NCBI GenBank assembly: GCA_015711725.1
Contig: JACVIX010000020.1
Span: forward strand, 1 to 35,268
Length of the DNA: 35,268 bases
Source: Candidatus Geothermincola primus
Lineage (GTDB): Bacteria > Actinomycetota > Geothermincolia > Geothermincolales > Geothermincolaceae
Direction of reading: 5' to 3'
Part shown: positions 1-35,268 of the stretch, one piece after another
Position numbering within the stretch: position 1 is the first letter of the stretch
How the letters are laid out: every line of letters starts with the position of its first letter
Translations under genes and position numbers: made by a program
Notes under the pieces: generated by a model
Database searches by the model: none
Seen by the model: the letters and a program-made list of their open reading frames with translations, nothing else
Told to the model about the DNA's origin: nothing

Positions 1-176
1 TGAGGCATGACTATGTCCAGTATGATTAGGTCCACCGAACTCTCGGTGGCGAACTGGAGCGCCTCTCTTCCGTCCCTAGCCTGTAACACCTCAAAACCCT
101 CGCCCTCAAGCAGTTCGGCGATGAGCCTCCTGATGTGAACGTCGTCGTCCGCTACCAGTATCGATTTCTTACCCAT
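1..176 (-). CDS. Response regulator receiver domain, 5' part (runs off the window)
   Basis: Read on the minus strand from ATG at 176, the first 58 codons give a CheY-like receiver: MGKKSILVADDDVHIRRLI, with the acidic pocket DDD at residues 10-12, and the phospho-acceptor Asp near residue 55 in LIILDIVMP. Receivers of this type are phosphorylated by a sensor kinase and switch an attached or partner output. The start is supported by AAAGGTGAT about 7 bases upstream. The C-terminus, and so any DNA-binding or enzymatic output domain, lies outside the window, and no kinase is visible on this side. Confidence 0.88.
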   Translation of the reverse strand, partial: MGKKSILVADDDVHIRRLIAELLEGEGFEVLQARDGREALQFATESSVDLIILDIVMP

Positions 177-939
177 ACCTGATCACCTTTGTCTCTAATG
201 AATTAGTCGGATGAAAATAGCCGTCACTTTAACCGAAATCAACGCTGCTATAGCGCTTCATCAAAACTTCCATAATCGCTTAATACCATCGTCCACGAAC
301 CCTTAACCATATTTTGATACAGTCCATACTCAATATCAAATATGCACTCAATGTAGAATTTCCCTTGGCCGCGGCCCCCATGATTCTTTCTCCCGCGACC
401 TCCACATTAAATCTTTGTAAACGGTTTGTTTCGCATACTGTCTCAGATTACATATAATGTTGGTTTGGTATCGGTGCCATCTCCTCCAGATGACGAAAAT
501 GAACCTCTACCGTCGTCTTCCCTTTTTCCATTATCCAAAACATCCAGTAACGCCTCGCACGTTTTTAACAGTCAAACATATTTCTACATATTGTTATTAA
601 TTAATGCGCTCCGCATATCACCCACATATGCGAGATCTCATTTCCCACTTTGATAGCGGACTTCACCATAGTGGCGGGAAAGCGATAAAAGCGTTTTTAC
701 CACCGCGGGAACCATCAGAGATGCCCGTTGCTCAGGCTTATAGGAAGTAATAAGATAAAAGAGTTATTATCTCTCAAGTTCAGCGGTACGATAAATAAAA
801 GCTAGGCGAGGCCTTATCTACGAAGTATAGGCGACGATCCGACAGCCAACGCACGTGGCCTCAATGATATCTCTAATTGTTCTTTCGCCTGATGCTTGAA
901 AAAAGGATAGAAACGCCTGTCTGGAGGTAAAGGATTACG
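177..939. other. Gap without an intact gene
   Basis: The 763 bases between the divergent response regulator and the hydrolase hold no frame I can support. A 75-codon plus-strand frame at 426-653 has Ser/Pro-rich, non-protein-like composition and no ribosome binding site. Minus-strand scraps around 560-730 read as short coding-like pieces interrupted by stops, possibly an eroded gene, but I cannot name one. The promoter of the divergent regulator should lie near 180-260. Confidence 0.5.
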
Positions 940-1695
940 ATGGTTAATGGCAGTGGACGCCTGGTCTCTTTGCTGGATGACCTCTACCTTATCAGAGGGA
1001 CCCTGGGATCCAATGTATATCTGATAACCAACAGCTTCCCGGCACTGGTGGATGCCGGCTTCCCCCTGGATAAGATAGCCATTCGTCGCGCCTTAAAAGA
1101 GGGGGGGCGCCGTTCCGATAACCTGTCCATGATAGTCGCCACACATTACCATGGAGATCACGTAGGAGCCATTTCCGCGCTACAGAACAGCACAATGATA
1201 AAATCCGCTATCCACGAAGATGATGCCCCCTTCGCTAGAGGCGAGATTCCTCTGGAGAGGTTCAAAGTGGATTTACTGCGTACTCTCTATTACCGATCCC
1301 TCTGGCCATTATTTAAATACCGCCACTTCCGGGTGGACCTGGTCCTAAGAGAGGGTGATTTTCTTGATCTTCTGGGGGGGTTGGAGGTTATACATACCCC
1401 CGGTCACAGCCTGGGCAGCATCTGTCTATATCAGAAAGATAAGAAGATTCTCTTCAGCGGCGATCTAATCAGAAACGAGAAGGGGATACTGGAGGGGCCA
1501 CCTCCCAATTTCACGCCCCAACCCTGGCGGGCCATAGAATCCTTAAATAAGATCGCCCAACTCGACTTCGATATCCTCTTGCCCGGCCACGGAATCCCCA
1601 TCCTAAAGGGGGCGGGAAAGAGATTCAGGGCCCTGCTGCATTCAAGGCAAATTTGGCCCCTCGATCTTCAACCAACGAAGAATTCTTCCTCGTAA
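940..1695 (+). CDS. MBL-fold metallo-hydrolase
   Basis: A 251-residue metallo-beta-lactamase-fold hydrolase. The metal-binding signature THYHGDH is at residues 68-74 (His69, His71, Asp73, His74). The later ligands follow in order: His156 in TPGHS, Asp175 in FSGD and His217 in LPGHG. This set binds two metals, as in glyoxalase II-like and RNase Z-like hydrolases; the substrate is not evident. There is no signal peptide, so it should be cytoplasmic. The start is supported by GGAGGT 11 bases upstream. It stands alone between two gaps, so no operon context helps. Thioester or lactone hydrolysis is likely for the family, but that is inference. Confidence 0.85.
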   Translation: MVNGSGRLVSLLDDLYLIRGTLGSNVYLITNSFPALVDAGFPLDKIAIRRALKEGGRRSDNLSMIVATHYHGDHVGAISALQNSTMIKSAIHEDDAPFARGEIPLERFKVDLLRTLYYRSLWPLFKYRHFRVDLVLREGDFLDLLGGLEVIHTPGHSLGSICLYQKDKKILFSGDLIRNEKGILEGPPPNFTPQPWRAIESLNKIAQLDFDILLPGHGIPILKGAGKRFRALLHSRQIWPLDLQPTKNSSS

Positions 1696-2113
1696 GGGCA
1701 ATGACATCATTACCTGGAAGCGTGAAAAAACCAGGAGCTCGCAGGAAATTGATGGCAATACCCGCTGGTTGAGATTTAATCTCAGCGATACAAGGTCACA
1801 ACCTGCCTAGAGAAGGGGCTCGATCATCGATTTTTCGTCTTATCGCTCTACGCCCCGCCTCAACTCGAAAAGGAAGTAAAAGTGCCGGTCTGTGCCAGTG
1901 GGTCTTTGCTTGTTCTCTTAAATTAATTTCCCTGCCCGTCCTCCCTTCGCTGACACAGGGTTTATTTGTCGTATCCCAAGGATAAAATGTGAATTGTTTC
2001 GTGTTTAGATTTTTCTACCTGGAATAGCCAAATAGGCGAAATTGATAAGAGAAAGGGAGCTCTCGCTTTCGATGGACTAGTTCGCTTAGCCGAAGAAGGG
2101 GGGAAATTAAGAG
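1696..2113. other. Gap without a gene
   Basis: These 418 bases hold no supported gene. A short perfect palindrome, TGAGATT-T-AATCTCA at 1770-1784, could be a weak 3' hairpin of the upstream gene, but no T-run follows it. The leader of the next gene contains a purine-rich stretch ending in the ribosome binding site AAGGGGGG. Confidence 0.4.
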
Positions 2114-3184
2114 ATGGGAAAGCTGGGTGTGGGCATCATAGGCTGTGGTCGCATCTTCGACCTGCACATGCTAGGTTACAGAGGAAGGGAGACCGAACAA
2201 GTCCTGGCCATCGCCGATATTTCCGAGGCGGCATTGGAATCGAGAGCGGCCGCCTATGGGATAGAAAAGAAATATACCGACTATCGCCATCTGCTCGAGG
2301 ATGAAGAGATCCACCTAGTTGAGATACTCACTCCGCATCATCTTCACTTTCAGATGTGCATGGACGCTATTCAAGCGGGAAAGCATGTATCCCTCCAGAA
2401 GCCCCCAACCTTGAGGGTGGATGAACTGGACCGGCTGATAGAAATGGCTAAAAGCAAGGGAACCGTTTTAAGAATCTATGAGAATTTTATCTTCTACCCT
2501 CCCATAGTCAAAGCCAAGGAACTGGTGGAGGAAGGCGCCATCGGCACGCCCATCAACATCCGGATGCGTTCCCTTGCCGGGTCCGCCCAGGGTGGTTGGG
2601 AAGTCCCCTTGGAATCCTGGGCTTGGAGGGTTAGAGAGGAGACCTGCGGCGGAGGTCCCTTCGTCTTCGACGATGGGTACCACAAGTTTTCCATTGCCAT
2701 CTTCCTAATGGGAGACGTGGAAAAAGTCCATTCCTGGATGGACAGAACCCAGGTGATTGAGGATGTCTATGTGGACGCTCCCAGTATCTGCACCTGGAAA
2801 CATGTGGAGGAAAAGCGCTATGGGAGCTTGGACTTTACCTGGAGTTACGACATGTATATTAAATCCAAATATTACGCTCAAGATGATCGGGTGGAAATCA
2901 CAGGCACGGAGGGAGTGGTCTGGGTCACCAGGGGGCACGGGAATATGTTGGACATTCCCCCAGTCCTGCTCTACCGCGACGGGAAACTGACCGCCTTCAC
3001 TAATATCCAGACCGACTGGGGTATCAGTTTCCAGGAGTGTACCAGGCACCTCCTTAACGCATTGCGGGAAGGCTCCCCTCCCCGATTAAGCGGTCAGGAG
3101 GCCAGGAGGATTCTTCAGTTCGCCTTGGCCGCGATACGATCGGCGAGGGAAGGACGGGAGGTGAGACTGGACGAGATAAACTAG
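2114..3184 (+). CDS. Gfo/Idh/MocA-family NAD(P)-dependent oxidoreductase
   Basis: A 356-residue sugar-dehydrogenase-like protein of usual family length. The N-terminal Rossmann fold carries GIIGCGRI at residues 7-14. The catalytic Lys is K96 in QKPPT, the variant of the family EKP motif. The second-domain motif DDGYH is at 186-190, where Asp and His line the active site in characterised members. Members oxidise or reduce hydroxyls of sugars, inositols or related compounds with NAD(P); the substrate here cannot be read. The start is supported by AAGGGGGG about 9 bases upstream. The gene is followed closely by a small membrane protein on the same strand, so the two may be co-transcribed. Confidence 0.88.
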   Translation: MGKLGVGIIGCGRIFDLHMLGYRGRETEQVLAIADISEAALESRAAAYGIEKKYTDYRHLLEDEEIHLVEILTPHHLHFQMCMDAIQAGKHVSLQKPPTLRVDELDRLIEMAKSKGTVLRIYENFIFYPPIVKAKELVEEGAIGTPINIRMRSLAGSAQGGWEVPLESWAWRVREETCGGGPFVFDDGYHKFSIAIFLMGDVEKVHSWMDRTQVIEDVYVDAPSICTWKHVEEKRYGSLDFTWSYDMYIKSKYYAQDDRVEITGTEGVVWVTRGHGNMLDIPPVLLYRDGKLTAFTNIQTDWGISFQECTRHLLNALREGSPPRLSGQEARRILQFALAAIRSAREGREVRLDEIN

Positions 3185-3235
3185 GCTATAAACTACTTCA
3201 TCGGGAAAACGTGAATGAGAAAAGGAGGAGGCTCA

Positions 3236-3679
3236 TTGGGGAAAATATCCTACTATTTATTAGCTTTCCTAGTCGGCGGCACTATAGCGGTTCACCTCTC
3301 CATGAACGCGGACGTGGGCGCCAAGCTGGGCAACCCACGCGCCGCGAATGCCGTATTTTGGATAATTGGGGCGGTGGTGGCCACTGTCATCTGGCTAGCC
3401 AGCCCTAACCGGTCGGCGATTACCGCTATCGGGAAGATAAATCCTGCATTGCTGTTGGCCGGCGTTCTGGGAGCGTCTCTGGTGTTAGCCACCGCGGTAA
3501 TCATACCGAAAATCGGCGCTGGGCCGGCAAACGTAACCCTGCTTGCCGCGCAACTGATAACAGCCGTGGCAATCAGCCATCTCGGTCTATGGAGCAGCCC
3601 CCAACAGAGCATAACCGTCATCAAGATAGCGGGTATGGTGATCATGGCCGGCGGAGCCTCTCTAGCCATACTCTTCTGA
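3236..3679 (+). CDS. DUF606/YdcZ-like DMT-type small membrane protein
   Basis: A small integral membrane protein with about five hydrophobic helices. It has the repeated Gly/Ala-rich pattern of the DUF606 (YdcZ) branch of the drug/metabolite transporter superfamily, including NADVGAKLGNPRAANAVFW after the first helix. Function is unproven; this branch is thought to export small molecules, often as two halves, and the 147 residues here are one half. I chose TTG at 3236 because AAAGGAGG sits 7 bases before it. The in-frame ATG at 3215 would add seven residues (MRKGGGS) but has no ribosome binding site and would translate the Shine-Dalgarno itself. The end is 37 bases from a convergent lipoprotein gene. 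Confidence 0.75.
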   Translation: MGKISYYLLAFLVGGTIAVHLSMNADVGAKLGNPRAANAVFWIIGAVVATVIWLASPNRSAITAIGKINPALLLAGVLGASLVLATAVIIPKIGAGPANVTLLAAQLITAVAISHLGLWSSPQQSITVIKIAGMVIMAGGASLAILF

Positions 3680-3716
3680 AAGAGGACGCGGTGCGAAACT
3701 AAGTTATGAGACGCGG

Positions 3717-4373
3717 TCACTTCTGCACTTCGATAATCAGCCTGGGGGGACTGAGCAATTCTAGCACTCGGTAAGGGGTCCTCTTGGCTAAGCCTATCAG
3801 AAGAATTAAGGTGTTGTCCTCATAGGGATTGACGAACCTGACCTGCTTGATGACATCCAGTCCAGGGTGAATATCCTGCTGACCGGTATATACCAGGATG
3901 TAGCCACCTGGAGGAGAGATATCAACGAAGGAGGAGTTACAGGCAAGATCCACCCAGTGAGTGCCCTCAACCGGTACCATGTTACCCTCCAGATCTAGAT
4001 AAGGAAGTATCCCATATCCAGTATGATATCTGGGAATACCGGTGCCAGGATTTATCTTCTGCCCCACGAACTCAAGCACCACTCTCTCTGAATCCGCAAG
4101 GTTCTCAAATTTTATATCTCTGAGAATCATTATCTCCTCGCTGCCCCCGAAGAGAGGGGAATATACGTAGGGTTTACCTTCCCCCGCTTGATACTCCCCA
4201 GAGTCCTCTTTTTCGCCAGCGAAATCCTCCGCGAGGCTCTCGTCCTTTAACCAGGCGCCGCCCTCCTGCTGTCCATTCCCACATCCATGCAAAAAAAACG
4301 CGCTTGTTGAGGCGAGCAGCAGGGCGGAGAGGCAGAAGATGGTGGTTCTCTTCGCTCTTTCCGTCTTAAGCAT
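3717..4373 (-). CDS. Lipoprotein with AMIN-like domain
   Basis: About 218 residues. A basic N-terminus and hydrophobic helix lead into a lipobox-like FFLHGC (Cys near residue 31), so it is probably lipid-anchored outside the membrane. A charged linker follows, then a beta-rich domain with RVVLEFVG and a Y-x-x-x-Y-G-I-L-P stretch. This resembles AMIN-like domains of actinobacterial lipoproteins, which are thought to bind cell-wall material. Two adjacent ATGs lie at 4376 and 4373; GGGAGGTGAG sits 7 bases before the second and only 4 before the first, so I prefer 4373. Histidine at -2 of the lipobox is unusual. It is convergent with the membrane protein upstream; no partner is evident. Confidence 0.7.
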   Translation of the reverse strand: MLKTERAKRTTIFCLSALLLASTSAFFLHGCGNGQQEGGAWLKDESLAEDFAGEKEDSGEYQAGEGKPYVYSPLFGGSEEIMILRDIKFENLADSERVVLEFVGQKINPGTGIPRYHTGYGILPYLDLEGNMVPVEGTHWVDLACNSSFVDISPPGGYILVYTGQQDIHPGLDVIKQVRFVNPYEDNTLILLIGLAKRTPYRVLELLSPPRLIIEVQK

Positions 4374-4462
4374 CATCTCACCTCCCTAACTGCGGTGGCC
4401 CTTCACTCAATCAATATTCCTCCCTTTTACATTATACAAATTAATGGGGACGTGAGATTAAG

Positions 4463-4644
4463 CTGCGGAAAAATTATTGAATCCGAGAGCCGATTCTTCC
4501 TATTGCCCACAATCAACAGCTTTATCTTCTTGGGCGCAGAAGAAATGCTAAATTTAAGAGGCCGATTCTTCTGAGAAAAAAGGTCCACGCCAAACTGACT
4601 ACCTATCTCGCAGAAGAAATGCCAAATTTAAGAGGCCGATTCTT
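4463..4644. repeat. Two 36-bp direct repeats plus a degenerate third, CRISPR-like spacing
   Basis: Copies at 4535-4570 and 4609-4644 begin CGCAGAAGAAATG and end AAGAGGCCGATTCTT; they differ at one base. A third unit at 4463-4498 matches only in its last ten bases (GCCGATTCTT) and is otherwise degenerate. The intervening segments are 36 bp (4499-4534) and 38 bp (4571-4608) and unrelated to each other. This geometry resembles a tiny CRISPR array with a decayed terminal repeat, but no cas gene is in the window and the repeat family is not one I recognise. A short interspersed repeat is an equal possibility. Confidence 0.55.
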
Positions 4645-4783
4645 ATCCTTTCCGCAAATTGTGTTTATCCGGCAGGATATCGGATGGGTTTTCTATTTTT
4701 CCCTCCAAAAGAGCGCCTGAATATGTGTTTTAAAATATATATAAATTTTAAAGTCGGGAGTGCCCTTACTCAAAAACGTTTAG

Positions 4784-4807
4784 GGCGATGACAAACAATC
4801 GCCTTTT
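4784..4807 (+). terminator. Weak terminator-like hairpin
   Basis: GGCGAT at 4784-4789 pairs with ATCGCC at 4798-4803 across an 8-base loop and is followed by TTTT. It could end a transcript coming from upstream on the plus strand, but no gene on that strand precedes it closely. Confidence 0.3.
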
Positions 4808-4959
4808 GATAGTGCCCTCAACGCAAATCTAAAGAGGCGGCGCGGCAGCTCATTCGGATTTACGGGCGGAGCAAATTCGGCATTCATGGTTTTTTACGGC
4901 AAGCGCCACCCATATTAATATATAGACATCTAGCGGTCGAGGCGTTCCCGAGGTTCCGA

Positions 4960-4988
4960 TTTACAGTTTATAAATCCTTTGGTATTAT
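4960..4988 (+). promoter_or_regulatory. Promoter of the FHA gene; predicts a leaderless transcript
   Basis: TTTACA (4960-4965), a 17-base spacer, then TATTAT (4983-4988). The six-base gap CTTCTT places the expected transcription start on the A of the ATG at 4995. No Shine-Dalgarno lies upstream of that ATG, unlike most genes here, which fits a leaderless mRNA. Confidence 0.55.
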
Positions 4989-4994
4989 CTTCTT

Positions 4995-5318
4995 ATGGCG
5001 TTTCTGAAGATAGCCGGGAGTAACGATATCATCAAGCTAGAGGGAAAAGCGGAATTCGTGCTTGGCCGCAGCGATGTCACCTCACAGTCCTTTCCCGACA
5101 TAGATTTAACTCCTTACGGTGCCGAGGACAAAGGAGTATCCCGTTATCACGCCAAACTGATACTTCTAGGCAAACAGCTCAACTACGTCATGGATATGTC
5201 CAGCACCAACGGGACTTCCCTCAACGGCGAACCGCTGGAACCCTTGCGCCATTGGCCCATCTCCAACGGGGACAAACTGGAGCTTGGTAACCTGAAGCTC
5301 ACTTTCCATGAGGAATAG
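4995..5318 (+). CDS. Stand-alone FHA-domain protein
   Basis: A 107-residue protein that is almost exactly one forkhead-associated domain. It carries the phosphothreonine-binding residues: GRSD near residues 25-28, the GVSRYHAKL segment around 47-55, and STNGTSLNG around 69-77, ending in the expected LGNLKLTF strand. FHA domains bind phosphothreonine peptides, so this is probably a soluble adaptor read-out for a Ser/Thr kinase. The kinase 338 bases downstream on the same strand is the obvious partner. There is no ribosome binding site, and the promoter positions suggest leaderless expression. No other domain is attached. Confidence 0.88.
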   Translation: MAFLKIAGSNDIIKLEGKAEFVLGRSDVTSQSFPDIDLTPYGAEDKGVSRYHAKLILLGKQLNYVMDMSSTNGTSLNGEPLEPLRHWPISNGDKLELGNLKLTFHEE

Positions 5319-5340
5319 AATCTCTTCCCAAAACTTAAGC

Positions 5341-5389
5341 GACCCTCTATATGTCCTTGACCCCGTATGTTGACCCTGTATGTATCCTT
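5341..5389. repeat. Short imperfect triple repeat between FHA and kinase genes
   Basis: Three adjacent units start GACCC at 5341, 5359 and 5372, and each contains TATGT. On the minus strand this reads as repeated GGGTC followed by A or GC. It could be a small operator cluster or simple slippage; nothing else in the 338-base gap suggests a gene. Confidence 0.35.
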
Positions 5390-5656
5390 AAATATTTCCT
5401 TCGCCACCAGACATGAGCAATGAGCGCTTTTCTCTTCTCTCCCTCGCGTCGGCAACCATTCCCAACTATTCCAATCGTACACGAAATCTGAAAAAGAAAA
5501 ACACTCGAGCATGAGTAAGACTATCCGTTTTAAATTGTATGTTAAAGGGCTGGGGTTAATGGTTTTCCTTTTTCCCCATGCAACTAATGTTGCCAGTATA
5601 TTGGTCGATATTTTAATTAAAGAAAGATTCAATATAGCTGGGAAAGATATGATACT

Positions 5657-7330
5657 ATGGCAGCGCGATATCGTATCATCAGAAGAATAGGTGCCGGAGG
5701 TATGGGCAGGGTATACCTATCCTACGACAACGTGCTGGAAAGGGAGGTTGCCCTGAAAGAACTACACATACCTGAGCACATGAGTGAAGATGATCGCATG
5801 GAACTGCAGCAGCGCTTCCAACTGGAAGCAAAAGCCGCTGCTCGACTGAGCCATCCCCATATAGTAACCGTCCACGACATCATCGTCACCAAGGATTTCT
5901 ATTTCATAGTCATGGAGTATATTCCCGGAAAGACTTTGGGGGAAATAATCAAAGAAAGGGTATTAAACCATACCGAACTCCTAAGCATAGCCCCCATGAT
6001 TTGCGACGCCTTGGGTTACGCTCATAGCCAGGGGGTTATCCATCGAGATGTCAAACCGGACAATATCCTGGTATTGGAGAATGGGAACGTCAAAGTAACC
6101 GATTTCGGCATCGCCAAGCTGCGCATGAGCAGAGGGGCAACCCAAACCGGATCCATCACCGGTACTCCGAACTATCTAGCACCCGAATTAATCCTTAACC
6201 AACCCTATGATCATCGAGTGGATATATTCAGCCTAGGGGTAACCTTTTACGAGCTGCTAACCGGACGCCCTCCATTCGACGCAGAAAACGACTACAGTAT
6301 CCTTTACAAGCTGGTCTCCGAGAAACCCAGGCCTTTACTGGAAATCTGTCCCGATCTCCCTTTATCTCTGGTGGCGGTGATCGACAAAGCGCTAGAAAAA
6401 GAGCCGGGGAAACGTTTCTCCGACATGGGGGAGATGAAAGAGGCGCTGATGCGCGTGCGGGCAGAGATCGGTTTGGACGCTTCGGTAGAAAAGGAGAAGC
6501 AGGCGGAGGGCTTCGATAAGGACCTTGCTCTGAAAAGAGAGCTGGACTCGGCGAAGAGTCTCAGCGAGGTGGGACCGGTGGAATACGAGCCATCTGGACA
6601 ATTCGCTTTTCATAACGACCCCCAGTGGAGGGAGCTCATCGCTCGTATATACAATAAAGAAACCGAGGAGGAAACCATCTCCGAGGAGGCGTCATTCGCA
6701 GCTGCTTCATCTTCCGGATCAATCCGCTTGAAGACCATGCCCACCTATGAGGAGGCCAACCTATATTACTCCAGCCAAACCAATGGGAGACCCACCCCAA
6801 CCCGGCTCCCTAAAACATCCTCCGCCTCCCCTGTAGGCGCTAATCAGCCCTCATACCAGGCGGCGGTCGCGGACAAATCCTCCCCCACCGGTTTGGAACG
6901 GCTCTCCGTGGAGCTGGTGAGCTGGAGCGCCGCCAATATAGTGCTGGCGCTACTAGTCATTCTCTCGGTTGAGTTGCCCTGGATCAAACCTTTCTTCCCC
7001 ACCCTAATAACCCAGTACGGAATCAAGTTTCCAGAGGGGATCGCTTTAATAATCCTAATGTCGACGATAATCCTATCCAACGCCCTTCTCCTTATCGGGC
7101 TGGGAAACAGATTTCGCTGGGCTCATCTTATGGGAGCAATCGCCATCGTCTCCATTCTGTTATTCCTTTCATTTCTGGGCATTAGATTGATGATGGGCAT
7201 AGGCGTCAAGGAAGCGGCGGACAAGGGTGCATTGGCGCGACTAGGGTTGGGGGGCTGGGGTTTGTGGCTGGGTCTCATCTCCAGCGTAGGCGTTTACCTA
7301 TGCGGCCGAAAGGTACAACGTTGCCTTTAA
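5657..7330 (+). CDS. Membrane-bound Hanks-type Ser/Thr protein kinase
   Basis: A 557-residue protein. The kinase domain spans residues 5-265 with all key elements: glycine loop GAGGMGRVY (12-20), Lys34 in VALK, Glu57 in helix C, HRDVKPDN (catalytic Asp131), DFG (149-151) and APE (175-177). It should be an active eukaryote-like kinase. A charged, then Pro/Ser/Thr-rich, linker of about 150 residues leads to four hydrophobic segments in the last 140 residues. It is thus anchored by a C-terminal four-helix bundle, with no PASTA or other extracellular sensor repeats. A stop codon two codons before the ATG at 5657 fixes the start, although the ribosome binding site is weak. The upstream FHA protein is its likely phosphopeptide reader. 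Confidence 0.92.
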   Translation: MAARYRIIRRIGAGGMGRVYLSYDNVLEREVALKELHIPEHMSEDDRMELQQRFQLEAKAAARLSHPHIVTVHDIIVTKDFYFIVMEYIPGKTLGEIIKERVLNHTELLSIAPMICDALGYAHSQGVIHRDVKPDNILVLENGNVKVTDFGIAKLRMSRGATQTGSITGTPNYLAPELILNQPYDHRVDIFSLGVTFYELLTGRPPFDAENDYSILYKLVSEKPRPLLEICPDLPLSLVAVIDKALEKEPGKRFSDMGEMKEALMRVRAEIGLDASVEKEKQAEGFDKDLALKRELDSAKSLSEVGPVEYEPSGQFAFHNDPQWRELIARIYNKETEEETISEEASFAAASSSGSIRLKTMPTYEEANLYYSSQTNGRPTPTRLPKTSSASPVGANQPSYQAAVADKSSPTGLERLSVELVSWSAANIVLALLVILSVELPWIKPFFPTLITQYGIKFPEGIALIILMSTIILSNALLLIGLGNRFRWAHLMGAIAIVSILLFLSFLGIRLMMGIGVKEAADKGALARLGLGGWGLWLGLISSVGVYLCGRKVQRCL

Positions 7331-7578
7331 CGATGCCAGAGCCACGCCAAAATCTATCTAAAGAAAAATGAGAGTCTGGAATCGCCGAAAAGAGATATCC
7401 AACTCTTTCGAGGGCGCACCTCCTATAACGCTCCTTCAAGCCACGAATCAGGCGAGGAACCCATCGTCACCACAGAAAAGAGAGCCTTGACGACTAGCTC
7501 CATATAGAATGTGGGCTGGATACACAAATTACAATCCCTTGAGCGAGGGGCGCCGAGCCTAAACCATGCAATATCTCA

Positions 7579-8469
7579 CTAACCTTGCAGATATTTCTGG
7601 AGAAAATCTGCCTCCAACCTCACTACTTCTTCGAACGGCTCCCCGGAATATACCTGAAAGTGCCCCACCGGTAGGCTAATCATGGTGGCCTTCTCCATTC
7701 TTTCGGCAGTCCTCTTTACCGCTGAAGGGGGTATCAAAGTATCTTTCTCCGCCCTTATGATCAGCGCGGGACACGTCACCCGGTCCGCGTGGGCGATGGG
7801 TCGATAAAAGGTTGCCAAGAGAGCGGCACGAGCAGGACATTCATTTTTCCAAGCGGATCCCTCGGGCACTAAAGCGAGATAACCGTCCTCGCAATCTGGC
7901 TTGTTCATCATGGCGAAGGTATCCGGCGAAGCTACCACAGGCACGTAGTGAGGGGCCTTGCGGGTTGGGATGGTGAGCATGTCCCTAAGCCCCTCCCACG
8001 TGGCCCTTATGGCGAACCTCATCCCTAGATAAGTGGCGGTTGCCAATCCATCCACGAAAGGCACCTGCGAGACTATGGCGGCGACGCCTCTGTCTCTGGA
8101 AGCCTGCACTATCACATGGCCTCCGCTGAAGGAACTGCCCCATAAAGCTATCCTTTTTCCATCAACCTCTTTTAAGCCCCGCACGTGAGCTATAGCCGCC
8201 TCCCAATCCTGGTTGTGCCTGAAAGGATGAACCAAATTTCTAGGCTCCCCATCGCTTGCACCGAAATTGCGATAATCGAAGAGATACGCCGCGATACCTC
8301 TTTGCAGAAATCTCTCCGCGAACGCCTCTAGCCCAAAGGTCTTTTCCGCCGCGAATCCATGTGCCATTATCACCACCGGGGGCTTCTCCGTGACCTCCGG
8401 AAGATACAGCTTGCCGGAACATCTGGTGCCCTTACTCTGGAAATCAGAATCCATACTCTTAAAAGTCAT
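7579..8469 (-). CDS. Alpha/beta hydrolase (dienelactone hydrolase/peptidase-like)
   Basis: A 296-residue cytoplasmic alpha/beta-hydrolase. It has the oxyanion segment VIMAHGF (residues 33-39), DYRNFGASDG typical of this superfamily, and a nucleophile elbow GSSFSGG. The acid is Asp in AEKDTLIP and the His is in GHFQVY near the C-terminus, so the triad looks complete. Members hydrolyse esters, lactones or peptides; no specific substrate can be read. The start at 8469 is supported by GGAGGTGG about 8 bases upstream. It is a single gene with gaps on both sides. Confidence 0.86.
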   Translation of the reverse strand: MTFKSMDSDFQSKGTRCSGKLYLPEVTEKPPVVIMAHGFAAEKTFGLEAFAERFLQRGIAAYLFDYRNFGASDGEPRNLVHPFRHNQDWEAAIAHVRGLKEVDGKRIALWGSSFSGGHVIVQASRDRGVAAIVSQVPFVDGLATATYLGMRFAIRATWEGLRDMLTIPTRKAPHYVPVVASPDTFAMMNKPDCEDGYLALVPEGSAWKNECPARAALLATFYRPIAHADRVTCPALIIRAEKDTLIPPSAVKRTAERMEKATMISLPVGHFQVYSGEPFEEVVRLEADFLQKYLQG

Positions 8470-9003
8470 GGGGGAACCACCTCCAATCGCAACTGCTAAA
8501 CCGCGCCTGATATCGCCTCTTAAGCGTTTATCTTCCCCGGAAGGAAAAATTTCGCGACAAGCTACATATTTTGCATTTCCCGGTCATATTTGATTTCGCT
8601 CCAAACCATTAAGAATATTTTACAGAAAGTATAAGCAAGTGGGCATTGTTTCCTTTATTTATCCCAGGGTTTATATTGTGGCGATATCTTTGAGCAGCGA
8701 GACACTTATTCCTTGACTTTTGAGAATTATCACAATAAAACCACCAGGCTATCTTGTCTTGCTTGAAGGCAAAAGTAGTGAATTGGTTCAATTTTTATAT
8801 ATCTATATCCGTACAGCGCATACTATCCCCTCGCATATATAACAAACTTCCACTATCTCATCCAATACGGCAGAAACCGTGAATCGCAGTACCTCTTTTA
8901 CCCTAAAATGAATAGAGGAATTTACCCGCAAGAGGTATAATAACGTTAGGGAAGCAAAATCATTATCGCCTGCAAAAAATCCACCTCAAAGGAGCTGAGA
9001 TTC
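8470..9003. other. Divergent intergenic region
   Basis: This gap separates the hydrolase (minus) from the membrane-anchored hypothetical (plus) and should hold both promoters. An inverted repeat, TACCTCTT at 8890-8897 and AAGAGGTA at 8930-8937, overlaps a perfect TATAAT at 8936-8941. No good -35 box lies 17 bases upstream of that hexamer. No gene is supported here. Confidence 0.45.
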
Positions 9004-9528
9004 TTGATCTCATATAGGATTTTTGTGTTCCTGGTGATACCTATAATCCTTTTATCTTTTTTCTTCTGGTTTTACGCTGTCGCTCGACAAGAATTGAAAG
9101 AGGCGCAGGTGGCGGGGGAAATCGTGGGTTCATCCAACGTGAAGGTCCTGATAGATGACTGCTATATCTCGAATGAAGGTGGCAGCAGGGCACTGGTGAT
9201 AAACCTTACCGCGGAGAACCAGATGTCTTATCCATTAGATTTGCGCCCTTATGACTTCCACGTTTATAAGGTTAGAAAGGAAGACCCCACCGGAAGAGCG
9301 CGCAATAGGATGGCATTCGCTCCCATCAGTTACCAATCTTACTCGGATAGCGCCCCAGGCAGCGTTTCATACCTACCTCCAAACTCCAAAAGAAACATAG
9401 TCTTGAGGTTCTGGGGAGATAACATGCCTCGAGGCGAGGAATGGAACGACTATATCATCAGCTTGGAGTATTACGACACCAGCTATTCTATATTTCTAAG
9501 CCTTATCCTCAATCCCCGAGAGGAATAA
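9004..9528 (+). CDS. Membrane-anchored hypothetical protein with Ig-like outer domain
   Basis: A 174-residue protein with one N-terminal hydrophobic helix (about residues 5-26), then an exported beta-rich domain. The pattern of hydrophobic strands, with INLTAENQMSYPLDLRPYDF and a later NIVLRFWG, resembles small DUF4352-like immunoglobulin folds tethered to the membrane. The family assignment is weak and no catalytic residues are visible. The start is TTG at 9004, chosen because AAAGGAG ends 9 bases before it and no ATG exists near the N-terminus. It is probably a single-gene transcript. Confidence 0.68.
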   Translation: MISYRIFVFLVIPIILLSFFFWFYAVARQELKEAQVAGEIVGSSNVKVLIDDCYISNEGGSRALVINLTAENQMSYPLDLRPYDFHVYKVRKEDPTGRARNRMAFAPISYQSYSDSAPGSVSYLPPNSKRNIVLRFWGDNMPRGEEWNDYIISLEYYDTSYSIFLSLILNPREE

Positions 9529-9798
9529 ACTCAAAATTTTTTTAAGGACTACTGGTAATTTTTCCTTTCGATTCCCAAACATTTAGCCGCCAAGATCATT
9601 CAAGCTTAGGCAGGATATTATCGCAATATCGATATAAAAAGCGTTTTGCCGACTCTCAAAGCTCCGCTCCCTTCGCCTTTCGCCCATATCGGATAGTTTA
9701 ATTTTAAAAGTGGCGGAACAAATCTCCATGTCAGATTTTCTTTCTTTCCATTCCAGGTTAATTTTCATAAGAAAAGATCCGCCTTGATCAAGATTATA

Positions 9799-9827
9799 TT
9801 GCTATGGCGTAACATATAAGTTAAAAT
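9799..9827 (+). promoter_or_regulatory. Promoter of the RRM gene
   Basis: TTGCTA (9799-9804), an exact 17-base spacer and TAAAAT (9822-9827). The expected start near 9834 gives a leader of about 80 bases that includes the terminator-like hairpin below. Confidence 0.55.
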
Positions 9828-9866
9828 ACTTAATAAAACTGGTTTTTTACGAGGAACGAGATTATC

Positions 9867-9893
9867 CCGAGGAGACCATGTCCTCGGATTTTT
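9867..9893 (+). terminator. Terminator-like hairpin in the RRM leader (attenuator candidate)
   Basis: CCGAGGA (9867-9873) pairs with TCCTCGG (9881-9887) over a 7-base loop, followed by ATTTTT. It lies inside the leader, 22 bases before the RRM start. The 3' arm core TCCTC can also pair with GAGGA at 9851-9855 or with the Shine-Dalgarno GAGGA at 9901-9905, so the RNA could adopt alternative folds. Confidence 0.55.
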
Positions 9894-9915
9894 ACATATG
9901 GAGGAGGTGAGATAG

Positions 9916-10179
9916 ATGAGGATATACGCGGGAAACTTGAGCTATTCCATGACTTCAGCGGAGCTTAAGGCAATTTTCGAGGAGTACGGAACCGTCACCT
10001 CCTCCGAGGTCATAGTCGACCGCAATACCAATCGTTCCAAGGGTTTCGGCTTCGTGGAGATGGCTGACGAGACGGAGGCAAAATCCGCTATCGAAGGCTT
10101 GGACGGCAAGGAAGTCGCTGGTCGCAACATTAAAGTAAGCCAAGCTAGAGCGAAGAGATACGACTCCCCACTGCTTTAA
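9916..10179 (+). CDS. RNA-recognition-motif (RRM) RNA-binding protein
   Basis: An 87-residue protein made of a single RRM. RNP2 is IYAGNL (residues 3-8) and RNP1 is KGFGFVEM (42-49), with the aromatic residues that stack on RNA present. Bacterial single-RRM proteins bind single-stranded RNA; in cyanobacteria several are cold-induced. The start is clear: GGAGGAGGTGA at 9900-9910. The gene has its own promoter and a structured leader with an intrinsic-terminator-like hairpin, which suggests control by premature termination or RNA folding. A perfect stem-loop lies 20 bases after the stop. Confidence 0.93.
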   Translation: MRIYAGNLSYSMTSAELKAIFEEYGTVTSSEVIVDRNTNRSKGFGFVEMADETEAKSAIEGLDGKEVAGRNIKVSQARAKRYDSPLL

Positions 10180-10198
10180 CCGAAACCTCAAAAGCATA

Positions 10199-10221
10199 AC
10201 TTCCTGAAATTTTCAGGAAGT
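10199..10221 (+). terminator. Perfect stem-loop after the RRM gene
   Basis: ACTTCCTGAA (10199-10208) pairs perfectly with TTCAGGAAGT (10212-10221) over a three-base loop. There is no T-run directly after it, so it may act as a 3' stabiliser or processing site rather than a classic intrinsic terminator. Confidence 0.5.
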
Positions 10222-10292
10222 AAGGAGAATTGTCTTTCCCAAAATCAAGATATCCTGGACATGACCACAGGGATAAATAATTACGCTATAAC

Positions 10293-10379
10293 CATAGATA
10301 TTTTTTTCTGAACAGGAAAAGACGGCGGGGCGGAAACATAGATATTTTTTCCGAACGGGAAAAGACGGCGGGACGGAAA
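10293..10379. repeat. 43-44 bp tandem duplication
   Basis: Two adjacent copies (10293-10336 and 10337-10379) both run CATAGATATTTTTT, then GAAC.GG, AAAAGACGGCGGG and CGGAAA. They differ at a few positions and one T-run length. The rest of this 414-base gap shows nothing recognisable. Confidence 0.8.
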
Positions 10380-10593
10380 AATCCTATATCTTTCTCTTTT
10401 TAATATAGAAGTTAGGTCTTGGGGTGCGCATACGACAATTTTCCTCACGGGGCACGATTATTAACTCATTGAAAAAATTCTAACTTGCCAGAAATGTTTT
10501 GGATATAACCTTGGCGAACCTCTCCATACAAGCGGTGTTATAGCTGCCGCCCCCGAACTATCGATACCAATTCCCCATGGGAATCCACGGTCC

Positions 10594-12117
10594 TCATCCC
10601 TCGCTATATAGCCTCCTCAATTCCCGCTTAAGTATCTTTCCCACGGTGCTCTTGGGAAGGGCATCTACTATATACACATCCCGGGGTCTTTTAAAACTGG
10701 GTATTACTTTCCCGCAATATTCCATAAGCTCCTGGGCGCTAACCCGCATTCCCGGCTTCAAGGCTACATAAGCCACGATCTCCTCCCCATATAGCGGATC
10801 GGGCACTCCGATCACCGCCGCCTCGGCAACCGCCGGATGGCGGTATATAAACTCCTCAATTTGGGTGGGCATAATGTTCTCGCCCCCCTTCTTAATCATA
10901 TCTTTCTTGCGATCGGTTATGAAAAGATATCCTTCCTCATCTAGGTATCCGATGTCCCCCGTATGCAGCCAGCCACCCCGCAGAACCCTGGCGGTCTCTT
11001 CCTCAAGCCTATGATAACCCTTCATCACCTGGGGTCCTCGGATGGCCACCTCCCCTATCTCTCCCGGGGGCAGGGGGCGGTCTTCCTCGTCCAATATGCA
11101 TATCTCCTGGTTATCGTAGGCTTTCCCCACCGCCCCCGGCTTATAGGGTTGGCTGGGCCTGGAAACCGCCCCCATCCCGGAGCTTTCCGTCAACCCGTAT
11201 ATAGACCTGATATCGCAGTTGAACTTCTCCATGAAAGCGCGTCTCAATTCCTGTGGCAGGGGGCCAGCCCCCGAATAACAGATCTCCAGGCTGCTCAAGT
11301 CATATTTATCCACGTTCGGGTGGTTGATTATCATAGCCAGCATGGTGGGAACCGCCGCGAAGAAATTGATGCGATACCTCTCGATTAGGCGCATGCACTC
11401 TTCGGGATCGAACCACCGCATCACCACCACCCTCCTCTCCGGGTATTCGTCCAGGTATCCGGTGTTCATAGAAGCCACCCCATAAATATGAGCCAGGGGA
11501 AGGCACATGATCTCCCTCCGAGGATAGTCTGTCTCCGAGGCCCGGTAAGCGCTTTGAGCCGAAGTAATCAAGTTATTATGGGTAAGAAGCACTCCTTTGG
11601 GTTTTCCGGTGGTTCCCGCCGTGTACATGATCAATGCGATGTCGTCGGGTTCCCTCTCCACTATTTCAAGATAGGGGGAGTTAACCTGGAGCAGGCTCTC
11701 GTAGGAGTGCGTTCCCTCTCCCTGATCCCCTCCTATCACGATAATATCCCGAACACAGCCCGCCTCCCTAGCCGCCGTTGTTAGCTTGTCTCGAAGTAGG
11801 TTGTCGGTGATCACTGCCACCGCACCCGCGTCCCTCATCATGTAACTACACTCCTCCTGTGTGAGTAAGAAGAGAATGGGGAGGGCCACAGCTCCTATGC
11901 GAAAGATGGCCCCAAAGGACTCAAATGCCTGAGGGCAATTGGACATGGATATGGCCACCACCTCGCCCTCCTTAATCCCCATGGATCTCAGAGCATTTCC
12001 CAATCGATTGGAGTTGTCCCTCAATAACACATTGGAGTATTCTCGTTCTTCGAAGATAATGGTGGGAACCTCACCCAGTCTTGCGATATTGTCCTCCACC
12101 AAACTAGCCACGTTCAT
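10594..12117 (-). CDS. AMP-forming acyl-CoA synthetase/ligase
   Basis: A class I adenylate-forming enzyme, 507 residues, probably activating a fatty or other carboxylic acid to its CoA thioester through an acyl-AMP. Signatures appear in order: P-loop MYTAGTTGKPKG (about residue 164), YGLTESSG (A5), GWLHTGDIGYLDEEGY (A7), DRKKDMIKKGGENI (A8 hinge) and the C-terminal catalytic Lys in PKSTVGKILK (A10). I start at 12117: GGAGGGGGGAGAG lies just before this ATG. The earlier in-frame ATG at 12135 would translate the ribosome binding site and has none of its own. It is divergent from pncB and monocistronic as far as can be seen. Substrate chain length cannot be read. Confidence 0.9.
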   Translation of the reverse strand: MNVASLVEDNIARLGEVPTIIFEEREYSNVLLRDNSNRLGNALRSMGIKEGEVVAISMSNCPQAFESFGAIFRIGAVALPILFLLTQEECSYMMRDAGAVAVITDNLLRDKLTTAAREAGCVRDIIVIGGDQGEGTHSYESLLQVNSPYLEIVEREPDDIALIMYTAGTTGKPKGVLLTHNNLITSAQSAYRASETDYPRREIMCLPLAHIYGVASMNTGYLDEYPERRVVVMRWFDPEECMRLIERYRINFFAAVPTMLAMIINHPNVDKYDLSSLEICYSGAGPLPQELRRAFMEKFNCDIRSIYGLTESSGMGAVSRPSQPYKPGAVGKAYDNQEICILDEEDRPLPPGEIGEVAIRGPQVMKGYHRLEEETARVLRGGWLHTGDIGYLDEEGYLFITDRKKDMIKKGGENIMPTQIEEFIYRHPAVAEAAVIGVPDPLYGEEIVAYVALKPGMRVSAQELMEYCGKVIPSFKRPRDVYIVDALPKSTVGKILKRELRRLYSEG

Positions 12118-12459
12118 CTTCTCTCCCCCCTCCATTGAAATAGGAACAAATTAAAGCCGTTTGGGCGTCACCATAGCGTGACAACAGACACAATACCGTA
12201 AAAAGCCTTAACCATCCAAGGTAATATATACCTATAGCCATGAGATTTAAACCGCGCGGCACAGTTGATATTCGGAGTGGCATTACTTTCGCTCAAGCCA
12301 TAGGGTGTTAATATTCTAAGGATATTTGCGTATCTCCTCCGCACCCCGCAACTCGCCCTTCTTGGAGCCCTATCGGTGAAACGCTAAATCATTCTCGTTA
12401 CGAGTTTATCTTACATTATGTTATATTTATATTATTACGAATCGAAGGAGAGAGGAGCG

Positions 12460-13635
12460 ATGTACGGACCACAGAGCATGCTGGATACTGATCTTTACAA
12501 ACTGACCATGCAGCAGGCGGTATGTCAACTCTATCCCACGGTCAAAGCCAGATACGCTTTTATCAATCGGGGCGGTACTCCCTTCCCTCCAGGTTTCTCC
12601 AGAGAACTGAGGAAGCACATCCGAGAGATGCGAGGCCTTCGCCTTACCCCGGAGGAGAGGGATTTTCTCTCGGAAAGATGTCCATATCTCAGCCCGGTCT
12701 ATCTTGACTTTCTCGCCGGTTACCGCTTCGATCCCCAGGAGGTGGAGGTGAGACAGTACCAGGGCAAGCTCTCCATCTCCATTGAGGGATTTTGGTACAG
12801 AAGCATCCTCTGGGAGGTCCCCCTGCTAGCGCTCATTAGCGAGCTTTACTTCGAAATGACCGGGGAGAAAAACAATGCGCTGCCGGAGGACAAACTCCGA
12901 GAGATAAACCTAAAGAAAGCGCGATTTTTTAAGGAAAACGCCATCACTTTCGTGGACTTCGGTACCAGAAGAAGGTTCTCCTACCTCAACCACAAGCGGG
13001 TGGTTTCCGATCTTACCACTGCCGGTTCTTACTTCGCCGGAACCAGCAACGTCCATCTCGCCCATCTCTTCGACCTTAAGCCTATCGGCACCCAAGCACA
13101 TGAATGGTTCCAATTCCATGCCGCCAAATACGGTTTCCATATGGCCAACAGTATGGCCATGGGCCGATGGATCGATGTCTACAAGGGCGACCTGGGCACG
13201 GCCCTTACCGACACCTTCGGCACGGAAAATTTCTTTCACGCCTTCGACCTCCTCTACGCCAAGATCTACGACGGCATCAGGCAGGACTCGGGCGACCCCC
13301 TAAAATTCGTGGACCAGGCAGTGGAGCATTATAGGAAACTGGGGATCAATCCCATGAGCAAGACCATTATCTTCTCCGATTCCCTGGATCTGGAGAGGGT
13401 GAAGGTGATCCACCACAAATGTAAGGGTATAGTCAAGGATAGTTATGGCATCGGCACCTTCTTAACTAACGACGTGGGGGTAAAGCCCCTCAACATGGTG
13501 ATCAAGATGGTGGCCTGCCAGCCTTTTAAGGACTCGACTAAATGGGTTCCCGCGGTGAAGATATCGGACGACGCCGGCAAGTACACCGGCGACCGCGCCA
13601 TGATCGAACTTGCCAGAAAAACTCTCTACCCTTGA
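12460..13635 (+). CDS. pncB: Nicotinate phosphoribosyltransferase
   Basis: 391 residues, the usual length of the PncB-type enzyme. It couples nicotinate, PRPP and ATP hydrolysis to make nicotinate mononucleotide in NAD salvage. Diagnostic stretches are the N-terminal LDTDLYKLTMQQAV, FVDFGTRRRFS (165-174), GTSNVHLA, GTQAHEWFQFH with the phosphorylated-type His at 214, DTFGTENFF, GIRQDSGDP and GIGTFLTNDVG. The start at 12460 is preceded by AAGGAGAGAGGAG. The ATG 42 bases upstream would include that site in the protein and is rejected. No other NAD gene is adjacent. Confidence 0.95.
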   Translation: MYGPQSMLDTDLYKLTMQQAVCQLYPTVKARYAFINRGGTPFPPGFSRELRKHIREMRGLRLTPEERDFLSERCPYLSPVYLDFLAGYRFDPQEVEVRQYQGKLSISIEGFWYRSILWEVPLLALISELYFEMTGEKNNALPEDKLREINLKKARFFKENAITFVDFGTRRRFSYLNHKRVVSDLTTAGSYFAGTSNVHLAHLFDLKPIGTQAHEWFQFHAAKYGFHMANSMAMGRWIDVYKGDLGTALTDTFGTENFFHAFDLLYAKIYDGIRQDSGDPLKFVDQAVEHYRKLGINPMSKTIIFSDSLDLERVKVIHHKCKGIVKDSYGIGTFLTNDVGVKPLNMVIKMVACQPFKDSTKWVPAVKISDDAGKYTGDRAMIELARKTLYP

Positions 13636-13882
13636 ATTAAATCCTCAATCAAAAAATCTTTTACTTTGAATTCATTTGGTAAAAGCGTCATTGGGAGTAT
13701 CGCCTGGACCGTTATCGCCATAAACTGGTAAAGTAGGCATACCGATCCGCCGACTTATCTATTGTGATTGAAATGTTGAGAATCGTCCAATCGGAACTGG
13801 TTGACAAATGATAGTCGCATCGTCTTCTCGATAAATGGAGGATGACCGGAGATAAGACTGATTGATGGAACGAGTTTTTGTC

Positions 13883-13912
13883 CGGGAAGTCATTTCCCGC
13901 AAGGATTTTTTA
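13883..13912 (+). promoter_or_regulatory. Terminator-like hairpin upstream of the first sensor-HAMP gene
   Basis: CGGGAA (13883-13888) pairs with TTCCCG (13894-13899), followed by CAAGGATTTTTT. It lies about 80 bases before the start at 13993 and could be a leader attenuator or a terminator for readthrough from pncB. The rest of the 357-base gap holds no gene. Confidence 0.35.
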
Positions 13913-13992
13913 TAGAAGGTATTGGTACTATCGACATCGAAATCTCTTGCGTAATTATACTTAAAGGAACTAATTAGCAGGGAGGTAAAGGT

Positions 13993-14841
13993 ATGGGCAG
14001 ATCTCGCCGGCATGAGATGAGAAACTTTTTCATCTCCGTCTCCGCGCTAGTGGCAATCGTTATCGCCGCAGTGATCATTTACTCCATTTTAGATGGCGCA
14101 GCCACCATAAAAAGGGAGGCAGAAGACGAGAAGCAACGGGTGATTGGCCAGTTGGCGAATTACGTCATTGAATCTTTCAACGCCACCCAGAAGCTAGGCA
14201 CCGATCCCGAGGTAATGAAGACTTTGGACGTCAAATTAATAGAGGAAGCCACCAAAGGGAACTTCCAACCCCTTATGAATTTTACCGCTCAATTCCTGCG
14301 CAATCTCTATCATTTCGAGTACGTTGCTTTTGTGGTTGATGGTAAAGTTGTGGCTTTAAACACCAGAGAAGGGCTGGATATATCGAGCTTCGCTATCCCT
14401 ATTTCCATGCCGGATAGCCGCTACGAGGTCATTACCGAGTTAGGGGACGAGGATGGTTACTACGTTTCAATGTTTGCCGAGACGGTCACTCCCGGGCTGG
14501 GCAGGAACCAGTTCGCCAACTTCGTCCTGGACCGCACCGAGCAAATAAAAGGCCTCAACGACTTCTACTCCAGCGAGCGTTCTGGACTGATAAAAAGGGA
14601 GATCATCGGTGGTATAATTGGCGTGCTGGGAACCTTTATTCTCATACTTATCGCGGTTAGCTATCTGACGCGGCGTTTCATCACCAAGCCCATAGAGGAG
14701 ATCTCCAGAATTTCCCAACAGATTACCGAGGGCACCTTCGAAGGGGAAATCGTGGTGGACGTGGACAGCGACTATGCCGCTCTACAATCCCTGCTACAAA
14801 GCGGAAAGAAAATACTAGATAAGATGTTAGAAGCAGATTGA
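13993..14841 (+). CDS. Membrane sensor-like protein with HAMP end, no output domain (copy 1)
   Basis: 282 residues. A basic N-terminus leads to a first transmembrane helix (about 13-31), then an outer domain of about 150 residues whose AFVVDGKVVALNTREGL stretch resembles a single-Cache/PAS-like ligand domain. A second helix lies at about 205-225. A short HAMP-like segment follows, starting TRRFITKPIEEISRIS and ending QSLLQSGKKIL. The protein stops there, with no kinase, methyl-accepting or cyclase domain. The start has GGGAGGT upstream. The next gene is a paralogue 52 bases downstream, so the two are probably co-transcribed and may heterodimerise; that is inference. Confidence 0.78.
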   Translation: MGRSRRHEMRNFFISVSALVAIVIAAVIIYSILDGAATIKREAEDEKQRVIGQLANYVIESFNATQKLGTDPEVMKTLDVKLIEEATKGNFQPLMNFTAQFLRNLYHFEYVAFVVDGKVVALNTREGLDISSFAIPISMPDSRYEVITELGDEDGYYVSMFAETVTPGLGRNQFANFVLDRTEQIKGLNDFYSSERSGLIKREIIGGIIGVLGTFILILIAVSYLTRRFITKPIEEISRISQQITEGTFEGEIVVDVDSDYAALQSLLQSGKKILDKMLEAD

Positions 14842-14893
14842 AATTGAAGGAAAAGGGAAGATAAATTATTGCAAGAAAATTGGAGGGTTAATT

Positions 14894-15745
14894 ATGCGCA
14901 GGGGCAAAGCACATGAACTTAGAAAATTTCTCATCTGCACATCGGTCTTAGTGATAATACTATTAGTCATCGGGGTTATCTACAACATTTTAGAATCTAA
15001 AACGAGGTTGGACCGTGAGGAGAAAACGGAAAAGCAGCGGGTGGTGGATCAACTCTCCCGCTATGTGATGGACTCCTTCGCCGCCACCATGAAGGTAGGC
15101 GAGGAGCCGCAATCAATCCAAGGGCTAGACGTCCAATTTATATTAGAGGCAGGGAAGGGTAACTATGTTCCAGTGATGCAGTTCATATCCAAATTCTTCC
15201 GAGGCCTATATAACCTGGAATACGTTGCCTTCGTAAAAGATGGGGTGGTGATAGCGGAAAACACCAGGGAAGGACTGGCATTTCCCAGTGAAGATGTCCC
15301 TAAGAACTTCCCCCAACAGGATTATCAATTGCTCACCAGACTGGGTGATAGGAATGGCTACTTTATTTCCATGTGCGTGAAAACTCCTCTACCTGGACAG
15401 GAAAGCGAGCAATTCGCCAACCTCGTGCTGGATAGGACTCAGCAGATAGAGGAGATAGACTCCTATTACCAAGAAGAGAAAGACAAATCTTTTAACCGGC
15501 AGCTAGTCGTTGGAATAATAATAATCCTGATAGCGACAATGATCTCCACCCTAGGGGTCTTTCTGCTCAGCCGCTATTTCATCACCGGGCCCATACATGA
15601 AATCACCAGAATCTCTCATCAAATTATGGAGGGTACTTTCCAGGGAGAGATAAAGGTAAACCGGGAAAGTGATTTCGCTCAGTTGCAGGGGCTCCTCCAG
15701 AGCGGTAAATTGATCATGGGAAAGCTGGGCGAGATGGAAGAATAA
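14894..15745 (+). CDS. Membrane sensor-like protein with HAMP end, no output domain (copy 2)
   Basis: 283 residues and the same architecture as the preceding gene: a TM helix near 12-30, an outer domain with YVAFVKDGVVIAENTREGL, a second TM near 206-228, and a HAMP-like end with SRYFITGPIHEITRIS and SGKLIMGKLG. The two are alignable end to end with most conservation in the outer ligand-domain core and the HAMP. They therefore arose by tandem duplication and have since diverged. The start is supported by TTGGAGGG. Output may come from an unlinked partner. Confidence 0.78.
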   Translation: MRRGKAHELRKFLICTSVLVIILLVIGVIYNILESKTRLDREEKTEKQRVVDQLSRYVMDSFAATMKVGEEPQSIQGLDVQFILEAGKGNYVPVMQFISKFFRGLYNLEYVAFVKDGVVIAENTREGLAFPSEDVPKNFPQQDYQLLTRLGDRNGYFISMCVKTPLPGQESEQFANLVLDRTQQIEEIDSYYQEEKDKSFNRQLVVGIIIILIATMISTLGVFLLSRYFITGPIHEITRISHQIMEGTFQGEIKVNRESDFAQLQGLLQSGKLIMGKLGEMEE

Positions 15746-15842
15746 GATAAAATAATAGCGAGTGCCCGAAAACGAACGAACTCAATTCTAGATAGTTTCC
15801 CGCGCCATATCGCTGAATTGCGGAAGCGATTGGAAAAGATGG

Positions 15843-16720
15843 ATGAACTTCTATCAATTATCACGAATTATCGTGTCCTGGGTTAAAGTATACATTTACT
15901 TATTGGGTTGGCGGATTGCAATTAGGCCCCCATCTCGAGCCCAGCGCGTGAAAGTCGATGATATAGAGATTTATTTTCGCGTTTTTGGCCAGGGTGAACC
16001 GGTTTTACTCTTGCACGGGGGGGTTATGTCCTGGGAATCCTGGGCCGTACAGATACCCAGGCTCTACCGGCGCTATCAGGTCATCGCCATGGACTTACGG
16101 GGACATGGTCGGACAACCTTGGGCGACGCCCCTTTGGATTATCGCCGTCTGGCCAAAGATGCCGTCTCCCTCTTGGATAATCTTGGTCGAGGCCCCGCGC
16201 ACGTCGTGGGTTGGAGCGATGGGGGTTGCGCAGGTCTGGCTATAGCTTTGGAGAGACCCGATATGGTGCGCAGCCTCATATTAATAGGCACCCCTCACGA
16301 CACCGAAGACTATTCCGAAGAGGCATGGCGGAAGATAGAGAAATAGCTTCACCCACAATCCATCGCCCAGATAGGATTAAGGTTCTTGCGCCGCCTAATT
16401 AACCCCGAACTGGAAAGGGGTAAAATTTTTTTAGAACGTATGGCCAAGATGTGGGGGGAACTCCCCAACTTTACCCCGGAGGATTTGGCCTTGCTGGAAA
16501 TTCCCACACTGGTATTGGCATGCGATCGGGACGATTTCCTCTCCTCTCGTAACGATCCCATGAGAGTTTTCAGGAAAACAGTTGAGGAGCTGCCCCAAGC
16601 CTGGTTTATCCAGTCTCAGGAGGAAGACATTACTTACATATGCAATATCCTCATAAAGTAAATCAAGTCATGTTGGACTTTTTAAGGATGTTATCCTTAG
16701 CAGGTGATCGTAAGGGATAA
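15843..16720 (+). pseudogene. Broken alpha/beta hydrolase (amber stop plus frameshift)
   Basis: The first frame gives an alpha/beta-hydrolase N-terminal half with the oxyanion stretch LLLHGG, DLRGHG and a full nucleophile elbow GWSDGG. It then meets TAG at 16344-16346. The same frame continues open and homologous (RLINPELERGKIFLERM, then the acid region LVLACDRDDF) and ends without the catalytic His. That His appears only in another frame: from about 16607 the frame reads VSGGRHYLHMQYPHK and ends NQVMLDFL...DRKG at 16720. Loss of one C near 16610 would explain the shift. With both lesions repaired the protein would be about 292 residues. Two lesions in one gene argue for a pseudogene rather than programmed recoding. 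The ribosome binding site is weak. Confidence 0.85.
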
Positions 16721-17060
16721 GATAGGTATTTCACGATTGTCACCGACCCACCAAGCCGATGTAATTATTAAACGATAACGACAAAAACTACGTCGGCCAT
16801 ATATTCTTTTTATCTCTCAAACCGTGGTATTTGCGCCAATGATACCCGATTCTTCAAATATCTCTCCTTTCCGAACTCTTAAAGTAATTAGTACGGCGTA
16901 AAAAATATACGCTCGAATCGCCTGGATCAAACATTTAAGCTTTCGCTACACTTTACGTTATTAAATATATTAAGAAACATCTTTAATGTTTAAGCCTAAA
17001 TTTACATTTCATATAATTTTTATGGATAGCCTCGTAGACATTCCAAAGACAGTGCCGAGA
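16721..17060. other. AT-rich gap
   Basis: No gene, repeat or convincing signal was seen in this stretch; a 64-codon plus-strand frame at 16986-17180 lacks a ribosome binding site and overlaps a minus-strand remnant. Confidence 0.4.
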
Positions 17061-17476
17061 TCATATCTTAATCACATAGGAGCGGATCCGCGCCGAATAT
17101 CTTCCGACCATATTCAGGTGACTCTTCTTCGAAAACCACCAGACATTACAGGCGCCCACCACAACAAGAAGGATGCCTAGAAGAGCTTGGCGCGCATGCG
17201 CACTCCATAGTCAGATTCTCCACCCAAACTCACTACCCATCCTCGATTACTAGCGCAGGGGCGTTAGCGGGATGGGCTTCCACAGGGGATTGGGATTGAT
17301 CATATGCCAGAAAGTTATCTTTTCACCTTTGCCGCGCGGGAATGGCCGGACCTCCGCTCAAGCTCCGGTATTAGTAGTACGCCCACGCCACTTCAGGGCG
17401 GAAACAGCGAAAACGGGTGGCTCGTGGTACATAGGAAGAGGTTCTGCTTTCTTTATGTATGGACTTTAATACTCAC
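17061..17476 (-). pseudogene. Remnant of an unidentified small membrane protein gene
   Basis: A GTG at 17476 with GGGAGGCTGG upstream begins a minus-strand reading that soon shifts frame. One frame then stays protein-like down to TGA at 17061 but is broken by TGA at 17358-17360, TAA/TAG at 17247-17252 and TGA at 17211-17213. All of these lie in the same frame. Readable pieces include GEKITFWHMINPNPLWKPIP and a C-terminal helix, ALLGILLVVVGACNVWWF. I do not recognise the family. Calling it a dead gene rests on composition and on the preserved ribosome binding site, so confidence is modest. Confidence 0.38.
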
Positions 17477-17635
17477 TCCAGCCTCCCTATATGCAATTTT
17501 TACAATTGGTAAAAAGAAGTGTTCTTCTAACATTATCATTCTGTTTTCTCCCTTGCTTATGAATAATCCGCAAAACCCTGTAAAATGTTATTGGTTATTC
17601 ATCCCTGGCTAAACACTTTACGAAAGGAGATTCCC

Positions 17636-18790
17636 ATGGGCAAGAGAGTTCTGAAAACCAAGCTATGCGATATGTTAGGCATCGAGTATCCCATCCTCAG
17701 CGCGGGGATGGGCCCCAATCTCATGGGCGAGACCACCGGCGCTCCCGTGGAGTTGGTGGTGGCGGTATCCGAGGCCGGAGGACTGGGGGTGCTAGGCGGT
17801 AGCGGCATGTCGGTTAAGGAATTAAGGGAGGCCATCAGGGAAATTCGCTCAAAAACGGATAAACCTTTTGGCGTGGACATACTCCTCCCGCGTGACCTGG
17901 CGGTGACGGCTCTCGAAGGCATGGAGGGGGTTGAAGAGGTCCCCCTCAATCAGCTGCTCCAAGCTCTTCCCGCCGAATACCAGGAATGGATCAAGAAGAT
18001 AAGGCGAGATCTGGACCTCCCCGAGGTGGAGATCATGGTGAAGATGAATAGCACCACCATGAGGCCAAAAGAAGCGGTGGAGGTGTGTATCGAGGAGAAG
18101 GTGCCATTGTTCTGCGCGGGATTAGGAAACCCGGGATTCATGGTGGAAGAAGCCCATGCCCACGGGGTCAAGGTGTTGGCCATCACCGGCAACGCCAAGA
18201 ACGCGAAACGCATGGCCGAATCCGGCATAGATTTGCTGGTGGCTCAGGGTCATGAAGCCGGTGGGCATACCGGAAGAATCGGAACCATGGCGTTGCTTCC
18301 AGCTGCCATCGACGCCGCCTATCCGGTGCCGGTGTTGGCAGCGGGGGGCATCGGCGATGGCAGGGGTCTGGCCGCGGCGCTGGCCATGGGATGCGTGGGG
18401 GTCTGGGTAGGAACGCGCTTCTTGGCCACGGACGAGGCGGGTCCGGTGGAAGCGGTCAAACAGCACATCCTCCAAGCAACCGATGAGGACACTCTGGTGA
18501 GCACGGTTTACACCGGTAAAACCCTACGCTCACTAAAAAGCAAGTTTCACGAGTTGTGGCAGCAATCGGGGCTAACGGCTCTTCCTTTTCCCGTCCAGGT
18601 GCTCATCTCCTCTGCATTGCTGGGCAGCTTTATCGAGGCAAACCGAGACGAATACATCGGAGGCATAGCGGGCCAGATCTCCGGCATCATCAAGGAAATT
18701 AAGCCCGCCCGCCAGGTGCTGGAGGAGATGGTGGAAGAGGCCGCGGATATTTTCACCAGAAGGCTGCCGCAAAACTTAGTGGTTAAATAA
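17636..18790 (+). CDS. Nitronate monooxygenase-like FMN protein (copy 1)
   Basis: A 384-residue TIM-barrel flavoprotein of the 2-nitropropane dioxygenase/nitronate monooxygenase family, which also includes the FabK enoyl-ACP reductases. Motifs are YPILSAGMG near the N-terminus, EAGGLGVLGG (47-56), AQGHEAGGHTG (203-213) and the FMN-phosphate region AAGGIGDGRG (235-244) with GVWVGTRF. Characterised members oxidise nitronates or reduce enoyl thioesters; the true reaction cannot be settled here. The start at 17636 is supported by AAAGGAGA; the ATG 51 bases upstream has no such site. A more distant relative lies at 22692-23741. Confidence 0.85.
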   Translation: MGKRVLKTKLCDMLGIEYPILSAGMGPNLMGETTGAPVELVVAVSEAGGLGVLGGSGMSVKELREAIREIRSKTDKPFGVDILLPRDLAVTALEGMEGVEEVPLNQLLQALPAEYQEWIKKIRRDLDLPEVEIMVKMNSTTMRPKEAVEVCIEEKVPLFCAGLGNPGFMVEEAHAHGVKVLAITGNAKNAKRMAESGIDLLVAQGHEAGGHTGRIGTMALLPAAIDAAYPVPVLAAGGIGDGRGLAAALAMGCVGVWVGTRFLATDEAGPVEAVKQHILQATDEDTLVSTVYTGKTLRSLKSKFHELWQQSGLTALPFPVQVLISSALLGSFIEANRDEYIGGIAGQISGIIKEIKPARQVLEEMVEEAADIFTRRLPQNLVVK

Positions 18791-19039
18791 TAGAGGCTTA
18801 CCTTTTCCCATCGTTTACGCGAGGGGAAAGCGAGGAGGATTTCCCTTAACCTTGTGTAAAATGAGAGAAAAAGACCGTTATTTCTTGCTCTAGAAACAAG
18901 CTGAAGGGAAGGGAGTTTATTTGTCAAAACCAAAGCGTTGATTGGAAAACCTAACACAGAGGACAAGAGCTACAACAGGTGGAATCGAGCCGCAAAGTGT
19001 AAGGGGATTGGTTAATCTCAGCTAGGCGGGTGAAGAGAA

Positions 19040-20143
19040 ATGGGCGAAGGTATATATTTCACATTGCGTAAACATTTGGATCAATTCCCACTAGGTTTTC
19101 CTGAGACATCTTGCGGAGTAGAAATAGAGATATTAAAAAAGCTTTTCACCGAGGAAGAAGCTCGCGTCGCCACGTTGCTCACTCCCTTTCCGGAAGATGC
19201 AGGCCAGATCTCCCGGCGTACAGGTGAGAAAGAAGAAGAGCTGGCGGAAAAGCTGGAATCCATGTCCAGAAAGGGCCTGATCTTCCGCCTGAGGCGACAG
19301 GGCCAAACCTTATACAACGCGGCCCCCTTCATGATCGGACTTTATGAATATTCCGTCACCAGGCTGGATGAGGAGCTTGCCCAACTTTACAAGCGATATT
19401 ATGAGATAGCCTACATGGAGGAGATGGGGGCAAGCGATGTTCCCGGTTTCAAAGTGCTTCCCATTGGTGAGCAGCTGCAAGAGAATTTAGTTCTCTTCCC
19501 CTTTCTCGACCTGCGAGAGATGGTCAAATCCGCGCGGATAATCTCCGTGGCGGAGTGTATATGCCGCAAGGAGGCCCGCCTTACCGGAGGAGGATGCGAA
19601 CACCCTCTGGAGACCTGTCTCAGTTTCGGGGCGGCCGCAGAATACTACATCGAAAATGGTATGGGAAGGGAGATCTCCTCCCTTGAAGCCGTCGCCATTT
19701 TGGAAGAAGCCGACCGCTCTGGCTTGGTCCATGCCGGCGCCAACACCAGACACCTGTCCAATATCTGCAACTGCTGTCCTTGCTGCTGCGCCTCTATGAA
19801 AGGAATCACCCTAAAAGGGTATGACCGACATAGATATCTCAACGCTTTATTCGAGGCGGTCGTCGATGATGAGAGATGCATAGGATGCGGAAGCTGTATG
19901 GAGCGATGCCCGGTGGGAGCCATCTCCTGCGATGAGGTAGCCCATGTCGACCGGGATAAATGCCTGGGTTGTGGCTTATGCGCCGGGGTCTGCGATAGCG
20001 CGGGAATAGAGATACGCATAAGGGATGACCGGGAAGAACCCTTCGACCGCATGCTGAGCTTAGGCCGGGCCATCATAGAGGGAAAAGCCAAAAATATCGG
20101 TGGGAAGCGAAATGAGCCTGACCCAAAAACCCTCATGGAATGA
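19040..20143 (+). CDS. Fe-S protein: winged-helix-like N-terminus, Cys-rich middle, 2x[4Fe-4S] ferredoxin end
   Basis: 367 residues. Residues 35-95 look like a winged-helix fold (ARVATLLTPFPEDAGQISRR, then a recognition-helix-like segment). The middle carries a cysteine set (173, 175, 186, 193) and a remarkable ICNCCPCCCA cluster at 242-251. The C-terminus has two complete ferredoxin motifs: C280, C283, C286, C290-Pro and C308, C311, C314, C318. It could move electrons or act as a redox-sensing regulator. Similar proteins occur in anaerobes beside dehydrogenases, but none is adjacent here. The ribosome binding site is moderate (GGGTGAAG). No membrane segment is present. Confidence 0.83.
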   Translation: MGEGIYFTLRKHLDQFPLGFPETSCGVEIEILKKLFTEEEARVATLLTPFPEDAGQISRRTGEKEEELAEKLESMSRKGLIFRLRRQGQTLYNAAPFMIGLYEYSVTRLDEELAQLYKRYYEIAYMEEMGASDVPGFKVLPIGEQLQENLVLFPFLDLREMVKSARIISVAECICRKEARLTGGGCEHPLETCLSFGAAAEYYIENGMGREISSLEAVAILEEADRSGLVHAGANTRHLSNICNCCPCCCASMKGITLKGYDRHRYLNALFEAVVDDERCIGCGSCMERCPVGAISCDEVAHVDRDKCLGCGLCAGVCDSAGIEIRIRDDREEPFDRMLSLGRAIIEGKAKNIGGKRNEPDPKTLME

Positions 20144-20312
20144 GGGGAAACAGCTAATACGCGCACTTAAAAGCGACGTGAAATCCCGCGATAATTCCAT
20201 CGCTCCACCCAGAGGGCATTCCACCACAACCATGGGCAAAGAAATATATTCTCACGCTGGTCTAGATTTATCCATAATTCCATCGAGCAGTCTCTTGGCG
20301 CGACCTGGAATC

Positions 20313-21032
20313 CTATTTAAGATTGGAGAGCGCCTCAAAAACGGTTTCCGCGAAAAGAAAGGCCCCCTGGGGATTGAGGTGCACTCCGTCGACGGTTAGC
20401 AGCAATCCCCTCTTCCTGGAAACCACTTCCGCTCCACCCTTGGTAGAGCAGCGCAAAGGGTCCAGGAGGATCCCTATAAAACTATCGAGAAGATACTTCC
20501 CGCTCCAGCTTCGTTGCCCCAAAAAACGCTGGAATCTTTCCGCCACGTCGGCAACGAGTAAGTTTCTTTCGTTCGCCAATTCACGTATTGCTTGGTTATA
20601 TTCTTTCCTGCGTTGGTTTAGTTCACTAGAGAGGTCTTCCCCGACGCAGGGTATGGTGGTGAGCACGATGCCAACTACCTTTTTCCTAACCTTATCGATA
20701 ATTCCAGCATAGGCTTCCTTGAACTCACTCGGGTCTTCTATGGGGACGTATCCTCTTTGTCTCATGCGAAATGCCAGCATTTTCACGCTGCCGCCCCGCC
20801 TCTCTAGCGCCGGAAGGAGAAGATCGTTGGTCCCAGCCTCGATGACCAAAATATGAGGAAGGATTTCTCCTATCATTTTTTCCGCCCTTTCGCCCACAGC
20901 AATGAGGGTCTGGCCACCAGAAGGACGAGCGATGACCTGGTATCGCGGAAGCATCTTTTTTAGCAGATGGGGAAAATTCTGGTGGGGCCATCCGCCTGCC
21001 AGGCTGTCTCCCACGATTAGAATTTTAAACAT
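20313..21032 (-). CDS. SGNH/GDSL-family esterase or lipase
   Basis: 239 residues with no signal peptide. Block I is VGDSLAGG with nucleophile Ser10, and block III is EAGTND with Asn69. Block V is DGVHLNPQG, giving Asp215 and His218, so the catalytic Ser-Asp-His and the oxyanion Asn are all present. Members deacylate lipids, sugars or thioesters. The start is preceded by AAGGAG six bases upstream. It is convergent with the Fe-S gene, and the short gap between them holds nothing recognisable. Confidence 0.86.
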   Translation of the reverse strand: MFKILIVGDSLAGGWPHQNFPHLLKKMLPRYQVIARPSGGQTLIAVGERAEKMIGEILPHILVIEAGTNDLLLPALERRGGSVKMLAFRMRQRGYVPIEDPSEFKEAYAGIIDKVRKKVVGIVLTTIPCVGEDLSSELNQRRKEYNQAIRELANERNLLVADVAERFQRFLGQRSWSGKYLLDSFIGILLDPLRCSTKGGAEVVSRKRGLLLTVDGVHLNPQGAFLFAETVFEALSNLK

Positions 21033-21373
21033 TCTAGCTCCTTAAGAATAAACAGAGTGTAATTTTATCATATTGGACACCATGCACATTTGGAAAGCGC
21101 GGGAAAAATTCCTCATCCGTCTCCGGAATTCTTTTCGTTTAGTTAGAAAGTCCAGGTATCTATGGGGCATACTTTATCTTTTCCTGAAAACGTAACATAT
21201 GTGACGTCTATGCAAGCAATATTAATAATTAAATAATGCTTACGGCAATTCCCCAAGGCGCTTTATCGCCATCTTCTCCAATTTATTTATGTGCGCAAGT
21301 TTCGGCGAGACATATTCAACCCATCGATGAACTCTTCGTGGCGGCAGGGATGGTCATGCAATGAGATTAGAGC

Positions 21374-21532
21374 GTGAAAATCACGTTGCGCGAAGGCGAG
21401 GAGTTCGAAGAGTTGTAACTGGCTATTAAAATGATGGTGGGAAGAGAAGCGGTTTCATCTGAAATCCGCCGCATCGGAATAGCATCGGAATGGTTCTTAT
21501 CCGTAAATCCTTCCGTTATTTATCTACCTTAA
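21374..21532 (+). pseudogene. rpsU: Remnant of ribosomal protein S21 gene
   Basis: From GTG at 21374 the frame reads VKITLREGEEFEEL, a TAA at 21416-21418, then LAIKMMVGREAVSSEIRR. It aligns without gaps to the S21 core (GE-x-FE-x-x-L-R-R-F-K-x-x-V-x-x-x-G-x-x-S-EIRR); the stop replaces the conserved Leu, a TTA-to-TAA type change. The basic C-terminus that normally follows EIRR is lost, just after a small duplication of GCATCGGAAT. No good ribosome binding site remains. A strong terminator follows at once, as expected for a former small gene. The identification rests on about 15 matching positions. Confidence 0.6.
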
Positions 21533-21537
21533 TTTGA

Positions 21538-21572
21538 ACGGGGCCGGGAACTCTCCCGCCCCGTATATTTCT
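21538..21572 (+). terminator. Strong intrinsic terminator after the rpsU remnant
   Basis: ACGGGGCCGGGA (21538-21549) pairs with TCCCGCCCCGT (21554-21564) with one bulged C and a four-base loop, followed by ATATTTCT. The U-rich side is on the plus strand, so it served a plus-strand gene. The only candidate is the S21 remnant just upstream. Confidence 0.7.
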
Positions 21573-21726
21573 TCCTTGAAGAAATGGGTCTAATGCCTTT
21601 CCGAAAGCATTTGTCACCGTCTTGGCTGCCGCCGGATATACCATTGAAGCGGGGAATAGGTCTAGCAAAACCTGCTGGCAATGAATTCCTTTTTTTACGG
21701 TATTTTACGCTATTAAAACCCTACAG

Positions 21727-22545
21727 TTATTCCGGTTTTTTCGCCATGCGGGGCTCGTATACGGGATAAACCGTCAGCACGTAATCCCCGAAAGGTATCG
21801 TCAAGCCGCTGAACCCCTGCATGGCTTGGTACTTCTTCATCGCCACCAGTGAGGCACCATCTATAGCTATGGCAGTCCTTGAGTCAGATGCTTGCGCCAG
21901 GAGGGATGCCTGGGGCAAGAAACGGTAAACCTCGCTCGAAGAATCCAGGAATTGAGGTTTTCCCTGTGCTTCCAAGGGTGATTTCTCCACCACCAGGTAA
22001 CCTTTCTCCGGCGTATAATCGGTGGTCGTCTCCAGTGGATATCCCATAATCAGCTGATATGCTTCCTCAAAACCTCGCACCTTTTCACCTGGGTACCATA
22101 CCCTGACCGTCTTTTCCCCTTCCACGAGGTTGACGCTTATCTCCCGATAAGTGGCATCATACACCTGAGGATCGCGATACTCGTTCTCCAGCTCAAAGAA
22201 TCCTGTATAGGAAATCTGTTGGAGCAGATTTTCCACATCTTCTTGCTTAAGCCTCGCCTCCTTAAGCATGCCTAAAAACCCTTTCCCTTCCCATTTGATC
22301 ACCCTTCCGTCACCATATAGCCGAAAAACTGGAATCATATCGTCGGCGGGATGGGGCAAACCACCACCCTCGCTTACCCGTAACACCAGGCTTGAGGAAT
22401 CCTTACTATATTCGAGGGAAACCTTCTTTTTACCTCCACAGCCAGAGAACGCGAGAAGGCCTGAAGCCACGACTAAGGAGACGACTAATATCAGCGTCCC
22501 GTTCCTTAAACCCAACCTTTTTAAAGCGCAATCAATGATCTTCAT
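21727..22545 (-). CDS. Lipoprotein of unknown function
   Basis: 272 residues. An N-terminal helix leads to lipobox LLAFSGC (Cys near residue 36), followed by GGKKK, so it should be lipid-anchored and exported. The body has alternating strands and charged segments, with FRLYGDGRVIKWEGKGF and later YTGFFELENEY, a pattern seen in uncharacterised actinobacterial and clostridial lipoproteins. No enzyme motif is visible. The ribosome binding site is AAAGGGG about 10 bases upstream. It lies 146 bases downstream of the nitronate monooxygenase-like gene on the same strand. Confidence 0.7.
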   Translation of the reverse strand: MKIIDCALKRLGLRNGTLILVVSLVVASGLLAFSGCGGKKKVSLEYSKDSSSLVLRVSEGGGLPHPADDMIPVFRLYGDGRVIKWEGKGFLGMLKEARLKQEDVENLLQQISYTGFFELENEYRDPQVYDATYREISVNLVEGEKTVRVWYPGEKVRGFEEAYQLIMGYPLETTTDYTPEKGYLVVEKSPLEAQGKPQFLDSSSEVYRFLPQASLLAQASDSRTAIAIDGASLVAMKKYQAMQGFSGLTIPFGDYVLTVYPVYEPRMAKKPE

Positions 22546-22691
22546 CCTCGATAACCCCTTTCCAAGCCCACAACTTTAATCTCCGTATGATTAAACAATG
22601 TTTTCTAAAACAATCGCACTTTAAACTTGTTGGCGACTGTTTTCCACTTGGTCCAGGGCAAAGATTTGATTCCCTGAAAATATTTTCTAGA

Positions 22692-23741
22692 CTAGCTTCC
22701 CACCTTTTCGCCCAGCTCTTTGATTATCTTCTCCGCCTCCTCCACCGTGCGTTCGATTACCTCCCGCACGGTAGGAATATCATTTAATAGCCCGGTAACT
22801 TGACCCACCGGTAAAACCCCGTTTTTAGTGTCCCCATCCTCGGTGGCTATCCTTATTAACTTGAAGGCGTTGGCCATGTAAGCCAGTTGCTTCGCATTAT
22901 TCCATCCAGAGCCGAGCACGCCTATGAATAGCTTGGTGAATGGTAATCCCAGCTGTTGGGCGATAGCCCGGGAGTTGGGGATAGCTTGGATTAGCTTGAT
23001 GGGGTTTAGCCCAGCTTTTATGGCTTTGCGCGCTCCTTCGGTATCCAATACCCGGCACCATAGGCCATCGAAGCGCTTGGAGTACAAAGTGTCATTGACC
23101 GTCTTCTCCAAGGAGAGCCGCTTGTAGTTCTCATGCAGCGGGCTTTCCTGGGTGGTCATCATACGGGTGCCCATAGCCACCCCTTCAGCCCCCAGAGCTA
23201 GAGCTCCCGCAAGACCCCTGCCGTCCGCCACCCCACCGGCGGCGATCACCGGGATATTCAAACCCGAAGCCAGGCTGGGAACCAGGCAGAAGGTGGTAAC
23301 CGCCTCGCCATGGGCAGCCGCCTCGTTGCCAGTGGCGATAACCGCATCGCAGCCGTATTCCTCCGCCCTCTTGGCGTGACGATAGTTGGTGACCGTGGCC
23401 ACCACCTTGCCACCGTATTCGTGCGCCATCTGCACGATCCAGTCCCCTTTGCCCAAGGCGAAGTTGATCACCGGCACTTTCTCTTCCAGGGCCACCCTGG
23501 CGTTATCGGCGGCTCCGGGGAAAAGCAGGGAGGCGTTGATCCCGAAAGGTTTGTCGGTCAGCTCCCTAATCTCGCGAATGGCCTGCCGGGTCTGATTGGC
23601 GTCTAGGGGTCCGGTGGCTAGGATGCCCAGGCCTCCCGCGCTGGATACCGCCGCAACCATCTTGGGCACGCTGATCCAGCTCATCCCCGACATGATGATG
23701 GGGTGTTTAATTCCGAACAGTTCCGTGATGCGCGTTTTCAT
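22692..23741 (-). CDS. Nitronate monooxygenase-like FMN protein (copy 2)
   Basis: A 349-residue member of the same flavoprotein family as the gene at 17636. It has HPIIMSGMSWIS at the N-terminus, SAGGLGILATG, the FMN region AAGGVADGRGLAGALALGA and GTRM. The catalytic-loop segment is ATGNEAAAHGE here against AQGHEAGGHTG in copy 1. It thus keeps the second His but loses the first and the double Gly, which points to a different substrate. The start at 23741 has AAGGAGTG seven bases upstream. The two paralogues are distant and of opposite orientation, so this is not a recent duplication. Confidence 0.85.
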   Translation of the reverse strand: MKTRITELFGIKHPIIMSGMSWISVPKMVAAVSSAGGLGILATGPLDANQTRQAIREIRELTDKPFGINASLLFPGAADNARVALEEKVPVINFALGKGDWIVQMAHEYGGKVVATVTNYRHAKRAEEYGCDAVIATGNEAAAHGEAVTTFCLVPSLASGLNIPVIAAGGVADGRGLAGALALGAEGVAMGTRMMTTQESPLHENYKRLSLEKTVNDTLYSKRFDGLWCRVLDTEGARKAIKAGLNPIKLIQAIPNSRAIAQQLGLPFTKLFIGVLGSGWNNAKQLAYMANAFKLIRIATEDGDTKNGVLPVGQVTGLLNDIPTVREVIERTVEEAEKIIKELGEKVGS

Positions 23742-24137
23742 CGAACACTCCTTCCACTAGACAAAACGATCTTCGCACCTGCCTCCCTTATCCGTTAACC
23801 TATTGAAAAATCATGTCTAATTATAACGAAGAGCTCTCGCAATTTCATTACCCGGAGGGAAGACCCGGATGGATCATGTCTTCAAGGTGCAAGTGCCGCG
23901 TTTGAGACGAAGCGATTTTAACAGAGCGTAATGTCCATAAACCAAGTATGTACGTTCTTGAGGATATAGGGAGATTTTAAGATAGCCATCCATGCTTTAA
24001 AAAGATAGCTACTTCAGGCGATTGTTTCTCGTTACTTATGTTATCGCGTGCCGTTGTTATTCTTACTTTCCTTGGAATATATGAAAGAATGATAGCGAAG
24101 CAACCGATAAGCATTCCCTTTCTCCCCAACAGTTGAG
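23742..24137. other. Gap without a gene
   Basis: This stretch should hold the promoter of the minus-strand flavoprotein gene. No gene or repeat was recognised. Confidence 0.35.
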
Positions 24138-24663
24138 TTATCTCAATTGAGCCCTTTCCGCGAGATCGTATGCTTCACTCTCAAGAACCCATCGGACATC
24201 GTTATCCTCGCTCATCCTATCATTTTGTAAATCCCGGAACCCGTTTGAGCGCATGTAAGCCATGTCTTTCGCAAGACCGAACGCCTCTTCAGGGTTGGCG
24301 GGCTGAAGGAGACTTGAAACGCGGGGAGCCCACCGTTGGCACCGCATAAGGAATTCACTGGAACTACCAGATCCCATCCTCTAAGCGTCTTCTCAAATTC
24401 CCCGAATCGTTCTCCACTATCATGGGTACGAACAAATCCGCGCCCACCTCCTTCTATAAAACCTCATTCCGCATTAATTCATCCTTCCATGATCGTGAAC
24501 GAAGATAAGCCAATGGTCACTGGCGATTATATTTTTCGCACCATTCTAGGGAGTTCATATTATCGATTCCACCAGAAAGCTCCTCAAGATTGATATGTTC
24601 CCTTTCCTTTTGGTGGATGCGCCGATTAAAGATTAAGAAGGCGAAAATCAGCATGAGCCGCAC
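24138..24663 (-). pseudogene. Remnant of an unidentified gene, several frameshifts and stops
   Basis: Read down from GTG at 24663, the minus strand shows a hydrophobic start (RLMLIFAFLIFNRRIHQK) that is stopped by TGA at 24517-24519. It continues in a second frame through TGAs at 24479-24481 and 24464-24466 into GGRGFVRTHDSGERFGEFEK and TLRGWDLVVPVNSLCGANGG. A third frame gives NPEEAFGLAKDMAYMRSNGF and ends at 24138. The pieces are strongly protein-like and collinear, so this looks like one dead gene of about 175 codons. I do not recognise the family. Confidence 0.42.
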
Positions 24664-24762
24664 TTTTAGTGAGGAAGGCTATCTTTGAGGATAAAGCTTA
24701 AGGAAATCCTAGAAAAGCAACCCACATAACAGTAAATTTACCGGATAAAAATCTTCAGTCAG

Positions 24763-25398
24763 TCACTGCTTGGCGCGGGCGCCCTCCATCAACAGATCGA
24801 TGGACTCTTCGAACATAAGATCCAGGGTTTCCCTCTTGACCATGCCAGGGTCTCCCAGCAAAGCCAAGTCCACTAGCCCCGTTGCCATTCTCCAACACAT
24901 CACGGCGAATAAATATGGGTCAAGGTCTTTTCTGAATTTCCCAGCATCGATACATTCTTGAACCAACCCTGCTCCGAAAACCATGGCGTCCACCAAGAGG
25001 CGGTTGATATTTTCTATGGTCTTCGCGGAAAGGTTGCGACGAACCCGATCGTTGAAGGTATCTTGTAACACTCGAAAGATATGGGGCTGGTTTAGGGAGT
25101 ATTCGATATAAGCCATGTATACCGCCTTCACCTTTGCCTCCGGGCTTTTTTCCCTCTTAGCCTTTTCCTCGAGATAATCCCGGAAAGCCTCTATGCCACT
25201 CATGCACACCTCGAAAAAAAGCTCGTCCTTGCTCTTGAAGTAAAGGTAGATGGTCCCCTTGGAAAGCTCGGTCTTGTCTGAAATCTCCTGAATGGTGGTG
25301 GCCTGAAACCCTTTCTCGAAGAAGATCTTTTCCGCGGCCTGGATTATGGCCTTCCTACGTTGCGTCTTCTCCCTTTCCCTTCTGCTTCTAGTTCCCAT
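24763..25398 (-). CDS. TetR/AcrR-family transcriptional regulator
   Basis: 211 residues. The N-terminal helix-turn-helix is typical of the family: AAEKIFFEKGFQATTIQEIS, then ELSKGTIYLYFKSKDEL (about residues 20-66). The C-terminal all-helical domain, as in other TetR proteins, should bind a ligand and dimerise. The start at 25398 is supported by GGAGAAG. Its downstream neighbour on the same strand is a gene remnant, and no intact gene shares its transcript, so its target may have been lost or may lie elsewhere. Confidence 0.92.
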   Translation of the reverse strand: MGTRSRREREKTQRRKAIIQAAEKIFFEKGFQATTIQEISDKTELSKGTIYLYFKSKDELFFEVCMSGIEAFRDYLEEKAKREKSPEAKVKAVYMAYIEYSLNQPHIFRVLQDTFNDRVRRNLSAKTIENINRLLVDAMVFGAGLVQECIDAGKFRKDLDPYLFAVMCWRMATGLVDLALLGDPGMVKRETLDLMFEESIDLLMEGARAKQ

Positions 25399-25515
25399 AA
25401 TCTTCTCCGTCTTTTTATAGCGCGCCCTTGTTTAATTCGATACTTCAATATAATAACATTATATAAAATTTCCACAATCTCGCTACGCCGCGTAAGCTCT
25501 TAGGAATTAGGCCCG

Positions 25516-25792
25516 TCAAATTACCGAAATAAGCTCGCTTATCAACATATACGGGCAATCTAGCATGCCCGAGAAGTTTGCTTTTTCCTTGCTTTCAATC
25601 TACGTGATATCCCTGTCGAACGAAGATTTCATAATTCTTATCCAGGCCCTAACGAAAGGAATTTCCAATGCGACCTTTATTTTTCCTCTATCTACACGGT
25701 TGAGATTATCCAAGTCACCCAGTAAATCTAAAGAAACGTGACCCGCTAGCCATGACCACTGAGGTTGTTTCTTTTAAATTGCTTGATTCCAT
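25516..25792 (-). pseudogene. Remnant of an unidentified small gene
   Basis: ATG at 25792 begins a short minus-strand reading (MESSNLKETTSVVMA) that shifts frame. It continues as GHVSLDLLGDLDNLNRVDRG and KIKVALEIPFVRAWIRIMKS, meets TAG at 25600-25602 and ends LLISELISVI-like at TGA 25516. The original protein would have been about 90 residues. No family is recognised and there is no ribosome binding site. Composition is the only argument, so it may be chance. Confidence 0.3.
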
Positions 25793-26029
25793 TTATAGGC
25801 CAATATTAAAATATATAAATTGAAAATTATATTAATCCAAACTCAATTCCAAAGAGCGGGATCGATTTAAAGAAGCATTTAGATATTTCGAAAAATTTAT
25901 TGAGCTTAATTTTTAAACTCGATCGCGCTTCACCTGATATAATTAACATTATGTTAATATTGGCAGCCTTGCATAATAAAAACAATGAGCGTTTACGGAT
26001 AAACATCATGTTTTTGGGCGATAAATTTA

Positions 26030-26800
26030 TCATAGGGAAAGTTCCACGCCCACCGGGCAATGGTCGGAGCCAGTCACCTCCTTGAGGATAAAGGCGGAGC
26101 TCACCTTGTCTCGTAGATCCTCGCTTACGAAAATGTAATCGATCCTCCAGCCTATATCCCTTTCCCTCGCCCGGGTTTTTAAATCCCACCAACTATAATG
26201 ACCAGGTTCTTGATTGAAGATCCTGAAAGTATCCACGTAACCATGATCGATAAACCGGTCTATCCATGCCCTCTCTTCAGGCAGAAACCCGGAAACCTTT
26301 TGGTTCTCTCGAGGGCGCGCTAAATCTATCTCTTTGTGCGCGGTGTTGAAATCACCACAAGCGATGATGCTCCGACCTTCGGCTCTGAAACCTTGCGCGT
26401 TCTGCAAAAAAGCGTCGTAAAATTCCATTTTATAAACAAGCCGCTCTTTGGAGAGCTTCCCATTGGGGAAATAGATATTATAGAGGATGAAAGCGCCGTA
26501 ATCAGCGATGAGAATTCTGCCTTCTCTGTCGAACTTCTCGATTCCAAAGCCCATCCAAAGATCTGAGGGTGCCTTTCTGCTGTACAAAGCTACTCCGCTG
26601 TAACCCCTCTTTTCCGCTGATGAGAAATAAAACTGGTATCCTTCGATTTCCTCGATCTCCCCAGGAATCTGCTCCTCGGAGAGCTTCGTCTCTTGGACGC
26701 AAAGGATGTCCGGGCTTTCTTCCTTCAGCCAGGAGCTGAAGCCCTTTTTCATAACCGCTCGTAAGCCATTCACGTTCCATGAAAGCAAGCGTATCCTCAT
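26030..26800 (-). CDS. xth: Exodeoxyribonuclease III / AP endonuclease
   Basis: 256 residues, matching the exonuclease III family length. The protein acts in base-excision repair, cutting at abasic sites and trimming 3' ends with Mg2+. Active-site residues are visible in order: Asn in SWNVNG (residues 7-12), Glu37 in QETKL, the GDFN Asp/Asn pair, GWRIDY, and the C-terminal Asp-His in GSDHCP. I start at 26800 ([12 protein letters not shown]), the usual N-terminus, with GGGAAAGGATTG upstream. A GTG 45 bases earlier would add an atypical tail. It stands alone in a long eroded region. Confidence 0.92.
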
Positions 26801-26921
26801 CGCGCGACAATCCTTTCCCTTACCGACGTATCCCATCAATATCACAATTTATCACACCGGCGCTCATATCGATAAGTATTGGGCGGCTCGTTTTTTCGAC
26901 ATTTTCCGCGTTTCCTTTTCC

Positions 26922-27295
26922 TCAATCTCGACAATCGAATGATAGTCTTTCAAATACCTGACACCTGTCTTGGGCAAATCGAAAGAGCGCACCTTGGATA
27001 TTAAATCGATCTCCGGTTGCTCCGTTTACGTAGAGGACTGCCCAAGGATAAAAGCGACTAAGATTATTGATATTGTGCTGCTTTACAACTTCCGAAAAAG
27101 GTTATTTGGAAAAGATTATCTTCTTCCCGATGCCGGTGTATTCTTCTTTCTTATCCAGCTATTGTTCGATTCGAAGCGATGTAGCCGATGAGCGTTCAGG
27201 GAGGTCAAATAGAATACGGTTTTATCATTCTCCCCTTTATATAGGTATTCTATCTTTCCACCCTTAAAATGCCGAAAGCCATTGATCCTCATCAT
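26922..27295 (-). pseudogene. Remnant of an unidentified small gene
   Basis: A double ATG at 27295/27292 opens MRINGFRHFKGGKIEYLYKG and ENDKTVFYLTSLNAHRLHRF. The frame then shifts near 27130 and continues through TAA at 27102-27104 into NLSRFYPWAVLYVNGATGDR and FRFAQDRCQVFERL, ending at TGA 26922. The two halves join into one protein of about 124 residues with one frameshift and one stop. No family is recognised. The N-terminal half is the only open part, as a 68-codon frame. Confidence 0.4.
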
Positions 27296-27863
27296 CGACG
27301 CTTCCCTGAAACCGTTTCCCAAGCCGGATAATCGTCATTATTATCTATCGGATTTAGACGCGCATCACTAAAGACTTGCGCCTAAACTGCGTGATTCCCA
27401 AAAGCGATCGATCTTCATCAAAGATGGCTAGTTGGCGGTTTGGTCACCGACTCGAGGCGTATCCTCATCTCTCTTTAATACCGATTGCTTCCACAGTAAA
27501 GGGAATTCTTTTCAGTAATTTCTAAATTGTTAGCCACAATGGTTAGCGCCCGAATGATAAAGCCATCTTGCAAAAGCGAGCGATATTTTCCGGATAAGAA
27601 TATATATTTTCCGCTTCCTCGATCGAGGGCGTTGGCGAAATTGATTTACTTATGTGTTCTTATGATGTTGATAAAACACGCTCATTGAAGAGGGCCGTCG
27701 CGGGTCACGATCTTATCCTCTCCGTTCTTATATAAAGACCAACGTATTGTTAATATTTTACATACTGTAATATATTTTAAAGTCTGGACAAATAAAAATC
27801 TTGTATGACCTCAGCTGTCTCGGTTTTCGCTTCTTTTCTTTGGCCGCATTTATTTTCCCGGGA
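27296..27863. other. AT-rich gap, possibly eroded
   Basis: No intact gene. Minus-strand scraps such as IFDEDRSLLGITQFRRK (about 27360-27420) look weakly coding but are interrupted. No terminator was found for the thioesterase operon that ends at 27864. Confidence 0.35.
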
Positions 27864-28274
27864 TTACCCCTCCTCCTCGAAGAGTGGGCGTTGGGTTCGA
27901 CGAGCCCAGCCGTAACAAAGCGCGATCACCTCATCTCCTTGGTCTTTCACCACCATGGTGTAGTGGCATACCCTTTTGCCCAGGACGTTCTCCTCGCAGG
28001 TGGCGGTTAGTATGGCGTCATTGTCGGGCGCCTTGAGAAAGTCGATGCTCACGTGCATGGCCATGGTGACTTTCTCCCTGGTGTTGGCGGCCGCCCCGAA
28101 GGCGGCGTCTGCCAAGGCGAAGATTGCTCCACCATGGACGGTCTTGAAAAAATTCTGGTGTTCCTCCTTGAGGCGCATGCGCACCTTGGCGTATCCCCTT
28201 CTCACCTCCAGGATCTCGATGCCCAGCAGGTCGCAGAAGCTATCCCGGGAGAAGAGCTCAAGGTACCTCCCCAT
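27864..28274 (-). CDS. PaaI-like hotdog-fold acyl-CoA thioesterase
   Basis: A 136-residue single hotdog domain with the PaaI signature: a basic EHQNFFKTVHGGAIFALADA stretch in which HGG, the following Asp of LADA and the N-terminal Asn are the usual active-site elements. It likely hydrolyses acyl-CoA esters. I start at 28274, where GGGGGAGGTGAG precedes the ATG. An alternative ATG at 28316 overlaps the stop of the mutase small subunit (ATGA) and would add 14 residues. Either way it is the last gene of the mutase operon. It may clear stray or dead-end CoA esters produced by the pathway. Confidence 0.87.
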   Translation of the reverse strand: MGRYLELFSRDSFCDLLGIEILEVRRGYAKVRMRLKEEHQNFFKTVHGGAIFALADAAFGAAANTREKVTMAMHVSIDFLKAPDNDAILTATCEENVLGKRVCHYTMVVKDQGDEVIALCYGWARRTQRPLFEEEG

Positions 28275-28312
28275 GCTCACCTCCCCCGGTATGGCTCCTC
28301 CCATATCCGCCC

Positions 28313-28723
28313 TCATTTCTTATGACTCCGGGAGGCCAGCTCCGAGTGGATAAACTCCACGATGGCGCTGGTGGGGGTGCCCGGACCGAATACTCCATCT
28401 ATCCCTATCTCTTTCAGAGGCTGGTGGTCCTCCTGAGGGAATACCCCGCCGATCAGGAGGAGAAAGTCATCCCTACATCCCTCCTTCTCCAAAGCCTCCA
28501 CCACCGCCCGGGCCCATTCTAGGTGGGCGCCGGAGTGCACTGAAAATCCGATCACGTCCACATCCTCCTGCAGGGCGGTCTCCACCATACCCTCCAGGTT
28601 CTTGAATCCGGCGAAAATGGTCTCCATCCCCGCCTCGGACAGCGCCTTGGATACCGTGATGATTCCCCTCCAGTGGCCGTCCAGCCCCGGTTTGAAGAGA
28701 AGCACCCTGATCTTGCGGTCCAT
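28313..28723 (-). CDS. B12-binding small subunit of acyl-CoA mutase
   Basis: 136 residues, a stand-alone cobalamin-binding domain as in two-gene isobutyryl-CoA or archaeal-type mutases. The base-off/His-on motif is DGHWRG (about residues 15-20, after KPGL), providing the lower-axial His. The other loops are VDVIGFSVHSGAH and GGVFPQEDHQPLKEIGIDGV, with FGPGT closing the nucleotide-tail pocket. In the usual SxL motif the Leu is replaced by His (SVHS). I start at 28723, seven bases after AGGGAGG. The large subunit ends 15 bases upstream, so the two are translated as a unit. Confidence 0.93.
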   Translation of the reverse strand: MDRKIRVLLFKPGLDGHWRGIITVSKALSEAGMETIFAGFKNLEGMVETALQEDVDVIGFSVHSGAHLEWARAVVEALEKEGCRDDFLLLIGGVFPQEDHQPLKEIGIDGVFGPGTPTSAIVEFIHSELASRSHKK

Positions 28724-28738
28724 GCTCACACCTCCCTT

Positions 28739-30412
28739 TTAAGCCACTATGGGCAGGTCCCAGAGGCCCCAGATCTCCCGGTATACGTCGGTGATCTCCC
28801 CCAGGGTAGCTCCCGCTGCGGTGAGCTGGCTCACCACCGGAAGCACGTTCTGGTTCTGCTCGCAGACCCGGCGCAACTCATCAAGAAGGGAGCGCACCCG
28901 GGCGTTGTCCCTCTCCCGGCGCAGCTTCTCTAGTCGTTCAAGCTCTATCTCCGCCGCCCGGGGGTTGATGCGGAAGGCGGGCGGGGGCTCCTCTTCCTCC
29001 TTGACGTAACAGTTCACCCCCACCACCTTCTCCGCCCCGGACTCCTGGTCGCGGCGGCGCTTATGAAAAGCCTCGGCCATCTGGCCGAAGAGCCATCCGC
29101 TGGAGAGCGCCTCGGCTACTCCTCCCGCCTCCTCTATCTTTAGGAAGTAGTCCCAGATGCGTTCCTCCAGCTCTTTGGTGAGCGCCTCCACGTAGTAGGA
29201 ACCCGCCAGGGGGTCGATCACGTTGGCCACCCCGGTCTCCTCCTGGAGTATCTCCTGGGTTCTCACCGCCAGGGTCACCGCCTCCTCGGAGGGCAGACAG
29301 ATGGCCTCGTCATAGGAGTTGGTGTGCAGGCTCTGGCATCCCCCTAGCACCGCCTCCAGGGCCTGGTAGGCGGTGCGGATGATGTTGAGCATGGGCTGCT
29401 GGGCGGTGAGCGAGGAGCCTGCGGTCTGCACATGGAAGCGGAACTGATAGGCTCGGGGGTTCTCCGGGCGATAGCGCTCCCGCAGCAGGCGGTACCAGAG
29501 CTTGCGGGCGGCCCGGTACTTGGCGATCTCCTCGAAGAAATCCCGATGGGCGGAGAGGTGGAAGGCCAAGCGATGGACGAAGTCGTCTATCTTCCAGCCC
29601 CGGGAGAGCAGCTCATCGATGTGGGCCACCGCGTTGGCCAGGCCCATGGCGATCTCCTGCACCGCGTCTATCCCCCCCTCCCGGTAGTTGTAGGTGGTGA
29701 AGTTCACCGGGTTCCAGCGGGGAGCCTCCTTCATGGGGATGCAGTACTCGATGAGGTCGCATGCCAGCTTGAGCATGTGCTGAGGATCAACCGCTCCCCA
29801 AGGTATTATGGCACAGCAAGTAGTGAGCAAGTCTCCCTGAGTGGTCCCTATAAGAGTTTCCTTGGCTATGCCTCTCTTGCGGGCCACGTTGAAATATGTG
29901 GTGGTGATGGCTGGTCCCGCCATGGGAGTGACCACCAATGCCACGCTTATGCGGTCGATGGGTAGCCCTTCCACCAACGCCTCCATCCCTCGGATGGAGT
30001 AGATGGGAACCCCCTCCTTACCCACCTCTGCTTCGATGCCTGGAAACATGTCGGGATCCAGGGCAAGAGTTGTTAGATTGTCCGCAGCGGCGGAAAACCC
30101 CGTCTCCCCCTCCTCATAGAGGAGTCTCCACCTCTGATTGGTCTCCTCAGGGGTGCCGAAGCCGGAGAACATACGGATGGTCCAGAATTTCCCTCGATAC
30201 ATATTGGGGTAAATACCTCGAGTGTAGGGAGGGAATCCAGGAAAGCCAATATCTTCCAAGTAATCCAGATCCTTTACGTCTAATGGCGTATATAGCTGAT
30301 TTATAGGAATTCCAGAGTCGGTTCGAAAGATCCCATCTCGCTCAGGCCATTGCTGGCTCTCCCCTTTCCATCTAGAGTATTCCTCCTCCAGTTTCTGATA
30401 GTTTTCTCTCAT
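28739..30412 (-). CDS. Divergent acyl-CoA mutase large subunit (methylmalonyl-CoA mutase family)
   Basis: 557 residues, a TIM-barrel radical mutase subunit without its own B12 domain. Family signatures are clear: TRGIYPNMYRGKFWTIR (64-80), GTTQGD with Gln192, AARKLW, QTAGSSLTAQQP, SLHTNSYDEA, and IDPLAGSYYVE. Positions that set chemistry differ from methylmalonyl-CoA mutase (P. shermanii numbering). Tyr89 is Phe82 (TIRMFSGF) and Arg207 falls on Ile202-Ile203 (TTCCAIIP). His244 is Asn242 (TTYNYREGG, aligned without gaps from RWN). Isobutyryl- and 2-hydroxyisobutyryl-CoA mutases have Gln at the 207 position and keep the His, so this is none of the classic types. The ribosome binding site is GAGGGGGG. 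It follows tetR by 80 bases. Substrate unknown. Confidence 0.92.
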   Translation of the reverse strand: MRENYQKLEEEYSRWKGESQQWPERDGIFRTDSGIPINQLYTPLDVKDLDYLEDIGFPGFPPYTRGIYPNMYRGKFWTIRMFSGFGTPEETNQRWRLLYEEGETGFSAAADNLTTLALDPDMFPGIEAEVGKEGVPIYSIRGMEALVEGLPIDRISVALVVTPMAGPAITTTYFNVARKRGIAKETLIGTTQGDLLTTCCAIIPWGAVDPQHMLKLACDLIEYCIPMKEAPRWNPVNFTTYNYREGGIDAVQEIAMGLANAVAHIDELLSRGWKIDDFVHRLAFHLSAHRDFFEEIAKYRAARKLWYRLLRERYRPENPRAYQFRFHVQTAGSSLTAQQPMLNIIRTAYQALEAVLGGCQSLHTNSYDEAICLPSEEAVTLAVRTQEILQEETGVANVIDPLAGSYYVEALTKELEERIWDYFLKIEEAGGVAEALSSGWLFGQMAEAFHKRRRDQESGAEKVVGVNCYVKEEEEPPPAFRINPRAAEIELERLEKLRRERDNARVRSLLDELRRVCEQNQNVLPVVSQLTAAGATLGEITDVYREIWGLWDLPIVA

Positions 30413-30492
30413 CCTTAAGCCCCCCTCAAGTCCTGTGTAACGAAATTGGTCAAACTTTTTACCAGAAGACTAATCTTACGATGTAGTGAAAA

Positions 30493-31068
30493 TCACTTCA
30501 GCAATCCCTTCATCAGTAAATCCATGGCCCCGGAGTACACCCTTTCCATGCTCAGGCGATTTTTCGCCAGAAAGTCCTGGTCGCAAAGGTAGTCCCCAAT
30601 ACCCTGGAAAAGACGAGTAAGCAAGGCAGGGTTAACATCCTCGCGGAATTCTCCCTTCTTCGCGCCTTCTTCCAGGATAATAGAGATATATTTGGTCAGC
30701 TGACGAAAGTAACCTTGAGAGAGCATGAAAAAGTCGGGGAATAGCTCTTCTAAATCTTTCATTAGGGAAGGATCCAGCTCAGAAAGATCCTTTACCAGAC
30801 ATTCGCTGGCAAGATATAACTTGTCCCGTGAGGATATCTCCATGGCGATTATCTCCTTGAATCGTTGGATTAACCTGCTTGCCCGTCTATTCAAAGCGGC
30901 AAAAAAGAGTTCTTCCTTGGAGGGAAAGTATTGGTAAATGGTTTTTTTGCTCATACGAAGCTTTCTGGATAGCCTATCTAGGTTGAAGCGTCGAAAACCC
31001 TGGCTGATAGCCATCTGTTCAGCTCCGTCAATCAATTTTTCCAATTGGGTGTTGAGGCCTTGTTTCAT
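30493..31068 (-). CDS. TetR/AcrR-family regulator of the mutase operon
   Basis: 191 residues. The helix-turn-helix is near the N-terminus (ISQGFRRFNLDRLSRKL, then SKKTIYQYFPSKEELF). The rest is an all-helical ligand domain typical of TetR proteins. The ATG at 31068 lacks a clear Shine-Dalgarno, but a later start would remove helix 1, so it is retained. A near-consensus promoter and a palindrome lie just upstream, which suggests autoregulation. Position, directly before the mutase genes and divergent from the CaiB/BaiF gene, makes it the probable local switch responding to an acyl-CoA or related ligand. Confidence 0.92.
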   Translation of the reverse strand: MKQGLNTQLEKLIDGAEQMAISQGFRRFNLDRLSRKLRMSKKTIYQYFPSKEELFFAALNRRASRLIQRFKEIIAMEISSRDKLYLASECLVKDLSELDPSLMKDLEELFPDFFMLSQGYFRQLTKYISIILEEGAKKGEFREDVNPALLTRLFQGIGDYLCDQDFLAKNRLSMERVYSGAMDLLMKGLLK

Positions 31069-31109
31069 GATTAAAGAAACTAGGAAACTTTTTTTAGTTT
31101 ATGCGTTCC

Positions 31110-31137
31110 ATATTATCAATTGTCATATATTTGTCAA
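31110..31137 (-). promoter_or_regulatory. Near-consensus promoter for tetR-mutase operon
   Basis: On the minus strand: perfect TTGACA (31137-31132), a 16-base spacer and TAATAT (31115-31110). The predicted start near 31103 gives a leader of about 35 bases containing AAACTA...TAGTTT. Confidence 0.7.
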
Positions 31138-31144
31138 GACAATT
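31118..31144. promoter_or_regulatory. Palindromic operator candidate over the -35 box
   Basis: AATTGTC (31118-31124) and GACAATT (31138-31144) form a perfect 7-base inverted repeat with a 13-base centre that covers the TTGACA box. The size and position suit a TetR-type operator for repression of its own promoter, and possibly of the divergent gene. The rest of this 355-base divergent gap (31069-31423) holds no gene. Confidence 0.5.
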
Positions 31145-31423
31145 CGAAATAGATTTACTGTATAGGGGATGATCCGTTAAGGGCTCAAGTTTTGATGGTA
31201 TTCAGGGCATTGTGTATTCAATTAATCGCGAATCTCGTTCCGGTGCGAAACGAATTTCTTTCATTCATGGGTCGGCGCTGGAGGCTGGAGATGAATTTGT
31301 TTGAACAGGTTTAATTGAGAGATGGAAAACTATTAGGAAACGGCTGGGTTGTGTTATCTTATACCAGTGAACATTTATCTCATCTGTGTATATTTTCTAG
31401 GATAAGAAGGAGGTCTGCGGCAC

Positions 31424-32572
31424 ATGACCACAGTACTCGATGGCATAAAAGTCTTAGATCTTACTCAACTATTTCCTGGGCCCTACTGTACTATGCTACT
31501 AGGGGATTTTGGAGCGGAGGTAATAAAGATAGAACCTCCTGGAGTTGGAGACTTTGGCCGTATGTTTCCTTATCTTTTCCAACAGATCAACCGAAACAAG
31601 AGTAGCTTGACCCTGAATCTTAAAGAGATAAAAGCTCAGAAAATCTTCCATCGCCTTGCTGAGGATGCGGATGTGGTGGTAGAAGGGTTTCGACCGGGTA
31701 CCACCGCAAGGCTGGGTGTTGACTATCAAACCCTAAAAGAGATAAACCCAAGGATTATCTACTGTTCTATCTCCGGTTTCGGTCAGGAGGGTCCTTACCG
31801 GGACAGACCTGGGCATGATATTAATTACATGTCTATGGGTGGCGCATTGAGTGTTCTAACCGACGGGGAAGGACGCCCTATAACCCCCGGCCTTGAAATC
31901 GCGGATGTGGTCTCAGGGAAAGACGCCGCTATCTCCATACTTGCGGCGATCATCGCTCGGGAAAGGACAGGAGAAGGGCAGTTTTTAGACAATTCCATGC
32001 TGGATAGCGTGATCTCCATGATGTACATGCAGGCCAGCGCTTATTTCGCTACTGGAAGCGTCCCAGAAAGGCCCATGCTGGATCTGTGTCCCCAGTACCG
32101 CAACTTTATGACCGCGGATGGACTTTATCTGACTATCGGAATAGTTCATGAGGACTGGTTCTGGAAGGACCTCTGCGAGGTGATGGGCTTGGAGGATCTA
32201 GCCGAATACACTCACGTGCAGAGGATAGAGCATCGAGAGGAGATACTCCCTCGGATGGAAAGAATAATAAGAGAAAAAACTCTTTCGGAATGGCTGGAAT
32301 TATTAGAAGGAAGAGATATCTGTTACTCCACGGTGAACAACATCGCTCAAGTGTTTGAGGACCCCCACGTTCTTTTCCGGGAGATGAAGGTAACTATACC
32401 TGCTCCTGGAGGAGAGATCGAGGCTATTGGCACCTCCCATAAGATGTCCGCTACACCGGTGATTTATAAGAAACCAGCACCTGAGCTGGGCGAATCTAAC
32501 CAGCAAATCTTGGGGGGTTTGGGATTTTCACCAGAGGAAATAAAAAAGCTAAAAGAGGAAGGAATTATTTAA
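31424..32572 (+). CDS. CaiB/BaiF family protein, alpha-methylacyl-CoA racemase-like
   Basis: 382 residues of the family III CoA-transferase fold. The N-terminus has VLDLTQLFPGPYCTMLLGDF and EVIKIEPPGVGDFGR. The segment PGHDINYMSMGG supplies His131 and Asp132, and EIADVVSG supplies Asp161. The 30-residue spacing of His131 and Asp161 equals that of the catalytic His126/Asp156 pair in mycobacterial alpha-methylacyl-CoA racemase. The transferase-type Asp (Asp132) is also present. I therefore favour epimerisation of a 2-methylacyl-CoA over CoA transfer, but cannot exclude the latter. The start has AAGGAGGT upstream. It is divergent from the tetR-mutase operon, so racemase and mutase may share substrates. 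Confidence 0.85.
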   Translation: MTTVLDGIKVLDLTQLFPGPYCTMLLGDFGAEVIKIEPPGVGDFGRMFPYLFQQINRNKSSLTLNLKEIKAQKIFHRLAEDADVVVEGFRPGTTARLGVDYQTLKEINPRIIYCSISGFGQEGPYRDRPGHDINYMSMGGALSVLTDGEGRPITPGLEIADVVSGKDAAISILAAIIARERTGEGQFLDNSMLDSVISMMYMQASAYFATGSVPERPMLDLCPQYRNFMTADGLYLTIGIVHEDWFWKDLCEVMGLEDLAEYTHVQRIEHREEILPRMERIIREKTLSEWLELLEGRDICYSTVNNIAQVFEDPHVLFREMKVTIPAPGGEIEAIGTSHKMSATPVIYKKPAPELGESNQQILGGLGFSPEEIKKLKEEGII

Positions 32573-32698
32573 ATCTCCTTTGAGAGGGGTAGAAGAATTT
32601 TTAAAAAAATTCGGATTTCCTATTGTGCTTACGGGATAAATCGATTAAGAATAATATGAAAATCCTCACGATTAAATTTTACTTCGGAAGGAATAGTG

Positions 32699-33316
32699 AT
32701 GATTAAAGTTTTAGGGATAGCAGGCAGCCCGCGGCAGAATGGGAATACAGCGCTACTCCTGCAGGAAGCCTTAAGAGGGGCGGAGGAGAGTGGAGCGGTA
32801 ACGGAAAAGATCATCCTCTGCAAGAGAAATATTAATCCATGCACCGCTTGTGGCGGTTGTAGCAAGACGGGAAAGTGCGTCATAGGGGACGCTATGGATC
32901 AGCTATATAAAAAGACCCTTGCGGCCCATGGCATTATCATCAGCGCTCCCATCTATTTCAACTCAGTCAACGCCCAGACCAAAGCGTTTATAGACCGTTT
33001 TCAATGCATATGGGAGAGAAAATACTCCCTGCATGAGGATTTAACCGACCCCAATATAAGACCAGCCCGAAGAGGCCTCTTTCTTTCCGTCGCTGGGCTG
33101 GATGACCCCCGCTCTTTCGATGGGGCAATAAAAGTGATGGATATGTTCTTCAATCTAATCGATATCAAGTACTACGGAAGGTTGTTTTTCTTCAAAATGA
33201 ATGGGAAAGGAGCGGTACAGAAACACCCTACCGCCTTGAATGACGCTTACATGGCGGGGAAGCAATTGGTGGATGAAATCTCACGCTACGACGTGGAGAG
33301 TATGGCGATAAAATAA
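32699..33316 (+). CDS. Iron-sulfur flavoprotein (NADPH-dependent FMN reductase-like)
   Basis: 205 residues with a flavodoxin-like fold. The FMN phosphate loop is GSPRQNGNT (9-17). A compact cysteine motif C48-x2-C51-x2-C54-x5-C60 matches the CX2CX2CX4-7C of methanogen and clostridial iron-sulfur flavoproteins, which transfer electrons between ferredoxin and small oxidants such as O2 or H2O2. The segment SAPIYFNSVNAQTKAFIDR completes the flavin site. I start at ATG 32699, seven bases after GGAAGG; GTG at 32696 is too close. It lies 126 bases after the racemase-like gene and could be co-transcribed. The gap contains only an AT-rich palindrome at 32595-32612. Confidence 0.88.
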   Translation: MIKVLGIAGSPRQNGNTALLLQEALRGAEESGAVTEKIILCKRNINPCTACGGCSKTGKCVIGDAMDQLYKKTLAAHGIIISAPIYFNSVNAQTKAFIDRFQCIWERKYSLHEDLTDPNIRPARRGLFLSVAGLDDPRSFDGAIKVMDMFFNLIDIKYYGRLFFFKMNGKGAVQKHPTALNDAYMAGKQLVDEISRYDVESMAIK

Positions 33317-33461
33317 TTCTCCTTCTGTTTTATAACGCATCTTCCATAATTAAATCAATTTAAGCACGCTTGATTGCGATAGGAAAGATCTCGCGACTTA
33401 TAAAAATATGATAATCTTATAATAAATATAATTTATGATTATATGTCATAGGGAGGGTAAC

Positions 33462-34496
33462 ATGGCGTTGAAGCTCACGCAGCTTTCTCGCGTCTCTGGG
33501 TGAGCTGCCAAGATGGGTCCGGAGGACCTGGCGAAAATTTTAAAAAACTTGCCTAGCCAGCAACGCGAGGAGATATTGGTAGGGCTGGAAACACCGGATG
33601 ACGCCGCGGTCTATCAACTGGACGAGCACACCGCCTTGGTGCATACGGTGGATTTCTTCACCCCTATTGTGGATGATCCATATACCTTTGGCCAGATAGC
33701 GGCTACTAATGCCTTGAGCGATATATATGCTATGGGAGGCAGGCCCCTCACCGCCATGAATATTCTATGTTATCCCTGCAAGCTAGGCACGGAAGTTGCT
33801 GTGGAGATACTTAAGGGCGGAAATGACAAGGTAAAAGAGGCGGGAGCCATGGTGGTGGGAGGGCATACAGTGGAAGATGAGGAACCAAAATTCGGGCTGG
33901 CTGTAACCGGTATCGTTGACCCTGGTCTTATCCTCATCGCAGGTGGCGCTCGTCCTGGGGATGTCCTTCTTTTAACCAAGCCTTTGGGAACTGGGGTTAT
34001 GGCTACCGCTCTGAAGGCCGAGTTCATTGGGGAAGATGAAATGGCGGAAACAATCAGGGGGATGACTACCCTTAACCGCGTAGCTTCCGAGTTGGCCTTG
34101 GAGTTGAAAGCATCCGCTTGCACTGACGTGACTGGCTTTGGACTATTGGGCCATTTACTCAATATGGTGAGCCATCACCTCACCTGTATTTTGAGAGTCA
34201 GTGATATCCCGTTTTACCCGGGCGTGCGGGAAATGGCAAGCCAGGGCATGCTTCCAGCGGGAGCTCGTAACAATCGACTTTATTATGAAAAAAACGTAAT
34301 CTATCCGGATGATCTGGACGCTCTCACTATCGATCTCTTATGGGATCCCCAGACCTCTGGTGGTCTGCTCATCGCGCTTCCGCCGGAAAGCGAGGAAAGA
34401 GCTTTAAAGTTCTTGAAAGCAAAAAATCCTTGTGGAGGTTATCTAATAGGTTACTTCACGGAAAGGCGCTCCGCTCCTATAGAGATTTCTATTTAG
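33462..34496 (+). CDS. selD: Selenide, water dikinase containing selenocysteine (in-frame UGA)
   Basis: 344 residues if the TGA at 33501-33503 is read as selenocysteine. The start ATG at 33462 follows GGGAGGG. The N-terminus reads MALKLTQLSRVSG-U-AAKMGPEDL, matching the SelD active-site motif in which Cys or Sec precedes AAK. An annotation from ATG 33513 would drop the catalytic residue. The enzyme makes selenophosphate from selenide and ATP. Downstream motifs fit: HTVDFFTPIVDDPYTFGQIA, ATNALSDIYAMGG, GGHTVEDEEP, DVTGFGLLGH and DPQTSGGLL. A bacterial SECIS-like hairpin follows the UGA. The next recognisable gene is selA. Confidence 0.95.
33507..33532 (+). promoter_or_regulatory. bSECIS element of selD
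   Basis: Directly after the UGA, GCCA (33507-33510) pairs with TGGC (33529-33532), and GGTCC (33516-33520) pairs with GGACC (33524-33528) around a GGA loop. The apical loop begins 17 bases after the UGA and starts with G. Both points fit the known constraints for SelB-bound bacterial SECIS hairpins. Confidence 0.75.
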
Positions 34497-35155
34497 GGAG
34501 AGGTTTCTCGATAATAAATTTAACTTTTAGATCGTTGATTGAACTAGGGAATTATTATCGCGATATCTTGATAAGGCTATTTTGGGAAGATTATCAATTT
34601 GTGAAATTTATCCATATTTTCCTCTGGAATATTTTGCGGTTTGAAGTAAGAGGGCTAAGTTCCGGGTTCATATGAGGCTTCCTGTTGGGCGACATACCTG
34701 ATGATATAATTATTGATTGGCGCCTTGTTTTGAATAAATACGGCTTTAGTTGAGCTGGCGAAAATTTATAAAGAGACAAAAAGCCACCAAGGGTAAGAAG
34801 AAGATGGCAAGAAAACGTGGGTCGAGTTTTATGGGCGTTGCAGAAAGTTAGAAAAGGGATGTATTACTGTAACGAGCTTAATAACTTTGACCGCACGGAA
34901 CAGATGTTATGGCGAAGAAATTTTTGATGTATAGAGGTGAATCTTGAGTAAAAACTCTTATAAAATACTTTATAACATAATAATTCAACGTATTTTTTCA
35001 AAATGTAAAATATATAGGGAGCGGATTTATCGGAAAGCGATTTTGTAAAAAGGGGGAATAGCGACCTTGTTATATATTTTGGTTTTCTGAAAGAAGAGAA
35101 CGAGATCATATCATCGCCACTGGATGTTGGGTAGATTTGAAGGGATGGATTGGCA
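34497..35155. other. Gap between selD and selA
   Basis: The 659 bases contain no intact gene and no recognisable tRNA-Sec. A plus-strand stretch around 34790-34950 reads GKKTWVEFYGRCRKLEKGC in one frame but has no start or ribosome binding site. GAGA-GGTT-TCTC after selD is only a tiny hairpin. Confidence 0.4.
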
Positions 35156-35268
35156 GTGGGGAAAGAAGATTATTTGAGACGTCTTTCATCTGTAAACGAG
35201 ATACTACATGCCTTTAACAGATTCCATGAGTCCGTGGATGCCATTCCTAGAGAAATCGTCGTGGAGGC
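35156..35268 (+). CDS. selA: L-seryl-tRNA(Sec) selenium transferase, N-terminal part (runs off the window)
   Basis: The first 37 codons read VGKEDYLRRLSSVNEILH and then VDAIPREIVVEA, which matches the SelA N-terminal helix region (LRRLPSVDE...; ...REVVVEA). SelA is the PLP enzyme that converts seryl-tRNA(Sec) to selenocysteyl-tRNA using selenophosphate from SelD. I start at GTG 35156, about 10 bases after AAGGGA; an in-frame TTG at 35150 is the alternative. A stop lies three codons upstream of the TTG. The catalytic Lys and the rest lie outside the window. Confidence 0.85.
   Translation, partial: MGKEDYLRRLSSVNEILHAFNRFHESVDAIPREIVVE

Follow-up and report, generated by a model that had tools for sequence, protein, structure and literature searches.

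The mutase locus and its gene products

The window analyzed here, that is, the whole 35,268-nucleotide stretch of contig JACVIX010000020.1 from Candidatus Geothermincola primus, encodes on its reverse strand the large and the B12-binding small subunit of an acyl-CoA mutase, flanked by genes for a TetR-family regulator and a PaaI-type hotdog thioesterase, with a CoA-transferase gene reading divergently (Table 1). For the small subunit, the likeliest start is an ATG with GGAGG ahead of it. As a preliminary description of this DNA had stated, the family signatures are kept. The large subunit is a full-length Pfam match that also passes TIGR00641 (532 vs. a cut-off of 303.8), while the small subunit passes TIGR00640 (112.5 bits vs. 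a cut-off of 57.45) and has an intact DxHxxG motif in the form DGHWRG. An AF2 model of the large subunit built with 58 aligned relatives reached a pLDDT of 92 and a pTM of 0.93 (the pLDDT was 46 when eight sequences were used), and superposes on 2-hydroxyisobutyryl-CoA mutase (4r3u) with a TM-score of 0.95. The predicted fold is, with certainty, that of the barrel of AdoCbl-dependent acyl-CoA mutases.

Table 1. Features of the mutase locus, listed by position in the window; residue positions in brackets follow methylmalonyl-CoA mutase (MCM) numbering
Feature	Position	Strand	Basis or remark
Family III CoA-transferase gene, divergent	start 31424		
TetR-family regulator, upstream of the mutase	30493-31068	(-)	PF00440
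Acyl-CoA mutase large subunit (P0001, 557 aa), as printed	28739-30412	(-)	PF01642, 553.8 bits, full-length
Codons 1-213, N-terminal and pocket part	29774-30412	(-)	diverged (Ile207-type) paralog
Phe82 (MCM Tyr89)	30167-30169	(-)	alignment
Ala110 (position 117)	30083-30085	(-)	Phe in His244 enzymes, Val in the clade
Thr162 (position 168)	29927-29929	(-)	Asn in His244 enzymes, Glu in the clade
Gly193 (position 198)	29834-29836	(-)	Asn in the clade
Ile202 (MCM Arg207)	29807-29809	(-)	alignment; Tyr in most of the clade
Codons 214-253, including Asn242	29654-29773	(-)	DNA identical to the end of contig C75
Asn242 (MCM His244)	29687-29689	(-)	alignment
His285 (position 287)	29558-29560	(-)	Phe in His244 enzymes; on model strand 283-288
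Codons 389-431	29120-29248	(-)	one synonymous difference from the start of contig C170
Codons 432-557 and stop, C-terminal part	28739-29119	(-)	standard (Tyr207-type) paralog
B12-binding small subunit, DGHWRG and SVHSGAH	28313-28723	(-)	PF02310
PaaI-type hotdog thioesterase, overlapping the 3' end of the small-subunit gene	27864-28316	(-)	PF03061; TIGR02286 below cut-off

The large subunit lacks the active-site histidine of characterized mutases

Residue positions were assigned by aligning the protein (MAFFT) with 2-hydroxyisobutyryl-CoA mutase and with the MCMs of human and P. shermanii, and are given hereafter in MCM numbering. The alignment confirms that the positions of Tyr89, Arg207, and His244 in MCM are occupied by Phe82, Ile202, and Asn242, the last of these being anchored by the motif Y-[HN]-x-x-E-x-G. 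The alignment around this site, which had been called gap-free, is so locally, but the clade to which the protein belongs carries a one-residue insertion between positions 207 and 244. Arg87, Gln197, Tyr243, His328, and Gln330 are all retained. The three substitutions are not equally informative. Phe at position 89, which had been listed as a notable loss, is ordinary, being present in 88 of 111 His244 enzymes. The classic enzymes keep His244, and those of the isobutyryl type have Gln207 rather than Arg207. Since the same Phe/Ile/Asn set occurs in a copy from an independent genus (L009, in genome G001), and since Phe89 and Asn244 are found in all 56 distinct members of the clade, these substitutions are not due to chance.

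We assessed the pocket from the alignment together with the strand order of the AF2 model. In the model, residues 110, 162, 193, 242, and 285 lie within or directly after barrel strands, the ends of which form the active-site face in such barrels. This placement makes it possible that His285 (position 287) substitutes for His244, and the alternation of residues along its strand would turn this side chain toward the substrate. Hence, while His244 itself is indeed absent, the claim that the catalytic histidine is missing needs qualification because an invariant histidine at position 287 may supply the pocket with one.

A sharply bounded clade within a His244-less superclade

The clade is sharply bounded: searches recovered its members at 55-79% identity, and the next best sequences at 50% at most. 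Carriers number 19 of the 30 genomes in the window's own class and 57 of the 228 in the Asgard phylum, the latter with a single copy each. Two of the 247 Halobacteriota-type phylum genomes also carry it, one of them twice. No copy turned up in some 367 further genomes of the window's phylum, nor, at the thresholds used, in the desulfobacterial-phylum (247), Bathyarchaeota-phylum (300), or Chloroflexota-phylum (301) genomes. Its monophyly has an SH-aLRT support of 100, also when the six focal columns are left out, and 100/100 in another tree. The clade motif consists of Phe89, Val117, Glu168, Tyr207 (Phe or Cys in some members), Asn244, and His287. Phe89, Gln197, Tyr243, and Asn244 are found in 56/56 distinct rows, a pattern that the window fits, and position 207 is Tyr, Phe, Ile, or Cys. 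His287 is found in 55 rows, the remaining row having a gap, and Glu168 in 54. The clade is a real and conserved, though uncharacterized, variant within a well-known enzyme family, and both its extent and its age exceed what the preliminary description could see. We found no activity for it in the open literature, and know of no member with a measured activity.

Two archaeal genomes deserve mention. The two copies in genome G1556 are sister to the bacterial copies (93/85), which suggests transfer of the clade from archaea to bacteria. These copies (L238 and L240) differ from one another at pocket sites 92, 117, 122, 172, and 207 (Tyr vs. Cys), so pocket divergence following duplication seems to recur. 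In G1500, of the Halobacteriota phylum, the clade mutase is the sole PF01642 gene and is located a few kilobases from the F430 gene cfbD (TIGR03282, 458.8 bits vs. a cut-off of 268.4). This F430 biosynthesis gene makes it probable that G1500 carries MCR. On the same contig (L245, 4364-6669 and 9393-11072), the PF01642 gene is near both cfbD and a CfbE-like gene.

Absence of the histidine is shared by a whole, deep superclade and is no peculiarity of one gene. In a tree built without the focal columns, every sequence lacking His244 falls into a single group, which comprises the window's clade, further Asn244 sequences from Desulfobacterota, Methanolliviera, and Bacillus, and a pair of Gln244 sequences, of which one (L002) comes from the window's own genome. 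Other pocket sites change along with position 244. Among 111 distinct His244 rows, position 207 is always Gln, Arg, or Asn, while position 168 is Asn and position 287 is Phe in 109 rows each. Neither Asn168 nor Gln207 occurs in any of the 82 rows without His244. Because His244 was lost only once on the tree, this coupling between sites 244, 168, 207, and 287 is without independent replicates. The Asn244 sequences outside the clade (L039, L042, L045, and L059, from Desulfobacterota, Methanolliviera, and Bacillus) resemble the window protein in lacking Asn168 and Gln207, but they share at most 50% identity with it and have Cys, Ala, His, Ser, or Ile at position 168 and other residues at 207. To our knowledge, none has been characterized.

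Several members of the superclade and its surroundings show further variation. The Gln244 gene in the window's genome (L002/L130, contig C180) has Ile89, Ala168, and Val207, and Gln244 is also found in L031, from the same class. Desulfobacterial-phylum genomes G705, G842, and G402 (L059, L170, L176, and L227) encode several very divergent mutase pockets. An initial look gave about 30 mutase candidates for some genomes of this phylum (29 and 31), and 14 PF01642 matches were counted in G402. L042, from Ca. Methanolliviera, holds three genes or gene fragments for mutase large subunits, accompanied by B12 subunits, adjoining what appear by eye to be proteins of the 2-hydroxyacyl-CoA dehydratase/benzoyl-CoA reductase type and their activator.

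Relation to characterized mutases

The window protein falls outside the characterized clades included in the trees (MCM, 2-hydroxyisobutyryl-CoA mutase, and IcmF-like) and, less surely, apart from pivalyl-CoA mutase, and all these enzymes keep His244 in the alignment. It shares its fold, Gln197, Tyr243, and DxHxxG with MCM. However, the absence of Tyr89, Arg207, and His244 makes methylmalonyl-CoA an unlikely substrate. The Aquincola 2-hydroxyisobutyryl-CoA mutase (4r3u), which similarly has separate large and small subunits, is the best PDB sequence match of both window subunits, but it displays Ile89/Asp116/Asn168/Gln207/His244/Phe287 where the window has Phe/Ala/Thr/Ile/Asn/His. Isobutyryl-CoA mutase and IcmF, which act on apolar branched substrates, resemble the window protein in having Phe89 and no Arg207. 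In contrast, the IcmF-like L167 keeps Gln207, Asn168, and His244, all three of which the window lacks, and IcmF has a GTPase fused to it, whereas in the clade MeaB is separate or elsewhere. Against NF045497, the window large subunit scores 245 bits (cut-off 1500). Finally, pivalyl-CoA mutase of Xanthobacter, whose locus we take to be Xaut_5043/5044, has two subunits with a PaaI-type thioesterase and MeaB nearby, like enzymes of the window's kind, but it has Leu89 and Asn207, keeps His244, and is very distant on the tree. The tree puts its reference sequence, which has a long branch, outside the Asn244 group with a support of 99, but this placement is unsure. The proposal of a new substrate class is partly supported: the window protein is separate from the included characterized clades, its pocket is rebuilt, and the paralog has become more apolar, which makes a new substrate preference plausible, although no substrate can be assigned from sequence.

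A diverged paralog under purifying selection

Within the clade, the window gene represents a diverged paralog. Together with L009, an intact copy from a related genus, it shares 13 changes at sites that are near-invariant in the standard clade, 11 of which fall between residues 110 and 202. At positions 117, 168, 198, and 207, for example, Val, Glu, Asn, and Tyr have given way to Ala/Cys, Thr, Gly/Ser, and Ile. The standard Glu168, Tyr207, and Val117 are thus absent from both copies, which have Thr168, Ile207, and Ala or Cys117. In G001, the large- and small-subunit genes of this type are intact on one contig (L116, 1896-3566 and 1462-2022), and an example of a standard pair is found on L135 (9353-11035 and 11064-11483). 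Over codons 105-212, the dN/dS between the two genera is 0.16. The window-type gene is under purifying selection, and we dropped the reading as a pseudogene. The joint loss of two polar groups suggests that Glu168 and Tyr207 have a shared role in the standard enzyme, and that its diverged counterpart may bind a more apolar, perhaps bulkier, acyl group.

The printed gene is probably a chimera

A second clade copy in the window's genome is split over two contig ends. C75 carries residues 1-253 of the standard Tyr207 type, while C170 starts at residue 389 and continues into a small subunit and Hdr-like genes. Comparison with these contigs makes it probable that the organism itself has no such gene, and that an assembler fused the 5' half of the diverged paralog to the 3' half of the standard paralog, leaving the subunits mispaired. 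The DNA of the printed gene matches the broken ends of C75 and C170 over the two tracts listed in Table 1. The pS between the window and C75 is 0 over codons 214-253, as against 0.56-0.61 upstream (dS about 1). The two parts of the protein are placed oppositely on trees: for residues 15-212, the window groups with L009 at 100/99, whereas for residues 432-557 it is C170 that pairs with L009 (97/94), the window being outside this pair on a short branch. GC3 also divides the gene into two corresponding halves, with values of 0.45-0.78 over codons 1-213.

The neighboring genes add to this picture. The window TetR shares 67% identity with the TetR beside the G001 copy and at most 45% with those of standard operons, while the SDR on C75 is 73-80% identical to the SDRs of standard operons. 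In the small-subunit tree, C170 pairs with G001 (90/95), and the window small subunit resembles the standard ones. Its SVHS had been read as a departure from the SxL motif. However, S[VICM]HS is found in all standard clade loci checked with a readable motif, the window having SxHSGA in common with standard loci, and the small subunits of the two Halobacteriota-phylum genomes have S-I-H-S. SxH is thus the clade norm, and we dropped SVHS as a departure specific to this gene. The C170 small subunit, by contrast, has an ordinary SxL (SILSGSH) and is probably the true partner of the diverged paralog, the SVHS-containing subunit of the window being probably that of the standard one. The thioesterase, 42-48% identical to all its counterparts, gives no clear signal. 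A reciprocal crossover or gene conversion would leave the same picture, but we regard a real crossover in the organism as less likely than an assembler join. The junction is probably between about 29773 and 29120, within a near-identical tract. It does not affect residues 1-253, which hold every site named in the preliminary description. Because these residues are 5' of, or inside, the shared tract, they represent the diverged paralog. The chimera is compatible with any of the functional explanations weighed below. It does warn against assaying the printed large subunit with its printed small-subunit neighbor.

Genomic neighborhoods point to β-oxidation

Most standard bacterial operons run, in this order, from a TetR gene through genes for a thioesterase, an SDR, an acyl-CoA dehydrogenase, the mutase, and the B12 subunit to those for a thiolase and an OB-fold partner. 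Loci of another bacterial branch instead encode an acetyl-CoA acetyltransferase together with an acetoacetate-CoA ligase, the latter above cut-off. Among 15 bacterial clade loci, 15 have an SDR, 14 a thioesterase, 13 an acyl-CoA dehydrogenase, and 11 a thiolase. Asgard loci have the mutase, B12 subunit, and MeaB (16/21), often with an acyl-CoA dehydrogenase (10/21) and Etf subunits (in 8) on the opposite strand, and sometimes a CoA-transferase. These counts are raw, and acyl-CoA dehydrogenases are common in such genomes. The PDB entries nearest to the neighboring dehydrogenase are of the short-chain and butyryl types. As for the diverged gene of G001, it is located behind an acyl-CoA dehydrogenase-like gene, an SDR, and a TetR. 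This neighborhood suggests that the mutase either supplies β-oxidation with a saturated acyl-CoA or withdraws one from it, and hence that a saturated acyl-CoA is its probable product; the neighboring genes indicate a pathway, not a substrate. Since the window's genome also encodes an MCM-type mutase (C122) and a Phe89/Gln207/His244 isobutyryl-type mutase (C54), the clade enzyme likely uses a further substrate.

Proposed reaction and alternative explanations

On balance, we lean toward an AdoCbl-dependent two-subunit acyl-CoA mutase, of an uncharacterized His244-less superclade, that carries out the usual reaction of the family on a 2-methyl-branched saturated acyl-CoA. Judging from family knowledge and synteny, the 5'-deoxyadenosyl radical would abstract a hydrogen from the methyl group of this substrate, the CO-SCoA group would migrate, and the linear acyl-CoA released would be oxidized by the neighboring acyl-CoA dehydrogenase. 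Elsewhere in the family, His244 forms a hydrogen bond with the thioester carbonyl. Here, this bond may be provided by the conserved Gln197 with Asn244 and/or His287. The pocket of the standard enzyme would be shaped by Glu168 and Tyr207, while that of the window type, with Thr168, Ile207, and Ala117, would probably take a bulkier, wholly apolar acyl group. An invariant Glu168, mostly with Tyr207, is odd for a purely apolar substrate in standard enzymes.

A less probable explanation, which we nevertheless take seriously, is that the clade performs an ordinary isobutyryl/butyryl-type reaction, the novelty being confined to the active-site solution. The neighbors fit C4 β-oxidation (a short-chain-type dehydrogenase, an SDR, an acetyl-CoA acetyltransferase, and an acetoacetate-CoA ligase), G1500 has the clade gene as its only PF01642 gene, and syntrophs degrade isobutyrate via a mutase and β-oxidation (PMC5017805). 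However, a separate isobutyryl-type mutase (Phe89/Gln207/His244) is found alongside it in G1556, in the three Asgard genomes checked, and in the genome of the window, which would make an isobutyryl-acting clade enzyme redundant, and the presence of Glu168 and Tyr207 would be unaccounted for. An unlikely further alternative is that the standard enzyme uses these two residues to hold a polar acyl-CoA (for instance hydroxy- or aminoacyl) and that the window type lost them upon a change of substrate. It is consistent with this that Glu168 is lost, together with Tyr207, only in the two window-type rows, and that 2-hydroxyisobutyryl-CoA mutase also has an extra acid in its pocket, the Asp at position 116. 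Against it, the neighboring acyl-CoA dehydrogenase suggests a saturated acyl-CoA, and some archaeal members keep Glu168 with Phe or Cys at 207. That the mutase is inactive, a relic or a regulatory protein, is very improbable. A residue invariant among the characterized relatives compared is lost, but Asn244 is invariant across two domains of life, Arg87, Gln197, Tyr243, His328, and Gln330 remain, as does DxHxxG, selection is purifying, and the operon and the MeaB partner are conserved.

Implications for the enzyme family

It is possible, and we propose it only tentatively, that these sequences form a separate B12 mutase lineage in which an Asn244/His287 arrangement, with Glu168, replaces His244 and acts on a substrate new to the family. 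If true, this would link branched or subterminally activated chains to β-oxidation in Asgard archaea, where the clade is found in a quarter of the genomes searched, in MCR-bearing archaea, and in a single class of bacteria. The window-type paralog would then represent a second, more apolar specificity within the lineage. A His244-free lineage with coupled changes at 168, 207, and 287 is a natural test of the role of His244, and might be a source of new skeleton rearrangements. There is also a consequence for annotation. The window gene matches MCM models, so routine annotation would imply a propionate pathway, against which the residues argue. In Ca. Alkanophaga, mcm is reported as present while two of three propionyl-CoA genes are absent (PMC10322722), and this mcm is a case that deserves rechecking.

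Elsewhere in the window, two adjacent genes (13993-14841 and 14894-15745, forward strand) encode related membrane proteins that form a tandem duplication with an apparent extracytoplasmic sensor-like region. The window also encodes a selenide, water dikinase (SelD, 33450-34496, forward strand), which seems to be a selenoprotein: an in-frame TGA at 33501-33503, ahead of the ORF start at 33513, gives LTQLSRVSGUAAKMGPEDLA when read as U.

Follow-up and report, generated by a model that had tools for sequence, protein, structure and literature searches.

Does the in-frame TGA near the end of the window, i.e. the whole analysed stretch of 35,268 nucleotides, encode selenocysteine (Sec), and where does the gene that contains it begin? 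The frame runs from ATG 33462 through TGA 33501-33503 to the stop codon TAG at 34494-34496, and the product, with the TGA read as U, begins with MALKLTQLSRVSGUAAKMGPEDL... Across this one TGA, the frame matched positions 1-310 of the SelD profile TIGR00476, for which the SelD cut-off is 125 bits. The gene is almost certainly selD, with the UGA at codon 14 decoded as selenocysteine; gene identity, UGA position, conservation, the codon constraint in the adjoining hairpin and the sel machinery were all read from sequence.

33462..34496, plus strand: selD, Sec-containing selenophosphate synthetase (selenide, water dikinase), 344 amino acids; TIGR00476, 379.3 bits
33450..33457, plus strand: Shine-Dalgarno-like AGGGAGGG, seen in the sequence upstream of ATG 33462
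33501..33503, plus strand: in-frame UGA, predicted Sec14, aligned in the solved SelD 3u0o with the first of the two GCGCK cysteines; alignment and class-wide conservation

The mechanical ORF caller placed the start of selD at 33513, 51 bases downstream of ATG 33462, as the sequence-only reading had foreseen for a standard call, and the catalytic Cys/Sec position is lost from that frame. Because the in-frame UGA lies near the start of selD, a standard gene finder would lose the 5' part of the gene. The TIGR00476 score was 356.4 bits from 33513 and 379.3 bits from 33462, a gain of 23 bits with the 5' extension, indicating that the codons 5' of the TGA are homologous to SelD beyond chance. A further in-frame ATG lies upstream, at 33435; the start at 33462 is favored on the basis of AGGGAGGG at 33450-33457 and the N-termini of the relatives. 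The coordinates proposed earlier for the true start and the UGA were all borne out by the sequence.

In alignments to solved SelD chains, the SGUAAK segment of the product falls on GCGCK and GCAAK, and the catalytic Cys/Sec followed by the conserved Lys is present near the SelD N-terminus. Catalysis by E. coli SelD requires the Cys of this motif as well as the Lys close to it. Among 31 genomes of the same taxonomic class, the source genome included, 27 contained SelD, and the column of the UGA was TGA in 25 of these 27 genes and TGC (Cys) in the other two (L056 and L067), in which the frame is open throughout. The residues 5' of the TGA (LT......G) were conserved in all 27. In addition, a query holding only the part of SelD after the TGA found nine named, more distant relatives, among them Tissierellia, Synergistaceae, SAR324, and Alicyclobacillus, and all nine carried TGA at the place of Sec14. 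The conservation in 25 of the 27 class genes indicates that the UGA in selD is beyond chance.

The genomes with the Cys-type SelD, G004 (L067) and G005 (L056), keep a tRNA-Sec, suggesting that SelD has changed from Sec to Cys there while Sec decoding was retained. Such a Sec-to-Cys conversion of SelD has been reported (PMC1794560), and L056 and L067 are likewise examples. Another genome of the class (G013, 94% complete) has a UGA-containing SelD (L060) adjoining selA and no tRNA-Sec above the cut-off. For G001, a close relative of the same family (82% complete), neither SelD nor tRNA-Sec was detected at threshold.

Contig C16 carries the single tRNA-Sec of the source genome (anticodon UCA, 76.2 bits), together with SelB (405.7 bits) and SelA (TIGR00474, 600.1 bits). 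The reverse complement of C16 begins with exactly the 127 bases that end the window (35142-35268), suggesting the gene order selD - gap - selA - selB - selC.

34497..35149, plus strand: A+T-rich gap between selD and selA, about 650 bp, 36% GC
35150..35268, plus strand: 5' end of selA, candidate starts TTG 35150 and GTG 35156, placed by the 127-bp overlap and continuing on C16

This join rests on the 127-bp overlap and not on reads, and the synteny of the relatives, in which selA adjoins selD and tRNA-Sec lies mostly a few kilobases off on the same contig, agrees with it. A search for selB and tRNA-Sec had been proposed as a check, and both were present in the same cluster as selD. The sequence-only reading had also taken the UGA frame itself as showing that the organism decodes Sec. 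The decoding stands, on the sel genes, the conserved TGA, and the homologues with Cys, whereas the single frame does not serve as proof. In relatives, yedF sits between selD and selA. It has left this usual place in the source genome; no remnant of yedF was found in the gap (34497-35149) by tblastn or profile, and the intact yedF of the genome is located on contig C153.

Directly 3' of the UGA, a hairpin was found at the place claimed earlier for a SECIS-like element, with 17 bases between the UGA and its GGA loop.

33506..33533, plus strand: candidate bacterial SECIS-like hairpin, from folding and from the GGT CCG codons shared by all 25 Sec genes
33521-33523, plus strand: GGA apical loop of the hairpin
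33516-33520 / 33524-33528, plus strand: inner stem
33506-33510 / 33529-33533, plus strand: outer stem, extending the inner stem

The stability of the hairpin alone is near chance and is weak evidence: compared with shuffled sequences, the folding energy gave z = 0.08 for 56 nt and z = -1.61 for the trimmed 34-nt hairpin. With Rfam, no SECIS family reached the gathering threshold, and the matches below it were at chance level. Codon use was examined in 64 near-invariant columns, for amino acids with at least four codons, in the 25 Sec genes. Only two of the 64 columns exhibited zero codon entropy, namely the Gly and the Pro of the hairpin 5' strand, which were GGT in 25/25 and CCG in 25/25 genes. 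The 17 other invariant Gly columns exhibited codon entropies of 1.32-1.91 bits, and GGT accounts on average for 11.5% of the Gly codons in the Sec-type selD genes. Since the 25 genomes are related, a naive codon probability is not a P value; the comparison of columns within the same genes controls in part for kinship. In the Cys-type genes, the hairpin Gly codon is GGC in L056, and GGT is kept in L067. The invariant GGT CCG in these alignments points to selection acting on the RNA, which fits a SECIS element.

It is highly improbable that translation starts at 33513 to give a 327-residue SelD without Sec, with the upstream frame acting as a leader. The ORF from 33513 is the longest uninterrupted one and still scores as SelD, but such a start would drop the catalytic Cys/Sec and the next conserved Lys, and no Shine-Dalgarno sequence precedes it. 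The conserved SelD residues that the codons 5' of the TGA encode in all 27 class genes, as well as the TGC relatives L056 and L067, which read through the TGA column, also argue against it. A related possibility, that the 33513 start is used in addition under selenium shortage to produce a truncated regulatory SelD, so that the UGA would sense selenium on behalf of the entire sel cluster, is considered very unlikely.

We assign a negligible likelihood to the TGA having arisen by sequencing error, or by decay of a TGC/TGT codon in a gene that is no longer active: although the assembly is a draft in 225 contigs, the identical TGA occurs in 25 class assemblies and nine distant species, the remaining selD frame is intact, and the genome contains a complete Sec machinery. 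Reading of the UGA as another amino acid, e.g. as Cys through a suppressor tRNA or an altered genetic code, is also extremely unlikely. The genome does hold a tRNA-Cys that resembles tRNA-Sec, but its anticodon is GCA, and not UCA, and the tRNA that carries UCA is the tRNA-Sec adjoining selA and selB; such a reading would, moreover, leave the codon constraint in the hairpin 3' of the UGA without a reason.

For selenocysteine decoding of codon 14, established knowledge of bacterial systems suggests that the hairpin directly 3' of the UGA would bind SelB carrying Sec-tRNA-Sec, that Sec would be inserted at this codon of selD, and that Sec14 would serve as the catalytic nucleophile, replacing the Cys of the E. 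coli-type SelD. SelD would then make selenophosphate, which SelA would use to form Sec-tRNA-Sec, so that SelD may be both a client and a supplier of the Sec pathway within the selD-selA-selB-selC cluster.

The expectation that other genes of the organism are truncated by TGA was confirmed: at least four further UGA-containing redox genes were found in the genome. These are two formate-dehydrogenase-like proteins with U at the usual place (HCARLU-HSST and HQARIU-HSST, on C15 and C16), an HdrA/FlpD protein with CHWU on contig C7, and a peroxiredoxin-like protein with TWUP on contig C28. As the selenoproteins were sought by family only, this list is a minimum. The NiFe-hydrogenase-type matches in the genome contained no TGA. 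Within the window, the ORF at 15843-16661 was rejected as a UGA gene, because its internal stop is a TAG; it is an alpha/beta-hydrolase-like gene with the in-frame TAG at 16344-16346, and is perhaps a pseudogene. Elsewhere in the window, at 28313-30412 on the minus strand, the translations read by eye resemble a methylmalonyl-CoA-mutase-like large subunit and a separate B12-binding subunit, arranged in tandem.

FdhA and SelD are reported to be the most widespread bacterial selenoproteins, and FrhD and peroxiredoxin are also among the 25 listed selenoprotein families (PMC1794560). The Sec-containing SelD arrangement is long known and common in bacteria, and the present case is ordinary in kind; as in the known examples, the UGA lies near the N-terminus, a hairpin follows, and the sel genes are in the genome. 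With Sec-containing SelD ranking among the two bacterial selenoproteins of widest distribution (PMC1794560), the novelty is low. The Cys-containing SelD 3u0o belongs to the same family over its whole length (230.9 bits) and has Cys at the catalytic position, whereas the product described here is predicted to have Sec. The E. coli-type GCGCK has a second Cys, in place of which Ala is found here (GUAAK), as in most relatives. Like bacterial SECIS elements, the selD hairpin lies directly after the UGA, with a G-rich apical loop about 17-20 nt away, but it differs from them in its 3-nt GGA loop on a GGUCC/GGACC stem and in the lack of an Rfam match. The hairpin of the C15 formate dehydrogenase in the source genome has a GGUCU loop.

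The tRNA-Cys that resembles tRNA-Sec is encoded on contig C153, together with yedF, yedE (encoding a putative selenium transporter; TIGR04112, 458.6 bits), and genes resembling those for TusA and a cysteine desulfurase.

C153 of the source genome (G000), 4830-4923, minus strand: tRNA-Cys(GCA) of tRNA-Sec shape (L091), between yedF and yedE

This tRNA scored 51.7 bits with the tRNA-Sec model, above the cut-off, and has a discriminator U (U73) and a long variable arm. Eight further genomes of the order carry similar tRNAs, and no yedE or yedF was found within the examined flanks of those genes. The selC* tRNA-Cys species, which have an 8/4 structure with an A51a bulge, are described from Firmicutes, Thermodesulfobacteria, Nitrospirae, and Proteobacteria (PMC7609411, review). 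The C153-type tRNAs are similar to them, but lack the reported 8/4 bulge: in our own reading of the cloverleaf, they have an 8-bp acceptor stem, a 5-bp T-stem, and no A51a bulge. The tRNA at L131 has A-U in place of G-C as the fifth pair of its T-stem.

Overall, the start of selD is corrected, whereas the knowledge of SelD itself is unchanged, and the lead offered by the tRNA-Sec-like tRNA-Cys may outweigh the selD finding in worth. Selenocysteine is in wide use in the lineage, with UGA in 25 of the 27 SelD genes of the class, so several redox enzymes of these genomes will be cut short by automatic annotation.
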